Assembly: GCF_014189505.1 (NCBI RefSeq)
Contig: NZ_CP050301.1
Location: 2,549,501 to 2,613,500, forward strand
Source: Phyllobacterium sp. 628
GTDB lineage: Bacteria > Pseudomonadota > Alphaproteobacteria > Rhizobiales > Rhizobiaceae
Length of the DNA: 64,000 bases
Reading direction: 5' to 3'
Below are positions 1 to 64,000 of the stretch, one piece after another. The notes below the pieces were generated by a model. It saw only the letters and a list, made by a program, of their open reading frames with translations, was not told the DNA's origin and did no database searches. Position 1 is the stretch's first letter; every line of letters begins with the position of its first letter. A program made the position numbers and the translations under genes.

Positions 1-472
1 GTTTTGCCCGCGCCGCTGCCAGACGGCTCATCACGGTGCCGATTGGTATTTCCAGAAGGTCGGCAACTTCGCGATAGGAAAGTTCTTCGACATAGGCGAG
101 AAAAACCACTGTTCTCTGTGCTTCCGGCAATGCCTGAACCTGCCGCAGCACCTGATTGGCAAATATATGGGTTTCCGTATCCCTTGCCCCATCAAAGACC
201 AATGACTCATCCGCATCGACAAAGCCCTGCCCCATGCGCACACGCCGCGAGCGAACTTCATTGAGCCAGATCGAATGCAGGATGGAAAAGAGCCACCGGT
301 CGAGCCGTGTGCCAGGCACAAATTGGCTTGCACGCTCCAGCGCCCGCACACAGGTCGCCTGAACCAGATCATCCGCTACGTCACGCTGATGCGATAATAC
401 CACCGCATAGCGCCAGAGCCGCGTAAGGTACTGGCTAAGCCCTGCCCTGATTTCCTGTTCGTTTGCGATCAT
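1..472 (-). CDS. ECF-type RNA polymerase sigma factor, C-terminal end cut by window edge
   Basis: The reverse strand is open from an ATG at 472 to the left edge, so the last residues are missing. The roughly 157 visible residues have a sigma-70 region 2 (about residues 10-75, with a DVADDLVQAT core) and a region 4 helix-turn-helix (LPEAQRTVVF, then SYREVADLLEIPIGTVMSRL, about residues 125-150). There is no region 1 or 3, as is normal for ECF (group 4) sigma factors. A GGAG sits just ahead of the ATG. Such factors redirect RNA polymerase to stress or envelope regulons, usually under an anti-sigma factor; that partner would lie outside the window, and the regulon cannot be told from here. Confidence 0.88.
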   Translation of the reverse strand, partial: MIANEQEIRAGLSQYLTRLWRYAVVLSHQRDVADDLVQATCVRALERASQFVPGTRLDRWLFSILHSIWLNEVRSRRVRMGQGFVDADESLVFDGARDTETHIFANQVLRQVQALPEAQRTVVFLAYVEELSYREVADLLEIPIGTVMSRLAAARAK

Positions 473-625
473 CGCCTCCGTCCCGGACCGGGAAACACGG
501 TCCGGTGACTTTGTATTTCGTGTCACACAACTATAAGCAGAAACGACCAAATATGCGACAGACATAATAAATCCGTTCTGAATTGCCATGATTATCGTTG
601 CCCCTGCTCAGGGTCGCGGGTTCCT

Positions 626-1180
626 TCAGATTTTCGAAGGCGTTTCAATAGCTTCCGCCAGATCGCGATATTCCTCGCAATTGGTTCCGCAGATACCTTT
701 GATCATCCCAAGCTGTTCCTTGGCCAGATCAATCTGACCTTTGATCACGTAGGCTTCACCGAGATATTCGCGAACCTTGGCGTATTGCGGATCAAGCTGA
801 ACCGATTTCATGTAATAACCAATGCCTTCATCGGTACGTCCGAGCTTGCGGGTAAAATAGCCGCGATAATTCAGTGCGATGGCGGTGTTGGGATTTTTCA
901 ACGTATCAAGCACAGCAAGGGCTTCTTCATAGCGCCAGCTTTTGCCAAGCGCATAGGCATAAGTTGTCAGGTCAGAGTCCGGAAGCAAACTTCCCTCCTG
1001 CTTGACGCATTTCTTTGTCTTGGGATTCCAGACCTCGCCCTTCGGGCAAGTCGGCGTTGTGCTTGTATCTTCGCCTGCCGCATAGACCGGGCTGGAGAAC
1101 GTTGCGATTGCAAGGCATGCGCCGAGCATGAGTGCTGGATAGATCCCGGCACCGGATAGCATTTTGCCTGTGTTCATCAT
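626..1180 (-). CDS. Secreted TPR-repeat protein
   Basis: About 184 residues from the ATG at 1180, which has AGGAG nine bases upstream; a longer reading to 1300 is possible but lacks a ribosome site. A hydrophobic N-terminal segment ending in an A-rich SPVYAA-type cleavage site predicts export. After it comes a short cysteine motif (CPKGEVW ... KKCVK), then tetratricopeptide-like helices (about residues 90-165, with a NYRGYFTRKLGRTDEG unit and an EYLGEAYVIKGQ unit). A second cysteine pair (GICGTNC) lies near the C terminus, so disulfides in the periplasm are likely. TPR proteins act as scaffolds; the partner is unknown. It is divergent from the next gene and shares a 226-base intergenic region with it. 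Confidence 0.75.
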   Translation of the reverse strand: MMNTGKMLSGAGIYPALMLGACLAIATFSSPVYAAGEDTSTTPTCPKGEVWNPKTKKCVKQEGSLLPDSDLTTYAYALGKSWRYEEALAVLDTLKNPNTAIALNYRGYFTRKLGRTDEGIGYYMKSVQLDPQYAKVREYLGEAYVIKGQIDLAKEQLGMIKGICGTNCEEYRDLAEAIETPSKI

Positions 1181-1406
1181 GGTGTTCGCTCCTGCAAGAA
1201 TGGGTTTGCGAAGAGAGAACACCCCAGATGCAGAACTTATTCGGTACAGCCAGCATTTTTGTTGCTGGGAATAAAATTTCAAAAGAATCGGTGTTTTCAC
1301 ATCAAAGTTGGCTGTTTCAGCACAGCCGGTACTTAAAATTGTTACCAGTGCTTTCTATATGCGACGTGCGCGTTCAAATTTGCCGAACTCGTAACAGGAG
1401 AAATTT

Positions 1407-2426
1407 ATGTCTGGTACCGTTTCCCGCGTCATTCGCATCGTCGTCTTGATCACCTTGGCCCTGGCTGTCACTCTGAGCGCTTTCGATATTGCTGATGCCC
1501 GGCGGGCCGGTGGTGGCGGATTTGGCAGCCGTGGCTCGCGCACGTTCGATGCGCCCGCAACCACACGCACGGCTCCATCAACAGCCGCGCCCATTGAGCG
1601 TTCCATGACACCGCAGGCGAGCCAGCCATCGGCCATGCAGCCACAGATGAACGCACAGCGTCCCGGCCTGTTCGGCGGCTTCGGCCGTTCAATGATCGGC
1701 GGTCTGCTGGTCGGTGGCCTCATCGGCACATTGCTGGGTAGCGGATTTGGCGGCGGCTTCGGCTTCCTCGCCATGCTGTTGCAGATTGGCCTTGTGATCG
1801 GCGCCGTCATGCTGGCAATGCGCTTTTTTGCCCGGCGTCAACAGTCGCCCCTGGCGACGGCATCCGGCCCATCTTCGAGCCAGGGTTTTGGCCGGCAGGC
1901 GGACCAGTCAACATCGTCATCCTTCCGTATTCCAACAATTGGATCGGGCGGAGGTTCGGGCTTTGGCTCAGGTCCGGCAGCCGCGCCGCGCCCGGCACAA
2001 GTGGCTTCAAAGTCCACCGACGAGCTTGGACTATCTGAGAAGGATCTCAATAAGTTCGAAGAACTGCTGACCGATGTACAAACCGCCTATGGCAAGGAAA
2101 ACTACGCAGCTCTCCGCGCTCTCACCACGCCAGAAGCCATGTCGTATCTCGCGGAAGAGCTGGGTGAAAATGCCACGAATGGCGTGCGCAACAGCGTTTC
2201 GGATGTCAAACTGCTGCAGGGTGACATTGCTGAATCCTGGCGTGAGGGTAATGCGGAATTCGCGACGCTTGCAATGCGCTACTCGAGTGTAGACGCCATG
2301 CTCGACCGGACGACGGGTAAGCTTGTCCATGGCGACAATACCAAAGCATCCGAATCCACAGAAGTTTGGACGTTCGTGCGCAAGGATGGTGATGATTGGA
2401 AGCTTTCGGCCATTCAGGCTGCTTAA
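1407..2426 (+). CDS. Tim44-like domain membrane protein
   Basis: 339 residues. There is a signal-anchor helix at about residues 8-27, an Ala/Thr/Pro/Gln-rich linker, a Gly-rich membrane stretch (about 95-140, with GGLLVGGLIGTLLGSGFGGG and then a second hydrophobic helix), a Gly/Ser linker and a C-terminal Tim44/MBA1-like domain (about residues 210-339). This order is typical of the bacterial Tim44-domain family; its mitochondrial relatives tether import motors to the membrane, while the role in bacteria is not well established. The ATG has an AGGAG a few bases upstream. No operon partner is evident. Confidence 0.8.
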   Translation: MSGTVSRVIRIVVLITLALAVTLSAFDIADARRAGGGGFGSRGSRTFDAPATTRTAPSTAAPIERSMTPQASQPSAMQPQMNAQRPGLFGGFGRSMIGGLLVGGLIGTLLGSGFGGGFGFLAMLLQIGLVIGAVMLAMRFFARRQQSPLATASGPSSSQGFGRQADQSTSSSFRIPTIGSGGGSGFGSGPAAAPRPAQVASKSTDELGLSEKDLNKFEELLTDVQTAYGKENYAALRALTTPEAMSYLAEELGENATNGVRNSVSDVKLLQGDIAESWREGNAEFATLAMRYSSVDAMLDRTTGKLVHGDNTKASESTEVWTFVRKDGDDWKLSAIQAA

Positions 2427-2456
2427 AGCAACCCCAGCTCATTCATAGACTTGGAA

Positions 2457-2487
2457 TTCGGCGCAGGAGAACCTCTTCTGCGCCGAA
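2457..2487. terminator. Hairpin between convergent genes
   Basis: A 14-bp stem with one G-T pair (arms 2457-2470 and 2474-2487, loop ACC) lies between the stop of the Tim44-like gene and the stop of the convergent secreted-repeat gene. The T-run is weak on both sides, so termination is inferred from stem strength and position. Confidence 0.6.
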
Positions 2488-2500
2488 TGCGTTTGAAAGC

Positions 2501-2872
2501 TTATTTCACCACGTGCCAGACGCCACCGACGCCGTCACCGGTTGTCTCACCCGCTTTGGTGTCTTTGGCGAACGTGTAAAGTGGTTTGCCGTCATAGGCC
2601 CACATGTCTTTGCCTGCGCTATCCTTGACGAGTGACCATTTGCCGTCGGCTTTCGCCTTGGCATCGGCGGGAAATGCCGGCCAGTTCTTCAGACATTTTT
2701 CGTCACAGTTGGATTTGCCTTTTGTATCCTTGTCAAAACTGTAGAGCGTCATGCCCTTTTCAGTAGCAAGGACCTTGCCAAGCTTCGTTTCAACCATTTT
2801 CGCTGGTTCAGCAGCGTAAGCAGACAGGGTCGTGGCAGCCAGAAGACTCATTGCAATTAGCAGTGTTTTCAT
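2501..2872 (-). CDS. Small secreted protein with COG4315-type (secreted/lipoprotein_15) repeats
   Basis: About 123 residues from the ATG at 2872. An upstream in-frame GTG at 2881 would sit directly on the AGGGAG, so the ATG with an 8-base spacing is preferred. A cleavable signal peptide (LSAYAAEPAK) is followed by the two repeats typical of this family, each with a GMTLYSFDKDT or GKPLYTFAKDT core; the first is followed by a CDEKCLKNWPAF segment with two cysteines. The function of the family is unknown; members are predicted periplasmic or surface proteins. Confidence 0.85.
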   Translation of the reverse strand: MKTLLIAMSLLAATTLSAYAAEPAKMVETKLGKVLATEKGMTLYSFDKDTKGKSNCDEKCLKNWPAFPADAKAKADGKWSLVKDSAGKDMWAYDGKPLYTFAKDTKAGETTGDGVGGVWHVVK

Positions 2873-3158
2873 TGATTTCACTCCCTAACCGGTTTTACCG
2901 GCAGAACGCCGAACTTTACCTTTTAGACGAACGATGTTCGCCCATGATGACGATGCAATCAATTCTGATCCGAATTGAGGCAGGTTGAAGAAGCGCAGAT
3001 CAAGGATTGCAACGATTTGTAAGCTTGCAAAAACAGCGTATTGATTTTCGAGGCTCTTATGGAGCAAAGATGTGTGCCTGAAAAAGACGAAATTGAATAT
3101 TATCTGCCTCCATTGAAAAACGATCCCATTCCCAACGTGCAAAAGTATTGATCCGAAA

Positions 3159-3815
3159 ATGCGACTGCTGCTTGTTGAAGACGATATGATGCTTGGCTCT
3201 TCACTGAAGAAGGCGCTGGAGAAGCATGCCTATGGCGTTGACTGGATGCAGGACGGTGAATCCGGGCTGGCTGCGCTGCAGGATTCAAGTTTTGCCGTGG
3301 TTATTCTTGACGTCAACCTGCCAAAGATGAGTGGTCTTGAGGTGCTCAAAGCCGCGCGACGCGACAAGAACCTTGTTCCCATTCTGCTGCTGACGGCACG
3401 CGATACGCCCTTGCACAAGGTGGAAGGTCTGGACAGCGGCGCCGATGACTATCTCGTCAAACCGTTCGATCTGGATGAATTGCTGGCGCGGTTGCGCGCA
3501 TTGGTCCGTCGGCGCGAAGGCCGTATTGACACCATTCTGCGCTGCTCCGATGTGGAAGTGGATCCGGCTGCCAAGGTGGTGCGGAAAGCTTCAACACAGG
3601 TCATGATGACCGCAAAGGAGTTCCAGCTTCTGAAGCTTCTGATGGAGCGCGCGGGCAAATATGTCACCAAAAGCGACATCGAATATGCGCTTTATAGCGC
3701 CGAAAGCGCTGTCGAGAGCAACACGACCGAGGTCACGATCTATAACCTGCGTAAGAAACTTGGCAGTGATTTCATCAAATCCATCCGTGGTGTGGGTTAT
3801 ATGGTGGACGCATGA
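3159..3815 (+). CDS. OmpR/PmrA-type response regulator
   Basis: 218 residues. The receiver domain has the acidic pair D8/D9, phosphoacceptor D51 (VVILDVNLP), T79 and K101 (DYLVKPFD); a winged-helix DNA-binding domain follows (about residues 125-218, ending KSIRGVGYMVDA). It overlaps the sensor kinase gene by 4 bases (ATGA), so the pair is co-translated. Within the family it is most like the QseB/PmrA/TctD branch, which often controls envelope or lipid genes. The eight-gene operon that begins 123 bases beyond the kinase is the obvious candidate target, but this is inference. Confidence 0.9.
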   Translation: MRLLLVEDDMMLGSSLKKALEKHAYGVDWMQDGESGLAALQDSSFAVVILDVNLPKMSGLEVLKAARRDKNLVPILLLTARDTPLHKVEGLDSGADDYLVKPFDLDELLARLRALVRRREGRIDTILRCSDVEVDPAAKVVRKASTQVMMTAKEFQLLKLLMERAGKYVTKSDIEYALYSAESAVESNTTEVTIYNLRKKLGSDFIKSIRGVGYMVDA

Positions 3816-5189
3816 GCAGGCCCACCCTTACCCGGAAACTGTTCTTTCGCATTACACCGACAATCCTTGTCACCATGGCCGTTATCGGCGGCTTCGCCTT
3901 CAACAGCGCCACGCGCGAAATCAACAATGTCTATGACGCCCAGCTGATCAACGATGCCAATGTGCTCTGGGTTCTGCTCAACAAGCAGTTTAACGATGAT
4001 AATGGCGGGCCCGCCACGCAGATCGGTGACATCGATTTCAGCATGGGCAATCAGCTCGCACTGAATGAAGACGCGGATGACTATGCCGATGCGCATATGT
4101 TCCGTGCCTGGAAGGACAACAAGATCGTTCTGTTTTCCGGATCAACATTTCCGGCGGAAATTCCTTTGCAGAAAGCAGGATTCACAACAGTTCGCTATGA
4201 CAGTGAACATTGGCGCATCTACTCTCTTCCCATTCCAGACACGCACATCGTCATTGAAGTGGCCGAGAAAGTGGCCATGCGCGAAACGCTTGTGTCCAAT
4301 ATTCTGCTGAATCTCATTTTCCCGCTGCTTATCCTTATTCCCCTGATCAGTCTATTGATCTGGTTCGGCATTAATAGCGGCCTCAGCACGATCCATATGC
4401 TCGTGCAGCAAATCCGCAGCCGGTCGCCCGATGATTTGTCCGCCATTCCGGTCGGTACCCTGCCAAGAGACCTGTCGCCGCTGGGCCGCTCGATCAATCA
4501 GCTTCTGGAAAATCTCGACGATCTCGCTGAAAGCCGAGCGCCGTTTTGCTGATCACGCGGCTCACCAGTTGCGGACACCGCAAGCTGCCCTGAAGCTTCT
4601 GTTGCAGATGCTGGCGCAAGCGGACAGTGAGAAAGAACGCCAGTCAATCATCAATGATCTGGTCATCAGCAATGAAAAGGCGACCTATCTCATCGAGCAA
4701 TTACTGCGTGCTGCGCGTGTTAGTCATCAGCCCATGCAGCTACAGCCCGTTGCCCTCTACAGTACTGTGGCATCCGTTGTAGCCGAAATGGGAAACCTCG
4801 TGACGGCCAAACAGCTCGATATGTCGCTTGAGGGCGACGAGAAAGCAGAAGTGCGGGCAGATGAGCCATTGCTGCGCCTGATGACCAGCAATCTCATTGA
4901 AAACGCGGTCAAATACACACCATCCGGCGGACGTATTCGTGTTGCGATCACGCTTGCCAACAATTTCTGGCGCCTGTCTATTTCCGATAGCGGGCCAGGC
5001 ATCGCAGAACATCACCGGGAAGCGGTGTTTCAGCGATTCTACCGCATTGATACGCCGCAGATTGAGGGTACCGGTCTCGGGTTGACGATCGTGGCTGATA
5101 TTATCAAACGTCTGTCGGGCAGCATTGCTCTCAAGTCCCCCGCATCCGGCAACGGTTTGCTCGTAGAAGTACTTCTACCAAAAGCATAA
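3812..5189 (+). pseudogene. Sensor histidine kinase, interrupted by a 1-base frameshift
   Basis: The first frame (3812-4552) encodes TM1 (about residues 12-30), a periplasmic sensor region, TM2 (about 163-188) and a HAMP-like segment, and stops soon after LDDLAES. The kinase continues in the next frame up to 5189 with the H-box (FADHAAHQLRTP, phospho-His in HQLRTP), N-box (NLIENAVKYTP), G1 (DSGPGIAE) and G2 (GTGLGLTIV). Reading one A fewer in the AAA at 4530-4532 joins the frames as LAEAERRFADH, so an A insertion is the simplest explanation. Both halves are otherwise intact and conserved, which fits a recent mutation or a base-calling error. If real, the sensor is split from its catalytic core. 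Confidence 0.85.
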
Positions 5190-5192
5190 TTT

Positions 5193-5250
5193 CCATTTGC
5201 GAAAATGGTTAATTTCGCCTGTGCCGATTTCAGTTTGGCATCATTTTCGC
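5193..5250 (+). promoter_or_regulatory. Candidate operator region ahead of the eight-gene operon
   Basis: The 123-base gap between the kinase and the operon holds a small inverted repeat (CCATTT at 5193-5198, AAATGG at 5203-5208) and a pair of inverted 8-mers, GCGAAAAT at 5199-5206 and ATTTTCGC at 5243-5250. They could be binding sites for the adjacent response regulator. No consensus was matched; this is pattern only. Confidence 0.3.
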
Positions 5251-5312
5251 ATAATTTAGCAATCAGTCCTGAATGCTAGAAGCTGCTCCACGTTCACACG
5301 AGGAGTGTCTGC

Positions 5313-5996
5313 ATGCATGTTTTTTGTGATTTCGACGGGACCATTTCCCTCGAAGACGCCACAGATTTCATTCTTGAGCGATTGGCCAGCCCGAAATGGG
5401 AAGATATCGAACAGCAATGGAAGCAGGGTCTTATCGGCTCTGCGGAATGCATGTCGCGTCAGATTGCCCTGATTCAGGCCACCCGCCAGGAACTGGACAA
5501 TACGCTTGATGGCATTGCCATCGACCCGACCTTCCCTGCCTTCATCGATTTTTGCTGGGCGCAGGGCATTCCGGTCACCATTATCAGCGATGGCGTTGAT
5601 TATTTCATCAAGCGCATCCTCGCCCGGCACAATCTCGACTATCTGCCCGTTATCGCCAACAAACTGACGATCAGCGGTATCAATGGCCATACACGCTATG
5701 AATTGAGTTCGCCTTACAGCGATATCGATTGTTCGTCAGCCGCCGGTGTCTGCAAATGCCGGTCGGTCGAATCTTTCGATATGCGTGTTTATATCGGCGA
5801 CGGCCGCTCCGACTTCTGTGTTTCCGACAAGCCGGAGCTCGTCTTTGCCAAAGACAAGCTTGCCGAATTCTGCGCCGAACGGGCTATTCCGTTCGTCGGC
5901 TATCAGAATTTCTCCGACCTTACCCAAAGCCTGAAAAACGCGCTGCCTGATTTCAATCGCCGGCAACCGAGCGCTCCCCGCTACGCCACGGCGTAA
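5313..5996 (+). CDS. HAD-superfamily phosphatase, MtnX / phosphoserine-phosphatase-like
   Basis: 227 residues; first gene of the operon, with GAGGAG ahead of the ATG. HAD motif I is DFDGTI (nucleophile D6, acid D8), motif II is TIISDG, and motif IV is YIGDGRSDFCVS with the acidic pair. A cysteine-rich insert (CSSAAGVCKC, about residue 140-150) is the CxxC-type feature seen in MtnX-like (HAD-IB) members. The family removes phosphate from small molecules. MtnX itself acts in methionine salvage, but no salvage gene is nearby, so the substrate is more likely an intermediate of the pathway encoded by this operon. Confidence 0.82.
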   Translation: MHVFCDFDGTISLEDATDFILERLASPKWEDIEQQWKQGLIGSAECMSRQIALIQATRQELDNTLDGIAIDPTFPAFIDFCWAQGIPVTIISDGVDYFIKRILARHNLDYLPVIANKLTISGINGHTRYELSSPYSDIDCSSAAGVCKCRSVESFDMRVYIGDGRSDFCVSDKPELVFAKDKLAEFCAERAIPFVGYQNFSDLTQSLKNALPDFNRRQPSAPRYATA

Positions 5997-6019
5997 CAAA
6001 CCAACCAAAGAGAATCTTC

Positions 6020-7441
6020 ATGAAAACCAACCTTGCTATCCAGCAGAATGACAATGCGGCGTCGCAGCAGACGTCAGAAGCCGAGCTGCGTGCCCTTGAG
6101 CAGGAATACTGCTCGCATGGCGATACGGTTCACTACACCGACCATCCAATGTTTTTCGAGCGTTGCGAAGGCTCCTATGTTTACGATGCCGCAGACACGC
6201 CGTTCCTTGATCTGCAGATGTGGTACTCGGCCGTCAACTTCGGCTACCGCAACCCGCGTTTGAACGCTGCCGCACACCGTCAGCTGGACACCCTGCCCCA
6301 GGTTGCCTCGCAGTATCTGCACCGCGAGAAGGTCGAACTGGCTGCAATGATTGCCAAGGATGCCGAGCGCAAGTTTGGTGCCAAGGGCCGCGTGCATTTC
6401 AATGTCGGCGGTTCGCAGGCAGTCGAAGACTCTCTCAAACTGGTGCGTAACTATACTGGCGGCAAGAGCCTGATGTTTGCCTTCGAAGGCGGCTATCACG
6501 GCCGTACGCTCGGCGCCTCGGCCATCACATCCAGCTATCGTTATCGCCGCCGCTACGGCCATTTCGGCGACCGTGCCCAGTTTATCGAATTCCCCTATCA
6601 CTTCCGCGGCCCCAAGGGCATGAGCAAGGAAGAATACGGTCACTACTGCGTGCAGAAATTCGCACGCCTGTTCGAAAGCGAGTATAACGGCGTTTGGGAC
6701 CCAAAGACCGGCAAGGCTGAATACGCCGCGTTCTACGTCGAGCCAATTCAGGGCACAGGCGGCTATGTCATTCCACCAATGAACTTCTTCAAGGAATTGA
6801 AGAAGGTTCTGGATGACCACGGCATTCTGATGGTTGTCGACGAAATCCAGATGGGCGTTTACCGCACAGGCAAATTGTGGTCCATCGAACATTTTGGCGT
6901 AACGCCAGACGCGCTGGTCTTCGGCAAGGCCATCACCAATGGTCTGAACCCGCTCTCCGGTGTCTGGGCCAAGGAAGAAATGATCAATCCAGGCATTTTC
7001 CCGCCCGGTTCCACCCATTCCACGTTTGCCAGCAACCCGATGGGTACCGCGGTCGCGCTCGAAACCATGAAAATGCTCGAAGAAGAAGACTTCGGTGCCG
7101 CTGTTATGGAAAAAGGTGCCTATTTCCTCGACGGTCTGAAAGAATTGCAGAAGCGTCATCCCACCATCGGTGATGTTGATGGTCTTGGCCTCGCACTGCG
7201 TGTCGAGATCTGCAAGGAAGACGGCTATACGCCCGACAAAGCTACGCTCGACTGGATGGCCGATGAAGGCATGAAGGGCGACCTGCTGGTTGGCGCGAAG
7301 AAGTACGGCCTCGTGCTTGACGTGGGCGGCTACTACAAGAACGTCATTACCCTCGCTCCAAATCTCCTGATTACCCGCGAAGAAATCGATCTGGCGCTTA
7401 ACCTGCTTGATCAGCTGTTCGTTCGTGCAGCCAAGAGATAA
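6020..7441 (+). CDS. PLP-dependent class III aminotransferase
   Basis: 473 residues, near the usual length for the family. It has the phosphate-binding GGSQAVEDS (about 130-138), the EGGYHGRT loop, the PLP-ring aspartate in VVDEIQMGVYRTG (D274) and the Schiff-base lysine in FGKAITNG (K303). The fold type matches ornithine, GABA, diaminobutyrate and other omega-amino transaminases, so it likely interconverts an aldehyde and a primary amine. It begins 23 bases after the phosphatase and ends 4 bases before the next start. The substrate cannot be assigned; in context it probably supplies or trims the amine part of the product. Confidence 0.85.
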   Translation: MKTNLAIQQNDNAASQQTSEAELRALEQEYCSHGDTVHYTDHPMFFERCEGSYVYDAADTPFLDLQMWYSAVNFGYRNPRLNAAAHRQLDTLPQVASQYLHREKVELAAMIAKDAERKFGAKGRVHFNVGGSQAVEDSLKLVRNYTGGKSLMFAFEGGYHGRTLGASAITSSYRYRRRYGHFGDRAQFIEFPYHFRGPKGMSKEEYGHYCVQKFARLFESEYNGVWDPKTGKAEYAAFYVEPIQGTGGYVIPPMNFFKELKKVLDDHGILMVVDEIQMGVYRTGKLWSIEHFGVTPDALVFGKAITNGLNPLSGVWAKEEMINPGIFPPGSTHSTFASNPMGTAVALETMKMLEEEDFGAAVMEKGAYFLDGLKELQKRHPTIGDVDGLGLALRVEICKEDGYTPDKATLDWMADEGMKGDLLVGAKKYGLVLDVGGYYKNVITLAPNLLITREEIDLALNLLDQLFVRAAKR

Positions 7442-7445
7442 TCGG

Positions 7446-8399
7446 ATGCAACTCCTCCTTCTTCACCTTGATGATGCGCTGGAGTTGCAACCAGACTTCG
7501 TGCGCGCCTGTATGCGAACAGGCGCGCGCCAGATCTGTGCAGAAGATCATGGCCGTGCCGTGCGTCTCTGGGGCAATCAGCAATCCCTGGACAAGCTGAG
7601 CAACTGCCTTACCCGGCATATTGTCGGCAAGGGCAAGACACCGCATTTGTCGTTTATGGGATCCGGTGATTTCCATCATATAACGGCGCTTCTGGTTGCA
7701 GCGGCGCTGGGGAACAATCCGGAACCCGCCACACTCATCCATTTTGATAACCATCCGGACTGGGTGCATTTCAACAACGGCATGCATTGCGGCTCGTGGA
7801 TAAACCGCGCTTTGCAGCATCGCAGTCTCGAAAAAATCGTGACTGTCGGTGTTTGCAGCAGCGATCTGAAAAGCCCGGAGCGCAAAGGCGCCAACCTGTC
7901 CCTGCTGGCTTCAGGACGGCTCGAACTTTACCCCTATGAACATGCGCCGAGCCGGGTTCGCAAGGAATATGGTCAGGGCGCCAGCTACGAACAGAAAGAC
8001 GGTGCGCTGAACTGGAAAACAATTGCTGAAGTCGGTGAGCAGAATTTCATCGACCAACTCTTGTCACGCATCAAAACCAAAGCCGTCTATCTGACAATCG
8101 ACAAAGATGTCCTTGCCCGTGAAGATGCCGTTACCAATTGGGATCAGGGCAGAATGCGCCTCCCCTATGTGCTGTCACTGATCACCGAGATCAGCAAACG
8201 TCATCAGATCATTGGTGCTGACGTGACTGGGGACTATTCAATCCCGTCCTATACGGGAAATCTCTGGACACGGTTCACCAAGAACGCGGAAATCCTCATT
8301 GATCAGCCGCATTCAAGGCCTGATCCGCGCAAAACAACCAACATCAACAGTTCCGCCAATCATGCATTGCTCGAAGTTCTGTCTGAGGCAATGGCATGA
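7446..8399 (+). CDS. Arginase-fold (ureohydrolase/UPF0489-like) protein
   Basis: 317 residues from the ATG at 7446; an in-frame extension to 7407 would overlap the aminotransferase and is not favoured. It keeps the metal-site pattern of the arginase/agmatinase superfamily: GDFHH (74-78), DNHPD (101-105, matching DxHxD) and IDKD (218-221, matching the later DxD). The rest differs from true arginases, and it falls with the poorly studied UPF0489 type. A di-metal hydrolase acting on a guanidino, formimino or amide group is plausible but unproven. It overlaps the next gene by 4 bases (ATGA). Confidence 0.7.
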   Translation: MQLLLLHLDDALELQPDFVRACMRTGARQICAEDHGRAVRLWGNQQSLDKLSNCLTRHIVGKGKTPHLSFMGSGDFHHITALLVAAALGNNPEPATLIHFDNHPDWVHFNNGMHCGSWINRALQHRSLEKIVTVGVCSSDLKSPERKGANLSLLASGRLELYPYEHAPSRVRKEYGQGASYEQKDGALNWKTIAEVGEQNFIDQLLSRIKTKAVYLTIDKDVLAREDAVTNWDQGRMRLPYVLSLITEISKRHQIIGADVTGDYSIPSYTGNLWTRFTKNAEILIDQPHSRPDPRKTTNINSSANHALLEVLSEAMA

Positions 8400-8764
8400 C
8401 CGAAACTCTCATGACTGGCACCCTCACCGGCCCAATGCTGGCTCTCATCGCTTTCTGCGTTTTGACGGAAACAGCGCGCGAAGTCTGTTTCAAACATTCT
8501 GCCGACGATGAGACTTTGATGGCCGCGCTTGTCAAACCGATGACATGGCTCGGCGTTATCTTCTGGGGAATGGAACTCGTCGGCTGGACGATCGTACTGG
8601 AACATGTCCCGCTTTCCATCGCTTTTCCGCTGATGGCCTTGAGCTATGTCGTCATCGTGCTCGCTGGAGCATGGATATTCAGAGAAAAAATCAATCTTCG
8701 CCACGCAGCCGGCGTGCTGTTCATCACCGCCGGCGTGGCTTGTGTAGGAGCAACAGGATTATGA
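8396..8764 (+). CDS. SMR/EamA-type four-helix membrane transporter (first of two)
   Basis: 122 residues with four predicted membrane helices, the size of the small multidrug resistance family. The pattern EHVPLSIAFPLMALSYVVIVLAGAWIF resembles helices 2-3 of EmrE/SugE/ArnE-like proteins. A glutamate in the first helix (LTETAREV) fits the position of the proton-coupled or lipid-head acidic residue. It is translationally coupled to both neighbours. ArnE/ArnF-like proteins of this size flip amine-modified lipid carriers, so with the second SMR gene at 11597 it may form a heteromeric exporter or flippase for the product. Confidence 0.75.
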   Translation: MTETLMTGTLTGPMLALIAFCVLTETAREVCFKHSADDETLMAALVKPMTWLGVIFWGMELVGWTIVLEHVPLSIAFPLMALSYVVIVLAGAWIFREKINLRHAAGVLFITAGVACVGATGL

Positions 8765-9636
8765 AGCTTTTCGCTCATACAAGGTGGGACATTGCGCCCG
8801 TACTGGCAGCAATCGCGCACCTTCTTTTCAACGTATACCTCGTCGTCGGCTTTGAAAGCCGCCCGCTATGGCTTTCGGTCGTGCTTGGCTCACTTTATGC
8901 TGTTTCCATTTCCTGGAACATCAACAGCATCTCGCACAACTTCATCCATACACCCTATTTCAAGCAGCGCTGGATGAACTATGCGTTCAGCTTAATTGAA
9001 TCCATCACCATCGGTTTTTCCCAAACTTACTATCAGTGGATTCATATGCGCCATCATTCCGGCAACAGTGACCGCCCGAATGAAAAGGGTGAAACCATTG
9101 ACTGGCTGTCAATCTATCGTCACGGCAAGAATGGCGAGCCGGAAAATGTCTGGTCCTACACGTTTGTAAGTTTTTTCCGGGACAATCTCGGCGACATTCA
9201 CAAGGCCATTGCCAAAAACCGCCCGTTCGACGCCAAATGGGGACGTTTCGAACTCTATGCATTCTTGGCCGTAGCCGCCCTTGGCTTCCTCTACGATTGG
9301 AAGGCCATGCTGTTCTTCGTTCCCTTCTATTATCTGGGAAACTGCCTGTCCTCGCTGAACGGCTATTACGAACATCTGCATGGTGATCCCGAGGAACCCA
9401 TTGCGTGGGGCGTCAGCAGCCACAATGCATTCTACAACTGGCTATGGTTTGGCAACGGTTATCACGCCGAACATCACTATCGCCCCAAAACCCATTGGAC
9501 GAAGCTGCGGACCTTCCACGAGCAGATCAAGGAAGAGCAGGATAAAGCTGGCGTACACGTCATCAGCACGTGCCACGCGCTTGGTTTCATGGCCAAGGAA
9601 AATCGTGAATTGGATATCATCGATGCAGATGTCTGA
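8761..9636 (+). CDS. Integral-membrane fatty acid desaturase / hydroxylase family protein
   Basis: 291 residues from the ATG at 8761, which overlaps the SMR stop by 4 bases; an upstream extension in frame lies inside the SMR gene and is rejected. All three di-iron histidine boxes are visible: HNFIH (59-63), HMRHH (95-99) and HAEHH (235-239), plus several hydrophobic helices. The family uses O2 to put a double bond or hydroxyl into an acyl chain or related lipid. Its place between a transporter and an acyl-handling enzyme points to a lipid part in the pathway. It overlaps the next gene by 14 bases. Confidence 0.85.
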   Translation: MKLFAHTRWDIAPVLAAIAHLLFNVYLVVGFESRPLWLSVVLGSLYAVSISWNINSISHNFIHTPYFKQRWMNYAFSLIESITIGFSQTYYQWIHMRHHSGNSDRPNEKGETIDWLSIYRHGKNGEPENVWSYTFVSFFRDNLGDIHKAIAKNRPFDAKWGRFELYAFLAVAALGFLYDWKAMLFFVPFYYLGNCLSSLNGYYEHLHGDPEEPIAWGVSSHNAFYNWLWFGNGYHAEHHYRPKTHWTKLRTFHEQIKEEQDKAGVHVISTCHALGFMAKENRELDIIDADV

Positions 9637-10441
9637 TGGATTGAGCTATTTCCTTGAAGGCTCAAATGGCAAAGGCGTGCTGCTCATTCACGGTTTGACG
9701 GGTGCGCCGGCCGAAATGAAGATGTTGGCACGGCAGCTGAATCGCAAAGGTTACAGCGTCTACGCACCGCTGCTCGCCGGACATGGCGTCGATAAAGCCA
9801 CGCTGGTGCGCAGCCGCTGGCAGGATTGGCTTGAAAGCGTGGAACAGGCCACGCAAAAGTTCGCGCCTTATACGGATCAGACATTCGCCGCCGGAATTTG
9901 TATTGGCGGCAAATTGTCGATGATGGCGGCCCACCGGAACCCGCAGAGCCTCAAAGCAGTGGCGATCTATTCGCCCTGCTTCCATTATGATGGCTGGAAT
10001 GTGCCTTTTTATTACTGGCTGCTTTCGCCGTTCATTGAATTGCTGTCGTACATTCCTCCGGTCGCCCGTTTGAGCTTCGATGAAACCTCGGCACTCGGCA
10101 TCAAAGACGAGCGCATCCGGCGCATGATGGAAAGCATGGAAGCGGAAGGCATTATCGATCAGTTTCCCGGCAAAGGTATTGTCGAGATGTACCGGCTGGG
10201 CAAGGAGGTCAAAAAGAACCTGCCGCACATGCGCACGCCGACGCTGATCCTGCATGCGACAGAAGACGATTTGAGCAGCCCCAACCATGCCCGCTACATC
10301 AGCCGTCATATTGGCGCGCCGCATGAGTTAAAATGGATCGAAGACAGCTATCACATGATCCATGTCGACCGGCAACGTCAGAAGGTCGGCGATTATACAG
10401 CTGAATTTTTTGAGGCAAACAATGCTCCAGCCTATGCATGA
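9623..10441 (+). CDS. Alpha/beta-hydrolase with cysteine nucleophile (lysophospholipase / acyltransferase-like)
   Basis: 272 residues from the ATG at 9623 (a second ATG is at 9629). It has the oxyanion motif LLIHGLTG (20-27), the nucleophile elbow GICIGG (91-96), a likely acid at D215/D216 (HATEDDLSS) and H244 (EDSYHMIH). The elbow normally reads GxSxG; here codon 9899-9901 is TGT, giving Cys93. Cys in this place is known in PHA synthases and dienelactone hydrolases, and can favour acyl transfer over hydrolysis. The gene overlaps the next by 20 bases. It may handle the desaturated acyl chain made by its neighbour. Confidence 0.82.
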   Translation: MQMSDGLSYFLEGSNGKGVLLIHGLTGAPAEMKMLARQLNRKGYSVYAPLLAGHGVDKATLVRSRWQDWLESVEQATQKFAPYTDQTFAAGICIGGKLSMMAAHRNPQSLKAVAIYSPCFHYDGWNVPFYYWLLSPFIELLSYIPPVARLSFDETSALGIKDERIRRMMESMEAEGIIDQFPGKGIVEMYRLGKEVKKNLPHMRTPTLILHATEDDLSSPNHARYISRHIGAPHELKWIEDSYHMIHVDRQRQKVGDYTAEFFEANNAPAYA

Positions 10442-11600
10442 TCACGCTTTGCAGTTCGCTCCAGTTTCGTCAAAGCTGAGCGCAGTAGCGCAGACGCGCG
10501 TGTTTGAATCGATCCGCGACATCGGCAGCGAAGCATGGAATGCGTGTTTTGCCGATGAGGTGGAAGACTACGATTGCCTGCTCGCCATTGAAGACGCAGG
10601 AATTGCCGGTTTTGCATTCCGCTATGTCACCGTGGTTGAAAATGGCCGATTGCTCGCCGCTATGCCTGCATTTCTCACGGACTATCAGCTTGATACGACA
10701 CTGGAGGAAGGCCGCTTACGGCAAATCCTTCGTCGGATAAGACAGCACTTTACGCGGTTTTTAACGCTCAAACTGGCATGCCTTGGCTCGCCCTGCACCG
10801 AAAATGGCGTTGCCGGTTTTCATCCATCCGTGCTTGAGCGGCGCAAGAGCGATCTGTTTTCCCTGCTGCTCTCAGGTTTCGAACACTATGCCAGGACCAA
10901 TGGCTGTTCACTGATTGGCATCAAGGATGTACCGGAGCCTGTGACGAAAACCTTTGAAGCTGTTTTTAACAGCCGCGCTTTCGCTGGTATTCCCGGCCTG
11001 CCGACAGCCTGGCTCAATGTAGATTTTGACTCCATCGATACCTATATGGCCCGCTTATCTTCCGGTACACGCAAGGATATGCGCCGGAAAATGAAGTCCT
11101 TTGACCACGTCCGGATCGAAAACAAAGCCGATTTCGGTGATTTGTTGCCGCAGGTCATGGCGCTGTATCATGATACGCGCAACCGCAGCGAATGGCAGTT
11201 CGAAGAGCTGACGCCGGAATATTTTGCCGGTATTCTGCGGCAGATGCACGGGCGGTCTTTTTGCACATTTTATTATGTCGGCGACCAGTTGCTTGCCTGC
11301 AATCTGCTTGTGCACAATGAGAACACGCTGATCGACAAATTCTTTTGCATGAACAGTGCCGAAGGCCGTGCCCACAATCTGTACTATCTGAGCTGGTTCA
11401 CCAACCTGCGCCATTGCCTCGAACAGGGGATGACACGCTATCAAAGCGGGCAGGCCTATTATGAGAACAAGATCCGTCTCGGCAGTCAGCTCACCCGCAA
11501 TACGATGTATTTCAAACACCGTAACCCGGTCGTCCAATGGGCGTTGCGCCTTGCCTCGCCGCTGTTTGCTGCAGACGAGACCCTGAAGGACGCGTCATGA
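10422..11600 (+). CDS. FemAB / GNAT-fold acyltransferase-like protein
   Basis: 392 residues from the ATG at 10422, inside the end of the hydrolase gene. The C-terminal half (about 215-370) has the pattern of the COG3146/BioF2-like double-GNAT proteins: RLSSGTRKDMRRKMK, then FYYVGDQLLACNLLV, NTLIDKFFCMN, and YQSGQAYYENKIRLGS. Members transfer acyl or aminoacyl groups to amines in cell wall, lipid or siderophore pathways. In this operon it is the best candidate for making an amide bond between the amine and the fatty chain. It overlaps the following SMR gene by 4 bases. Confidence 0.75.
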   Translation: MLQPMHDHALQFAPVSSKLSAVAQTRVFESIRDIGSEAWNACFADEVEDYDCLLAIEDAGIAGFAFRYVTVVENGRLLAAMPAFLTDYQLDTTLEEGRLRQILRRIRQHFTRFLTLKLACLGSPCTENGVAGFHPSVLERRKSDLFSLLLSGFEHYARTNGCSLIGIKDVPEPVTKTFEAVFNSRAFAGIPGLPTAWLNVDFDSIDTYMARLSSGTRKDMRRKMKSFDHVRIENKADFGDLLPQVMALYHDTRNRSEWQFEELTPEYFAGILRQMHGRSFCTFYYVGDQLLACNLLVHNENTLIDKFFCMNSAEGRAHNLYYLSWFTNLRHCLEQGMTRYQSGQAYYENKIRLGSQLTRNTMYFKHRNPVVQWALRLASPLFAADETLKDAS

Positions 11601-12013
11601 AACCGCTCAATCTCGTCTGGTTCGCGATACCCATTCTGAACACGCTGTTTCAGGTCTTCATCAAACTGGCCGCAGAACAGATGACCGGACTTGGTTTTGA
11701 TATGGCATGGCTTATTCATGCCGCCACCTCGCCGTGGATGCTCGCCGCCATTGCGGCTGAAGCCGTCTGTTTCGTCTTTTGGCTGCAGGCGTTGGCTGAG
11801 CTTGACCTGAGCAAGGCATTTCCCCTGACGGGTATCAGCTATGTCATGATCCTCGCGACCAGCTGGATTATCTTCAAGGAAGACATCTCACTGTTACAGG
11901 TTATTGGCAGCACGTTGATTCTGATAGGCGTCTGGCTGATCGGAACGGCATCGGGTGAACAAAAGGCGGTTGAACCGCACCTGCCCCGTGCATTGCCCCA
12001 CAAATTATCCTGA
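11597..12013 (+). CDS. SMR/EamA-type four-helix membrane transporter (second of two)
   Basis: 138 residues with four predicted helices and a short polar tail. It resembles the first SMR gene in the helix 2-3 region (ELDLSKAFPLTGISYVMILATSWIIFKE compared with HVPLSIAFPLMALSYVVIVLAGAWIFRE). Paired, unequal SMR genes often form heterodimers, as in EbrAB or ArnEF. It starts in the ATGA overlap with the acyltransferase gene and closes the operon. Confidence 0.75.
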   Translation: MKPLNLVWFAIPILNTLFQVFIKLAAEQMTGLGFDMAWLIHAATSPWMLAAIAAEAVCFVFWLQALAELDLSKAFPLTGISYVMILATSWIIFKEDISLLQVIGSTLILIGVWLIGTASGEQKAVEPHLPRALPHKLS

Positions 12014-12017
12014 ATTT

Positions 12018-12037
12018 TGAGCAATTACTTTTGCTCA
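12018..12037 (+). terminator. Weak hairpin after the operon
   Basis: A 7-bp stem TGAGCAA/TTGCTCA with a 6-base loop sits just after the last operon gene. It lacks a T-run and is AT-rich, so it is only a possible terminator. Confidence 0.3.
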
Positions 12038-12122
12038 TCTCCCCAATCCAAATTGACTGCGAACTCCTATTTCGATGTAATCTGCCATGAAAAGAACGCA
12101 TACGCGCATAGGAATGCAGACG

Positions 12123-12368
12123 ATGGATCGCTACGAAACCTTTGCAACCTGGATCTTCATTGCATTTGGCGTGCTGGTGCTTGCCGGGCTGATGGCGTTT
12201 TCAATCGCATCGGGCGATATGCACGCGTTCCTGTATGCCATCCTGGCCGCGTGCGGGGCCTTTTTCCTCGGTTTCGCCGTCGTTTTTAATCAGCCCAAGC
12301 TGTATGGGCTTATCCTGGTAGCAACCATTGTTCTTGTCGGTTGTTCGATTACCGCCATCGTCACCTGA
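12123..12368 (+). CDS. Small membrane protein, paralogue of the gene at 16173
   Basis: 81 residues from the ATG at 12123, chosen because its paralogue is also exactly 81 residues and starts MDNFEKYA against MDRYETFA here; AGGA lies 9 bases upstream. Earlier in-frame starts at 12087 and 12114 are possible. Three hydrophobic helices are predicted, with a conserved GFAVVFNQPKLYG loop matching GFAVLFDKPRVYG in the paralogue. I do not recognise the family. It follows the operon by about 110 bases and is probably a separate unit. Confidence 0.65.
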   Translation: MDRYETFATWIFIAFGVLVLAGLMAFSIASGDMHAFLYAILAACGAFFLGFAVVFNQPKLYGLILVATIVLVGCSITAIVT

Positions 12369-12373
12369 GGAAA

Positions 12374-12928
12374 TCATTCGACCGGTGAGGTAATGTGCCG
12401 GTAAGCGCAGTGCCAATACAAGAGCGGCTCGGCATTCTGGCGCAACGTAATGGCGCGAACCCGGCCGATCAGAATGCCATGGGAATGCCGCTCAATCGCA
12501 TCATCCAGCTCGCAATCGAGAACTGTCAGTGCATTCTTCAGCGCCAGCGTGCCTGTGGCCAATTCCTGCCACTCACCATCCTGATAACGCTCGATGCCCT
12601 TGCGACCGCCGCGTCCGGCAAAACTGTCCGCCACATGCCGCTGGTCATGCGCCAGAACATTGACACAAAAGCTTCCGTGGCGCTGTAGCACCGGCCATGA
12701 CGAGGAATCGCGATTGAGGCTGACAATCACCGAAGGCGGATCAATTGCCAGCGAGGAAACGGAAGTTGCTGTGAAGCCGGTCCTATCACTGCCGCGACCG
12801 ACAGTGATGACGCTGACCGCACCCGCGAGGTGCCGCATCGAATCCTTGAACAAATCAGCTTCCACGGTCAGTTCATGGTGGGCGGCACGCGCCCCGGTCT
12901 GAAAGACGGACATATTTTCCTCATTCAT
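12374..12928 (-). CDS. Flavin reductase-domain protein (HpaC-like)
   Basis: 184 residues from the ATG at 12928 (GGAG eight bases upstream). It shows the flavin reductase pattern of the short-chain FMN/FAD reductases: FKDSMRHLAGAVSVITVG, GFTATSVSSLAIDPPSVIVSLNRDSSSW, and a GSFCVNVLAHDQ strand. Such enzymes use NAD(P)H to make reduced flavin for a two-component monooxygenase. No oxygenase gene is adjacent, so the partner is unknown. It converges on the 81-residue membrane protein gene, 5 bases apart at the stops. Confidence 0.82.
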   Translation of the reverse strand: MNEENMSVFQTGARAAHHELTVEADLFKDSMRHLAGAVSVITVGRGSDRTGFTATSVSSLAIDPPSVIVSLNRDSSSWPVLQRHGSFCVNVLAHDQRHVADSFAGRGGRKGIERYQDGEWQELATGTLALKNALTVLDCELDDAIERHSHGILIGRVRAITLRQNAEPLLYWHCAYRHITSPVE

Positions 12929-13515
12929 TCAATCGCTCCGGCAGGCACCGTAAAAGGCAGAACCTCGAGCGGCAGAAGGATCATTGCAGTCAGTGTGCGG
13001 GAAGCCCGATCATCAGATCTTGGCCAACAGACAGGGACCAGTTTTACATGAGAACGCATGCGCTCAGTTTCAATCATCGCAGACACCAAAGCGCACTATT
13101 GTTCACATCCGCATTGCAGCACATTCGTATGCCCGTAAACCAGATTGTACTTTGCTCTAGCCCTGACCATTCGGCAATTTTGTTTTGGGATTTTGCTCAT
13201 TTTCGAGAAACCAAATCTAAAATCCGCAAAATCACGACCGGATCTGTGTCGATTGTCGCCGCATGGAGGATCAACATCAGGTTGCATTTGGTTGACGGAT
13301 TCTGCACCAAATCCAAGTGTTTTCCGTTCAAGCATTTTGAGTGGGATAATTCCTCCAATCGCAACAGAGTGATGCTCTGGAGAATTTAATTTCGCCGTCT
13401 TTGCCTTGAACGCAAAACCGTTCCCGTCGCCGCGCCGGAATTATAATCTCTATCGTGTTAATCGTCTTTAAAATGAAAGATGATCAGCCATCCCTGCATA
13501 GAGAGAAAACTCCCG
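12929..13515. other. 587-base intergenic stretch without a supported gene
   Basis: Open frames on both strands here are short and lack ribosome sites or recognisable protein patterns. The sequence is more AT-rich than its neighbours. I see no RNA gene or clear repeat in it. Confidence 0.5.
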
Positions 13516-13671
13516 ATGGCTTCAACAGATTTTTCAACCGCTCGCAACGCGCCAGCTACCGGTTTTCGCCGCACCTTGAGCGAGAGGAAAGATCGGGCCG
13601 CCATCGTCGTGGTTTTCACCGCTGCCTTTGCGTTTCATCTTGCCGTCCTGTTCAATCTGTTGCCTGCATAG
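13516..13671 (+). CDS. Possible small single-pass membrane protein
   Basis: 51 residues from the ATG at 13516. A polar N-terminal part with several Arg and Lys residues is followed by one hydrophobic helix (about residues 28-50, AAIVVVFTAAFAFHLAVL). The ribosome site is weak. It directly precedes the old-yellow-enzyme remnant. It may be a real small protein or chance; I do not recognise it. Confidence 0.35.
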   Translation: MASTDFSTARNAPATGFRRTLSERKDRAAIVVVFTAAFAFHLAVLFNLLPA

Positions 13672-13691
13672 GCAAACCCGGCGCCTTTCAG

Positions 13692-13892
13692 GTATTAACG
13701 CGACTATGCCGAAACCGCTTTGGCAAACGGCACGGCTGATCTCATTGCCTTTGGCGAGGCCTTCATTGCCAGTCCCGATTTGCCGCAGCGCTGGCACATC
13801 AATGCCCCGCTCGCTGCAGCGGACAAATCCACCGACTACCGTCTGATGCCAAGGGTTACGCGGATTACCCGAGCCTCGAACTCGTGGACTAA
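13692..13892 (+). pseudogene. C-terminal remnant of an old yellow enzyme (NemA-like) gene
   Basis: The translated stretch reads DYAETALANGTADLIAFGEA, followed by FIASPDLPQRW, which matches the conserved C-terminal FMN-phosphate region of NADH:flavin oxidoreductases (ADLxAFGxxFIANPDL). The family's typical ending, AKGYADYPSLELVD and stop, follows in a different frame, so a base is missing near 13845-13851. No N-terminal barrel sequence is found upstream; about 300 residues are lost. It is a decayed gene. Confidence 0.75.
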
Positions 13893-14014
13893 GGTCAGCC
13901 CCATTTCATAGGGCAAAAATATTTTCCTCCGCCGTGGAACCAATCGCTTGCAAAACCATTTCGTGGGTACTGGTTTCCCCAGACCAGTCTTGGCTTTACC
14001 CCACAAGCCAACAC

Positions 14015-14051
14015 AGCCCAATCCTCATACCCCTTGAGGATTGGGCTTTTT
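14015..14051 (+). terminator. Strong intrinsic terminator
   Basis: A perfect 13-bp stem (14015-14027 with 14035-14047, 7-base loop) is followed by a T-run to 14051. It follows the OYE remnant and precedes the next small gene by about 45 bases. It may be the terminator of the lost OYE gene. Confidence 0.8.
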
Positions 14052-14093
14052 GTATTAGCATTGTTGTTCAGAACAGTTCGAACGGAGAAAACA

Positions 14094-14252
14094 ATGTCCA
14101 TCGATAGCGCCAAACAAGCCATTGAGACTGCAATCCATCGCAGTGACTTTAAAAGCATGGGTGTTGGAGTATTCAAGGCAATCAATGCCTTGGAGGATCG
14201 CATCCGCCAGCTTGAGGATGAAGTCGCCCGCTTGAAAGCAAAAGTGAACTGA
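14094..14252 (+). CDS. Small coiled-coil protein
   Basis: 52 residues from the ATG at 14094, with GGAG ahead. The C-terminal half is a strong heptad coiled coil (INALEDRIRQLEDEVARLKAK). It resembles in size and form the BMFP/UbiK-like accessory proteins, but the similarity is not firm. No function can be given. It sits between two terminators, so it is likely its own transcript. Confidence 0.6.
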   Translation: MSIDSAKQAIETAIHRSDFKSMGVGVFKAINALEDRIRQLEDEVARLKAKVN

Positions 14253-14408
14253 CGAAAGACCATTCCATCTTTGAATTGAAAGGTGGCTATGTTAAAGTTT
14301 TCGCAAGTTGAGTGTAGCGGTACCTTGAGCCTGCGCCGCACTGAAACGATGCGCGATATTTTTATCCAGAGTCCAGTTTGTTAGAGCCAAATCAAGCCTC
14401 AACCCGTG

Positions 14409-14435
14409 AAACCCCTACCGTTTCGGCAGGGGTTT
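14409..14435 (+). terminator. Intrinsic terminator
   Basis: A 12-bp stem with one mismatch (14409-14420 with 14424-14435, loop TTT) ends in four Ts. It lies 157 bases after the coiled-coil gene and just before the next small gene. Confidence 0.6.
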
Positions 14436-14457
14436 TGCTTGTGGAAAGCAACTGACG

Positions 14458-14637
14458 ATGAAAATAATTCTCACAATTATTGCGATCCTTTTGATGATCG
14501 CCGGTGCGGTCTGGGCACTGCAGGGCCTTAGTATCATTGGTGGCAGTTTTATGGTGGGGCAAACCCGCTGGCTCTATATTGGCTTGGTGACTATTATCAT
14601 CGGCGTTGTCGTTCTGGTTTTTGCCCAAAAGAACTAG
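14458..14637 (+). CDS. Small two-helix membrane protein
   Basis: 59 residues. The first hydrophobic helix (about 2-18, IILTIIAILLMIAGAVWAL) and the second (about 37-54, LYIGLVTIIIGVVVLVF) are separated by a short Gly-rich loop. It is of a type common in Hyphomicrobiales genomes but of unknown function. The coding pattern is clean and codon use matches its neighbours. Confidence 0.6.
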   Translation: MKIILTIIAILLMIAGAVWALQGLSIIGGSFMVGQTRWLYIGLVTIIIGVVVLVFAQKN

Positions 14638-14763
14638 CAGGGCTCTGGCCCCGACCTTGAGGTTTTACAAGGCATTAGTCGCCCTTCATCGCATCTCATG
14701 TCTGGATTTGTCAGAATGCGGCTGATAGAACCGATGGATGGGACATGGGAGGCCTGATTTTTA

Positions 14764-15126
14764 ATGACCGAGCTTACAATCATTGTTGAATTCGAAACGA
14801 ATGACGGTTGCGAAGAAGAATTCACCACGCTTATCCGCGAACACGCCAGAAAGACTTTGGAAGAAGAGGCAGGTTGTCTGCGCTTTGAAGTCATCAAACC
14901 CATCGAGCGTGATGGCACACCCATTCCCAATAAAGTCATGGTCAACGAACTCTATGCCAACGAGGCTGCAGTTCGTGCCCATGAAAACAATCCGCGCATA
15001 CCCAAAGTCCGCGCCGCGAATGCGCCGTTGCTCAAGTCCAGCCGGTTGATACTGGCGCAATCGCTGAGTGCAAAACCTGCCGAAGGCATGACGACGATGG
15101 AACTAAACGCCAGCAATGACGATTAA
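14764..15126 (+). CDS. Antibiotic biosynthesis monooxygenase (ABM)-domain protein, YgiN-like
   Basis: 120 residues. The ABM ferredoxin-like fold is shown by LTIIVEFETNDGCEEEFTTLI, then EEAGCLRFEVIKP and the YANEAAVRAHENNPRI segment. YgiN-type members are quinol monooxygenases; other members act on polyketides or small stress metabolites. The C-terminal 25 residues are an extension beyond the domain. No operon partner suggests the substrate. Confidence 0.75.
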   Translation: MTELTIIVEFETNDGCEEEFTTLIREHARKTLEEEAGCLRFEVIKPIERDGTPIPNKVMVNELYANEAAVRAHENNPRIPKVRAANAPLLKSSRLILAQSLSAKPAEGMTTMELNASNDD

Positions 15127-15170
15127 TGTTTGGCCTAACGTCGAATAGCGTTGAGCGCTGGGAATGTGCG

Positions 15171-15467
15171 ATGAACAACACCTCTTTTATATCACCAGCC
15201 GAAGCCATTTCGGACAGAAGGTTCAATGTGAAGAATAGACTGGCACTTGCAATCCTTCTTCCGGCGCTGCTCGGCATTGCCAATTGCGGCGCTATGCGCT
15301 GGATGGATGAAAGCTCAAGACCTTCGGGCTCTTCCAAATGCGCTGGCTGGAACCGGATCAGGATCAAACCGGAAACGGCGGTCTATCTCGCACGCAATGA
15401 TTTTTCAGCGGGCATCGATATCGATTCACACAATCTCAACGGTCAATCCAACGGCTGCTGGAAATAA
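15171..15467 (+). CDS. Small secreted or membrane protein with a spanin-like C-terminal motif
   Basis: 98 residues from the ATG at 15171; a GTG at 15228 with AGAAGG ahead is an equally fair start and would place the hydrophobic segment (LALAILLPALLGIANC) directly at the N terminus as a signal. After it comes a short linker and a compact end: KCAGWNRIRI, a middle T-AVYLARND segment and SHNLNGQSNGCWK. The C-GW-I ... HN-G-GCW pattern recalls small phage proteins of the lysis region (outer-spanin type). The lipobox is not canonical (IANC). The role is unproven. Confidence 0.5.
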   Translation: MNNTSFISPAEAISDRRFNVKNRLALAILLPALLGIANCGAMRWMDESSRPSGSSKCAGWNRIRIKPETAVYLARNDFSAGIDIDSHNLNGQSNGCWK

Positions 15468-15550
15468 TAGCGCCGGTTTTTCGCCCGCAACTGGAACCAA
15501 ACCCCGCCTGCCCCGTTGTTCCTTGCACATGAAATGAAAGGAATTCTCGA

Positions 15551-15859
15551 ATGGCAACGAACGTATCAAAGGCCCGCGACGCAGTTGAAGGCGATCTGGA
15601 AAGCCAGATTGCAGCCTTGCGCAAGGAGCTTACAGGGATCACTCAATCCCTGTCAGATCAGGGCTATGATCTGCTCGATCAGGCAAATTCGACCTATGAC
15701 ACGGTAAAGAAACATGGCCGCAAAGCTGCCCGTTATGTTGGCGAAGAGGCACAGGTTGTTGCCGATAAAGCCAAGGAAAACCCGCTTGTTACGGTTGCTG
15801 TGATTTCCGCGATCGCCGGCATTGGCTTGCTCGCCGGCCTCAGTGCATATCGCCGCTGA
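15551..15859 (+). CDS. DUF883 family protein (ElaB/YqjD-like)
   Basis: 102 residues. An amphipathic, coiled-coil N-terminal part (about 1-70) with the ENPLVTVAVISAIAGIGLLAGLSAYRR C-terminal membrane helix is typical of DUF883. Some members (YqjD) bind ribosomes in stationary phase and anchor them to the inner membrane. A strong AAAGGAATTC-type ribosome site precedes the ATG. It is likely stress- or growth-phase-linked, by family knowledge. Confidence 0.85.
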   Translation: MATNVSKARDAVEGDLESQIAALRKELTGITQSLSDQGYDLLDQANSTYDTVKKHGRKAARYVGEEAQVVADKAKENPLVTVAVISAIAGIGLLAGLSAYRR

Positions 15860-16172
15860 CCGGTCAGGCCCTTGAAATAAGGAACGCTGGTTCTTACTTA
15901 AGTATCAAGAACTCGGTTCCGCCTTTGACCACGGATGTACTGGCACTCGCGTTGAACCAAGTCTGGAAAGGTCGGGATATCCCGGCCTTTTTTATTGTCT
16001 TTTCGGCATCAGAACTGCGCATATGACGAGACTTGAACGGGTCTTCTGTTGCACGCGAAGGACGGAACATCTATGAAAGACTGAAACATCGACTTGATCG
16101 GCACCGATCGGGTTTTAGAGTGAGACTAAGCCCCTTGATTCTGCACTGGGGTGTTGAGAGCGAGCTACCTGA
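15860..16172. other. 313-base intergenic stretch
   Basis: Apart from the terminator at 15967-15993 and a presumed promoter for the following membrane protein gene I see nothing certain here. Confidence 0.5.
15967..15993 (+). terminator. Intrinsic terminator
   Basis: AAGGTCGGGA pairs with the CCGGCCTT arm (one G-T pair) and is followed by six Ts to 15993. It lies about 110 bases after the DUF883 gene. Confidence 0.7.
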
Positions 16173-16418
16173 ATGGATAATTTCGAGAAATACGCACTGG
16201 CTTTGATGGTCGTATTCGGTGCCCTTATCATCGGTGGCCTTATGGCCGTCCATATTGCCTGGGTTCATAAAGCCGGATTTCTCTATGCGCTCTCGGCTGC
16301 TGTCGTCGTCTGGGCAGCGGGCTTTGCGGTCCTCTTCGATAAACCGCGGGTTTATGGGTTTCTGCTGCTTGTTGCAGCCGGTTTTATCACTGCGTCGATC
16401 GTCGTCCTCGTACGTTAA
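16173..16418 (+). CDS. Small membrane protein, paralogue of the gene at 12123
   Basis: 81 residues, the same length as its paralogue, with three predicted helices and the shared GLMA and GFAVLFDKPRVYGF segments. The ribosome site is GAGCGAG, not strong. It lies between the DUF883 gene and rirA. Unknown function. Confidence 0.7.
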   Translation: MDNFEKYALALMVVFGALIIGGLMAVHIAWVHKAGFLYALSAAVVVWAAGFAVLFDKPRVYGFLLLVAAGFITASIVVLVR

Positions 16419-16458
16419 ATATCATGACTGGTCCGCGTCACCGGGCCACCTTAAAATA

Positions 16459-16473
16459 TGATAATGTCTTTCA
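16459..16473. promoter_or_regulatory. Putative RirA operator (IRO box)
   Basis: The sequence is TGA-N9-TCA, with arms that extend as ATATGA and TCATAT. This is the pattern described for RirA iron-responsive operators in rhizobia. It lies about 90 bases upstream of rirA, so autoregulation is likely. Confidence 0.6.
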
Positions 16474-16490
16474 TATTATTATTTACTTTA

Positions 16491-16507
16491 TCAAGAATAA
16501 TTCTAAA
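16491..16507. promoter_or_regulatory. Putative Irr-binding ICE box
   Basis: TCAAGAA-TAA-TTCTAAA matches the ICE motif (TTTAGAA-N3-TTCTAAA) fully in the right arm and 5 of 7 in the left. It lies 18 bases after the IRO-like box and before rirA. Irr uses such sites for iron control in alphaproteobacteria. Confidence 0.55.
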
Positions 16508-16563
16508 GTAGAGTCATGTTCCCGTAAGCATGCCCTGATATCAGGTTTAAGAGAGATATTCCC

Positions 16564-17025
16564 ATGCGACTGACCCGCCAGACCAATTACGCCATCCGTA
16601 TCCTGATGTATTGTGCCGCCAATGACGGCAATCTCAGCAGGATTGCGGAGATTGCTCACGCCTATACGGTATCCGAACTGTTCCTCTTCAAGATCCTGCA
16701 GCCGCTTGTTGAAAATGGTTTCATCGAGACAGTGCGCGGCCGCAATGGTGGTGTGAAGCTTGGCAAGCCTGCCAAGGACATCACGCTGTTTGATGTGGTG
16801 CGTGTGACCGAGGAGAATTTTGCGATGGCGGAATGCTTCGAGAATGATGCTGCCGAATGCCCGCTGATCGACAGTTGCGGTCTCAATGCCGCCCTGCGCA
16901 AGGCCTTAAATGCCTTCTTCGAAGTGCTCGCTCAATATTCAATCGATGATATCGTTAAAACCCGCGACGTACGTGCCTTGCTCGGCATCGATAATCTGGC
17001 GCCGCGCCTCGCAGCTGCGAGCTAA
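16564..17025 (+). CDS. rirA: Rrf2-family iron regulator RirA
   Basis: 153 residues. The N-terminal winged helix (MRLTRQTNYAIRILMYCA) matches RirA of rhizobia and Brucella, and the three cysteines that bind its Fe-S cluster are present at C91, C99 and C105 (AECFENDAAECPLIDSC). RirA represses iron uptake genes when iron is plentiful and senses iron through the Fe-S cluster. The upstream region carries an IRO-like and an ICE-like box. A strong terminator follows the gene. Confidence 0.93.
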   Translation: MRLTRQTNYAIRILMYCAANDGNLSRIAEIAHAYTVSELFLFKILQPLVENGFIETVRGRNGGVKLGKPAKDITLFDVVRVTEENFAMAECFENDAAECPLIDSCGLNAALRKALNAFFEVLAQYSIDDIVKTRDVRALLGIDNLAPRLAAAS

Positions 17026-17039
17026 TCCCTTTCAAGGCG

Positions 17040-17076
17040 CTGACGACGACCGGAATGCGGGCGTCGTCAGTTTTTT
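17040..17076 (+). terminator. Strong intrinsic terminator between rirA and the heme monooxygenase gene
   Basis: CTGACGACG (17040-17048) pairs with CGTCGTCAG (17062-17070), then six Ts. The downstream gene starts only 25 bases after the T-run, which leaves no room for a separate promoter there. Confidence 0.85.
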
Positions 17077-17100
17077 ATTGTGAAAACAGGAGTTTGCAGC

Positions 17101-17406
17101 ATGTATATCGCGATGAATCGCTTCAAGATCCAATTCGGTTCTGAAGAAACATTTGAAAATGTTTGGAAATCGCGGGAATCTCGTCTGGCTGAAGTTCCGG
17201 GTTTTGTCGAGTTTCACCTGCTGCGTGGCGCGCAGAACGAAGACGAGAAATATACGCTCTACGCTTCTCATACGGTCTGGAGCACACAGGCAGATTTTAC
17301 CGCCTGGACTCAATCAGAACATTTCCGCGCCGCCCATCATAAAGCGGGAGATCTCGAAGCCGAGCTATATCGGCCACCCGCAGTTCGAGGGATTCTCCGT
17401 GGTTGA
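17101..17406 (+). CDS. Heme-degrading ABM-fold monooxygenase (HmuQ/IsdG-like), C-terminal frameshift
   Basis: 101 residues from the ATG at 17101 (AGGAG eight bases upstream). The N-terminal part (MYIAMNRFKIQFGSEETFENVW, about 1-22) and GFVEFHLLRG, YTLYASHTVW and FRAAHHKAGD (His ligand region) fit the HmuQ/HmuD heme oxygenases of rhizobia and Brucella. The expected ending (KPLYLGHPQFEGFEV) appears one frame over as KPSYIGHPQFEGFSVVEGA and stop at 17416, so one base is extra near 17354-17357. As read, the last 15 residues are replaced and the protein ends at 17406. Activity may be lost or the base may be an error. Confidence 0.8.
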   Translation: MYIAMNRFKIQFGSEETFENVWKSRESRLAEVPGFVEFHLLRGAQNEDEKYTLYASHTVWSTQADFTAWTQSEHFRAAHHKAGDLEAELYRPPAVRGILRG

Positions 17407-17839
17407 AGGCGCCTGATTTAGTCTTTTTGCGACAAATGAGACGTTTTGACACACATCAAACCGGCACAAAAGAGTGCCGGCTAAAAACACATAAATAACC
17501 AAACATGATTGAATTGGTTATATTATTTTCCTAGTTTAGAATTATTCTAAGTTATTGATATCACGGCATATTCAGCAGCCGGCATTTGACAGAATTCGAA
17601 CAAACCGGTCTTATAGAACCAGCGTAGCGAAAAACGCATAACCTTTAATGTTGGGGCCTTGAACCCTTGCGATTGGAGGAACCTTTGTCTGGTTCGATAG
17701 TATTTTCAAATCATGGGCTAGTAATCCCTGGTTTACCTGAACGAAGCGCCACAATTTTTGCGATCACCGCAAGTCTTGCGTCTGTAAAGACGTCAGGAAA
17801 TGCGGAGGCATATTCTTCAGAATACGGCGCGTAGACAAC
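17407..17839. other. 433-base intergenic stretch ahead of bfd
   Basis: It holds a 7-bp hairpin (17461-17480), probably the weak end of the heme-monooxygenase transcript, and the ICE-like box at 17535-17551. No further gene is supported. Confidence 0.5.
17535..17551. promoter_or_regulatory. Putative Irr-binding ICE box upstream of bfd-bfr
   Basis: TTTAGAA-TTA-TTCTAAG is one base off the perfect ICE palindrome. Irr represses bacterioferritin genes under low iron in Bradyrhizobium and relatives, so this site fits the genes that follow about 290 bases downstream. Confidence 0.6.
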
Positions 17840-18151
17840 ATGCTCGTATGCCATTGCAATATAATCACCCAAAAAGAAATCGAGAATACTATTATTGAAC
17901 TTCTCGATATTGATTCGTGGCAACTCATTGTCCCGGCAAAAGTCTACCATGCCATGCATAAGCGCGGCCGCTGCTGCGGCTGCTTCCCAAATGTCGTTGA
18001 AACCATCATAAAGGTGACGGAAGAATATCACCTCCGCCACGGTTCAAACGATTCTGATGCTGTCTCGTTTATTGATCGTGTGCGGGCATTGCGTCACGAA
18101 TACGGGAGTTCACGGCATGAAAGGCGACAAAAAGGTCATCGAGCGGCTTAA
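17840..18151 (+). CDS. bfd: Bacterioferritin-associated ferredoxin (Bfd)
   Basis: 103 residues. The four cysteines that bind the [2Fe-2S] cluster fit the Bfd pattern (C4, C6, C45, C48; LVCHCN and RCCGCFP). Bfd donates electrons to release iron from bacterioferritin. The roughly 40-residue C-terminal tail beyond the Bfd domain is polar and overlaps the bfr start by 35 bases, so the true end may not be functionally important. It forms an operon with bfr. Confidence 0.88.
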
Positions 18152-18602
18152 CGAAGCACTGTTTCTCGAGTTGGGAGCAGTCAATCAGTACTGGCTGCAC
18201 TATCGCCTTCTGGACGATTGGGGTTACAAGGCGCTTGCCAAGAAAGAGCGCGCTGAATCCATTGAAGAAATGCAGCACGCTGACAAAATCATCGAGCGCA
18301 TCATTTTCCTCGAAGGTCATCCAAATCTACAGTCGATCGGCGCATTGCGCATCGGCCAGAACATCAAAGAAGTTCTCGAAGCGGATCTTGCCGGTGAATA
18401 TGACGCCGTGAAGTCCTACAAGAAGTCGCGCGAGATTTGTTCCGAACTGGGTGACTATGTCACCAAGGAACTGTTCGACTCCTTGCTTAAGGACGAAGAA
18501 GGTCACATCGACTTCCTCGAAACCCAGCTGGACCTGCTCGGCCGTATCGGCGTCGAGAACTATGGCCAGCTGAATGCTGTGTCAGCTGACGCTGCTGAAT
18601 AA
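18117..18602 (+). CDS. bfr: Bacterioferritin
   Basis: 161 residues from the ATG at 18117. The ferroxidase residues E18, E51 and H54, and the heme ligand M52 ([10 protein letters not shown]), are all present, as is the later [10 protein letters not shown] segment. It forms a 24-subunit iron-storage shell that binds heme between subunits. The gene start lies inside bfd, so translation is coupled. A strong terminator follows. Confidence 0.95.
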
Positions 18603-18624
18603 GCAAAACGCTTTCACGTCAATA

Positions 18625-18649
18625 AAAAGGGCGCCACTGGCGCCCTTTT
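18625..18649. terminator. Bidirectional intrinsic terminator
   Basis: AAAAGGGCGCC pairs with GGCGCCCTTTT (loop ACT). It serves bfr on the plus strand and the convergent BMP-protein gene on the minus strand. Confidence 0.85.
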
Positions 18650-18668
18650 CTGTTGGATCAGTCAAATC

Positions 18669-19736
18669 CTATTGCGGCAGCTTGTCATCCACACCCGCAA
18701 CATAGAAGTTCATGCTGAGAATGGTCTTGTCATCAGCTGTTTCGCCAGCCTTCAGCCATTCCGAACCGTCCTGCTTCTTGATTGGGCCTGTGAAAGGCTT
18801 CAAAGCGCCGGATGTGATCTTGGCCTGTGTTTCCTCGGCCAGCTTCTTCACATCGTCAGGCATGTTGGTATAGGGCGCCATAACGACAAGATTTTCGTGC
18901 ATGCCGTGGAAAACATTGTGGGTTTTCCATGTGCCATCCAGCACGGCCTTCGCCCGCTCGATGTAATAAGGGCCCCAATTGTCGACGATCGATGTCAGCT
19001 GGGTTTCAGGACCGAATTTGATCATGTCGGAAGCCTGACCGAACGCCTTGATCTTGCGTTCCGCAGCAACCTGCATAGGTGCAGTCGAATCCGTGTGCTG
19101 GGTGATGATGTCGACACCCTGATCAACCAGAGCCTTGGCAGCATCGGCTTCCTTGCCCGGATCGAACCAGGAATTGGCCCAAATGACCTTGACCTTGAAA
19201 TTCGGATTGACTGACTGAGCGCCGAGCATGAAGGAATTGATGCCCTGCACCACTTCCGGGATCGGGAACGAACCGATGTAACCGGCAACGCCAGCCTTCG
19301 ACATCTTGGCAGCGATCACGCCCTGCACATAACGGCCTTCATAGAAGCGCGAATTGTACACGGCAACGTTGTCGGCTGTCTTGTAGCCGGTCGCATGCTC
19401 AAACTTTACCTTCGGGAATTTCTGCGCAACCTTGATCGTCGCATCCATATAGCCGAACGATGTCGTGAAAATCAGCGTATTGCCAGCGCGAGCCAGCCGC
19501 TCGATGGACCGTTCTGCATCGGCGCCCTCCGGTACGCTTTCAAGGAAGGTTGTCTCGACCTTGTCGCCAAGGGCTTTTTCCATTTCCTTGCGGCCCTGAT
19601 CGTGCTGGTAGGTCCAGCCGAAATCACCGGGCGGTCCGATATAGATAAAGCCCACTTTCAGCTTTTCCGCAGAATGCGCCGAGCCTGCGACAGCAAAGCT
19701 GGCAGCCATTGTCAGCGCCATAAGCAGTTTTTTCAT
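18669..19736 (-). CDS. BMP-family ABC transporter substrate-binding protein (nucleoside-type)
   Basis: 355 residues with a signal peptide (LTMAASFAVAGSAHSAEKL). The GFIYIGPPGDFGWTYQHDQGR start of the mature protein and the TTSFGYMDATIKVAQKFP stretch are typical of the BMP/PnrA-like (PF02608) binding proteins, which bind purine nucleosides. It is the first gene of a four-gene importer (binding protein, two permeases, ATPase) although the genes are laid out with the ATPase upstream on this strand. Confidence 0.9.
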   Translation of the reverse strand: MKKLLMALTMAASFAVAGSAHSAEKLKVGFIYIGPPGDFGWTYQHDQGRKEMEKALGDKVETTFLESVPEGADAERSIERLARAGNTLIFTTSFGYMDATIKVAQKFPKVKFEHATGYKTADNVAVYNSRFYEGRYVQGVIAAKMSKAGVAGYIGSFPIPEVVQGINSFMLGAQSVNPNFKVKVIWANSWFDPGKEADAAKALVDQGVDIITQHTDSTAPMQVAAERKIKAFGQASDMIKFGPETQLTSIVDNWGPYYIERAKAVLDGTWKTHNVFHGMHENLVVMAPYTNMPDDVKKLAEETQAKITSGALKPFTGPIKKQDGSEWLKAGETADDKTILSMNFYVAGVDDKLPQ

Positions 19737-19789
19737 TCGTGTTCACCTCTCTGTTAAACGAAATGCCTGTTTTTTGTCCCCACCCGACC

Positions 19790-20710
19790 TTAACGGTCGG
19801 GCACGAAGGGTTTGCCGAGTGATGTCGGCGTATTCATCAGTGTCAGCCGCTTGTTCCGCGAAATCAGAACAAGAACAATGATCGTTGCCAGATACGGCAG
19901 CGAAGACATGAATTGTGAGGGTATGCCGATCCCCAGTGCCTGCGCATGCAACTGGCCGATTGTCACCGCACCGAAGAGATAGGCACCGGCAAGGATACGC
20001 CATGGCCGCCACGATGCGAACACGACCAATGCAAGTGCGATCCATCCCCGGCCCGACGTCATGTTTTCAACCCATTGCGGCACATAGACGAGGGATAGTT
20101 GCGCACCGGCGAGCCCGGCGCAAGCTCCCCCAAACATGACCGCGAGATAGCGCACGCGCACGACCCGCACGCCAAGTGCATGTGCAGATGTGTGATTATC
20201 ACCAACAGCACGCAATGTCAGACCCGCGCGGGTGCGGAACAGGAACCAGGTCACCCCGATGGTCAGCAGGATAGAGATGTAAAAAATCGGGTCCTGTCCA
20301 AACAGAAGTTTGCCGACAACCGGCAGATCGCTCAAAAATGGAATATTGAGCGATTGCATGCGCACGCCCGGCAATCCGACGAAGCTTTCGCCGATCATCG
20401 CGGATGCGCCAAGCCCGAGCAACGTCAGCGCCAGGCCCGTGGCTACCTGATTGGTCACAAGCGTCAGGGTCAAAAAACCGAACAGCAGCGAAAAGGCTGC
20501 GCCAGCCAGAATGGCGGCTAACATGCCGAGCCATGCGGATCCGGTCATTTGCGCAACACCAAATCCGGCAACCGCCCCCATGATCATCATGCCTTCGACC
20601 CCGAGGTTGAGAACACCGGAGCGTTCCACCACCAATTCGCCCATGGCTGCGATCAGCAGCGGCGTGGCGGCCGTGGCAACGGTCAGAAGTATGGCTTCAA
20701 ACATTCCCAT
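19790..20710 (-). CDS. ABC transporter permease (nucleoside/BMP type)
   Basis: 306 residues with 8-9 predicted helices. The opening ([25 protein letters not shown]) and [16 protein letters not shown] match the second permease of BMP-type nucleoside importers. The start at 20710 is 3 bases past the other permease's stop; an alternative ATG at 20704 has the better ribosome spacing. It lies 53 bases ahead of the binding-protein gene. Confidence 0.9.
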
Positions 20711-20713
20711 CCC

Positions 20714-21805
20714 TTAAGCCCCCTTTGCTGCGGCATCGCTGTGCCGGGTGACGAAACGGATGCGGTAATAGATGAGCGTGTCACTCGCCAGCACAAAAAA
20801 CAGGATAATGCCCTGAAAGATGCGGGCGGACTTTTCCGAAATGCCGAGCGAAACCTGCGCCGCTTCACCGCCCAGATAGGACAGAGCCAACACCAGTCCG
20901 GCAGCGACAATGCCAAGCGGATTGAGCCGGCCAAGGAAGGCGACGATGATCGCGGTAAAGCCATAGCCGGGTGAAATCGACGTGCGCAACTGACCGACCG
21001 CGCCGGAAACCTCGGCAATACCTGCAAGACCAGCCAATGCTCCAGAAACCAGAAACGCGAAGAAAGTCAGACGCCCCGCGCTGAAACCGGCAAAACGCCC
21101 TGCCCGCGCGCTGCGGCCAAGCACCTTGACTTCAAAGCCACTCAGCGTGCGCGACAACATGAACCAGACCAGCAGCGCTGCAACCACTGCCAGAATGAAA
21201 CCCCAATGCGCCCGGCCCGAGTCAGCCCAGATTGCCGGCAGGATGGCGCTGTCATTGAACTGTACCGTCTCCGGGAAGTTAAACCCTTGCGGGTTGCGCC
21301 ATGGTCCCCGCACGATCCAGTCGAGGAACAGTTGCGCCACATAGACCAGCATCAGGCTGGTGAGGATTTCATTGGTGTTGAACCGCACTTTGAGAAAAGC
21401 GGGGATTGTTGCATAGGCCATCCCGCCCGCCATCCCGAGCAGCAGCATGACCGGCAACACGTACCAGCCCTGAAAATCCGGAAAAACAACAGGCAGGATC
21501 GATCCGGCGATACCGCCCATGATCAACTGCCCCTCTGCACCGATGTTCCAGTTGTTGGAGAGGAAGCAGACAGACAATCCGACAGCAATGAGGATCAGTG
21601 GTGCAGCCTTGACCAGCAGTTCATGCCACGACCAAACCTCGGTCAATGGTTCGACGAAATAGTAATACAGCGCCGAGACCGGGTTTTTGCCAAGGATCGA
21701 AAACAGGATCGCTCCGGCAATCAATGTCAGAAACAAGGCAATGAACGGCGACAAGGCGCTGAACAGCGCTGAGTGTTGCGGACGTTTAACCAGTTCAACC
21801 CGCAT
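20714..21805 (-). CDS. ABC transporter permease (nucleoside/BMP type)
   Basis: 363 residues from the ATG at 21805, which shares a base with the ATPase stop (TGATG); a TTG one codon earlier is less likely. About nine helices are predicted, with the conserved NWNIGAEGQLIMGGIAGS loop of the first permease of this family. Tightly coupled to both neighbours. Confidence 0.9.
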   Translation of the reverse strand: MRVELVKRPQHSALFSALSPFIALFLTLIAGAILFSILGKNPVSALYYYFVEPLTEVWSWHELLVKAAPLILIAVGLSVCFLSNNWNIGAEGQLIMGGIAGSILPVVFPDFQGWYVLPVMLLLGMAGGMAYATIPAFLKVRFNTNEILTSLMLVYVAQLFLDWIVRGPWRNPQGFNFPETVQFNDSAILPAIWADSGRAHWGFILAVVAALLVWFMLSRTLSGFEVKVLGRSARAGRFAGFSAGRLTFFAFLVSGALAGLAGIAEVSGAVGQLRTSISPGYGFTAIIVAFLGRLNPLGIVAAGLVLALSYLGGEAAQVSLGISEKSARIFQGIILFFVLASDTLIYYRIRFVTRHSDAAAKGA

Positions 21806-23388
21806 CAAGCCGCTCCCGCGCTTGGCTGGTTGGACGTATCCGCGCCGCCCATCATCAATCCAACACGTTCCATGTTCATCGCTTCAATTGGCACTGCCTC
21901 CGACAATCGTCCATGCACCATGGCGGCGATCCGGTCGGAAATTTCAAACAATTCATCCAGATCCTGGCTGATGACAATAACTGCCGAACCACCACGGGCC
22001 AGATCAACCAGTGCTTGACGGATATGGGCCGCAGCACCCGCATCCACACCCCATGTCGGCTGATTGACCACCATCACGGAAGGGTTGCGATCCAGTTCGC
22101 GTCCAATGAGAAATTTTTGCAGGTTTCCGCCCGAAAGTGCTGATGCATCTGGGTTTTCTGCACTTTTGCGCACATCCATCTGCGCGATAATACGCTTTGC
22201 CGCCAACGTCAGGCTGGATTGCTGCAACAGCTTCAAAAGCCCGCCGGCCAGAAAGACTTTTCCATCTGTCGAATAGCGCGATAGCAGCAGATTGTCGGTC
22301 AGTGGCATGTCAGGGACTGCACCATGCCCAAGCCGCTCTTCCGGCACAAAGGCTGCACCGAGCTTGCGCCGTGCCGAAATACCGGAAAGTCCTGCGTCCT
22401 TGCCGCGAATACGAATAATGTCCGGGCGCTCCTGCAAAACTTCGCCTGAGATGGCCTCGAACAGCTCGCCCTGCCCATTGCCCGCAACACCGGCAATGCC
22501 GAAGATTTCGCCAGCCTGTACCGAAAGACGGATATCGTGCAGCGACACGGAAAAGGGTCCGCGTGGCTTCTGCGACAGACCGTTCACCTCGAGCAAGTTA
22601 TTTGGCCCTGTCGATGCGGCAACGACTGGCTGACGTTCAATGACATGAATATCGCTACCCACCATCAACCGCGCCAATGAGCCGGCCGTTTCCTTGCGCG
22701 GATCACATTGGCCTACAACCTTGCCGTGACGGAGTACCGTGGCACGATCACACAGGCGCCGCACCTCTTCCAGCCGATGGCTGATATAGAGGATCGACTT
22801 TCCCTCCGACCTCAGGCGCTCAAGCGTTACGAATAGCAGGTCTGCTTCCTGCGGAGTCAGTACCGACGTTGGCTCGTCCAGAATAATAAGATCCGGGTTC
22901 TGCAACAGACAGCGGATGATCTCGATGCGCTGGCGCTCGCCCACTGAAAGATCACCGACCAGTGCATCAGGATCGACAGGCAGACCATAAGTTTGGCCGA
23001 TCTGCCGCGCTCGCGCAGCAATCGTGTTGAGATCGGTCTTCTCATCCAACGACAGGGCGATATTCTCCGCCGCAGTCAACGCGTCAAACAGTGAAAAGTG
23101 CTGGAAAACCATACCAATACCCAGCGATCTTGCCATGGCAGGGTTGGAAACGGTAACGGGGTTGCCCTTCCAGCCGATATCGCCGGAGGTTGGTTGCAAA
23201 GCCCCAAACAGCATCTTCACGAGCGTTGATTTGCCCGCGCCATTCTCACCCAAAAGTGCATGAATTTCGCCAGTACCGATACTGAGATCGATCCCGTCGC
23301 AGGCTTTGAGAGAGCCGAAAATTTTTGTGAGCTTGCTTGCTTCCAGAAGTGGACGCCCAGCCCCGTTCTTATTGGTTATGCTTGTCAT
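21805..23388 (-). CDS. ABC transporter ATP-binding protein, two-domain (nucleoside type)
   Basis: 527 residues carrying two nucleotide-binding domains. The first has Walker A GENGAGKST, signature LSVGERQR and Walker B LIILDEPTS. The second has a degenerate Walker A (GNGQGELFE) and signature SGGNLQK, the asymmetric layout usual for BMP-type and sugar importers. It is the 5' gene of the transporter operon. The spacer upstream (23389-23529) likely holds its promoter. Confidence 0.92.
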   Translation of the reverse strand: MTSITNKNGAGRPLLEASKLTKIFGSLKACDGIDLSIGTGEIHALLGENGAGKSTLVKMLFGALQPTSGDIGWKGNPVTVSNPAMARSLGIGMVFQHFSLFDALTAAENIALSLDEKTDLNTIAARARQIGQTYGLPVDPDALVGDLSVGERQRIEIIRCLLQNPDLIILDEPTSVLTPQEADLLFVTLERLRSEGKSILYISHRLEEVRRLCDRATVLRHGKVVGQCDPRKETAGSLARLMVGSDIHVIERQPVVAASTGPNNLLEVNGLSQKPRGPFSVSLHDIRLSVQAGEIFGIAGVAGNGQGELFEAISGEVLQERPDIIRIRGKDAGLSGISARRKLGAAFVPEERLGHGAVPDMPLTDNLLLSRYSTDGKVFLAGGLLKLLQQSSLTLAAKRIIAQMDVRKSAENPDASALSGGNLQKFLIGRELDRNPSVMVVNQPTWGVDAGAAAHIRQALVDLARGGSAVIVISQDLDELFEISDRIAAMVHGRLSEAVPIEAMNMERVGLMMGGADTSNQPSAGAA

Positions 23389-23529
23389 AGTTCCCCACGG
23401 CCCAGGACGATTATTTCTTGGGTGTCCCTAACCGTTTTTGATCCTATGTCGGGCAGTATCAATTTGGGAAGTGCAAAACCGGCGGTTGCGGCCTTTTGCG
23501 CACATTATTCAAGCATCTCTTTCAACGGC

Positions 23530-24507
23530 TTAAGGAATAAGCACCGTGGTACCCGTTGTTTTGCGCGCTTCAAGATCACGATGGGCCGTTGCAACATCCT
23601 TGAGCGCATAGGTCTGGCCGATATCAATGCGCACGGCACCGCTTTCCACCTGCGCAAAAAGCTCGCGGGCAGCATTTTCCAGCGCCGCACGCGCAGCGAC
23701 ATACACAAACAGGGTGGGACGGGTCAGATACAGCGCACCCTTGCGCGAAAGGATGCCAAGATCAAACGGTGCAACCGGGCCAGAGGACTGACCAAAGCAG
23801 ACAATCATACCGCGCGGGCGCAAACAGTCGAGCGAGCCGTCAAATGTATCCTTGCCGACAGAATCATAGACAACGTCAACGCCCTTGCCGCCGGTGATTT
23901 CCTTGACCCGGTCGACAAAATCCTCTGTGCGATAGTTGATGACATGGTCAAAGCCATTTTCGAGAGCCAGCTTGACCTTTTCTGGCGAGCCCGCAGTGCC
24001 GATGACGGTCGCACCCAGATGCTTGGCCCATTGGCCGGCAATCTGGCCGACACCGCCCGCGGCAGCGTGAAACAGGATTGTGTCGCCTTTTTTGACCGGG
24101 AATGTTTCGCGCAGCAGATAATACGCGGTCATACCCTTCAGCATCATCGAACCGGCAAGCTGCAGCGAAATTGCATCGGGAACCCTGACAAGACGATCGG
24201 CAGGCATGATGCGTTCTTCCGCGTAAGCGCCAATTGGATTGACGTAAGCGACGCGGTCGCCCGCCTTCCAGTCGGTCACACCTGATCCGACGGCGACAAC
24301 AATTCCCGCCCCTTCATTACCCGGAATCAGCGGCAAACCGCCTGGAGCCGGATAAAGTCCGGTGCGATAATAAACGTCGATAAAATTAAGGCCAATGGCT
24401 TCGTTGCGTACCCTTACCTCACCTGGACCCGGAGCACCGATATCGATTTCCTCATAGGTAAGAACTTCCGGGCCACCTGTCTGATGGATACGAACCGCTT
24501 TGACCAT
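23530..24507 (-). CDS. NADPH:quinone oxidoreductase (zinc-independent MDR family)
   Basis: 325 residues from the ATG at 24507, whose A overlaps the stop of pcs (TAATG). It has the GroES-like N-terminal domain with NEAIGLNFIDVYYRTGLYP and the Rossmann AAAGGVGQIAGQWAKHLGA nucleotide site. The catalytic Zn cysteines of alcohol dehydrogenases are absent, as is normal for QOR enzymes. It reduces quinones to semiquinones or hydroquinones with NADPH. Co-transcription with pcs is likely. Confidence 0.9.
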   Translation of the reverse strand: MVKAVRIHQTGGPEVLTYEEIDIGAPGPGEVRVRNEAIGLNFIDVYYRTGLYPAPGGLPLIPGNEGAGIVVAVGSGVTDWKAGDRVAYVNPIGAYAEERIMPADRLVRVPDAISLQLAGSMMLKGMTAYYLLRETFPVKKGDTILFHAAAGGVGQIAGQWAKHLGATVIGTAGSPEKVKLALENGFDHVINYRTEDFVDRVKEITGGKGVDVVYDSVGKDTFDGSLDCLRPRGMIVCFGQSSGPVAPFDLGILSRKGALYLTRPTLFVYVAARAALENAARELFAQVESGAVRIDIGQTYALKDVATAHRDLEARKTTGTTVLIP

Positions 24508-25271
24508 TATGCCTTCTCCGTACGTCCGAGATTGGGAAACGCCTGCATCACTGCACCGATCAGAAACAGATAGATACCGGTGACCGAAATACCAACACGC
24601 AGCCACAGCGGCGAGTCGAGATGCTGGTACAATGAAACGATTCCGAAGGCACACCAAAGGAAAAAGATCGTGAGGTTCAATGGCCGCAGGCGCTGCACCC
24701 GTACTGGATGCAGGAAATAAATCGGCAGAAACGAAACTATTGCTGCGGCAAGAACAATGGCGAATGCCACCCATTCGCCCGGCTTGACGATAAACAATGT
24801 GAAAACCAGCATGTTCCAGACAACCGGAAAGCCTTTGAAGAAGTTTTCCTTCGTCTTCATGCCCGTATCGGCATAGTAAATCGCGCTTGACACAACGATG
24901 ATCGCCGCAGCCAGAAACGATAATCCTTCGCCCATAAACCCGCGCTGATACAGCGCAAAAGCCGGGATAAGCACATAAGTCATATAGTCGATGATGTTAT
25001 CGAGCAGTTCGCCGGACCAGTTCGGCAACACATATTTGACTTCGAGCTTACGGGCGATCGGGCCGTCGATACCATCGACAAATAGCGCCAGCCCCAGCCA
25101 CCAGAACATGGCCGTCCAGCTTTGCTCGCTGGCCGCAACCACTGACAGAAATGCCAGGAAAGAACCTGAGGCTGTCAACAAATGAACGGAGAATGCCTTG
25201 GCTTGGGGTGCCGTTACTTTTTTGGGCTTAACACCCCTAGGCAAAGTTGGTTTTTTCACGGTCCGCGCCAA
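24507..25271 (-). CDS. pcs: Phosphatidylcholine synthase
   Basis: 254 residues with the CDP-alcohol phosphotransferase motif DG-x2-DG-x2-AR-x12-G-x3-D-x3-D (D66, D69, R74, G87, D91, D95). It makes phosphatidylcholine directly from choline and CDP-diacylglycerol, as known for rhizobia and Brucella, and has about eight membrane helices. The start is unclear: the longest reading uses a TTG at 25271, while a GTG at 25259 gives a similar Lys-rich N terminus. Confidence 0.92.
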   Translation of the reverse strand: MARTVKKPTLPRGVKPKKVTAPQAKAFSVHLLTASGSFLAFLSVVAASEQSWTAMFWWLGLALFVDGIDGPIARKLEVKYVLPNWSGELLDNIIDYMTYVLIPAFALYQRGFMGEGLSFLAAAIIVVSSAIYYADTGMKTKENFFKGFPVVWNMLVFTLFIVKPGEWVAFAIVLAAAIVSFLPIYFLHPVRVQRLRPLNLTIFFLWCAFGIVSLYQHLDSPLWLRVGISVTGIYLFLIGAVMQAFPNLGRTEKA

Positions 25272-25408
25272 TCTGCTGCATGATAATCATTTCGTTCGCC
25301 GCTATATTATGCATGACGAACGATTTGCGAGCAGCTTTTCTTGAAAATGGCTCAAAGCGCAAGCAATGATGTTGATATAAGCTGTTGAAAGCCAGAAAGC
25401 GGAGATAG

Positions 25409-26611
25409 ATGATGACCAGCACACGAACGGACCCGATTGTTGTTGCAGGTACTGGACACGTCGGTTTGATCGCAGCCATCGCCCTTGGCCAAAGCTTTGA
25501 CAACGTTATCAGCCTGGGTGTCGTTCCGGATGGCTCCGATAGACGCACAACAGCTCTCATGATGCCGGCAATCCGTTTTCTGCAACGCATTGGCCTATGG
25601 GACAAGATCGAACCCCACGCCGCACCGATCCATTCGATGCGCATTCTCGATGGAACCAACCGTCTGGTTCGCAGCCCCGCCGTGACATTCGAGGCCAGCG
25701 AAATCGATGAACCAGCCTTCGGCTACAATATTTACAACGCGACGCTGACCTCCGTACTCAATGAAGCGCTGAAACAATCATCCGTCCGGCATGTCGCGGC
25801 TTCCGCAATGCGCTACCATTCCGTGGAAGCTGCCATGGCGGTGGAAGCCAGCGATGGCTCAATGTTCAGCGCCAATATCGTGATTGCCGCCGACGGGCGC
25901 TCGTCGCTTGCCCGCGAAGCTGCAGGGATCTCAGCCCGCACATGGCAATATAACCAAACAGCCATTGTCCTGAGCTTTAGCCATACACGCGAACATCATG
26001 ATATTTCAACGGAATTTCATACGGAGTACGGACCTTTCACGATTGTGCCGCTTGCAGGAAAGCGCTCCAGCCTTGTCTGGGTCACCACACCCGCTCACGC
26101 CGCCGAATTGCTTGAATTGAGCCTTGAACAGCTCGCAAACCGGGTTGAAGAGCGTATGCAATCCATGCTTGGCGCCGTCACCGTGGACGTGGCGCCGCAG
26201 GGCTGGCCGCTGTCAGGCCTTGTGCCCACATCCTTTGCCCGAAACAGGGTCTTTCTTGCAGGCGAATCTGCCCATGTTTTTCCGCCCATTGGCGCGCAGG
26301 GCCTCAATCTGGGTGTTCGCGACGTGGAAATACTACTGGAAACGCTTCCCGCTGATGAGACCGATCTTGGCTCGGCCCAGATCATCTCGACCTATAATCG
26401 CAAGCGCAGCCCGGATATTATTGCCCGCACTGGCGCCGTCGACGCATTGAACAGATCCTTGCTGTCGGATTTCCTGCCGGTACAGATGGTGCGCAGCGGC
26501 GGGCTTGAGCTTTTGCGCGTATTCTCGCCCCTGCGCAGCTTTGTCATGCGCGAAGGTCTGCGCCCCGGCAGCGGCTTTCGCTGGCCGCGCCGGGAGGCTG
26601 ATCGAGTTTAG
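25409..26611 (+). CDS. UbiH-family FAD-dependent monooxygenase
   Basis: 400 residues. The Rossmann motif is [14 protein letters not shown] (13-26), the middle DG motif is [14 protein letters not shown] and the third FAD motif is [20 protein letters not shown]. The family normally has GDAAH; here GESAH carries Glu in place of Asp at the flavin ribityl contact. Members hydroxylate the ubiquinone ring; which carbon is not clear. The stop overlaps the convergent mntH stop by 4 bases. Confidence 0.85.
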
Positions 26612-27954
26612 ACGAGAACGAAGTCCATCAGCAGCTTGATGTTGAGCACTGCAATCACCACAGCAATGAACATGGCAAGAGCGGTCAGCCATTTTGGCGA
26701 AACCAAAGCACCCATCTTTGTCTTACTGGCGGTAAAGATAACGAGCGGGAACACGGCAAAGGACAACTGAAGGCTGAGCACGACCTGTGTCAGGATCAGA
26801 AGCTTGGCCGTTCCGCTGTCGCCGTACCAGATCGTTACGATGACGGCGGGAACGATAGCAATGGCTCGCGTAATCAACCGGCGCAGCCACGGTGCCAGCT
26901 TCATCTTCAGAAAGCCTTCCATCACGATCTGACCAGCCAAGGTCGCGGTGACGGTCGAATTCACACCGCAGCACAGCAAGGCGATACCGAACAGTGTCGG
27001 CGCGAATGCCCAGCCCAGCAATGGAGCAAGCAGCGAATGTGCCTGGCCCAGTTCCGCAACTTCTGTCTGGCCCGTTTTATTGAAGGTTGCGGCAGCCAGA
27101 ATAAGGATGGCGGCATTGATCAAGAGTGCAAATGTCAGCGCAATTGTTGAATCCCACGTCGCATATTTCAATGCCTGCCGCTTTTCCGGTACGGTATGAC
27201 CGTAGTCGCGGGTCTGGATGATGCCGGAATGCAAGTAAAGATTATGCGGCATGACGGTCGCGCCGAGAATACCCAGTGCCAGATAAAGCATTTCCGGATT
27301 CGTGACGATTTCAGTTGTCGGGGCAAATCCCTTGATCACAGCCGCCCAATCAGGATCGGCCAGAAAGATCTGGATGCCGAAGCAAAGAGCGATCACGCCA
27401 AGCAGGGTAATGATCAATGCCTCAACCCAGCGGAAACCCAATTTCTGCAGGTAAAGGATCAGGAAAACATCCAGAGCCGTGATCAGAACGCCAATCTCCA
27501 GCGGTATGCCAAAGATCAGATTAAGGCCGATCGCTGTACCGATAACCTCGGCAATATCTGTGGCAATGATAGCCACTTCCGCCATGAACCATAGTGTGTA
27601 AGCAACCGGTCTTGGAAAAGCGTCCCGGCAGGCCTGCGCAAGGTCCCTGCCCGAGCCGATAGCCAGACGGGCGCAAAGCGCCTGCAACACGACGGCCATG
27701 AGGTTGGAGATCAGCGCAACGACCAGAAGCGTGTAGCCGAATTTCGACCCGCCAGCGAGCGACGTCGCCCAGTTTCCCGGATCCATATAGCCAACGGCAA
27801 CCAGATATCCCGGTCCGACAAAGGCTGCAGCCCTGCGCCATCCCGGCCCCGCCGTTCTTACGGCAATGGAACGATGCACATCGGAAAGCGATGCATCGCC
27901 GCGTTCGCGCCGCCAGCCTTCATCGGTATCGGCTGCCTGCCGCAAGGAATCCAT
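26608..27954 (-). CDS. mntH: Nramp-family Mn2+/divalent metal transporter MntH
   Basis: 448 residues and 11 predicted helices. The metal-site motifs DPGN (58-61) and MPHNLYLHS (about 240) are intact. It imports manganese (and iron) with protons. A perfect palindrome of the Mur/Fur type lies 20 bases ahead of the ATG, so repression by manganese is likely. Confidence 0.95.
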
Positions 27955-27974
27955 GAACTACCCTCTCATCGCAA

Positions 27975-27991
27975 TTGCAAATCATTTGCAA
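27975..27991. promoter_or_regulatory. Putative Mur (manganese) operator
   Basis: TTGCAAAT-C-ATTTGCAA is a perfect 17-bp palindrome. It resembles the Mur-responsive sites upstream of sitABCD and mntH in rhizobia and Brucella. It sits about 20 bases upstream of the mntH ATG. Confidence 0.65.
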
Positions 27992-28091
27992 CTAATAAAC
28001 TACAGAACGCGTTATCGTACAAGTAGCGCCGGAGAAAGCCCCGCTGCGACGAAACAGCCCATATCGGCATACCGATTGTTACTGGATTGCC

Positions 28092-28733
28092 TTAAATCAG
28101 CGCGAACACACTTGCGTTCACGGTGGCATCTCTCACCTGTCCGAAATCCGGCACAGCATATTCGGCAATGCACTGGAGCCGGTCGTTCGGGAGATATGCC
28201 CTGCCGGGATCGCCGATCAGAACCATGCTTCCTGCCACCAGAGAGCGATCAAGAAAGCCAAGGACACGTTCCGCAAGATCAGGCGCATAAAACAGATCAC
28301 CGACAGCGATAATATCTGCGTCGAGTGCGGGACCAGTCGTCAGATCAGCGTGTATCGACGTCATACGGACACCATTCAGTGAAGCATTGAGTTGTTGTGC
28401 AACACCGGCGTTTTGATCTGTATCCGCCGCTATAACGAGGATGGCTCCGGCCTTTGCCGCTGCAATGCCAACCACTCCCGAACCGGAACCAAGATCCAGC
28501 ACACGCTTGCCTCTCACAACCGCAGGATGATCAAGGAAGTAACGCGCAAGAACCGCGCCTCCAGCCCAATGATAAGCCCAGTACGGCGGCTCCGGATCAG
28601 GATTATCATCCGAGGCGATAAGACGGCGAAGCCCGCTCGCCGGTGTTGCGCTATGAAGAACAATTTCCGGAAGCGATGGAACAGGCAGGACGGGCATGTT
28701 CGCCCGGATGAATTCCTTGGGATCGATCAGCAA
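28092..28733 (-). CDS. Class I SAM methyltransferase, ETF-beta lysine methyltransferase-like
   Basis: 213 residues. It has the SAM motif VLDLGSGSGVVGIAAAKAG (about 79-97) and the PYWAYHWAGGAVLARYF block found in METTL20/ETFB-KMT relatives. Related enzymes in alphaproteobacteria methylate lysines of electron-transfer flavoprotein beta and ribosomal protein L7/L12. The target here is inferred from family only. Confidence 0.8.
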   Translation of the reverse strand: MLIDPKEFIRANMPVLPVPSLPEIVLHSATPASGLRRLIASDDNPDPEPPYWAYHWAGGAVLARYFLDHPAVVRGKRVLDLGSGSGVVGIAAAKAGAILVIAADTDQNAGVAQQLNASLNGVRMTSIHADLTTGPALDADIIAVGDLFYAPDLAERVLGFLDRSLVAGSMVLIGDPGRAYLPNDRLQCIAEYAVPDFGQVRDATVNASVFALI

Positions 28734-28782
28734 TCATACTCCAGATGTGTCGCGCTCATTGTCATGTCGGCTGATGCTACTC

Positions 28783-29730
28783 TCAAAGCGGTATTAGCCC
28801 ATGTGTCATGACATAGAGCCACAAGGTCAATGTCACCACTGAGAACAGGGTCGTAGCCAGAATACTGCTCGATGCACGTTCCACCCAGACCCCATATTGC
28901 TGCGCAATGACAAAAACGTTGGTGGCCGTTGGCAACGCCGCCAGCAGCATTGCGGTATAAATCCAGACAGGCGGGAAATCACCGGCAAGGCGCAAGAAGC
29001 CATAAATCAGCAAAGGCTGAAAAATCAGCTTGATCGGTACGATGAGATAAAGCTCCGGCGGCACACGTTTCAACGGACGTAAGGCTAGTGTCACACCCAT
29101 AGCAAACAATGCGCATGGCGCGGCGGCCTTCGCAAGAAGGTCTATCAGCTTGTCGATGGACGCTGGCGGCTCGAAACCAGCAATCGCCGCAGCAACGCCG
29201 AGAATGGTCGCAATGATGAATGGATGCAGGAATATCTTGCCCAGAACACTCGCCACCAGCTCATGCGGCCGCCGTTTTTCCTTGCCTGAAAGCGCCATCA
29301 TCAACGGCGCCATAACGAAGTGCAGCGTGTTATCAAAACAGAAGATCAAGGCGACCGGAACAGCAGCTGGCGCGCCAAAGGCCATGATGGCCAGTCCCGG
29401 GCCCATATAGCCGATATTGCCATAGGCAGCCGCCAACCCCTGAATGGTGCTTTCGTCAATCTTGCGGGTCCTGACATAGGCAATCAGGAACATCGCCAGA
29501 AAAACACAAAATGTTGATGCAGTGCATCCGATGATAAATGCCCATTGCTTCAGTTCGGCGACGGGTGTTTTTGAGAGGATCTGGAAAAACAATGCGGGCA
29601 ACGCCACATAGACAATGAAAACATTCATCCATCCCAAGGCTTCAAGCGGCTGCCGGCTAATCCTTGCAACAATGAATCCCAGAAAGATCAGGCCGAAGAA
29701 CGGAAGAACAAGGTTGAAGACACTGAGCAT
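28783..29730 (-). CDS. Auxin-efflux-carrier (AEC) family permease
   Basis: 315 residues with ten predicted helices and the family signatures YVALPALFFQIL, AAYGNIGYMGPGL and AALPTATNVFVIAQQYG. AEC members move small organic acids such as malonate or malate; the substrate is not known here. It stands as a single gene. Confidence 0.88.
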   Translation of the reverse strand: MLSVFNLVLPFFGLIFLGFIVARISRQPLEALGWMNVFIVYVALPALFFQILSKTPVAELKQWAFIIGCTASTFCVFLAMFLIAYVRTRKIDESTIQGLAAAYGNIGYMGPGLAIMAFGAPAAVPVALIFCFDNTLHFVMAPLMMALSGKEKRRPHELVASVLGKIFLHPFIIATILGVAAAIAGFEPPASIDKLIDLLAKAAAPCALFAMGVTLALRPLKRVPPELYLIVPIKLIFQPLLIYGFLRLAGDFPPVWIYTAMLLAALPTATNVFVIAQQYGVWVERASSSILATTLFSVVTLTLWLYVMTHGLIPL

Positions 29731-29835
29731 GACGAGCTTTGACCATTGGAACGCGTCCGGACATGGCTTGATGCCAGAAGTGGCCGCACGAATTGATAGA
29801 GACAGGTATGTCTCTGATATCTATAATGATTGGTG

Positions 29836-30171
29836 ATGATGAAACAAATACGCCACGCAAAATTTCAGATCGGTCAGGTGGTAAGCCACCGGATATTCGC
29901 TTTTCGCGGCGTTATTTTCGACGTCGATCCTGAATTCAACAATACCGAGGAATGGTACCAGTCCATCCCGGAAGATATCCGGCCCCGCAGAGACCAGCCC
30001 TTTTACCATCTCTTTGCTGAAAATGCCGATAGTGAATATGTGGCCTATGTCTCGGAACAGAACCTTGTTCCTGACACGACGGGTGTGCCACTACGCCATC
30101 CCCAGATCAAGGACATGTTCGAAAAGCCGCAAAACGGCGTCTACCGGGTGAAGAGCCCGCATATCAACTGA
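29836..30171 (+). CDS. hspQ: Heat shock protein HspQ
   Basis: About 111 residues from one of two neighbouring ATGs (29836 or 29839). The core KFQIGQVVSHRIFAFRGVIF, then WYQSIPEDIRPRRDQPFYHL and YVSEQNLVPD, is the HspQ/hemimethylated-DNA-binding (YccV-like) domain. In E. coli HspQ specifies and enhances Lon degradation. No strong ribosome site is visible. Confidence 0.9.
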   Translation: MMKQIRHAKFQIGQVVSHRIFAFRGVIFDVDPEFNNTEEWYQSIPEDIRPRRDQPFYHLFAENADSEYVAYVSEQNLVPDTTGVPLRHPQIKDMFEKPQNGVYRVKSPHIN

Positions 30172-30182
30172 TTTGCAGCAAT

Positions 30183-30214
30183 AAAAAAGGGACGCTGAAG
30201 CGTCCCTTTTTCTT
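30183..30214. terminator. Bidirectional intrinsic terminator
   Basis: AAAAGGGACGC pairs with GCGTCCCTTTT around a TGAA loop, and A/T-runs lie on both sides. It separates hspQ from the convergent IalB-family gene. Confidence 0.85.
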
Positions 30215-30228
30215 TGTCCACAATCCGA

Positions 30229-30849
30229 TTAGTTGCCGGACTTGGCTTTCGCCTGCTCGGCTTTCATCTTGTCTTCGAATTCCTTCTGACGCTTCTGGAC
30301 TTCTTCCTGAAGTGTCTTCTGGCGATCTTCGATTTCCGACTGCTGCAGGCCCGGGCCGTCAAAAGCCTGGCTGAAGCCGGTCAAAGCGACCGTGATCGGG
30401 TTTGGCTTGTTCTGGAAGTTAACCGAGGTCAGTGTCAGCTGGGCACCCTTTTTGAAGGATGCAACCAGTTCGTCAGACATGGCAACTTCCGAGATGCAGC
30501 GATCCGGGAAGCAAATGGCGAAATCGATCTTCTGAACCTTGCCGCCATTAATCTGCAGACCAACACCCGGAGGGATCAGACGGCCAGTCGGGACGGAGAC
30601 CTGGAAAATCTTGCGATTTACCTTGCCTTTGATTTCTATGAGGTTGACCGCTGTCAGCAGCTGGCCGCTATCAGCCGTAACAATATTCTGCGTGTTGCAG
30701 ATATCGTTTTCTTCCTGCTTGGAGCAAACCTTGAACCAACCCTGCGGCGTTCTCTGCTGCTGGGCTGATGCTGGTACTGCCGCGGCGGCGAGTAATGCAA
30801 TTGCACCCGCAATAGATGCGGTTGCAGCGAATGTCTTCGGGTTGGACAT
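30229..30849 (-). CDS. Invasion-associated locus B (IalB) family secreted protein
   Basis: 206 residues from the ATG at 30849; a TTG two codons earlier has better spacing to AAGGA and is possible. It has a signal peptide ending PASAQQQ, the IalB core (GWFKVCSKQEENDICNT, with paired cysteines, then PPGVGLQINGGK and FAICFPDRCISEV), and a charged C-terminal coiled coil of about 45 residues. IalB-type proteins are common in Brucella, Bartonella and soil relatives; the exact role is unknown. Confidence 0.85.
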   Translation of the reverse strand: MSNPKTFAATASIAGAIALLAAAAVPASAQQQRTPQGWFKVCSKQEENDICNTQNIVTADSGQLLTAVNLIEIKGKVNRKIFQVSVPTGRLIPPGVGLQINGGKVQKIDFAICFPDRCISEVAMSDELVASFKKGAQLTLTSVNFQNKPNPITVALTGFSQAFDGPGLQQSEIEDRQKTLQEEVQKRQKEFEDKMKAEQAKAKSGN

Positions 30850-31122
30850 GGTCAACTGGTTCCTTTCAGCGCACTTATCCGAAGTGTATCTTAATCACTC
30901 AGAATTGTTCTATCTGGCTTGGTTACCAAATAAGGCAACAGAGTGACCCTTCGTCTCGAACGCCGTGTTACACTGCATGTTAATGCAAATCCAGACTACT
31001 TTTACCTCTGTTGCGATTTCACGAACGTGATTACACCCCTTAGGCCGTAGAATCGTCACGAGATGGTAATCTTGTGGGCGAATCAAGGTGAAATGCTGCC
31101 AAGGGAAGGCAAGGTTGAAACG

Positions 31123-32940
31123 ATGCTGAAGAAAAGTTTCCAGATTCTGGCGCTGCTGGCCGTCACTTGTTTTGTAACGAGTGGTGCCATTGCCGAGCCA
31201 AAACATGGAATCGCCATGCGCGGCGAACCCGCCCTGCCCGCAGATTATCAGTACTTCCCCTATGTGAATCCCGACGCACCGAAAGGCGGCGCGATCACCT
31301 ACGGCGTGGTCGGTACGTTTGACAGTCTGAATCCGTTTCTCGTTAAAAGCATGCGTACCTATGCTCGTGGCATGTTTGGCGATCCGGAATTCGGCAATCT
31401 TGTGTATGAGTCATTGATGCAGCGCAGTGCAGACGAGCCATTTACAATGTATGGGCTGCTCGCTGAAAAGGTCGAGACCGACGCTGACCGTACCTGGGTG
31501 GAATTTACCCTCAACCCCAAGGCAAAATGGTCGGATGGTCAATCGGTGACACCGGACGATGTCATATTCACCTTTGACATCCTGACACAAAAGGGTCGCC
31601 CACCTTTTAATACGCGCATGAAACTGATCTCCAAGATAGAGAAGGTCGGCGAGCATGGTGTGCGCATCACATTCAACGATCAGGCAAACCGCGAGTTTCC
31701 GCTGGTCCTTGCGCTCATGCCGGTTTTGCCCAAACACGCCGTCGATGCCGAAAATTTTGACCGGTCACCACTCAATATTCCGATTGGAAGCGGTCCTTAT
31801 GTCGTATCTCAGGTGCAACCGGGACAGCGCATCGTTTTCAAGCGCGATCCGAATTATTGGGCCGCAGATTTGCCGAGCCGTCGCGGTTTCAACAATTACG
31901 ACACGATCAGTGTCGAATATTTCCGCAATCTGCAGGCGCAGTTCGAGGCCTTCAAGAAAGGTGTCTTTGACGTTTTCGCCGAGGGCGATCCCAATAAATG
32001 GGCATCCTCCTATGGCTTTCCGGCATTTAATGATGGCCGTGTAGTCAAAGAGACATTCAAAACCAAATCACCTTCGAACTTCTATGGTTTTACCTTCAAT
32101 ACGCGCCGTGACGAATTCAAGGACAGGACTGTGCGCGAAGCGCTGGCTCTGATGTTTGATTTCGAATGGACCAATCGCAATCTTTATGCCGGGCGCTATC
32201 AACGACTTGGCAGCTATTGGCAGGGTTCGGACTTGTCAGCTCTTGGAATAGCTGCAGATGCTACGGAACGCGCCATTCTCGCGCAGTTCCCCGATGCTGT
32301 TCTTCCTGAAGTCATGGATGGGACCTACGAGCCCGCTTCAACCGATGGTTCGGGCCGCGACCGCAAGGAGATGAAACGCGCTTACGATCTGTTGATCAGC
32401 CGTGGTTACTCGATCAAGGACGAGCAGATGCTCGATCCAAAGGGTAATCCCCTCAATTTCGAGATTTTGACGCGCTCCGTGGCGGAAGAACGTCTGGGTA
32501 TCGCCTATAAACGGACGTTGGAACGCCTTGGCATTGGCGTGACAGTCCGCACCGTTGATGATGCCCAATATCAGAAACGCCTGCAGACCTTTGATTATGA
32601 CGTCATTCTCGGCGCCTATTTGGGCACGCTCTCACCGGGATATGAGCAATATGCCCGCTGGGGCAGCCAATCGAAGGACATCGAAGGGAGCTTCAACTAT
32701 GCCGGCGTCGCCGACCCTGCAGTGGATACACTTATCGACAAGATGCTCGCAGCGCGCCAACCGGAAGAATTCACCAGCATTGTTCGCGCCCTCGACAGGG
32801 TGTTGATCTCCGGCCATTATATGGTTCCCATTTACTACCAGCCTGAGCAATGGATTGCCCATTGGGCTTATCTGAAACATCCGGACAAAACGTCCCTCAT
32901 TGGCTACCAGCTTTCCACCTGGTGGTCGGACAAACGATAG
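31123..32940 (+). CDS. Family 5 ABC transporter substrate-binding protein, YejA-like
   Basis: 605 residues from the ATG at 31123, where a signal peptide begins (LKKSFQILALLAVTCFVTSGAIAEPKHG); a longer reading from 31063 is less likely. The pattern YFPYVNPDAPKGGAITYGVVG, then WVEFTLNPKAKWSDGQSVTPDDV, is typical of YejA/oligopeptide-type SBP_bac_5 proteins. No permease or ATPase genes are adjacent, so it must work with a transporter elsewhere. It is followed 9 bases later by the DsbA-like gene. Confidence 0.9.
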   Translation: MLKKSFQILALLAVTCFVTSGAIAEPKHGIAMRGEPALPADYQYFPYVNPDAPKGGAITYGVVGTFDSLNPFLVKSMRTYARGMFGDPEFGNLVYESLMQRSADEPFTMYGLLAEKVETDADRTWVEFTLNPKAKWSDGQSVTPDDVIFTFDILTQKGRPPFNTRMKLISKIEKVGEHGVRITFNDQANREFPLVLALMPVLPKHAVDAENFDRSPLNIPIGSGPYVVSQVQPGQRIVFKRDPNYWAADLPSRRGFNNYDTISVEYFRNLQAQFEAFKKGVFDVFAEGDPNKWASSYGFPAFNDGRVVKETFKTKSPSNFYGFTFNTRRDEFKDRTVREALALMFDFEWTNRNLYAGRYQRLGSYWQGSDLSALGIAADATERAILAQFPDAVLPEVMDGTYEPASTDGSGRDRKEMKRAYDLLISRGYSIKDEQMLDPKGNPLNFEILTRSVAEERLGIAYKRTLERLGIGVTVRTVDDAQYQKRLQTFDYDVILGAYLGTLSPGYEQYARWGSQSKDIEGSFNYAGVADPAVDTLIDKMLAARQPEEFTSIVRALDRVLISGHYMVPIYYQPEQWIAHWAYLKHPDKTSLIGYQLSTWWSDKR

Positions 32941-32949
32941 GTTGAAATC

Positions 32950-33615
32950 ATGACCGAGAAGAAATTCACGATCGATGTGGTGTCGGATGTTGTGTGCCCG
33001 TGGTGTTTTGTCGGACGCAAGCGGCTTGAACGCGCCCTCGCGCTCAATCCTGAGCTGGATGTGACCGTGAACTGGCGACCCTATCAATTGGACCCGACTC
33101 TTCCGCGCCAAGGCAAGGACCGCAACAAGTACATGACCGAGAAATTCGGCAATTCAGACCGAATTTTTGAGGTTCATCAGCAATTGATTGAACTTGGTAA
33201 GGAAGAAGGCATCGAATTCGATTTCGAAGCTATCGAAATCGCGCCCAATACACTGGATGCGCATCGCATTATCCGGTGGGGCTCCCAAGCGGGTCCCGAT
33301 GTGCAGGACCGTATCGTCGGTATCCTGTTTTCCTACTATTTCGAACAGGGCAAGAATATCGGCGACCATCAGGTACTGATTGAGGCTGCCGAAGAAGCAG
33401 GGATGGACGGCGCCATTGTGGCGAGCCTGCTGCCGACCGACGCGGACAGCGTTGGCGTGCGTCAGGAGATCGACACTGCCAACCAGATTGGCGTGCGCGG
33501 CGTACCATGCTTCATTCTCGATCAGAAATACGCTGTTATGGGTGCCCAGTCAGCCGACGCGCTGGCCGATGCCATCCGCCAGACCGCAGATGGTTTCGAG
33601 CCCGGTCCAACCTGA
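32950..33615 (+). CDS. DsbA-family oxidoreductase, FrnE-like
   Basis: 221 residues with the thioredoxin-fold active site CPWC at 16-19 and a helical insert, as in the FrnE/HCCA-isomerase branch of the DsbA family. The GVRGVPCFILDQKYAVMGAQ segment holds the cis-proline. No signal peptide is present, so it is cytosolic, as is known for FrnE. It could serve in stress-linked thiol chemistry. Confidence 0.88.
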   Translation: MTEKKFTIDVVSDVVCPWCFVGRKRLERALALNPELDVTVNWRPYQLDPTLPRQGKDRNKYMTEKFGNSDRIFEVHQQLIELGKEEGIEFDFEAIEIAPNTLDAHRIIRWGSQAGPDVQDRIVGILFSYYFEQGKNIGDHQVLIEAAEEAGMDGAIVASLLPTDADSVGVRQEIDTANQIGVRGVPCFILDQKYAVMGAQSADALADAIRQTADGFEPGPT

Positions 33616-33635
33616 TCTAGATCCTGAACTGGCCG

Positions 33636-36600
33636 CTATGCGGCGGCCAGCTTTGCCAGCTGCGTCATCACAACAGCTGCACCGTTCAGGCGTTTCTCCG
33701 CCGTTGGCCAATCCCGTACGAAGACGATGCTTTGATCCGGGCGGATCTTCGCCATCGAGCCCTGCTCTCCAATCAACTTCACCAGAGCGGCCGGATTGTT
33801 GAACGTCTTGTTGCGGAACTGGATGACGATGCCCTTCGGTCCTGCATCGAGCTTGTCCACATTCGCACGGCGGCATAGCGCCTTGATGTAGACGATCTTG
33901 AGCAGATGCTGGACTTCATCCGGCAGCGGACCGAACCGGTCGATAAGTTCCGCACCAAAACCATCGATATCCTGCAACTCTTCCAGATCAGCCAGGCGGC
34001 GATAGAGACCAAGCCGCAACTGCAGATCCGGCACATAGGTTTCCGGAATCATCACGGCTGTACCCACGGCGATCTGCGGCGACCAGTGGCCGTCATCCAC
34101 TTCGCATGTGCCCTTGATCTCGGAAACAGCCTCTTCCAGCATCTGCTGGTAGAGCTCGAAACCAACCTCTTTGATGTGCCCGGATTGTTCCTCACCCAGC
34201 AGATTACCCGCGCCGCGAATGTCCATGTCATGGCTTGCCAGCTGGAAACCCGCGCCAAGTGTATCCAATGATTGGAGGACCTTAAGCCTGCGATCCGCCA
34301 TCTGCGTCAACATCTTGTTGGCCGGCAATGTGAACAGGGCAAAAGCCCGCTGCTTCGACCGTCCCACCCGGCCGCGCAGCTGGTATAGCTGTGCCAGACC
34401 AAACATATCAGCACGGTGGATGATCAGTGTGTTGGCCGTCGGAATGTCGAGTCCGGATTCAACAATGGTCGTCGACAACAGCACGTCATACTGCCCATCG
34501 TAGAACGCGTTCATAATGTCATCGAGCTCACCGGGCGGCATCTGACCATGGGCAATGGCCACTTTGAGCTCCGGCACCTGCGTATCAAGGAACTCCTTGA
34601 TCTCACCCAAGTCCGAAATGCGCGGACAGACGTAAAAACTCTGGCCACCGCGATAGCGCTCGCGCAACAGGGTTTCGCGGATCACAAGCGGATCGAAAGG
34701 AGAAACGAATGTGCGTACCGCCATGCGATCAACTGGCGGCGTGGTGATCAGTGACAATTCACGAACGCCAGTCAGGGCCAATTGCAATGTGCGCGGGATC
34801 GGCGTGGCCGACAGGGTCAGCACATGCACGTCAGATTTCAGGTCTTTCAACCGTTCCTTATGCTTGACGCCGAAATGCTGCTCTTCATCGATAATCAGCA
34901 GGCCCAGATTCTTGAAAGTAATGCCCTGCCCGAGGAGTGCATGGGTGCCAACGACAATATCGATTTGTCCTTCGGCAATGCCCTTCTTGTTCTCGGCCAG
35001 TTCCTTGGCACCAACCAGACGCGAAGCTTGTGCCACATTGACGGGCAGCCCCTGAAACCGCGTCGAGAATGTCTTGAAATGCTGCCGGGATAGCAATGTG
35101 GTTGGTACGACAACCGCTACCTGAACGCCATTCAGCGCCGCCACGAAAGCCGCACGCAGCGCAACTTCCGTCTTGCCAAAGCCCACATCGCCGCAAATCA
35201 GGCGGTCCATCGGCTTACCGAGGGACAAATCATCGATGACCGCTTCGATGGCGCGGTCCTGATCCTCTGTCTCCTCATAGGGGAAACGCGCAGCGAATTC
35301 GCCATAGAGTCCGTCAGGCGGCGTCAGAACGGGCGCTCCGCGCATTTGCCGCTCCGCTGCAATGCGGATCAGGTGTCCGGCAATTTCCAGCAGGCGCTTC
35401 TTCAGCTTGGCTTTGCGGGCCTGCCACGCACCGCCGCCGAGCTTGTCCAACACGGCGGTTGAACTTTCCGAGCCAAACCGTGATAAAAGCTCGATATTTT
35501 CCACCGGCAAAAACAGACGGTCATCGCCCGCATAGTGGATTTCAAGACAGTCATGCGGCGCACCGGCCGCCGTGATGGTCCGCAGGCCGATGAAGCGGCC
35601 GATACCGTGGTCGACGTGCACGACAATATCGCCTGCATTCAATGCAGCAACTTCGCTGATGAAATCCTGATCGCGCTTGCGTCGCTTGGAACGGCGGATC
35701 AGGCGGTCGCCAAGAATGTCCTGTTCCGCGATGACCACGAGGTCACCCGCATCAAATCCGGTTTCCAGCGCCAGAATACCGGCCATGATCTTGTCACGCG
35801 CCAGCGCCTTCACGGTCCGCAGATCGTTGACGAGTTCGATCTTTTCCAGCCCGTGCTCATTCAGAACCTGCACGAGCCGGTCGCGCGAGCCTTCGCTCCA
35901 GGCTGCGAGCAGTACTTTCTTGCCCGCTGCACGCTCGTCGGCAATGTGCTTGACCACCGCATCAAAAACATTGGCATCTTTTGCGGTGCGTTCTTCGACA
36001 AAGGTCCGGCCGCGATGTGCGCCGGCGTGGAGAACCGAACGTCCGGTTGCGAATGGCGCATCAAATGGCGAAAAATCCACGCGCATTCCGGATGAGATCG
36101 CAGCTTCCTCGACTTCCGCAGGCGACAAATACAGTGAGCCCGGCTCAACCGGTTTGTAGGGCACAGATTCGCCCGGTTCAGTTCCATCTGACTGCTTTTT
36201 ACGCGCTTCGTAGTGGTCGACCACCATTTTATGGCGTTCCGCCATGGCTTCATGTGCCAGATGATCGAAAATAACAGGCATATTGCCCGCATGATCAAAT
36301 AACGTTTCCATGCGCTCGTAAAACAATGGCAGCCAGTGCTCCATACCGGCAAAACGGCGCCCTTCCGAAATTGCCTGATAGAGCGCGTCATTGCGCGATG
36401 GTGCGCCAAACTTCTGCACATATTGCGAGCGGAACCGGCTGATCATTTCCGGCGAGAGCGTGATTTCACTCATCGGCTGCATGGAGAATTCGGTCTTTTG
36501 ACTGGACGTGCGCTGCGACGCCGCATCAAAAGTACGAATGGATTCGAGATTATCGCCGAAAAAGTCCAGTCGCAGTGGCTCTTCAGCCCCCGGTGCGAAA

Positions 36601-37133
36601 AGATCAAGGATGCCGCCGCGAACAGCATATTCACCGACATCGCGAACTGTTGAAACGCGCTCAAATCCATTATTTTCAAGGCGTTGCACCAGCGCATTCA
36701 TGTCAATTCGATTGCCGGGCTTGGCCATGAACAGCTGTTCGGCCAGCACCTTGCGCGGTGGAAGCTTTTGCAGCACCGCATTGGCCGTTGCGAGGATGAC
36801 ACCCGGATGCTTTTGATCACGGAGCGATGCAAGCCCGGCCAATGCCGCCAGCCGCCGCGCCGCCGTATCAGAACCCGGCGAGACCCGGTCATAGGGCAGG
36901 CAATCCCATCCCGGCAATTGCAAAACGGGAAGATCCGGCTGGACGAAATTCAGCACTTGTTCGATATCGGCAACACGCTGGCCATCGCTGGCAATAAACA
37001 GCACAGGACCGCCCGCACCCGCCTCGGCAACAACCTTGGCCAAGGCAAAGCCTTCGTAGCCATCCACCACGCCATCAATAACGACGTGACCATTGATATC
37101 CGGTTTCAGTCCGAGTTTGGAAAAGGCGGTCAT
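33636..37133 (-). CDS. mfd: Transcription-repair coupling factor Mfd
   Basis: 1165 residues, the normal length. In order: UvrB-like N-terminal domains, the RNA polymerase-interacting domain (VVHVDHGIGRFIGL, about 510), the helicase with Walker A GDVGFGKTEVA, DEEQHFG and QLRGRVGRS, and the C-terminal autoinhibitory domain. It removes stalled RNA polymerase and recruits UvrA. It starts 6 bases after the sdhE stop. Confidence 0.97.
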   Translation of the reverse strand: MTAFSKLGLKPDINGHVVIDGVVDGYEGFALAKVVAEAGAGGPVLFIASDGQRVADIEQVLNFVQPDLPVLQLPGWDCLPYDRVSPGSDTAARRLAALAGLASLRDQKHPGVILATANAVLQKLPPRKVLAEQLFMAKPGNRIDMNALVQRLENNGFERVSTVRDVGEYAVRGGILDLFAPGAEEPLRLDFFGDNLESIRTFDAASQRTSSQKTEFSMQPMSEITLSPEMISRFRSQYVQKFGAPSRNDALYQAISEGRRFAGMEHWLPLFYERMETLFDHAGNMPVIFDHLAHEAMAERHKMVVDHYEARKKQSDGTEPGESVPYKPVEPGSLYLSPAEVEEAAISSGMRVDFSPFDAPFATGRSVLHAGAHRGRTFVEERTAKDANVFDAVVKHIADERAAGKKVLLAAWSEGSRDRLVQVLNEHGLEKIELVNDLRTVKALARDKIMAGILALETGFDAGDLVVIAEQDILGDRLIRRSKRRKRDQDFISEVAALNAGDIVVHVDHGIGRFIGLRTITAAGAPHDCLEIHYAGDDRLFLPVENIELLSRFGSESSTAVLDKLGGGAWQARKAKLKKRLLEIAGHLIRIAAERQMRGAPVLTPPDGLYGEFAARFPYEETEDQDRAIEAVIDDLSLGKPMDRLICGDVGFGKTEVALRAAFVAALNGVQVAVVVPTTLLSRQHFKTFSTRFQGLPVNVAQASRLVGAKELAENKKGIAEGQIDIVVGTHALLGQGITFKNLGLLIIDEEQHFGVKHKERLKDLKSDVHVLTLSATPIPRTLQLALTGVRELSLITTPPVDRMAVRTFVSPFDPLVIRETLLRERYRGGQSFYVCPRISDLGEIKEFLDTQVPELKVAIAHGQMPPGELDDIMNAFYDGQYDVLLSTTIVESGLDIPTANTLIIHRADMFGLAQLYQLRGRVGRSKQRAFALFTLPANKMLTQMADRRLKVLQSLDTLGAGFQLASHDMDIRGAGNLLGEEQSGHIKEVGFELYQQMLEEAVSEIKGTCEVDDGHWSPQIAVGTAVMIPETYVPDLQLRLGLYRRLADLEELQDIDGFGAELIDRFGPLPDEVQHLLKIVYIKALCRRANVDKLDAGPKGIVIQFRNKTFNNPAALVKLIGEQGSMAKIRPDQSIVFVRDWPTAEKRLNGAAVVMTQLAKLAAA

Positions 37134-37139
37134 TTCAAA

Positions 37140-37427
37140 TCAGAATTTCATTGTGTTTCGGGATGCAACGATCCTGTGAAAGATCGGCGTGTTGAATTCG
37201 GCGGGAACTTCAGCCTCGCCCGTGACCCATTTCAACAGGTCGCGGTCAAGCGCTTCCATCAGCTCTTCATATTGGTCCAGTTCCGTTTCCGACAAGCTTT
37301 CAATATGCGCATCGGCAAACTGACCCAGAATCAGATCCATCTCGCGCATGCCGCGATGCCACGAACGGAAAAGGATTTTGCGCTGTCTTGGCGGCAGATC
37401 GGCCGTTGAACGACTGCTTCCGGTCAT
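37140..37427 (-). CDS. sdhE: FAD assembly factor SdhE (succinate dehydrogenase assembly factor 2)
   Basis: 95 residues from the ATG at 37427 (AAGGAGA ahead). The RGMREMD motif (about 24-30), which is needed for flavinylation of SdhA, is intact, as is the LLKWVTGEAEVP stretch. It forms an operon with mfd downstream, a common layout in this order. Confidence 0.93.
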   Translation of the reverse strand: MTGSSRSTADLPPRQRKILFRSWHRGMREMDLILGQFADAHIESLSETELDQYEELMEALDRDLLKWVTGEAEVPAEFNTPIFHRIVASRNTMKF

Positions 37428-37556
37428 GGACAGTCTCCTTGGAATAGCATGAAAGGCCCCAGCTGAATGGGAGGCCGTATGGTTGCGGCTGGGTATAGCG
37501 TGCATTGACGCCGCTGTCAGCCTTGCAACGCATTTTGAACGCGTTAAACCTAAGGA

Positions 37557-39665
37557 ATGCGTCCATCATTGCTTGATCCCCTTTTTGCGTCTGTTCGATC
37601 ACTTCCCGGCATCGGGCCCAAAGTGACGGGTCTGCTTGCAACATTGCTGGGAACACAGCCACCCGGAACCGAACCGCGCGTCGGTAATCTCGTCTATCTG
37701 CCGCCAAACAGCGTGATCGACCGGCGCAACCGCCCGGGAATTGCCTATGCGCCGGAAGGTGCCATTGTGACGCTGGAAGTGCGAGTCGACCGGCATTTGC
37801 CGGCGCCAAGCGGGCGCAGCAACGTCCCGCACCGAGTTTTTGCCCATGACGATACCGGTGAGATAGGGCTCACCTTCTTTCACGCCAAAAAGGCCTGGCT
37901 CGAAAATGCCCTGCCCGTCGGTGAAACGGTTATCGTTTCCGGCCGCATGGAATGGTTCAATGGCCGCCCCACAATGGTTCATCCGGATCACATCGCCAGC
38001 ATTGCCGATGCGGCGTCCCTGCCGCTGGTCGAGCCGGTCTATCCCTTGACAGCAGGTCTTTCGCCAAAGGTTCTGGCACGCGGCGTGCAGGAGGCGCTTG
38101 CCCGCGCCCCTGAAATGCCGGAATGGATCGAAGAGCCTGTGCTGGTAAAACATGCTTTTCCGACACACCGGCAAGCGCTGGAAACGCTGCACAGGCCGCA
38201 AGACCCTTCTGACATTGCGCTGGATCATCCGGCACGGCAACGCCTTGCCTATGACGAGTTTCTTGCTGGTCAGCTGGCCTTGGCACTCGTACGCCTGAAA
38301 ACCCGGCGGCTTTCCGGTCGCAAGCTGGAAGGCAATGGCAGTCTCAAAGCCAAGATCATTGCCGCATTGCCTTATTCCCTGACGGGCAGTCAGCAGCAGG
38401 CAATCAAGGAAATTATTGCCGATCTGCGTGAACCTGAACGGATGCTGCGGCTGCTGCAAGGCGACGTCGGCTCCGGTAAAACAGTTGTTGGCCTGCTCGC
38501 CATGGCCCATGCGGCAGAATCAGGCGGGCAATCTGCACTGATGGTTCCGACCGAAGTTCTGGCCCGCCAGCACTATGCCACCATTGCACCTCTCGCAGCA
38601 AAGGCCGGTCTGCGCGCAGCCCTGCTGACAGGCCGCGAAAAAGGTCGCGAGCGTGAAGACATTCTCGAAGGGCTGCGCACCGGCGCCATTCACATCATTA
38701 TCGGCACCCATGCGCTGTTTCAGGAAAAGGTCAGCTACCACGATCTCGTGTTTGTCATCATTGATGAACAGCACCGCTTCGGTGTGCATCAGCGTCTGTT
38801 GCTGACATCCAAAGGGACAGCCCCCGATATGCTTGTCATGACCGCAACGCCCATCCCGCGCACGCTGGTTCTGACCGCCTTTGGCGACATGGATGTATCG
38901 AAACTCACGGAAAAGCCTGCGGGCCGCAGGCCGATCACCACAGCGATTTTGCCGATGGAGCGCCTAAGCGAATTGGTTGACCGCATGCGCCGCGCCATAG
39001 CTGACGGCCAGAAGATTTACTGGATTTGTCCGCTGGTGGAGGAATCTGAACTGGTCGATCTGGTTTCCGCCGAAGAGCGCTTTCAGTCCTTGGAGCCATT
39101 GTTAGGTAACAAGATCGGGCTGGTGCATGGACGCATGACCGGGCCGGAAAAAGACGCGGCCATGCTGGCGTTCAAGAATGGCGAAACCCGTCTTCTCGTA
39201 GCGACGACGGTTGTTGAAGTGGGTGTTGACGTCCCGGATGCCACGATCATCGTCATAGAACATGCCGAGCGCTTCGGCCTTGCCCAACTGCACCAGTTGC
39301 GTGGGCGCGTCGGACGTGGCGACAAGCCATCAACCTGTCTGCTGCTCTACAAGGGACCATTGGGTGAAGTGGCACGGGCTCGTCTTGAGATCATGCGCGA
39401 GACCGAAGATGGTTTCCGCATCGCCGAGGAAGATTTGAAACTGCGCGGTGAAGGCGAACTTCTGGGTACGCGCCAGTCCGGTACACCCGGTTTCCGTCTT
39501 GCCAGCATCGAAGCCCATCAGGACCTTCTGGAAATTGCCCGCAAGGACGCACGTTATATCCTCGGGCGTGACCCGGAATTGCAGAGCGCGCGCGGCGAAG
39601 CCTTGCGCGTCCTACTTTATCTGTTCGAGCGCGATGAAGCCGTGCGGCTTCTTCGCGCCGGATAG
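37557..39665 (+). CDS. recG: ATP-dependent DNA helicase RecG
   Basis: 702 residues. An OB-fold wedge domain (about 60-180) is followed by the helicase: GDVGSGKTVVGLLAM, DEQHRFGVHQ, MTATPIPRT, and VVEVGVDVPDATI, ending with the RGRVGRGDK motif. RecG remodels stalled forks and branched DNA. It diverges from sdhE-mfd, with about 130 bases in between. Confidence 0.97.
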   Translation: MRPSLLDPLFASVRSLPGIGPKVTGLLATLLGTQPPGTEPRVGNLVYLPPNSVIDRRNRPGIAYAPEGAIVTLEVRVDRHLPAPSGRSNVPHRVFAHDDTGEIGLTFFHAKKAWLENALPVGETVIVSGRMEWFNGRPTMVHPDHIASIADAASLPLVEPVYPLTAGLSPKVLARGVQEALARAPEMPEWIEEPVLVKHAFPTHRQALETLHRPQDPSDIALDHPARQRLAYDEFLAGQLALALVRLKTRRLSGRKLEGNGSLKAKIIAALPYSLTGSQQQAIKEIIADLREPERMLRLLQGDVGSGKTVVGLLAMAHAAESGGQSALMVPTEVLARQHYATIAPLAAKAGLRAALLTGREKGREREDILEGLRTGAIHIIIGTHALFQEKVSYHDLVFVIIDEQHRFGVHQRLLLTSKGTAPDMLVMTATPIPRTLVLTAFGDMDVSKLTEKPAGRRPITTAILPMERLSELVDRMRRAIADGQKIYWICPLVEESELVDLVSAEERFQSLEPLLGNKIGLVHGRMTGPEKDAAMLAFKNGETRLLVATTVVEVGVDVPDATIIVIEHAERFGLAQLHQLRGRVGRGDKPSTCLLLYKGPLGEVARARLEIMRETEDGFRIAEEDLKLRGEGELLGTRQSGTPGFRLASIEAHQDLLEIARKDARYILGRDPELQSARGEALRVLLYLFERDEAVRLLRAG

Positions 39666-39667
39666 GC

Positions 39668-41491
39668 TTATTCGACGGTAACCGACTTCGCCAGATTGCG
39701 TGGCTGATCCACGTCCGTGCCCATGAACACAGCCGTGTAATAGGCCAGCATCTGGATTGGCAGCGCGTAAATGATCGGCGTGATGATTTCGGGCATGTCA
39801 GGCAGGATGACCGTGTGCATGGTCTTCAACGTGCTGGCAGCGGCGCCGCGTGCATCGGTGATCAGGATGATCTTGCCACCGCGCGCTGCCACTTCCTGCA
39901 TGTTCGAGACAGTCTTATCAAACCAGCGGTCATAGGGTGCGATGACGATCACCGGCATGGCTTCATCAATCAGCGCAATCGGCCCATGCTTCAACTCGCC
40001 AGCCGCGTAGCCTTCCGCATGAATATAGGAAATTTCCTTGAGCTTCAGCGCGCCTTCTAGCGCCAGCGGGAAGCTGGTGCCACGGCCAAGATACAGCGCA
40101 TGTTTGACCTGCGACAGATCACGGCTGATCGCTTCCATCTGCTGTTCCAGCTTCAAGGCTTGCGTGGCATAGCGCGGAATTTCCGAAAGCTCATGCACCA
40201 GGCGGCGCTCATCTTCCTCGGAGATTGTACCGCGCGCTTTGCCTGCGGTGACAGCCAGTGAGGCAAGCACAGACAACTGGCAGGTAAATGCCTTTGTCGA
40301 GGCGACGCCGACTTCCGGACCAGCCAGTGTCGGGAAAATCGTGTCCGACTCGCGGGCCATCGTCGATTCCTTGACATTGACCACGCAGCCGATTTTCAGG
40401 CCCTGCTGCTTGCAATAGCGCAGCGATGCCAGCGTATCGGCGGTTTCACCCGACTGCGACACGAACAGCGCAAGGCTGTCCTTCGATAGAGGCATTTCGC
40501 GATAGCGGAATTCCGAAGCCACATCGATATCGACGGGAAGCCGGGCGATCTGCTCGAACCAGTATTTACCGATCAGTCCGGCATAGTATGCAGTACCGCA
40601 AGCGGAAGCTGCGATCCGGTCGATATTGGCAAAATCAATGGTTGTTGCGCCGGCGCGAATAACGCCTTTGGAGAAATCGAGGTAATTGGCCAGTGTGTGC
40701 GAAATAACCTCCGGCTGTTCATGAATTTCCTTTTCCATGAAATGCCGGCGGTTGCCTTTGCTGACGAGAAAGGCTGCGCCCGCTGACTTCTCAATACGGC
40801 GCTGCACGACAGCACCGGTTTCGTCATAGATCACAACACTATTACGCGTGAGAACGGCCCAATCGCCATCTTCGAGATAGGACAAACGGTCGGTAAAGGG
40901 TGCAAGCGCAATGGCGTCCGAGCCGAGATACATCTCGCCATCACCATAACCAACGGCGAGCGGCGGACCGTTGCGGGCTGCTATCAGCAAATCGTCCTCG
41001 CCCTTGAACATGATCGCAATGGCAAAGGCACCGCGCAGTTCCGGCAAAGTCTGGCGGACCGCTTCTACAGGCGAAAGTCCCCGATCCAAAGCCCGTGTGA
41101 CCAGATGGGCAACCGTTTCCGTGTCGGTTTCAGTCTCGAACACGTAGCCGTCTTTTTCCAGCATGCTGCGCAGTTCGGCAAAGTTCTCGATAATGCCATT
41201 GTGGATGACGGCAAGGCGCGGTGTCGTATGCGGATGGGCATTGCGGACGGTCGGTGCGCCGTGCGTGGCCCAACGTGTATGACCGATGCCTATCGTTCCA
41301 GCGAGTGGTTGATCCTTTAACAGGTTGTCAAGATTGACCAGCTTGCCCTCGGCGCGGCGGCGGTCAAGCACACCCTTCTCCAGTGTTGCAACCCCTGCAG
41401 AATCATAACCACGATATTCAAGGCGCTTCAGGGCATCCACCAGCAATGGTGCTACCTGTTCACGTCCGATAATTCCTACAATTCCGCACAT
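39668..41491 (-). CDS. glmS: Glucosamine-fructose-6-phosphate aminotransferase GlmS
   Basis: 607 residues. The N-terminal glutamine amidotransferase has C2 (MCGIVGIIG) and the RWATHGAPT segment; two SIS domains follow, and the end DQPRNLAKSVTVE is canonical. It makes glucosamine 6-phosphate, the first step to UDP-GlcNAc. It pairs with glmU immediately upstream on the same strand, 106 bases apart. Confidence 0.97.
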   Translation of the reverse strand: MCGIVGIIGREQVAPLLVDALKRLEYRGYDSAGVATLEKGVLDRRRAEGKLVNLDNLLKDQPLAGTIGIGHTRWATHGAPTVRNAHPHTTPRLAVIHNGIIENFAELRSMLEKDGYVFETETDTETVAHLVTRALDRGLSPVEAVRQTLPELRGAFAIAIMFKGEDDLLIAARNGPPLAVGYGDGEMYLGSDAIALAPFTDRLSYLEDGDWAVLTRNSVVIYDETGAVVQRRIEKSAGAAFLVSKGNRRHFMEKEIHEQPEVISHTLANYLDFSKGVIRAGATTIDFANIDRIAASACGTAYYAGLIGKYWFEQIARLPVDIDVASEFRYREMPLSKDSLALFVSQSGETADTLASLRYCKQQGLKIGCVVNVKESTMARESDTIFPTLAGPEVGVASTKAFTCQLSVLASLAVTAGKARGTISEEDERRLVHELSEIPRYATQALKLEQQMEAISRDLSQVKHALYLGRGTSFPLALEGALKLKEISYIHAEGYAAGELKHGPIALIDEAMPVIVIAPYDRWFDKTVSNMQEVAARGGKIILITDARGAAASTLKTMHTVILPDMPEIITPIIYALPIQMLAYYTAVFMGTDVDQPRNLAKSVTVE

Positions 41492-41597
41492 ACAAAGCTC
41501 CGATGGCTCAAGGTCTCGATTTCCTCCTGCCTAGGGGCAAATAGTCCCGGCAGGAAGTCAAATTACGTTTCAGTCTCTTGCATGAAGTATGGAAGGT

Positions 41598-42959
41598 CTA
41601 TTCCGCCTTCTTGGCTTGCTTCAGCGCGATATAGCGGGCCCGCAATTGTGTCGCCCGCCCTTCCTTGGTCACCTGATGCGCCCGGCCCAAAGCCAGAGCA
41701 TCGGCAGGCACATTTTCAGTGATCACACTGCCGGAAGCCACATAGGCATTGTCGCCGACCGATACAGGAGCAACCAGTGAGGAATTGGACCCGATGAAAG
41801 CCCCGGCTCCAATTTCGGTCCGCCACTTATTATATCCGTCATAATTACAGGTGATCGCTCCAGCCCCGATATTGGCGTCAGCGCCAACGGTTGCATCGCC
41901 GAGATAGGTCAGGTGGTTGACCTTGGCGCCCGCACCGATCCTGGCATTCTTCACTTCAACGAAATTGCCAACCTTTGCCTTCGCCGCAAGATCTGCACCC
42001 GGACGCAGCCGCGCATAGGGGCCCACCATGGCACCGGGCCCGACCTTTGCACCTTCCACATGCGAGAAAGCATGGATGACGGCACCAGTCGCAATGGATA
42101 CGCCGGGGCCGAAAACGATATTTGGTTCCAAGATAACATCTGCCTCGATCAGCGTGTCATGGGCAAAAAACACAGTTTCCGGCGCTTGAAGCGTCACACC
42201 CGCCAGCATCATGGCGCGGCGCTTGCGGTTCTGCCAGATGGCTTCAGCCTCCGCGAGTTCCACGCGCGTGTTGATGCCGATCACATTGTCGACAGCGATT
42301 TCGATGGCAATGACAGACTTGCCGAGCGCATTGGCAATCTCAACCACATCGGTCAGATAATATTCGCCCTTGGCATTTTTGTTGGTGATTTTGTCGAGCA
42401 GCTGCAATGCATTGTCGCCGCGCAGAGCCATGAAGCCGGCATTGCAAAAACCGATCTGTTTCTCGGTTTCACTGGCATCCTTGTCTTCACGGATGGCGAG
42501 CAGCTTGCCGTCCTTTTCGATGAGGCGGCCATATCCTGCCGGATCGGCGGGACGGAACCCCATCACAACCACATCGGCGCCGCCAACCAGCCTGGCTCTC
42601 GCCTGTTCCAGCGCAGCGGATTCGATCAGCGGCGTATCGCCGAACACAACGAGAATATCATCATAACCGCGCGCAATGGCATCGCGCGCCGCCAGCACCG
42701 CATGGCCAGTCCCAAGCCGTTCTGTCTGCTCATAGGTCGAAACATTCGACACCACAGACTGCACCGCCGCCTGTACCGCATCCGCCCCGCGACCAACGAC
42801 AAGGGCGATATCGTTGCCGCCCGTGTCACGCACAGCCTTGGCCACATGCGCAACGATGGGCAGACCTGCAATCGGATGCAGGACTTTCGGCAGCGCGGAT
42901 TTCATGCGCGTGCCCTCACCGGCGGCAAGAATAACCGAGAGGCAGGTACGTGATGTCAT
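41598..42959 (-). CDS. glmU: Bifunctional UDP-GlcNAc pyrophosphorylase / GlcN-1-P acetyltransferase GlmU
   Basis: 453 residues. The nucleotidyltransferase has [18 protein letters not shown] (about 11-28), and the C-terminal left-handed beta helix has hexapeptide repeats. It carries out the last two steps to UDP-GlcNAc, for peptidoglycan and LPS. It is followed by glmS. Confidence 0.97.
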
Positions 42960-43052
42960 TGTCAGAATTCCGGATCCGTTTTGGCTAAGTACAGTGTTAC
43001 GCCAGATCGTGGCATAAACCCGGTTGCCAATGCATGAACAATTTCCGCTTCT

Positions 43053-43799
43053 TTAGCCGAGTTGGCCAAGGATGGGAAATGTTTCAAGCAGCCAGAAAGA
43101 GAATGTCTGCAAGCCGCCGGTCAGGAACAGCACACCGGTAACGACAAGCAAGCCGCCCATGACCTTTTCCACCTTGCCGAGATGCATGCGGAAGCGGCTG
43201 AGAAAACGCATGAAATAACCGGAAAACAGTGCAGCGATGATAAACGGAATACCGAGCCCGAGCGAATAGATCGCCAGCAGCAATGCGCCATCCGACACCG
43301 TATCGCGGCCACCGGCCAACGCGAGAATCGGTCCAAGGACAGGGCCGATGCATGGCGTCCAGCCAAACGCGAAGGCTAGCCCCATCACATAGGCGGCCAG
43401 CGGATTGGCCGGCTTGCCCTTGGTCTGGAATCGCGCCTCGCGCGACAGGAAAGCGAACCGGAACACACCGAGAAAATTCAACCCCATCAGAATGATAACA
43501 ATACCGGCTGCAATGGCAATTTCCTGTTGCCACATACGCAGCAGGCCGCCAATGGTCGACGCGCCTGCCCCCAACAGCACAAACACTGTCGAAAACCCAA
43601 GCACAAAGCAGAAGGATGAGAGCAGCAGCGCCTGCCTGACCGGCGAAACACGCGCTGCAGGCTGATCCGAACGGAAATCTTCGACCGTCACGCCCGCCAT
43701 ATAGCAGAGATAAGGCGGTACGAGCGGCAGAACGCAAGGAGACAGGAACGATAGCGCGCCAGCACCGGCGGCGGTCAGATAGGAAACATCAAGCGCCAT
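43053..43799 (-). CDS. ccdA: Cytochrome c biogenesis protein CcdA
   Basis: 248 residues with six predicted helices and the paired cysteines in FLSPCVLPLVPPYLCYMAG and FGWTPCIGPVLG. CcdA passes electrons from thioredoxin across the membrane for heme attachment and disulfide repair. It is a single gene with about 90 bases to glmU. Confidence 0.92.
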   Translation of the reverse strand: MALDVSYLTAAGAGALSFLSPCVLPLVPPYLCYMAGVTVEDFRSDQPAARVSPVRQALLLSSFCFVLGFSTVFVLLGAGASTIGGLLRMWQQEIAIAAGIVIILMGLNFLGVFRFAFLSREARFQTKGKPANPLAAYVMGLAFAFGWTPCIGPVLGPILALAGGRDTVSDGALLLAIYSLGLGIPFIIAALFSGYFMRFLSRFRMHLGKVEKVMGGLLVVTGVLFLTGGLQTFSFWLLETFPILGQLG

Positions 43800-44088
43800 A
43801 TGCGCTCCTTATGTGGCATTTCAATCGTGGTTTGAGTGCCATAGGCCGAATCTCTTGCAAATTCCAATCACCTTTTCGCCAGCTTCCCGGTTAAAATCTG
43901 CCTCTCGGCGACTTTTAGACATATTTTGTACTGGCAAATTGCATGTAACGATCAGAAAAATCGCGGAACAGGCAAAAACAAGGCTTATTGTCGCAAAAAC
44001 TCTGCACAATAGCTGTTGACCGATGGCGAACTCATCCCTATGTTCCGCCGCAATCCCGAGGGCAGCGCCAAGCGTTTCCCTTGCAAGG

Positions 44089-44164
44089 GAGCGCGTAGCT
44101 CAGCCGGTAGAGCAACTGACTTTTAATCAGTAGGTCCGGGGTTCGAACCCCCGCGCGCTCACCA
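44089..44164 (+). tRNA. tRNA-Lys (anticodon UUU)
   Basis: A 76-base cloverleaf with encoded CCA. The acceptor stem GAGCGCG pairs with CGCGCTC, the anticodon arm is ACTGA-CTTTTAA-TCAGT with anticodon TTT, and the T arm is GGGG-TTCGAA-CCCC. The gene is followed by an accessory-looking region. Confidence 0.96.
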
Positions 44165-44181
44165 ACCAAATCAAAAACTTT

Positions 44182-44961
44182 CTAGATACTCTGGCCCTTT
44201 TGAGCGGTAATAATCCACGCGCGCGAGTCAAACAGCACGCCGTCCGTGGCCATATGCGCCTCCAGCAAATCACGCAGCCGCTGCAATGCACCTTCGTGCG
44301 CTTCATCGGTGCGCGCGAGGGCGTCCTTCACAAGATAGAGCTCAGTGAGTGAGTTAAACGCCGCATCGACGTTCGGCCCATAGAATACCGGTTCCCGCAC
44401 ATCAATAAAATCGATCGAAACAAAGCCTGCCGCGCTCAGAAGTTCTGTAGCGACGATAGGATTGCCAAGTGAAAACGGATTTAGGGCATTTGTGGAGCCT
44501 GCGGTTCCCGGGGCCAAGGCTTGCTGAATGGCACCAGACCATTCGTTGCGGTCCTTGTCCTGCCACACCATCCAAACGAGGCGCGCGCCTGGACGCATCG
44601 AGCGGGCGATATTGGCAAACGCCGCCGCCGGATCAGCAAAGAACATCACGCCAAACCGGCTGATGCAGAGATCGAAACCGGCAGCGGGAAACGCGTGACG
44701 CTGGGCGTCTCCCAGCTCAAACGCAACATTTCGCAACTCCGCTTGGCTGGAACGTTGTCGTGCAACCTCAAGTATCTCTGCGGACGTATCCACGCCGATC
44801 GCGTCACCTTCCACGGCAGCACGGGCGGCCTCGCGCGTGGTTTGTCCTGCCCCACAACCGATGTCGAGCACGCGATCACGTATCCCGACATTGGCAGCCG
44901 CGTGTAAATGCGCATTGTGACGCTTTAATTCTGCGTCATAAAAATCAGCACGATCCAACAT
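44182..44961 (-). CDS. Class I SAM-dependent methyltransferase (UbiE/MenG-like)
   Basis: 259 residues from the ATG at 44961; a GTG at 44973 is also possible. The SAM motif is VLDIGCGAGQTTREAARAA, with FDLCISRFGVMFFADP as motif II/III. It may methylate a small molecule; no partner is apparent. It diverges from a hydrolase gene across a perfect inverted repeat. Confidence 0.82.
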   Translation of the reverse strand: MLDRADFYDAELKRHNAHLHAAANVGIRDRVLDIGCGAGQTTREAARAAVEGDAIGVDTSAEILEVARQRSSQAELRNVAFELGDAQRHAFPAAGFDLCISRFGVMFFADPAAAFANIARSMRPGARLVWMVWQDKDRNEWSGAIQQALAPGTAGSTNALNPFSLGNPIVATELLSAAGFVSIDFIDVREPVFYGPNVDAAFNSLTELYLVKDALARTDEAHEGALQRLRDLLEAHMATDGVLFDSRAWIITAQKGQSI

Positions 44962-45012
44962 CTCCACCCTCACCCGGTTCTGTCTCGATCACTCGATCCC
45001 CTTAAGAAACCG

Positions 45013-45039
45013 ATTGCATAACAAGATCAGTTATGCAAT
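45013..45039. promoter_or_regulatory. Perfect inverted repeat in the divergent promoter region
   Basis: ATTGCATAAC and GTTATGCAAT, 10 bp each, are separated by 7 bases. The site lies about 50 bases from the methyltransferase start and about 140 from the hydrolase start. It looks like the operator of a dimeric regulator, but no regulator gene adjoins it. Confidence 0.55.
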
Positions 45040-45180
45040 ATAAAAACCGGTTGTTAAATGCAAGCAGATGGACGGAAGCCATGGCAGCCAACCGGAACCA
45101 TCTTCCTTACCCGCACCGCCGGGCGTGGCAATAAATACACCGCAGTTCTTGTTACTTCGTCCTTTACGAGGAACCACAAA

Positions 45181-46022
45181 ATGAATGAACGCATCATCAT
45201 GACTGACGGCGTGGAAATTGCCACGCAGGCTTTTGGCGATCCGGCCGGCAAGCCAGTTCTGCTTATTATGGGTGCCATGGCTTCAATGTTGTGGTGGCCG
45301 GAGGCATTTTGCCAAAAGCTCGCCGCACAGGGCCACTATGTCATCCGGTACGACAACCGTGACACCGGCCTTTCCACGTTTTACGAGCCGGGCAGCCCCC
45401 CTATACGATGGACGACATGGCCAAGGACGCCATACACGTGGTCGATGCTTACGGCATCGGCAGCGTCCATCTGGTTGGCATGTCACTGGGTGGGATGATC
45501 GCTCAAATCGCTGCTCTGGCCCATCCGACGCGGGTGAGGACGCTGACGCTGATCTCCACTACGCCAGTCGGCATTGATACCTCCAATCTGGCGCAGACCA
45601 GCGATATCTATATGGAGCATGCGGCAGCGGGTGAGAGCGTCGATTGGAGCGACAACGCTCAGGTCATCGATTTCATCGTGAGAGATACACGGATGATTGC
45701 CAGCACTGCGCACCCCTACGATGAAGTAAGTGCCCGCAATCTTGTGGAGCGCGACGTCGAGCGCGCTAAAAACTTCGTCAGCGCCACCAACCATTTCATG
45801 CTGAAGGGCGGCGATGTGTGGAAGGGAAAACTGGGTGAGTTGACCGCCCCTCTTCTCGTCATCCACGGTACGTCCGACCCGGTCTTTCCGGTCGGGCACG
45901 GCGAATTACTGGCAAAGACCGTTAAAGGCGCTGAGCTTCTCCGTCTGGAGGGTGGTGGTCATGAAATTCATCCCGAGGATTGGGGTCAAATCATTTCGGC
46001 TATCAACGCTCACACGGATTAA
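45181..46022 (+). pseudogene. Alpha/beta-hydrolase, frameshifted in a C-run
   Basis: The first frame encodes MNERIIMTDGVEIATQAFGD and VLLIMGAMASMLWWPEAFC, then runs off frame at about 45397-45402; the second frame resumes at MDDMAKDAIHVVDAYG and has the nucleophile elbow GMSLGG, the acid in HGTSDPVFP and the His in GGGHEIHPED. Adding one C to the run of six Cs joins them as SPPYTMDDMAKD. The protein would be 280 residues, similar to haloperoxidase/epoxide-hydrolase-type enzymes. A homopolymer loss could be a sequencing artefact. Confidence 0.8.
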
Positions 46023-46242
46023 GGCATGACCAGACAGGTTTAACCAAAAAACGATCCGTAGGCGCTTATCTATTACTTCCTTGTCGCGCAGAAATCATCA
46101 GTCATTCAACGCGGGCAAAGCAAGCCTGTGTAAAAGTAATATTTTTGCGATGTCTTGCTTAGAGGCATTCCAAACTAACCTGAATCAGCGCATATATTAC
46201 GTCTCTCAAAAAAAGTCATAAGACGCCGAGGGGAAGAATAAA

Positions 46243-46422
46243 ATGCGAGCAAGAGTTACTTTTCTGGGATCTCAAAACTACAAAGAGAAAATCATTATTC
46301 AAGCGCAAGAGCAAAGCGATGACGCCCGCTTTCGCTTGTATAATTGTTCTGCAGAAATGCAGGCGGTCATGAGGCGTATTCGCCGAAAGGCGCGAATGAA
46401 ACTCCTCACATCAAACAGATGA
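46243..46422 (+). CDS. Small basic protein, hypothetical
   Basis: 59 residues with a strong GAGGGGAAG ribosome site 7 bases before the ATG. It has several charged residues and a C-terminal cluster of Arg and Lys (MRRIRRKARMK). I do not recognise it. The strong ribosome site supports it as real. Confidence 0.5.
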   Translation: MRARVTFLGSQNYKEKIIIQAQEQSDDARFRLYNCSAEMQAVMRRIRRKARMKLLTSNR

Positions 46423-46716
46423 TCTCTGAGCCTTTACGCTCAACTGTGATTTGACTGTGTTGATGCGAGCCGTCAAGTTGGTCATGCTGTACGACCATAC
46501 AGCGTGAGGTCCGGTTATATGTTAGCGGGAAAGCCAGCAGTACCGGGCCTCATTTCCCCTTTGGACGAGCTTTAAAAACTGGCGGCGTCATCCAGTAAAA
46601 CAAAGAACGTCAGACGACGCCGGGAGTCTTGTCGTTTCAATCCGTCTTCACACCAATTGACATTTAAGTGTCATACGCACCTGCTAGGGCACGGCCTCTA
46701 CCAACCGGGCATTATC

Positions 46717-46836
46717 ATGAGCGACAACCGCGACGACGACGGCTATCTCCACTACAGCACTCCCATGGGCTGGCATTTGCTGTTTTTTATCGGCGCAGTC
46801 TTTGTCGCGATTGCTATCAGCCAGCTCTGCAATTAG
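46717..46836 (+). CDS. Possible small single-pass membrane protein
   Basis: 39 residues: an acidic N-terminal stretch (SDNRDDDGYLHYSTPMG) and one hydrophobic helix (WHLLFFIGAVFVAIAIS). No clear ribosome site. A weak candidate for a small protein. Confidence 0.35.
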   Translation: MSDNRDDDGYLHYSTPMGWHLLFFIGAVFVAIAISQLCN

Positions 46837-46868
46837 GCAAAACAAGCAACAGCAATGATTACTTACAC

Positions 46869-47183
46869 CTAACGACGTACAAGCTCGTGGAACTCGTCGC
46901 GCTGTCCAGGAACATCCTCGCTGACCACCAGCCCAAGCCCTTCCCGCTCGAACACATCAAACCACTCATCCCATTCGACAATCCTTGGACCGCCCAACTG
47001 ATCAGGCCGATCGGCTCCTTCGTGATCGTCGTCTTCATAGGGGTGCTGACCAAATTGAATCATCAGAACCGGATTGTCATCGCCAATCAATTCGGCTGCA
47101 TCCCTGATCACCGGAATGCCGGAACGAGCCCCTGCCCAATCGCGAATTTCATCAGGTTTTGTAAGCAGTCGCGTGTTCGTCAT
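46869..47183 (-). CDS. Small acidic protein, hypothetical
   Basis: 104 residues from the ATG at 47183, with AAGGAGG 9 bases upstream; a longer reading to 47300 has no such site. It is acidic (DDNPVLMIQFGQHPYEDDDHEG). I do not recognise it; similar short proteins seem common in this order, but this is from memory of the type only. Confidence 0.6.
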   Translation of the reverse strand: MTNTRLLTKPDEIRDWAGARSGIPVIRDAAELIGDDNPVLMIQFGQHPYEDDDHEGADRPDQLGGPRIVEWDEWFDVFEREGLGLVVSEDVPGQRDEFHELVRR

Positions 47184-47335
47184 GGATTGTACCTCCTTGA
47201 GGGATGCAACGATTGCAATACGTTCTGGTTCCAGTGTGTCTGCGTAAAATGTATCAGGATTTGGCATCATCGTGACGTACCACCGGCATTTTGAATACAC
47301 ATGAACGGCAGGATATGGGCTAAATATGAAGCGGT

Positions 47336-48055
47336 TTAGCGCGTCCAGAGCGGCAGACCGGTTGCCTTTGCCACCTCTGGGTCGGCGGTGAACAGGGGAA
47401 AACCCCGTTTGTTCAACGTTTGCAGAATGTCTTTGTCCGTCCCGACATGTAAACGCTTCAGATTGGCATCATTGTAGATATGACCGGATGAATCCGGATT
47501 GATACCAGTCAGGATCACGGCTTTCGCACCATTGGTCAGCGCATAGAACACCGCCGTCATTCCATTGGAAAACTTCATATCATCGTCAATCTCGACATTC
47601 AGCCTTCCCATCAAGGCTTCAAACATCGACATTCGCCCAAAACGATTGATGATTTTCAAGTTGTTGTATGAATAATCGAATGCGGCAAGGCCTCGCTTCA
47701 ATCGCGTCATGCTTTTTGGCCAGCGCATCACATAGAGATACCCTGTCGCCTTGCCGTTCAATACTTTTCGTACCGCCTGTGCGTTAACGGTCTGTCCTTC
47801 GACCTGATTGAACTGCATGATCGCTACATCAGGAATGGCGCGTCCCCATGTCTCGCAGACCTGTTGAGAGCCGTTGACGCTGATGACATGGAAACTTGCA
47901 TCAAACCCCGCAGGCATTGTCGAGACCGGCGCTGATCCCACCACGACCACAGGTCCTGTAAACGGCTGCGAATGCGCGGGCGGGCGCGGTTTCATGATGC
48001 GGTAAATCAGCGTCCGCCGGAACCGTGTTATTGTCTCTGATAGACGACCGCCCAT
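47336..48055 (-). CDS. Glycosyltransferase-like / DUF115-like protein
   Basis: 239 residues from the ATG at 48055; a GTG at 48082 is the longest reading. The core VVVVGSAPVSTMPAGFDASF and the later FSNGMTAVFYALTNGAKAVILTGINPD segment recall sialyltransferase-like and MptE/DUF115-like proteins that act in cell-surface sugar pathways. The assignment is tentative. It is one of three sugar-related genes on this strand. Confidence 0.5.
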   Translation of the reverse strand: MGGRLSETITRFRRTLIYRIMKPRPPAHSQPFTGPVVVVGSAPVSTMPAGFDASFHVISVNGSQQVCETWGRAIPDVAIMQFNQVEGQTVNAQAVRKVLNGKATGYLYVMRWPKSMTRLKRGLAAFDYSYNNLKIINRFGRMSMFEALMGRLNVEIDDDMKFSNGMTAVFYALTNGAKAVILTGINPDSSGHIYNDANLKRLHVGTDKDILQTLNKRGFPLFTADPEVAKATGLPLWTR

Positions 48056-48113
48056 TTCCCACCCGATTATCAGTATCGGCACCCGAAGCGCTGCGCGTCT
48101 TGGGGGCCCGTTG

Positions 48114-49184
48114 TTAAAACAGAGACTTGAAAAACCCGAGTTCAGCCATTTGCTTCGAACCTTGATAGGGAACGGAAATATCTGAAACGAGATAATTCAA
48201 TTTACCCTCCTGAATAGCGCCAAGCATACGAATGTAAGATCGTGAGCCCTTGAAATATTGATTGTCGTTGATGGCTTCGACCACCAGATCCTCCGTCTCA
48301 TTGAAGAACTTGAAGTGAAGCAATGAACCGATGATCGGGGAAAAGTTTCGGGTAAATGGCCATGGTTTGTGAATACTGACACTCAATCCGATTTCATAAT
48401 CCACATAGACCAGAGGATATTTCATGAGTTCGTCGTGAACATCAGGGCGGTCCATGATCCGGTCACGCGGCCCGCCGGACATCAGCATTCCCGATGTGGT
48501 CCGAAATAACCGGTAGCCGCTGGCGTCGAACATATTCGCCGTGTGCCAGGGCATATTGCTGCCCGACCCGCCAAAATCTGCCGACTGGATTGTGTTCTCC
48601 GGATAAAAATCGATCATGGGAGCCGGACAATGATAGATGCCCTCGGCTTCCAGTTTCCGGATCAGTTCGGGCAGCTTTCTGGTCTCATATTGGTCGTAGA
48701 CAAAATATTCGTCGCAATCGACGTTCAGATACCACCGCTGCGTGCCAAACATTCTGACCAGCGCCTCGCGCCACAACCCGCCACCTTTGGCTTCGCGATA
48801 ACGGACATCGGACCCAAAAACTTCGACATCATCTTCTTTAAGCAGCCGTTCGCGCGTTCCATCGCTCGACTGATCATCAACGCACAAAAATCGCGTGACA
48901 CCGAGTGCACGATAATGCTCGAGAAATGACGGAATGAACCGCAGGCTGTTGCGGGTCAGGAAAATCAACGGAATATCCAAATCGCCAAGCGGCAGAATAT
49001 CGCGCTCGCGCAGTGAATAGATGCTGATGCGACTAGGTGCACGTCGCACATTCAAAGTACGCCACCGGCTTAGTAGCGGGAGGGTCAAAGACTTCGGAAA
49101 ATGATCGGGTAACTCGATATCGGACGACCGATAGGGAAATGGAATTTCAAGTTTTCCAAACAGCGCAGACTTGTTTTGTCGCAA
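48114..49184 (-). CDS. Family 2-type glycosyltransferase (Glyco_tranf_2_4-like)
   Basis: 356 residues, starting at a TTG (49184) with GGAGGG six bases ahead. The pattern PLIFLTRNSLRFIPSFLEHY, FLCVDDQSSDGT and the metal-site NVDCDEYF (about 190) fits the PF13704 group of GT-A enzymes that includes surface polysaccharide transferases. The sugar and acceptor are unknown. Confidence 0.8.
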   Translation of the reverse strand: MRQNKSALFGKLEIPFPYRSSDIELPDHFPKSLTLPLLSRWRTLNVRRAPSRISIYSLRERDILPLGDLDIPLIFLTRNSLRFIPSFLEHYRALGVTRFLCVDDQSSDGTRERLLKEDDVEVFGSDVRYREAKGGGLWREALVRMFGTQRWYLNVDCDEYFVYDQYETRKLPELIRKLEAEGIYHCPAPMIDFYPENTIQSADFGGSGSNMPWHTANMFDASGYRLFRTTSGMLMSGGPRDRIMDRPDVHDELMKYPLVYVDYEIGLSVSIHKPWPFTRNFSPIIGSLLHFKFFNETEDLVVEAINDNQYFKGSRSYIRMLGAIQEGKLNYLVSDISVPYQGSKQMAELGFFKSLF

Positions 49185-49378
49185 TAGAATCCCTCCACCC
49201 GGACTCCGCTAGTTTGAGGAGCCGTGTTGTCCGAAATTTCAACGGGAAAGAATTTGCAGTTGTTTCTCCATCACAAGAAACAACCTAAAACACCCCACAG
49301 TTGTGGATATAGGTATCCCAAGGCCCCGGTTCAACCAGGGCTAGGGTTATTGGATGATCTATTTCAGTCTACTTGCCG

Positions 49379-50080
49379 TCATATCGGTTTGAATTCCGGG
49401 TCGATCTGCAATGCTTGCGAACGCCACTCGTCGCCATAATCCACATTCTGCCAATCCTTGAACCAAGGACCGCCATTGGTAAAATGCACCGCATGCGGTG
49501 TTCCTGCAGCGGGCTTTTCATTCCAGCCTTCCAGCCAATTCCATTCTGTTGGGATTTCACCGATTTCATCATCTGCAGCCCACTGCATCCGATGGAGATA
49601 GGCGCCACTCTCACGATTGATGAGTTCGGGCGTCAACTTGCGCGTGGACGGATGCGCACAATTGAACATCATGAACGACGACCAGTTCTTGCGTGGATAG
49701 GAAGTCTGGACCTTGCCATCCATTTTGAAACCCTCTTTCGGCGTATAGTCATGCTTTACGCAGCAGACGGCCTTATTCGGGTCTTGATATTGCAGGAGTT
49801 CGGCAACATCGGAAAAGAACAGGAAATCGCAATCGCAAAAAAGCGCCCAGCCCTCACAGCCTGCTAGCCATGGGGTAAAGAAGCGCGAATAGGTGAATTC
49901 AGTCGAGGCTAGAGGATCAACCTCACGGGTGTATGCGCCCTTTTCTACAAGCTCACTCAGTACAATCGGCTTGACCTGCACAGGGATGGAGGCGTTGTCC
50001 AAAATCGTGCGTTTAGCCACTTCGTAAGCGATCGGCTCACGGGAATCCCAGCCTATGTAAATATCGAGTGATTTGGCCAT
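49379..50080 (-). CDS. GT8-like glycosyltransferase
   Basis: 233 residues from the ATG at 50080 (GGAGA eight bases ahead). The start SLDIYIGWDSREPIAYEVAK, the acid cluster FCDCDFLFFSD (about 88-98) and HFTNGGPWFKDW near the end fit GT8-type retaining transferases, often for LPS or capsule. It stands with the other two sugar genes, separated from the GT2 gene by about 190 bases. Confidence 0.75.
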   Translation of the reverse strand: MAKSLDIYIGWDSREPIAYEVAKRTILDNASIPVQVKPIVLSELVEKGAYTREVDPLASTEFTYSRFFTPWLAGCEGWALFCDCDFLFFSDVAELLQYQDPNKAVCCVKHDYTPKEGFKMDGKVQTSYPRKNWSSFMMFNCAHPSTRKLTPELINRESGAYLHRMQWAADDEIGEIPTEWNWLEGWNEKPAAGTPHAVHFTNGGPWFKDWQNVDYGDEWRSQALQIDPEFKPI

Positions 50081-50361
50081 GTATAAAGTCTCCGGCATAT
50101 GATCAACATTCAATCGAAGCGCGAGATTTCTATCTGCTGTACGCCCTCGCGTGTATCCCCTACCTAGACACGATTGGAGCAAATAATGCAATCCAACGTT
50201 GAATTAAGTAGAAATCGCAACCAGTTAACCCATGAATTTAACATTACTGACGAACGCCAGAATCATGTCTCTGATACAAGTTTGCGAATTGCAGCAGGCA
50301 GCGGTGAATGCTCTATTTTCAAACGAAACGACCACCGCGCGTTCACTTAACGAGAGATAAA

Positions 50362-50823
50362 ATGACGATTGATCTATCTATCCGCTCCATTACCCGCGAG
50401 GATTATGAGCAATGGCTGCCGTTATGGGATGGATACAATGCATTCTACGGCCGCTCCGGACCGACTGCTCTTGCGCCCGAAATTACGCGCATGACCTGGG
50501 AGCGTTTCTTTGATGCCTATGAGCCGGTCAATGCGCTTGTGGCCGAAAGTGGCGGAAAGCTCCTGGGACTTACCCATTACATCTTTCACCGGAGCACCAC
50601 GTCGATTGCGCCAAACTGTTATCTTCAGGACCTGTTCACCAGCGAGGCAGCGCGCGGAAAAGGCGTTGGACGGGCGTTGATCAATGGCGTGTATGAACGA
50701 GCACAAAATGCCGGGTCACCGCGCGTATACTGGCTAACCCACGAAACCAACCACACGGCCAAGGAACTCTACAATAAGGTAGCGGAAGACTCAGGTTTCG
50801 TTGTTTACCGCAAACTGTTTTAG
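50362..50823 (+). CDS. GNAT-family N-acetyltransferase
   Basis: 153 residues from the ATG at 50362. It has the acetyl-CoA motif of the family (LQDLFTSEAARGKGVGRALINGVYERA) and the C-terminal YNKVAEDSGFVVYRK strand. The substrate is unknown; such enzymes act on small amines, antibiotics or proteins. Confidence 0.85.
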   Translation: MTIDLSIRSITREDYEQWLPLWDGYNAFYGRSGPTALAPEITRMTWERFFDAYEPVNALVAESGGKLLGLTHYIFHRSTTSIAPNCYLQDLFTSEAARGKGVGRALINGVYERAQNAGSPRVYWLTHETNHTAKELYNKVAEDSGFVVYRKLF

Positions 50824-50897
50824 TTTTCCGGCTAACATCACGACCGGTTCGCTTCATTTCGTGGGAAGGACATGCTCCCGGGCAAATCCACCGGCAG

Positions 50898-51749
50898 TCA
50901 GCGAACCAACTTTTCACGCAGGTAAAATCCGAGTTCCTTGACGATTTTCGACGACTCCCTGGTCAGAAAAAGGCCAAAATCCGCGCTGGGTGCCGCCGGT
51001 AAACGCTGGTCTGCGTCGATTGTCTCACAATCGCTCGGTACGCTTTCCGGTAGCATGAGGCTGTAACCAAGCCCGGCGCGCAAAGCCCCGATGAGTGCCC
51101 CATAACTGGAAACGCGGCATGCTACGGACCAGGCGACGCCAGCTGCGGCGAAGGCAACGGTTGTCTTGTCCTGCCACGTACACGAACCCTCAAACACAAT
51201 GAGCGGTATGGCATCGCCCTCACCCACGTCGATCATCCGGCTGCCGCTCCACACCAATTGCCGCGACCAATGGAAGAATGGCACGGACGCAAATCGCGAC
51301 GGATCGGCTATGACCATATCGAGCTTTTCCGTTTGCAAGCTTTGGCTGAGCTCCCCGCTATGCGCCGTGATTAAATCAAGCTCGACCTGCGGAAACCGCT
51401 TGCGAAATTCTGCCAGCAGGATCGGCAGGCGGGTCGCAACCAGATCCTCGATCAACCCGAGGCGTACCCGGCCCACAAGCTGCCGTCCTTCAATCTGCTG
51501 GCGTGCATCATCGCCAAGTGCGATGAGTTTACGCGCATAAGCCACGAGAATCTGCCCCGAATCCGTCAGCGTGACGCCGCGTGATGTGCGGGTCAAAAGC
51601 TGCGTGCCGAGATCGACCTCGAGCCGTTTGAGCTGCATGCTTATCGCCGCTTGCGTGCGCGACAAGCGTTCAGCTGCACCGCTGACAGTGCCGGTTTCTG
51701 CCACGACAACCAACGCGCGCAGCAAATGCGGATCAAGATTCAGCTCCAT
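50898..51749 (-). CDS. LysR-family transcriptional regulator
   Basis: 283 residues from the ATG at 51749. The winged helix (ALVVVAETGTVSGAAERLSRTQAAISMQLKRLE, about 13-45) is followed by a LysR substrate domain. It diverges from the RidA-SDR-SnoaL genes and is likely their regulator; a short inverted repeat lies between them. Confidence 0.88.
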   Translation of the reverse strand: MELNLDPHLLRALVVVAETGTVSGAAERLSRTQAAISMQLKRLEVDLGTQLLTRTSRGVTLTDSGQILVAYARKLIALGDDARQQIEGRQLVGRVRLGLIEDLVATRLPILLAEFRKRFPQVELDLITAHSGELSQSLQTEKLDMVIADPSRFASVPFFHWSRQLVWSGSRMIDVGEGDAIPLIVFEGSCTWQDKTTVAFAAAGVAWSVACRVSSYGALIGALRAGLGYSLMLPESVPSDCETIDADQRLPAAPSADFGLFLTRESSKIVKELGFYLREKLVR

Positions 51750-51757
51750 AAACAAAC

Positions 51758-51773
51758 CTTATATCGACATAAG
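51758..51773. promoter_or_regulatory. Candidate LysR operator
   Basis: CTTAT-N6-ATAAG with a T-N11-A core lies in the gap between the divergent lysR gene and the RidA-family gene, close to the lysR start. Pattern only. Confidence 0.4.
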
Positions 51774-51840
51774 AATTATCAGGATACTTTATCGAACGAT
51801 GCCATGGCAAGTAGCACCTTCACGCTGAAGGAGAACGAGC

Positions 51841-52305
51841 TTGACCACATTTCGCGACCGTTTTGACGAACTTGGCCTCATCTGGCCTGATATCGCCCCT
51901 GCTGATTTTCCTTTTGCGCCAGCCACGCGCATCGACAACATCGTCTATATCTCCGGACAAATCCCTGAAACCCGCGATGACATTGCATATACGGGCAAGG
52001 TTGGCGAAACAGTCAGTCCCCAAGATGCCAAGAAGGCTGCTGCACTTTGCGCCGCCAACATCCTGTTCTGGCTCAGCAAGGAACTGGATGGAGATTTAAG
52101 CCGCGTTGTTCAAGTTGCAAAAATCAACGTCTACATCAACGCGGTCATCGGCTTCAGCGACTTTTCCATAGTGGGCAATGGCGCTTCGGAATTGTTGCTG
52201 AACGTTCTGGGCGACAAGGGCAAGCATGCGCGCGCGGCGCTGGGCATGGCAGGCCTGCCTGTCAATGTCCCCGTTGAAGTCGATGCAATCGTCCATGTCG
52301 GCTGA
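51841..52305 (+). CDS. RidA-family (YjgF) protein
   Basis: 154 residues, starting at a TTG (51841) with GAAGGAG ahead. The RidA fold is shown by TRIDNIVYISGQIPETRDDIAYTGKVG and the C-terminal HARAALGMAGLPVNVPVEVDAIVHVG. RidA hydrolyses reactive enamines or imines made by PLP enzymes. It begins a small operon with the SDR and SnoaL-like genes. Confidence 0.88.
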   Translation: MTTFRDRFDELGLIWPDIAPADFPFAPATRIDNIVYISGQIPETRDDIAYTGKVGETVSPQDAKKAAALCAANILFWLSKELDGDLSRVVQVAKINVYINAVIGFSDFSIVGNGASELLLNVLGDKGKHARAALGMAGLPVNVPVEVDAIVHVG

Positions 52306-52332
52306 TCCTTGCGCTATAAAGGGAATATTATC

Positions 52333-53121
52333 ATGAACTTTGGACTGGATGGAAAACGCGCACTTGTGCTGGGCGGTAACAAGGGGCTCGGCCGCGGCGT
52401 TGCCAAAGCTCTCGCGGAAAACGGCGTGACAGTCGCGATTGCCGGCCGCGACCAGACGGCGCTGGACGCAACAACCGCAGAATTGCGTGCCCACACGCCG
52501 AATTCCTTCGGTATCAACGCCGATCTGGAAGACACCATTGCCCTGGCAGCCATGCTGGATCAGGTTGATCGTGCATTGGGCGGCATCGATATCCTGCTTC
52601 TCAATGGCGGTGGACCCCCGCCTTTCGCCGCGTCCACCCCCAACATCGTGCAATGGCGAACCCAGTTCGAAGCGATGTTCCTGTCAGGCGTGCGTATCGC
52701 ATCGCACTTTGTGCCAAGAATGCGCGAAAAGCGCTGGGGCCGCATTCTGGTGGTTTCATCAACCAGTGTGCGGGAGCCCATTGCTGGGCTGACTGCCTCG
52801 AATGCTCTGCGCGCTGCCGTTGCGGGATGGGCGAAAAGCCTTGCGGGAGAAGTCGCTGCGGATGGGGTAACTGTCAATCTTCTGCTCGCCGGGCGTCTGG
52901 CGACAGATCGGACTGACAAACTGGATCGTATGGATGCCGAGGCTCTGGGTATCGATGTGTCGGTGGTCTCAGCGCAAAGTCAGGCGGAAGTGCCGGTTGG
53001 ACGCTACGGAACAGCGGAGGAGTTCGGTGCAGTTGCCGCGTTCCTTGCCAGCCAACAGGCATCCTATGTGACCGGTGCGGCTATCCCGATTGACGGGGGC
53101 TTGTCGCACGCCATTATCTAG
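52333..53121 (+). CDS. Short-chain dehydrogenase/reductase (SDR), atypical active site
   Basis: 262 residues from the ATG at 52333 (AAAGGGA ahead). The NAD(P) site GGNKGLGRG (14-22) is present. The catalytic Tyr and Lys of the classic SDR YxxxK are replaced: S156-N-A-L-R160 appears in their place, 13 residues after S143. This variant is known in a subset of SDRs whose chemistry is not established. It follows the RidA gene. Confidence 0.82.
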   Translation: MNFGLDGKRALVLGGNKGLGRGVAKALAENGVTVAIAGRDQTALDATTAELRAHTPNSFGINADLEDTIALAAMLDQVDRALGGIDILLLNGGGPPPFAASTPNIVQWRTQFEAMFLSGVRIASHFVPRMREKRWGRILVVSSTSVREPIAGLTASNALRAAVAGWAKSLAGEVAADGVTVNLLLAGRLATDRTDKLDRMDAEALGIDVSVVSAQSQAEVPVGRYGTAEEFGAVAAFLASQQASYVTGAAIPIDGGLSHAII

Positions 53122-53217
53122 TGATGATCGGCGGATAAGATGATTCTTATCCGCATACCGACTGCTGGTGCGGGATACTCCAAAGCTCAAAACCCATTCA
53201 ATCGAAGGAATAATCCG

Positions 53218-53595
53218 ATGCCGGATCGAAGCCGTGTTGATGCTTTTGTTGCAACAGTCGTCAGTGGTGATCACGTCAAGGCTATCACCGATTTCTACCA
53301 TGAGAATGCATCGATGCAGGAACCCGGCAAGGAACCGCGCCGTGGCCGGGAACTGCTGGAAAAGCATGAGCAGGCCGCACTAAACCGGCTGGAGCGGATG
53401 TATACCCACCCTGCCAGCGCCGTTCTAATCGACGGCGACAATGTTGTGATCAACGGGATATTTGACGCGACAACCAAGGATGGAGTGACCCGGTGTCTGG
53501 AAGAACTTGCGATACAGCGCTGGCAAGGCGACCGCATTATTGAAGAGCGGTTCTTCTATGATACGGCATCAGCCTGGACCATCGTTGAAGCATAG
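53218..53595 (+). CDS. SnoaL-like (NTF2-fold) protein
   Basis: 125 residues from the ATG at 53218 (AAGGA ahead). The AFVATVVSGDHVKAITDFYHENASMQEP start and DGDNVVINGIFDAT strand fit the NTF2/SnoaL fold that forms small cyclases, isomerases or binding proteins. It is probably the last gene of the RidA-SDR group. A strong hairpin follows. Confidence 0.78.
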   Translation: MPDRSRVDAFVATVVSGDHVKAITDFYHENASMQEPGKEPRRGRELLEKHEQAALNRLERMYTHPASAVLIDGDNVVINGIFDATTKDGVTRCLEELAIQRWQGDRIIEERFFYDTASAWTIVEA

Positions 53596-53604
53596 AGATA
53601 AAGA

Positions 53605-53630
53605 CAATCCGGCCCGCGAGGGCCGGATTG
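53605..53630. terminator. Bidirectional hairpin terminator
   Basis: CAATCCGGCCC pairs perfectly with GGGCCGGATTG (loop GCGA). It lies between the SnoaL-like gene and the convergent MFS gene. The T-run is poor. Confidence 0.7.
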
Positions 53631-53642
53631 ATTGCTAGGCGC

Positions 53643-55136
53643 TTATGCCCTGCCCGCACGCGTTGCAAGCTTGATCGCACCCGAGGTGACGATCAGCAGA
53701 GCAGAAGCCACGATGATGACCACTGTAAACGCGTTCTCGAATGCCGCTTTGGCAAGAGAGATCAAGTTCATTGCAGCATCGGGTGCAAGATTCTGAGCCA
53801 GAATAAGCGCTTCATCCAGACTGTCATAGACCATCGCCGAGACATTCATGCTGTCTGGTACAGTCAGACTGATCGTATAAATGGTCGACATAAGACTGCC
53901 GAGCAGCGCGACGCCCATGGCGCCGCCAAGTTCATACGAAACTTCCTCAATCGAAGCGACGGTACCGGCACTCTTCTCCGGCGTGTTCAGCATGACGGCA
54001 CTTGAAGCCGCCGTCATGGCAGCACCAAACCCAAAACCCAGCACGACGAGGCTCGAGATCTGTACAATTGGTGATGCCTCATACGCATAGAGAAGGCTGG
54101 CAATGCCCAGACCCGCGACAAGCAAGCTGATCCACAAGATACGTTCAGACCCGAGACGCGGCAAAGCAAGTCCGGCAACCGGCCCTGCAACAAAGGCTGC
54201 CAACGGCACCGGCAGGATCAACAGTCCGGCTTCCAGTGGCGACAGCCCCATAACCAGCTGAAAACGCTGACTGAGCACGAGTTCCATACCAACAAGCGTC
54301 AGCGATGCAATAAAGGCCGCAGCCACACCGGACGAGAACCGCCTGTTCCGAAACAAGGAAAAATCGATCATCGGCTGTTTGGCAAGCAATTGCCTACGGA
54401 CGAACAGCGTCAGGAAGACCGCGCCGACGATGACAGCAACAAGTGCGGCCTCATAAAGCGGCTTCTGTTTGGCAAATTCCTTGATGGCGTAGGTCACACC
54501 CACGAGACCGATCATAATCAACACCGATCCAATCAGATCCCATGGGCGCGTTTTATCGCCCGCACGGTTCGGAATGATCCAGAGCGTGAGCGCAAACGCG
54601 GCAATAACAATGGGCACATTGATCAGGAAGACGGAGCCCCACCAGAAATATTCAAGCAAAACGCCGCCGAGAACCGGGCCAATCGCGGCACCACCCGAGG
54701 CGATTGACGCCCAGATGCCTATGGCAAAAGCACGTTCGCGTTCATTGGCAAATGTCTGGCGAACTATGGAAAGCGTAGCGGGCATCATCATCGCAGCACC
54801 CACAGCCAACAGGGCACGTGAGGCAATGAGGATGGCACTTGTCGGCGAAAAGGCGGCAGCAAGTGAAGCAATACCGAAGACCAGAAGACCTGCAGCAAAA
54901 AGCTTTTTGTGGCCAATGCGGTCACCCAGTGCACCGGCACCGGGCAGCAGACCTGCAACAACCAGGGGATAGGCATTGACGATCCACAGTTTGGCGGATG
55001 CAGACGCATGAAGATCATGGGTCAATCTCGGCAAAGCGGTGTAAAGAACAGTCATGTCAATGACGACGAGCAGAAGAGCGCTGGATACGATCGCGAGGAC
55101 CAGCCAGCGGTTTTGGGGTAGCATTTTTCTCACCAT
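53643..55136 (-). CDS. MFS drug efflux transporter, DHA2 (14-helix) type
   Basis: 497 residues with about 14 predicted helices. The motif GALGDRIGHKKLF and the YPLVVAGLLPGAGALGD start of helix 2 fit the QacA/SmvA-like family of multidrug antiporters. The ATG at 55136 has no strong ribosome site; one at 55124 is an alternative. It is divergent from the TetR gene, an arrangement typical of a drug-induced pump. Confidence 0.88.
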   Translation of the reverse strand: MVRKMLPQNRWLVLAIVSSALLLVVIDMTVLYTALPRLTHDLHASASAKLWIVNAYPLVVAGLLPGAGALGDRIGHKKLFAAGLLVFGIASLAAAFSPTSAILIASRALLAVGAAMMMPATLSIVRQTFANERERAFAIGIWASIASGGAAIGPVLGGVLLEYFWWGSVFLINVPIVIAAFALTLWIIPNRAGDKTRPWDLIGSVLIMIGLVGVTYAIKEFAKQKPLYEAALVAVIVGAVFLTLFVRRQLLAKQPMIDFSLFRNRRFSSGVAAAFIASLTLVGMELVLSQRFQLVMGLSPLEAGLLILPVPLAAFVAGPVAGLALPRLGSERILWISLLVAGLGIASLLYAYEASPIVQISSLVVLGFGFGAAMTAASSAVMLNTPEKSAGTVASIEEVSYELGGAMGVALLGSLMSTIYTISLTVPDSMNVSAMVYDSLDEALILAQNLAPDAAMNLISLAKAAFENAFTVVIIVASALLIVTSGAIKLATRAGRA

Positions 55137-55208
55137 TTGGAGCGTTCTTCGCTCCTGTTACAATTACGGACGTGAGCAGATTGTGTCTCTGTTCACAGCC
55201 ACTATATA

Positions 55209-55222
55209 AATACGTTCGTATT
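55209..55222. promoter_or_regulatory. Candidate TetR operator
   Basis: AATACG-TT-CGTATT is a perfect inverted repeat in the divergent promoter, 24 bases from the TetR start. A further hairpin (GGAGCG-N5-CGCTCC, 55139-55155) lies next to the MFS start. Confidence 0.5.
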
Positions 55223-55245
55223 GAAATAAAAGAGGAGACCTGATT

Positions 55246-55809
55246 TTGGGCCGAAAACGCACGATTGACCGGGATAAAGTGCTGGATGCGGCAGAAAGCG
55301 TTGTCGCCAAAGTTGGCGCCGCAGCGTTGACCATCGACGCTGTCGCCAAAGCTGCGGGAATCACCAAGGGCGGTGTGCAATATTGTTTCGGCACCAAAGG
55401 CGCGCTCATCGATGCAATGCTGGACCGTTGGGGCCAGGACTACGATGAGGAAGTGGCGCAGCTATCCAGCGATGCGCATGCACCCATCAGCCCGATCCGC
55501 GCCCATCTGGAGGCCACACGCAAAGGTGACGACAATTCCAATGCCAAGGCCGCCAGCCTGATGGCTTCATTGATCCAGACGCCGGAGCATTTGGGCAGCA
55601 CGCGCGAATGGTATCGAACCAGAATGGCCGATTTCGACCTCTCTACGGAAGAAGGCCGGCGCGCTCGAATGGCGTTCATTGCCACTGAAGGCGTCTTCAT
55701 GCTGCGGTTTTTTGGATTTATGGAGATCGGTAATGATGAGTGGCACGACATGTTCGATGACATCGAAACGTTGGTACTAGTGAACTCTGATCAGCCACAG
55801 AGGGATTGA
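55246..55809 (+). CDS. TetR-family transcriptional repressor
   Basis: 187 residues, starting at a TTG (55246) with GAGGAG nine bases ahead. The helix-turn-helix (TIDAVAKAAGITKGGVQYCFGTKGAL) is followed by a ligand-binding domain. It most likely represses the divergent MFS pump and itself. Confidence 0.88.
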   Translation: MGRKRTIDRDKVLDAAESVVAKVGAAALTIDAVAKAAGITKGGVQYCFGTKGALIDAMLDRWGQDYDEEVAQLSSDAHAPISPIRAHLEATRKGDDNSNAKAASLMASLIQTPEHLGSTREWYRTRMADFDLSTEEGRRARMAFIATEGVFMLRFFGFMEIGNDEWHDMFDDIETLVLVNSDQPQRD

Positions 55810-56001
55810 GAAAATTTGGCAAAAACGAGATAGATCTTACAGCGTTTGTCATATTAAGTCGCAGCCGACGAAAGCTACAGCTTCGCATCGAGACCGCTCC
55901 GAAAAGCGAGTTTGAATTAGTTTTACGATGAATTGTAAATCGTGCGGTGATAGCGTGATTTCATCCGGCACCTCCGGACATCATCAGTTTTGAGAGCCCG
56001 A

Positions 56002-56358
56002 ATGTCATTTCCAGAAGAAAAAATATGGAACGAGATCAACGAGGGCTGGTCGCGAATGTCCTTTAGAGAGCGCTTTTTATGGGAGACGATCAAGCGTCCG
56101 CCCGAAGAATGGGAAGTGCCGGAATACGGGAAATTTTGGGTAGTCGCACTCATCGGTTCGAAAGTTATTTATTTTAACCATCACGAACACGGCTTCAATC
56201 GCTCACCTTGGCATCGTTACGGATACATTGACGCCTATGAATCCCTGCAATATGGGCTTGAAATGGCCATACAAGCGCAACTCGAGATAATCAACACGGG
56301 TTATGATATCGCCCCCTCGAGAAGTCCACCAATACCCGGCGAATACCAAAAACCATAA
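56002..56358 (+). CDS. Hypothetical protein
   Basis: 118 residues from the ATG at 56002; a TTG at 55990 is in frame. It is rich in Trp, Tyr and His (NEGWSRMSFRERFLWET, FNHHEHGFNRSPWHRYGY) with one hydrophobic stretch (FWVVALIGSKVIYF). No ribosome site is strong and I do not recognise the family. It converges on the sensor kinase gene. Confidence 0.45.
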   Translation: MSFPEEKIWNEINEGWSRMSFRERFLWETIKRPPEEWEVPEYGKFWVVALIGSKVIYFNHHEHGFNRSPWHRYGYIDAYESLQYGLEMAIQAQLEIINTGYDIAPSRSPPIPGEYQKP

Positions 56359-56403
56359 ATTCAATTTGTCGACGCGACCAAAGGGATTATCTGTGAGATA
56401 AGT

Positions 56404-57813
56404 TTAAGCCAGCGGAATTCTCAACTCGGCTCTCAATCCCCCTTCGGGATCATTTTTCAGTACGATATCGCCGCCGCAGCGCTGGGCGATGTTGCGGGCA
56501 ATGGTAAGGCCAAGCCCAAAACCGCCGGTCTCCCGGTTGCGTGAGCCCTCCACCCGCCGGAATGGCTGGAAAACCTCGTCAAGTTTCTCCTGGGGAATAC
56601 CGGGGCCCTTGTCGCGAATGACAAGAACAATATCGTTTTCCACCTGCGACAGATCAACATTCGCGCTTTGACCATATTTAACCGCATTGTCGATGAGATT
56701 GGTAATACACCGCCGCAATGCGATGGGGCGGCCAAAACAGATCAGTTTGCGGGAAGCAGAACTGCTCTTGCCGAACGTCACCTCGGGATAGTTATCGGCA
56801 ATCGAATCGACCAGCGACCAGAAGTCGATCTTCTCCTGTTCCTCTTCGACAATCTCATAGGTGGCGAAATCGATCACCGAGCGTGAAATCGCTTCAATGT
56901 CATTGAGGTCCTGCATCAGGGACTGACGCAGTTGCGATTTGCGCAAAAGCTCCAGCCGCAGACGAATGCGGGTCAAGGGCGTGCGCAAATCATGTGCCAG
57001 CGCGGCAGCCAGCTGCTCGCGGTCCGCCACATATTCACGTAGCTGCGCCTGCATTGCGTTCACCGCCCGCGCCGCCGATTTGTATTCGGTACTGCCATAT
57101 TCGGGCAAAGGCGGGATTTTCACATCCTCACCAATGCGTTTGACAGCGCTTTCCAGGGCCCGATACGGCGCCGTCAATCTGCGCATGGCCCATATCGACA
57201 TGATGATGACGATTGCCGCGACCGAACCGAAAAGCGGCAGGGTTTGGGTCGTCAAAATCGGATCAATCGGTGCGACGGGCGTTACAAAATTCAACCACTG
57301 GCCGTCGCTGAATTCGATGGACGCTGCCAATCCGCCGCTCTCGCTGAAATCCTGCGCCAAATCGGTTAACTGCCGTTCGACAATTCCCACGTCAGGATTG
57401 AATGTGCTGGGATTGACGGGCATTCCCGTGACAACTTTTGGCGAATCGCGGCGAACCCGTGCATCGGTGACGCCAAACGCGGAAAACCGCGCCACAAGCA
57501 CATCTTCAAGTTCCGCCAGATTGTCATCCGCCGCGATAGCCGACTTCACGGCCGGTTCATCCGACATATAGAGCGGGCTCGATACATTCGACATGGCAGT
57601 GGCAAGGCGTGTTCTTTCCGGTGGCGGCGAAGCATAGAGCAGTTTGACCAGCGTATAGGCACGGTCGCTCAACCGGAACAGCTCTTGGATATTGTTGCCT
57701 TCATTGCGATCACGCGAAACAATCGACAAGGTCGCAATCTGCGTGGTGATCAGTCCGGTTATCAGGATCAGCAGAATCCAGCTTGGCAATGACTGGGGCA
57801 GAAACCGTTTCAT
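56404..57813 (-). CDS. Sensor histidine kinase (EnvZ/QseC-like)
   Basis: 469 residues. TM1 is at about 14-31, a periplasmic sensor follows, and TM2 is near 188-210, followed by HAMP. The H-box is ALAHDLRTPLTRIR, the N-box CITNLIDNAVKYGQ, G1 VIRDKGPGIPQ and G2 GGFGLGLTIAR. It overlaps the response regulator gene by 4 bases. The signal it senses is unknown; envelope stress is a likely role. Confidence 0.92.
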   Translation of the reverse strand: MKRFLPQSLPSWILLILITGLITTQIATLSIVSRDRNEGNNIQELFRLSDRAYTLVKLLYASPPPERTRLATAMSNVSSPLYMSDEPAVKSAIAADDNLAELEDVLVARFSAFGVTDARVRRDSPKVVTGMPVNPSTFNPDVGIVERQLTDLAQDFSESGGLAASIEFSDGQWLNFVTPVAPIDPILTTQTLPLFGSVAAIVIIMSIWAMRRLTAPYRALESAVKRIGEDVKIPPLPEYGSTEYKSAARAVNAMQAQLREYVADREQLAAALAHDLRTPLTRIRLRLELLRKSQLRQSLMQDLNDIEAISRSVIDFATYEIVEEEQEKIDFWSLVDSIADNYPEVTFGKSSSASRKLICFGRPIALRRCITNLIDNAVKYGQSANVDLSQVENDIVLVIRDKGPGIPQEKLDEVFQPFRRVEGSRNRETGGFGLGLTIARNIAQRCGGDIVLKNDPEGGLRAELRIPLA

Positions 57814-58526
57814 TCCGCCACGACCTCAGGGACGAACTGATAACCACCGCCGCGAATAGTCAGGATGATTTTGGGCGAGCGCGGATCATCTTCCATCTTG
57901 CGGCGAAGACGGCTGATCAGAATATCGACGCTGCGATCATAACCATAGGCAACATTGTTTCCGGCAAGTTCCAACAATTGATCGCGGCTGAGCATGCGCT
58001 GCGCGCTTTTCACCAAAGTCTCGAGCAGATTGAATTCACCGCTGGTCAGTTCAATCCGCACATTATCCGGTGAAATCAGCCTGCGCCGCGAGCAATCCAT
58101 CGTCCAGCCAGCAAATTTGTAGACCTGAGGCTCTATGCGCCGGTCTGTGCCGGGCGCATCGAGACGGCGCAAAACGGCCCGCACCCGCGCCAGCAATTCG
58201 CGGGGATCAAACGGCTTGGATACATAATCGTCCGCGCCCATTTCCAGCCCGACAACCCGGTCCGTGGTTTCGGTGATTGCGGTGAGCATGATAATCGGCA
58301 CACGTGAATGCATACGGATATCGCGGCAAATCTCCATGCCGCTCTTGCCCGGCAGCATGACATCGAGAATGAGCAGATCGACCGGTGTGCGGGAAAAGAT
58401 TGCCTGCATCTCGTCATTGTCGCGGGCAACAGACACCCGCATACCGCGCTTCTTCAAGAACTCATGCAGCAGATCACGGATAGCCTCATCATCATCGACA
58501 ATCAGAATATGCGGTTCGGATTTCAT
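57810..58526 (-). CDS. OmpR-type response regulator
   Basis: 238 residues from the ATG at 58526. The receiver has DDDEAIRD, the phosphoacceptor in LLILDVMLPGKSG (D51-55 region), and K in YVSKPFDPREL; the winged helix ends ILTIRGGGYQFVPE. It forms a two-gene operon with the kinase. The regulon could include the nearby RND pump, but this is only proximity. Confidence 0.92.
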   Translation of the reverse strand: MKSEPHILIVDDDEAIRDLLHEFLKKRGMRVSVARDNDEMQAIFSRTPVDLLILDVMLPGKSGMEICRDIRMHSRVPIIMLTAITETTDRVVGLEMGADDYVSKPFDPRELLARVRAVLRRLDAPGTDRRIEPQVYKFAGWTMDCSRRRLISPDNVRIELTSGEFNLLETLVKSAQRMLSRDQLLELAGNNVAYGYDRSVDILISRLRRKMEDDPRSPKIILTIRGGGYQFVPEVVAE

Positions 58527-58775
58527 GCGAATCTTTCGATGTGGCAAGTTTTGATTTGATTATCCGGCAACAGGATAAAGGCCGAAATACGCATTGACCA
58601 GCACCGCCCGGTGAATTCGCCGTGATTTACAGCGTCTGCCCAGCTCCAGAAACAATTGAGAAACAAAACTCTACAGAGCGGAAAAACCCGCGCAATAGTG
58701 ATGCCCGATAAAGAGCCCATCGATCCTGTTCAAACGCTCTGAGACAGGACCTGTTTGAGTAAACCAAAGGTTCTT

Positions 58776-59069
58776 ATGCGCAACATTCTCACCATGTCGA
58801 CACTGATTTTGACCGGCGCGGTCTACCTGACTGCACCTGTTGAAATGTCAATGGCGGATGAAACGCTCACACGCAGCGAGCTCTGCAGCAGGTTACAGCA
58901 GCAGACTCAACAAGCAATCACCGAACACGCCGTGGCAAAACGGGCAGCCAAGGCGAGAGTACTTCAACGGAAGGCGATAAAGTTTTGCGCAAGCAACAAG
59001 CAGGCGCAGGGCATTCGAACATTCGCCCAATCGTTGAAACTGCTCGGTGTACAACCGATCGATGACTGA
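58776..59069 (+). CDS. Small secreted protein, hypothetical
   Basis: 97 residues from the ATG at 58776 (AAAGG ahead). A signal peptide (ILTMSTLILTGAVYLTAPV) precedes a helical, Gln/Ala-rich region with two cysteines (SELCSRLQQQTQQAI, KAIKFCASNK). It is likely periplasmic. No family was recognised. Confidence 0.55.
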   Translation: MRNILTMSTLILTGAVYLTAPVEMSMADETLTRSELCSRLQQQTQQAITEHAVAKRAAKARVLQRKAIKFCASNKQAQGIRTFAQSLKLLGVQPIDD

Positions 59070-59111
59070 TCGACTGTATCCCACCAGCCCATTTGAAAAG
59101 GAAACTGACCA

Positions 59112-59339
59112 ATGAAAAAGTCCCTCTATACAGCTCTCGGCCTTGCTATCGCTCTTGCTGTTTCGGCTCCCGTTCTGACAGCTTCCAGCGCCAACGCTGC
59201 GACCGCTCCTGCTGCTGCAACTGCTACAACAACTGCCGTTAAGCACACAGCCAAGGCAAAGCATCACGTCAAGAAGACTGCCAAGCACAAGGCTCACAAG
59301 AAGGCTGCTGCCAAGAAGGCCGCTCCAAAGAAGGCTTAA
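59112..59339 (+). CDS. Small secreted Ala/Lys/His-rich protein
   Basis: 75 residues. A signal peptide (LGLAIALAVSAPVLTASSANA) is followed by about 50 residues that are almost only Ala, Thr, Lys and His (KHTAKAKHHVKKTAKHKAHK and AAAKKAAPKKA). In composition it resembles acid-shock (Asr-type) proteins and the histone-like tails of bacterial proteins. It may bind polyanions in the periplasm. A clear terminator follows. Confidence 0.7.
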   Translation: MKKSLYTALGLAIALAVSAPVLTASSANAATAPAAATATTTAVKHTAKAKHHVKKTAKHKAHKKAAAKKAAPKKA

Positions 59340-59684
59340 TCGTCTCCAAGCTGAATTCTTGCATTGTCTGAAACTATGCCGGTCATGGGAAACCATAGCC
59401 GGCATAGCTTTTTCGTTATAGGTGCTGTGACGTGCAGTTTTTTTTCTCCGCAGCATAAAACACAATGATTTCTGTGAGATAGCCTGCCTTTCCAGCGCGA
59501 AAACCACTCTATCAACTAGATATTGTGCCTATAGGCGAATGCCACCACAAGTTTAATTGTCCAAAATGCATTTCCCATCGTAAAATCGATTCGATGATTC
59601 TAAGGCCGATCACGGATCGCCCATGAAAAGCGGCATCCACGGTCTATTGGGCCATCGTAACGCAATCGCATGGGAGAGACGACT
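59340..59684. other. 345-base intergenic stretch
   Basis: It holds the terminator of the Ala/Lys-rich gene. Beyond it the sequence is AT-rich with no supported gene. Confidence 0.5.
59374..59413 (+). terminator. Strong intrinsic terminator
   Basis: CTATGCCGG pairs with CCGGCATAG, with an inner ATGG-GAAA-CCAT hairpin, and five Ts follow to 59413. It ends the Ala/Lys-rich gene. Confidence 0.85.
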
Positions 59685-59939
59685 ATGGGTGCAGAAGGAC
59701 TTCTGATTTTTCTATTGGTGGGACTTGTCGCTGGCTGGCTTGCCAGCATTCTTGTCGGTGGAGGCGGTTTTGGCCTCGTTGGCGATCTGGTTATTGGCGT
59801 CGTTGGCGCATTTATCGCGGGCTTCCTATTTCCACGTCTGGGCATATCGCTGGGTGCCGGCATTCTTGGTGCCATTATCTCGGCAACGATTGGCGCGGTA
59901 ATCCTGCTGGTCATTCTTCGTCTCGTTAGACGAGCCTGA
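59685..59939 (+). CDS. GlsB/YeaQ/YmgE-family small membrane protein
   Basis: 84 residues from the ATG at 59685, which has GGGAGAG ahead; an ATG at 59670 is less favoured. Three Gly-rich helices (GLVAGWLASILVGGGGFG, DLVIGVVGAFIAGFLFPRLGI, and GAIISATIGAVILLVILRLVRR) are typical of this family (PF04226). The role is unknown; members are often stress-induced. Confidence 0.88.
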   Translation: MGAEGLLIFLLVGLVAGWLASILVGGGGFGLVGDLVIGVVGAFIAGFLFPRLGISLGAGILGAIISATIGAVILLVILRLVRRA

Positions 59940-59962
59940 CACCGCCAAACATCGAAAATGAC

Positions 59963-60000
59963 AAAGCCTCCGAACCCGGCAAGGTTCGGAGGCTTTCTTT
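59963..60000. terminator. Bidirectional intrinsic terminator
   Basis: A perfect 14-bp stem (AAAGCCTCCGAACC with GGTTCGGAGGCTTT, 6-base loop) lies between the GlsB-type gene and the convergent RND gene. Confidence 0.88.
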
Positions 60001-60017
60001 GTATTCAATCGTCAGCG

Positions 60018-63000
60018 TCAGACGCGGCCGAAGTTTGCTTCGCTTTGCTGCGTCGCCGCGATCGTCTCGACCTTCTCGTCCTTGCGGGAAATGAAGGTGT
60101 AGAACATCGGTACGACAAAGAGCGTGAAGATTGTACCGACAAGAATACCCGAGAAAATCACGAGGCCAATGGAGTAACGGGCCGCGGCACCGGCACCGGT
60201 TGCCGTGATCAACGGAATAACACCAAGTGCCATCGCCGCAGTCGTCATGAGGATCGGGCGAAGACGGGTCTTTGCCGCAAGAATGATCGCATCATGCCGG
60301 GATATGCCATGCAACTCACGCTGCTGATTGGCAAACTCCACCATCAAGATACCATGCTTGGTGATCAAGCCAACGAGCGTGATCAGCCCCACCTGCGTAT
60401 AGATGTTGAGCGTTCCCAGACCGAGATTCAGCGGAACGATTGCGCCGAAGATCGACAGCGGAACCGACATCATGATGATGAACGGATCGCGGAAGCTTTC
60501 GAACTGCGCCGCAAGCACAAGGTAGATCACGATAACAGCGAGCACGAAGGCAATCAGAATTGTGTTGCCCTGCGTGATCTCCAGACGCGATTGACCGGTA
60601 TAATCCAGGAAGAAGCCATTTGGCATCAATGGACGCGCTGTATCAACCACGGCCTTCAGGCCTTCACCGGTTGTAACGCCCGGCATGGGCAGTGCGGAAA
60701 TCGTCGCCGAATTCAGCTGATTGAACTGCTCAATCGCTGCCGGAGAAGCGTTTTCCGTCACTTTGATAACTGCCGACAATGGCACCATATCGCCCGATGA
60801 ACTCTTGACGAAGTATTTGCCAAGATTTTCCGGATTGGAGCGGAAATCCTGCGGCACCTGCGGAATGATATCGTAGCTATTTGAATCGCGGTCAAACTTC
60901 GCGATTTTACCGCCACCGACCAGAAGCCCAAGCGTCTGGCCGATTTCACTGACAGGAATACCCAGAGCCGATGCACGATCACGATCAATGGTAACAGTCA
61001 CCTGCGGCGCGTTAAACGAAAGCGAATTCTGCGCGACAATGAACTTGCCCGAAGCCTGCACCTTGTTCTTTATCTCTTCTGCCACTTCGAACACCTTGTC
61101 GGCAGGACCGGTCGACTGGATAACAACCGAAATCGGCAAACCGCCGCCCGTGCCGGGCAAAGTTGGCAGCGCGAAAATATAGGCCTGCGCACCCGCCATC
61201 GGACTGATCATGCCTTGCAGTTCCTGCTGCAACTGTTTCTGCGATTTTTCACGCTGTGCCCAATCCTTGAACACCCAGATCGCAAACGCCGAGTTCGTCG
61301 TGCCAAGACCGAGAATATTGAACCTGGCTTTGAGTTCAGGCAGATCCTTGGTCAGTTTGTCGAGCTGATCGGCATAAAGCTTGGTGTAATCAGACGTTGC
61401 ATATTGTGGTGCGTTGACAAGCGAGACCAGGAAGCCGGAATCCTCTTCCGGTGCCAGTTCGGACGATGTCTTGTTGAACAGGAAAGCCGTCAATGCCACA
61501 AGCGCGATAACAATGAACAGGGTTACCGGCCGGAAAGCCAGCGATCCTGCAACACGGCGTTCATAGGCGCCTTCCAGCCAGCTGAAGCTGTTGTCAACGA
61601 TACGCTGGAAACGGCTGTGATTACCACTTTTCAGCAGCAACGCGCACATCATCGGCGAAACCGTCAAAGCAGCGACGCCGGAAATGATAACAGCACCAGC
61701 CAGCGTGAAGGCGAACTCGCGGAACAACGCGCCTGTCAGACCACCGGTAAAGCCCAGTGGCGCAAACACGGCAGCCAGCGTGATGGTCATCGCCACGATC
61801 GGGCCGGTGATTTCCTTCATGCCCTTGAGCGCGGCATCAATCGGTTTGAGCCCCTCTTCGATGTGTCGATGGATGTTTTCAAGCACCACAATCGCATCGT
61901 CGACGACAAGCCCGATCGCCAGAACCATTGCCAGCAGCGACAGCAGATTGATCGAATAGCCGAGCAGGAAGAGGAAGAAACACACGCCGACCAACGAAAT
62001 CGGAATCGTAACAACCGGAATGATGACCGAACGGAACGAGCCGAGAAACAGCAGGATGACGGCGACAACGATAAGTACCGCTTCACCAATGGTCTTGAAC
62101 ACTTCATAGATCGACGAGCTGATCTGCTCAGTCGAATCGTAAAGCATGATGATGGACATGCCTTCCGGAAGCGTCGCGTCGATTAACGGCAATTCTTTGC
62201 GCACGGCAGCGGTCATATCCAGCGGATTTGCCGACGGCGTCGGGAAAATACCAAGAAAGGTACCGCTCGATCCATTGAAGGTAACGCGCGTATCAGTATT
62301 GACGGCGCCAAGCTCAATGCGGGCAATGTCACGCAGGCGGACGATGTTGGTACCATCCGACTTGATCGGCATCGCACCGAAGGCCTCAGGCGTTTGCAAA
62401 GTCGTCTTCAGCGTGATCGGCGACGCGACATAGAGGTTTTCGATCTTGCCCGGCGCGGACAGGAAGTTTGACTGCTTGATCGCGGTCAATACTTCCGAAG
62501 CTGTTGTCTTACGTGCGGCCAGTTGAACCGGATCGATCCAGACGCGCATTGAAAACACCTGACCACCCAGAACCTGTGCATCAGCGACACCTTGAATCGT
62601 CGACATACGCGGCTGGATAACGCGCTGCAGATATTCGGTGAGCTGTACGCTGGTCATATTGGGATTTTGCACAGCCAGATACATGGTCGCGAACTCTTGA
62701 CCTGTACCCTTCTTGATCACGGGATCATCAGCTTCCGTTGGCAGATCGCCGCGAACCTGATTGACCTTGGAAATAACTTCGGTCAGGGCCGCGTCCGGAT
62801 CGGCGCCAAGTTTCATCTGCACAGTAACCGTGCTGGATGATGGCACCGATGAGGATGTGACGTAGTCAATGTTTTCCGTTGTGGTAACAGCTTTCGCAAT
62901 CGGTGCGGAAATGAATCCTTGCATCAGATCGGCGCTGGCACCAGCATAAGTTGTTGTGATGGTGATGGCCGTTTCGTCAACCTTTGGGTACTGGCGAACC

Positions 63001-63098
63001 GCAAGGTTCGACACTCCCTGGGCACCGAGCAGGATGATCATCAGGGCGACAACCGTCGACAGAACCGGACGGCGAATGAATACATCTGAGAAATTCAT
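60018..63098 (-). CDS. RND-family multidrug efflux permease (HAE1/MexB-like)
   Basis: 1026 residues, the normal length, with two large periplasmic loops and 12 predicted helices. TM4 holds the proton-relay aspartates (AIGLVVDDAIVVLENI). The start FSDVFIRRPVLSTVVALMII is typical of HAE1 pumps. It overlaps the adaptor gene by 4 bases. The outer-membrane channel is not in the window. Confidence 0.95.
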   Translation of the reverse strand: MNFSDVFIRRPVLSTVVALMIILLGAQGVSNLAVRQYPKVDETAITITTTYAGASADLMQGFISAPIAKAVTTTENIDYVTSSSVPSSSTVTVQMKLGADPDAALTEVISKVNQVRGDLPTEADDPVIKKGTGQEFATMYLAVQNPNMTSVQLTEYLQRVIQPRMSTIQGVADAQVLGGQVFSMRVWIDPVQLAARKTTASEVLTAIKQSNFLSAPGKIENLYVASPITLKTTLQTPEAFGAMPIKSDGTNIVRLRDIARIELGAVNTDTRVTFNGSSGTFLGIFPTPSANPLDMTAAVRKELPLIDATLPEGMSIIMLYDSTEQISSSIYEVFKTIGEAVLIVVAVILLFLGSFRSVIIPVVTIPISLVGVCFFLFLLGYSINLLSLLAMVLAIGLVVDDAIVVLENIHRHIEEGLKPIDAALKGMKEITGPIVAMTITLAAVFAPLGFTGGLTGALFREFAFTLAGAVIISGVAALTVSPMMCALLLKSGNHSRFQRIVDNSFSWLEGAYERRVAGSLAFRPVTLFIVIALVALTAFLFNKTSSELAPEEDSGFLVSLVNAPQYATSDYTKLYADQLDKLTKDLPELKARFNILGLGTTNSAFAIWVFKDWAQREKSQKQLQQELQGMISPMAGAQAYIFALPTLPGTGGGLPISVVIQSTGPADKVFEVAEEIKNKVQASGKFIVAQNSLSFNAPQVTVTIDRDRASALGIPVSEIGQTLGLLVGGGKIAKFDRDSNSYDIIPQVPQDFRSNPENLGKYFVKSSSGDMVPLSAVIKVTENASPAAIEQFNQLNSATISALPMPGVTTGEGLKAVVDTARPLMPNGFFLDYTGQSRLEITQGNTILIAFVLAVIVIYLVLAAQFESFRDPFIIMMSVPLSIFGAIVPLNLGLGTLNIYTQVGLITLVGLITKHGILMVEFANQQRELHGISRHDAIILAAKTRLRPILMTTAAMALGVIPLITATGAGAAARYSIGLVIFSGILVGTIFTLFVVPMFYTFISRKDEKVETIAATQQSEANFGRV

Positions 63099-64000
63099 TT
63101 TGTGGGCAGTCCCGCATCTGTGGTGTTGGCCGGGTTCACGGCATTGGCAATCGTCACCGCTCCACCAGCGTTCAAACGATTTTGACCGGCCGTTACAACG
63201 ACATCACCCGTTTTAATGCCCTTGGTAATCTCGACCAAAAGACCTGAACGGCGTCCTGGCGTAACGAAAACCTGAGCAAGAACAAATCGCTCTTCTTTCT
63301 TGGCTGCATCAGCCGGCTTCGCCGCATCCGTCGGCTTGGCTGCGTCTGCAGGTTTTGCTGCATCGGCCGCCTTGGCTGGATCTTCCTTCTTTTCCTCAGG
63401 ACGAAGAACAAAGATGTAATCGCCATAAAGGCTAGAAACGAGCGCGGTCTGCGGCAAGGTGAAGACATTGTCTTCCTGTGGAAGCGTGACGTAAACCTGC
63501 GCAAACTGACCGGGACGCAGCTTGCCGTCCTTGTTGTCAACCTTCGCACGAACGGAAACCAGACGTGTTGCCGGATCAATGCGGGGCTCAACAGCGGTGA
63601 TGACACCGTCATAGGGCTGTTCGACGTCAGTCAGTTTCATCTTGATCGGCTGACCAATTTTCACCTGCTGAAGGTTCTGCTCGTTGACCGTGAAGTCTAC
63701 ACGCATGGTAGCAAGATCCTGCAACGAAACCACGACCTTACCCGGTGACAGGTACTGGCCAAGTTCGATTTGCGGAATACCAACGGTGCCCTTGAACGGC
63801 GCTTTGAGCAGTTTCTGGTCCATTACGGCTTGCAATTTGGCGATCTCGGCCTTCTTGGCCAAGGATGCAGCCTGCGCCGTATCAACATTGGATTCCGCGC
63901 CCACACCGCGTGTGTTCAGCGTACGGGCACGCGCCAGCGTCTGGTCGTTCAGAACGTCCTGAGCCTGCGCGGCAACGATGTCAGCCTTCTCAATGGCATC
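63095..64000 (-). CDS. RND efflux periplasmic adaptor (MFP), N-terminal end cut by window edge
   Basis: 302 residues are visible and the frame stays open at the right edge, so the start and signal peptide are missing. The lipoyl/barrel part reads KAPFKGTVGIPQIELGQYLSPG, and beta-barrel DPATRLVSVRAKVDNKDGKLRPG follows. An insert of about 35 residues in the membrane-proximal domain is made of A/K/P/D repeats. It links the pump to the outer-membrane channel. Confidence 0.92.
   Translation of the reverse strand, partial: DAIEKADIVAAQAQDVLNDQTLARARTLNTRGVGAESNVDTAQAASLAKKAEIAKLQAVMDQKLLKAPFKGTVGIPQIELGQYLSPGKVVVSLQDLATMRVDFTVNEQNLQQVKIGQPIKMKLTDVEQPYDGVITAVEPRIDPATRLVSVRAKVDNKDGKLRPGQFAQVYVTLPQEDNVFTLPQTALVSSLYGDYIFVLRPEEKKEDPAKAADAAKPADAAKPTDAAKPADAAKKEERFVLAQVFVTPGRRSGLLVEITKGIKTGDVVVTAGQNRLNAGGAVTIANAVNPANTTDAGLPTK
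63301..63380 (-). repeat. Ala-Lys-Pro-rich repeat in the adaptor protein
   Basis: The segment reads AKAADAAKPADAAKPTDAAK and then PADAAK, imperfect repeats of a 6-residue A-K-P-x-D-A unit. It is a low-complexity insertion that may vary in length between strains. Confidence 0.75.

Follow-up and report, generated by a model that had tools for sequence, protein, structure and literature searches.

A conserved eight-gene operon of Phyllobacterium sp. 628 that may make and flip an amine-bearing membrane lipid

What would a soil bacterium make with a phosphatase, a PLP enzyme, an arginase-fold protein, a desaturase, a hydrolase, a FemAB-like transferase and two small transporters, all encoded in one tight run? 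The question is raised by positions 5313-12013 of the window, the whole 64,000 nt stretch of DNA analysed here (Phyllobacterium sp. 628, assembly GCF_014189505.1, contig NZ_CP050301.1, forward strand 2,549,501-2,613,500), in whose numbering all coordinates are given. The initial annotation could name no known pathway with this set, and the open-access literature searched for it likewise gave no description or product of the set. Our tentative answer, to which we give a probability of about 40%, is that the product is a membrane lipid, amine-bearing and probably cationic, which the operon both synthesises and flips under the control of a PmrA-like two-component system.

Architecture of the operon and its regulator

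Families were called by Pfam and NCBIfam profile scans with curated cut-offs. All genes lie on the + strand. HAD (5313..5996) is an MtnX-like HAD-IB phosphatase (PF12710; TIGR01489 103.5 bits against a cut-off of 81.55), AT3 (6020..7441) a class III PLP enzyme (PF00202, Aminotran_3, 261 bits), and ARG (7446..8399) a ureohydrolase-fold metalloenzyme (PF00491, Arginase, 46.4 bits against a gathering score of 22). DES (8761..9636) is an accessory membrane di-iron desaturase (PF00487, FA_desaturase, 102.9 bits), ABH (9623..10441) an alpha/beta hydrolase with a Cys nucleophile in a GxCxGG motif (PF12146, Hydrolase_4, 91.2 bits), and FEM (10422..11600) a FemAB-like tandem-GNAT transferase (PF04339, FemAB_like, and PF13480, Acetyltransf_6). 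SMR1 (8396..8764) and SMR2 (11597..12013) are two small paralogous half-size EamA/SMR proteins of one operon, with matches in 76/80 and 75/80 related loci, respectively. SMR2 passes the Pfam EamA and Multi_Drug_Res cut-offs, and SMR1 falls just short of EamA (27.2 vs 28.2 bits). From 5′ to 3′ the genes are joined by gaps of 23 and 4 bases and then by overlaps of 4, 4, 14, 20 and 4 bases, so that five of the seven joints overlap. Re-reading of the open reading frames returned the positions and joint lengths of all eight frames as initially annotated, and the enzyme classes assigned there are borne out by the Pfam matches, SMR1 being the narrow case.

Immediately upstream lie an OmpR-family response regulator of PmrA/QseB type (3159..3815, +; PF00072 and PF00486) and a sensor histidine kinase gene (3812..5189, +; 2CSK_N). 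The best NCBIfam models for the regulator are PmrA (208.7 bits, cut-off 330) and then QseB (204.6), both under cut-off, and the kinase part is nearest to the PnpS, PhoR and PmrB models, again with every score under cut-off. In line with the proposal that a two-component system upstream may control the operon, such a system is conserved beside it (a match to the regulator in 75/80 loci), but in the window the kinase gene is broken by a one-base frameshift into ORFs 3812-4552 and 4431-5189; it is a single frame in all 76 testable relatives (4/80 not testable).

Conservation and genomic neighbours

Gene order and neighbours were compared over 80 related loci. The exact eight-gene order, with no recognised gene between, is found in 65/80 (67/80 with one inserted gene permitted), and seven further loci are complete except for DES. 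Since these seven do without it, the core is seven genes and DES is optional. The remaining six comprise two contig fragments (L030, L086), three divergent orders (L089, L091, L093) and ARG without the other seven (L088). With start codons chosen by rule in the relatives, ARG and SMR1 overlap in 75/75 loci and SMR1 and DES in 67/67. Most of the eight genes overlap their neighbours and their catalytic motifs are intact; the kept order and recurring overlaps argue for the single unit that had been claimed. The order, whose conservation had been put forward as a check, is kept in Hyphomicrobiales; in other classes of Pseudomonadota the core of AT3, HAD, ARG, FEM, ABH and the SMR pair is rearranged and sometimes incomplete.

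In a sample of 398 Pseudomonadota genomes, all 16 with ARG fall among the 25 with AT3 (hypergeometric 2e-21 by genome and 6e-12 by genus, with the own genome or genus left out and kinship ignored). FEM directly adjoins ARG in the 12 Xanthomonas-type loci read (L095, L096, L098, L133-137, L139, L146, L168, L169), once (L168) accompanied by the two EamA genes only, and this adjacency suggests that the FEM and ARG steps are linked. In other loci the parts occur separately. L142-144 have ACP-KAS-HAD-AT3-ABH with FEM, ARG and SMR missing nearby, and in their genus ARG occurs in 0/4 genomes and only weak FEM relatives in three; L138 has HAD, AT3, ABH and the SMR pair, with no match to FEM or ARG anywhere in its genome; L130 has FEM, with ARG not found within 20 kb. 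Over 19 kb of genome G087 (L097) ARG has none of its partners, as on L088, and Bartonella loci hold AT3-FEM-ARG only.

A cyclopropane (CFA) synthase gene lies immediately 3′ of SMR2 in 47/80 loci, which together with DES agrees with the acyl-tail tuning foreseen earlier, and MipA/OmpV lies near the operon in 63/80. One Agrobacterium plasmid locus has a DevC-like exporter with TolC nearby, and another locus has EptA and DgkA adjacent. KAS and ACP are present in six distant loci. The core has its own KAS and ACP in Xanthomonas sacchari, L132/L169, L133 and L142-144, which we take as a sign of acyl chemistry.

Catalytic motifs and predicted folds

Motifs were counted over the loci read (up to 79 near members). 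HAD keeps DFDGT and GDGxSD, each in 77/79 relatives. DES has its first box as HNFIH or HNFLH in 70/70, HxRHH in 70/70 and HxEHHY in 67/70. The Cys nucleophile claimed for ABH is indeed present (AGICIGG in the window) in 77/77 related loci read, with Ser in its place in 21/23 distant ones. AT3, the most conserved of the eight, carries the PLP-lysine motif FGK in 79/79 near members. At the place of GabT Arg398, the residue that holds the glutamate carboxylate, it has Thr in 79/79 near and 24/24 distant members. Because the carboxylate-binding Arg is absent in all members read, routine glutamate-dependent transamination by AT3 is not assured.

The metal ligands of ARG (GGDH, DxHxD, DxD) are H77, D101, H103, D219 and D221 in 26/26 sequences and D105 in 25/26, so that by alignment it retains the six metal-ligand positions of a working ureohydrolase. 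Its AlphaFold model (pLDDT 93.9) resembles arginase, guanidinase and agmatinase folds (Z 22-24), with agmatinase, guanidinopropionase and proclavaminate amidinohydrolase matching about equally. Gly is aligned with arginase Glu277, which binds guanidinium according to PMC10028609, and an acid (D/E) stands one residue on, at position 263, in 79/79 near and 17/17 distant members. The paper also describes OspR peptide arginases, which turn peptide-bound Arg into Orn and share the ureohydrolase fold and the corresponding six metal ligands; OspR belongs to pfam12640, whereas ARG is PF00491. Assignment of ARG to pfam12640 was rejected, as only PF00491 was matched at E<=0.1 and its motifs are GSGDFHH and TIDKDVL rather than EEH(N/H)EAF and LDIDLDYFSC.

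The AlphaFold model of FEM (pLDDT 87.1) matches FemX, FemA, Sbb17/Sba18 and MprF folds (Z 17-22). The top three Foldseek matches and the top 11 VIA rows (Z 19.7-21.7) are all aminoacyl-tRNA-dependent enzymes, and CoA-dependent GNATs score slightly lower (Z 17.1 for a tandem GNAT of the clavulanate pathway, fourth in Foldseek; MAB_4324, 17.9; N-myristoyltransferases, 16.0-16.6). Because the predicted fold is like that of the aminoacyl-tRNA-dependent FemX and MprF transferases, FEM may attach an amino acid instead of, or besides, a fatty acid. The acyltransferase initially annotated here thus keeps its FemAB/GNAT type, with a modelled fold closer to FemX/MprF than to a simple acyltransferase. 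By sequence FEM lies outside PF09924 and PF02388 (only PF04339 and PF13480 at E<=0.1), and an hhalign profile comparison with 23 MprF domains was not significant (P 0.2). In the own genome PF02388 has no match and PF09924 matches only a separate gene; the host does have an MprF homologue. K350 of FEM is invariant in 26/26, and a K-x-x-[LF]-G motif is kept in 72/77 near and 16/17 distant members and is present in the host MprF (AFKDKFGP). The equivalence to FemX K305, the C-terminal Lys before [FL]-G, was judged by eye.

Proposed product and competing readings

Under the lipid reading, synthesis would take place inside the cell. AT3 and HAD would supply a small amino-alcohol or amine by a PLP step followed by phosphate removal, and FEM would join to it either an aminoacyl group taken from aminoacyl-tRNA or an acyl chain. 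ARG would hydrolyse a guanidino or amidine group on an intermediate and uncover a primary amine, ABH might transfer or edit acyl chains as a Cys/Ser acyl-enzyme hydrolase, and DES, in many loci with a dedicated cyclopropane synthase, would tune the tails. The product would be flipped by SMR1/SMR2 in the manner of ArnE/ArnF, which flip undecaprenyl-phosphate-Ara4N. Export or flipping by the pair had already been suggested, and the nearest models to these half-transporters are indeed ArnE for SMR1 (51.9 bits) and ArnF for SMR2 (53.1), both under the curated cut-offs of 92 and 99. The operon shares with the Arn system the half-size SMR pair, a PmrA-like regulator and, in distant versions, a DegT aminotransferase, but no gene named ArnA, ArnC, ArnD or ArnT occurs among the annotated neighbours examined, and no glycosyltransferase among its eight genes. 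The aminoacyl-phosphatidylglycerol synthase-flippase MprF/LpiA is alike in coupling synthesis by a tandem GNAT to flipping of the lipid (FEM model against MprF synthase domains, Z 17.3-19.1); here, however, the genes are separate, the SMR pair stands in place of the MprF membrane domain, PLP, phosphatase, arginase and desaturase steps are added, and the host keeps a true MprF too. In the ornithine-lipid pathway (OlsB/OlsA, OlsI) an amino head group is N-acylated and an O-acylation is added, an aminolipid logic that the operon would share; the family scans named none of the eight genes OlsB or OlsA. ABH was rejected as OlsI (13.7 bits against a cut-off of 385). Compared with the scheme first proposed, the unit, its order, the regulator, tail tuning and the SMR pair stand, whereas the core is reduced to seven genes, FEM may be other or more than a simple acyltransferase, and routine aminotransfer is not assured.

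The same lipid could be made if FEM were a plain N-acyltransferase using acyl-CoA or acyl-ACP, as bacterial ceramide synthase does, with ARG, like agmatinase, acting beforehand on a guanidino compound of small size to give a diamine head group. We regard this as possible but rather doubtful. KAS and ACP in the six distant loci, DES and CFA synthase, the about equal fit of ARG to agmatinase, guanidinopropionase and proclavaminate amidinohydrolase folds, the CoA-dependent tandem GNATs and N-myristoyltransferases at Z 16-18, and the position of ARG 5′ of FEM in the window and close relatives, with SMR1, DES and ABH between, all speak for it; the eleven tRNA-dependent top rows for FEM speak against it, and FEM-ARG adjacency in Xanthomonas-type loci suggests, and does not prove, that what FEM produces is the substrate of ARG. 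Somewhat less probable is a natural product destined for secretion, be it an antibiotic, a toxin-like amine or a signal, with the SMR pair and ABC/TolC pumps serving export and self-protection. The Xanthomonas version does have aminotransferases, KAS, ACP, DegT and HlyD/ABC/TolC nearby, distribution is patchy with 47 plasmid records, and the best solved folds for FEM include the streptothricin-type aminoacyl-tRNA-dependent GNATs Sbb17 and Sba18, solved with the antibiotic precursor streptothrisamine; their identity to FEM is 13-15%, and antibiotic scaffold genes are missing from the eight. Against this reading, no assembly-line synthase occurs among the annotated neighbours examined, order is strongly kept in Rhizobium and Phyllobacterium, and DES, CFA synthase and MipA suit an envelope lipid.

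Polyamine breakdown commonly uses arginase-fold and class III aminotransferase enzymes, and SMR2 weakly matches MdtJ (23.4 bits) and MdtI (15.3). Yet an operon that breaks down or detoxifies polyamines or phospholipid head groups and exports an amine through the SMR pair is improbable: it leaves no place for DES, the FemX-fold transferase or KAS/ACP, and the eight genes include no uptake system or dehydrogenase. Chance adjacency of unrelated genes is refuted for practical purposes by the conserved order, the overlaps and the 16/16 ARG-AT3 co-occurrence. The lipid reading itself has to accommodate the Pfam placement of FEM outside the MprF and FemAB families and its non-significant MprF profile comparison, the CoA-dependent GNATs that share its fold, the missing Arg of AT3 and the Gly of ARG, the loci in which the parts are separated, and the host's own MprF homologue. 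Polyamines and drugs are also among the exported substrates of SMR pairs, as spermidine is of MdtIJ. The surroundings (CFA synthase, MipA/OmpV, DevC-like exporter with TolC, EptA, DgkA) count for a lipid, but the exporter, TolC, EptA and DgkA are not general, with EptA and DgkA near 0/80 named loci and DevC and TolC near 1/80.

A more specific version of the lipid reading, which we consider unlikely, is that FEM would use Arg-tRNA to load Arg onto the amine or hydroxyl of a lipid precursor, and that from this lipid-bound Arg ARG would strip urea to leave an ornithyl or diamino lipid that the SMR pair would flip outward. Such an arginase-edited, tRNA-dependent lipid, spread over many Pseudomonadota, would be unlike the lysyl-PG of MprF or the ornithine lipids of OlsB.

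Whatever the product, plant-associated rhizobia and other Pseudomonadota probably have an envelope lipid, or an amine that they export, which has escaped notice. If FEM and ARG act in sequence, they would yield cationic lipids by aminoacylation and then arginase editing, and functions would follow for branches of PF04339 and of the arginase fold and for an EamA pair now without an annotated role.

Gene content and conservation of the operon

The operon consists of eight genes arranged head to tail on the forward strand, which Pfam and NCBIfam assign as an MtnX-like HAD-IB phosphatase (HAD, 5313-5996), a class III PLP enzyme (AT3, 6020-7441), an arginase-family protein (ARG, 7446-8399), a half-size EamA/SMR protein nearest to ArnE and below the ArnE cut-off (SMR1, 8396-8764), a fatty-acid-type di-iron desaturase (DES, 8761-9636), an alpha/beta hydrolase (ABH, 9623-10441), a FemAB_like/Acetyltransf_6 protein (FEM, 10422-11600) and a second half-size EamA/SMR protein, nearest to ArnF and below the ArnF cut-off (SMR2, 11597-12013). 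The joints from HAD to SMR2 measure, in order, +23, +4, -4, -4, -14, -20 and -4 bases, in agreement with the joints given in the initial annotation. No gene of the operon passes a curated equivalog cut-off in the families listed, which for AT3 are the best 25 of 69, and a pathway name therefore cannot be given.

Conservation was assessed in 80 named loci ("near" loci), which rank highest among 206 stretches encoding a relative. ARG is matched in all 80 of them, HAD and AT3 in 79 each, ABH and FEM in 77 each, SMR1 in 76, SMR2 in 75, and DES in 71. The check suggested earlier, conservation of gene order in relatives, gave a clear result: the exact order of eight genes, with no recognised gene intervening, is kept in 65/80 loci, and in 67/80 when one inserted gene is tolerated, the two extra loci being L055 and L081. 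Chance neighbourhood as an explanation is ruled out by this conservation. With start codons chosen by rule, on which the overlap counts hinge, the genes overlap at ARG-SMR1 in 75/75 near loci, at SMR1-DES in 67/67, at DES-ABH in 68/70, at ABH-FEM in 72/77 and at FEM-SMR2 in 68/71, while HAD and AT3 lie at most 30 bases apart in 74/79 and AT3 and ARG in 75/78.

The exceptions are few. DES is the sole missing gene in seven otherwise complete loci (L073, L077, L079 and L082-L085), and loci without it include Brucella haematophila and an Ochrobactrum. Two loci (L030, L086) are contig fragments, the SMR pair lies on the opposite strand in L089, no SMR match occurs within 20 kb in L091 and L093, and L088 has ARG with 0/7 of the other genes.

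Sequence and structural features of the enzymes

Motifs were counted in those of the 80 near loci whose forward frame extends without a stop (79 each for ARG, AT3 and HAD, 77 each for ABH and FEM, and 70 for DES), and in distant members. The AlphaFold alignments held 26 sequences each, namely that of the window and 25 of 29 (ARG) or 37 (FEM) diverse picks. In the ARG alignment the metal ligands H77, D101, H103, D219 and D221 are invariant (26/26) and D105 is kept in 25/26. The ARG model (pLDDT 93.9) superimposes on arginases, guanidinases, proclavaminate amidinohydrolase and agmatinase with Z of 22-24 and rmsd of 2.6-3.0 over 235-251 aligned residues. The place of arginase Glu277 is taken by Gly, with an adjacent D/E in 79/79 near and 17/17 distant members, the equivalence of D/E-263 being read by eye off printed alignments. 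In the peptide arginase OspR, which turns peptide-bound Arg into Orn, Ser stands where arginase has Glu277, and nearly all of the residues by which human arginase holds the carboxyl and alpha-amino groups of ornithine are missing (PMC10028609). As OspR acts on a peptide-bound substrate, arginase folds are evidently able to use bound arginine; membership of ARG itself in the OspR family of peptide arginases is ruled out by motifs and family.

The nucleophile of ABH is Cys in 77/77 near members and Ser in 21/23 distant ones. In AT3, Thr occupies the position of E. coli GabT Arg398 in 79/79 near members and in all 24 distant members read, an equivalence likewise taken by eye from printed alignments. 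In GabT, Arg398 holds the glutamate carboxylate, and judging from the sequences the usual partner of AT3 may be other than glutamate. A rhizobitoxine-like or serinol route, in which AT3 and the phosphatase would act on dihydroxyacetone phosphate, was also considered, and specific evidence for it was not found.

The FEM model has pLDDT 87.1 and pTM 0.83. Its best VIA rows are FemX, FemA, Sbb17/Sba18 and Weissella FemX (Z 19.7-21.7), next come MprF/PGS domains (Z 17.3-19.1), and close behind are CoA-dependent tandem GNATs (Z 17.1-17.9) and NMT (Z 16.0-16.6). Foldseek places Sbb17/Sba18 at ranks 1-3 and a tandem GNAT of the clavulanate pathway at rank 4. Sequence profiles gave no link between FEM and any of the solved structures, and comparison with 23 MprF domains (23 frames from 25 loci) was not significant (P 0.2); by sequence, FEM was not placed with MprF or FemAB. 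The distant count of the FEM motif K-x-x-[LF]-G omits L127, which reads K-L-R-M-G. The genome of Phyllobacterium sp. 628 encodes a separate MprF/LpiA synthase domain (G000:C1:3030105-3030947), and the operon is therefore no substitute for MprF/LpiA.

Neighbouring genes, regulation and proposed role

The genes flanking the operon in the window are the same as in four Phyllobacterium loci (L014-L017), which makes that genus its most likely origin. A cyclopropane-fatty-acid (CFA) synthase gene directly follows SMR2 in 47/80 near loci, stands between DES and ABH in L081, and lies upstream of the operon in four Phyllobacterium loci. The only such synthase scanned, from Rhizobium CIAT894, is CPFASynBruc-like and scores 595.9 bits, where the cut-off is 600. 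MipA/OmpV is matched in 63/80 near loci, DevC and TolC in 1/80, and EptA and DgkA in 0/80. After the operon, one Agrobacterium locus has TolC and an exporter gene that resembles DevC (60.2 bits, below the cut-off of 290), and another continues with MipA, a phosphoethanolamine-lipid A transferase and a diacylglycerol kinase.

The two-component system noticed upstream of the operon is conserved. Its response regulator (3159-3815) is matched in 75/80 near loci, whereas the histidine kinase gene (3812-5189) is broken in the window by a one-base frameshift and has an uninterrupted frame in 76/76 testable relatives (4/80 loci were not testable). The frameshift is either a true lesion or an assembly error.

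We rate the operon as a putative envelope-lipid modification system with a flippase, built from unusual branches. AT3 and HAD would give an amine or amino-alcohol, which FEM would couple to a tRNA-borne amino acid or to an acyl chain taken from a thioester; ARG would expose an amine, and ABH would process an acyl ester or thioester. Flipping of the product, a membrane lipid or else an exported metabolite, would fall to the SMR pair, the tail would be tuned by DES and the CFA synthase, and the two-component system would set the level of the operon. Judged by titles and the openings of abstracts, no paper among the matches listed from open-access full text describes the gene set, and the excerpts of PMC3557214 and PMC6683767 do not mention the operon; this agrees with the view that no known pathway has this set and, as the search covered open-access papers, is not proof of it.

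Distribution and alternative gene arrangements

ARG is matched in 13/99 genomes of relatives (own genome included), two of the 13 weakly, and among plasmid records ARG occurs in 47 and FEM in 48. In the phylum sample, AT3 is found in 25/398 genomes at E <=1e-150 and ARG, queried with a Xanthomonas protein, in 16/398 at E 1e-20; equal totals and shared handles indicate that both searches covered one set of 398 genomes. Each of the 16 genomes with ARG also has AT3, with hypergeometric probabilities, not corrected for relatedness, of 2e-21 by genome (own one excluded) and 6e-12 by genus (own genus excluded). The co-occurrence is not absolute, because in one genome outside the listed matches of the sample (G087) an ARG at 49% stands without the other seven genes in 19 kb.

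Long stretches were read for 20 of the 24 distant AT3 loci, and genes in those of high GC were placed by tblastn with known proteins. HAD is present in 17 of the 20, ABH in 18, FEM and ARG in 12 each (one counted through L169), KAS and ACP in 5, and DegT in 8. Xanthomonas sacchari has the order HAD, AT3, KAS, ACP, FEM, ARG, DegT, two EamA and ABH, followed by HlyD/ABC/TolC. Roseomonas mucosa and Aureimonas replace AT3 by a different class III enzyme, glutamate-semialdehyde-mutase-like (GSA-type), and this version also holds HAD, ARG, ABH, FEM and two small transporter genes. In an alphaproteobacterium from another taxonomic order (L203, G725:C1:53000-72900), the GSA-type version is accompanied by a desaturase that shares 51% identity with DES.

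Gene contents of the smaller loci indicate that HAD-AT3-ABH and FEM-ARG act as two modules. Loci L142-144 carry ACP-KAS-HAD-AT3-ABH only; ARG is matched in 0/4 genomes of their genus, and for FEM three of these genomes have only weak relatives (27-29% identical), located elsewhere. L138 (7301-11209) is a reduced form of the gene set: it holds HAD, AT3, ABH and the SMR pair, HlyD/ABC/FtsX/OEP exporter genes lie next to them, and its genome gives no match to FEM or ARG. One further genome has HAD, AT3, ABH and FEM without ARG on one contig (L130, G331:C52) and FEM-ARG-EamA-EamA on another (L168, G331:C22). The SMR pair can accompany either module; in the window itself and in close relatives, ARG and FEM are separated by SMR1, DES and ABH.

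Bartonella sp. HY038 carries AT3-FEM-ARG on a plasmid (L099, 11956-17971), the rest missing within the stretch read; these genes face AlgX-like and MBOAT genes, an arrangement that recalls surface O-acylation systems. In L145 (9412-11732), an AT3 54% identical is followed by a sulfotransferase-family gene, where the same PLP enzyme is perhaps put to a different use. A further FEM relative, a distant one (26.6% over 47% of the query), is encoded on a plasmid of Nostoc sp. C052 (L149, 6659-17417), where its neighbours are a desaturase, a nitric oxide synthase oxygenase, a class III aminotransferase and an exporter of the DevBCA type.
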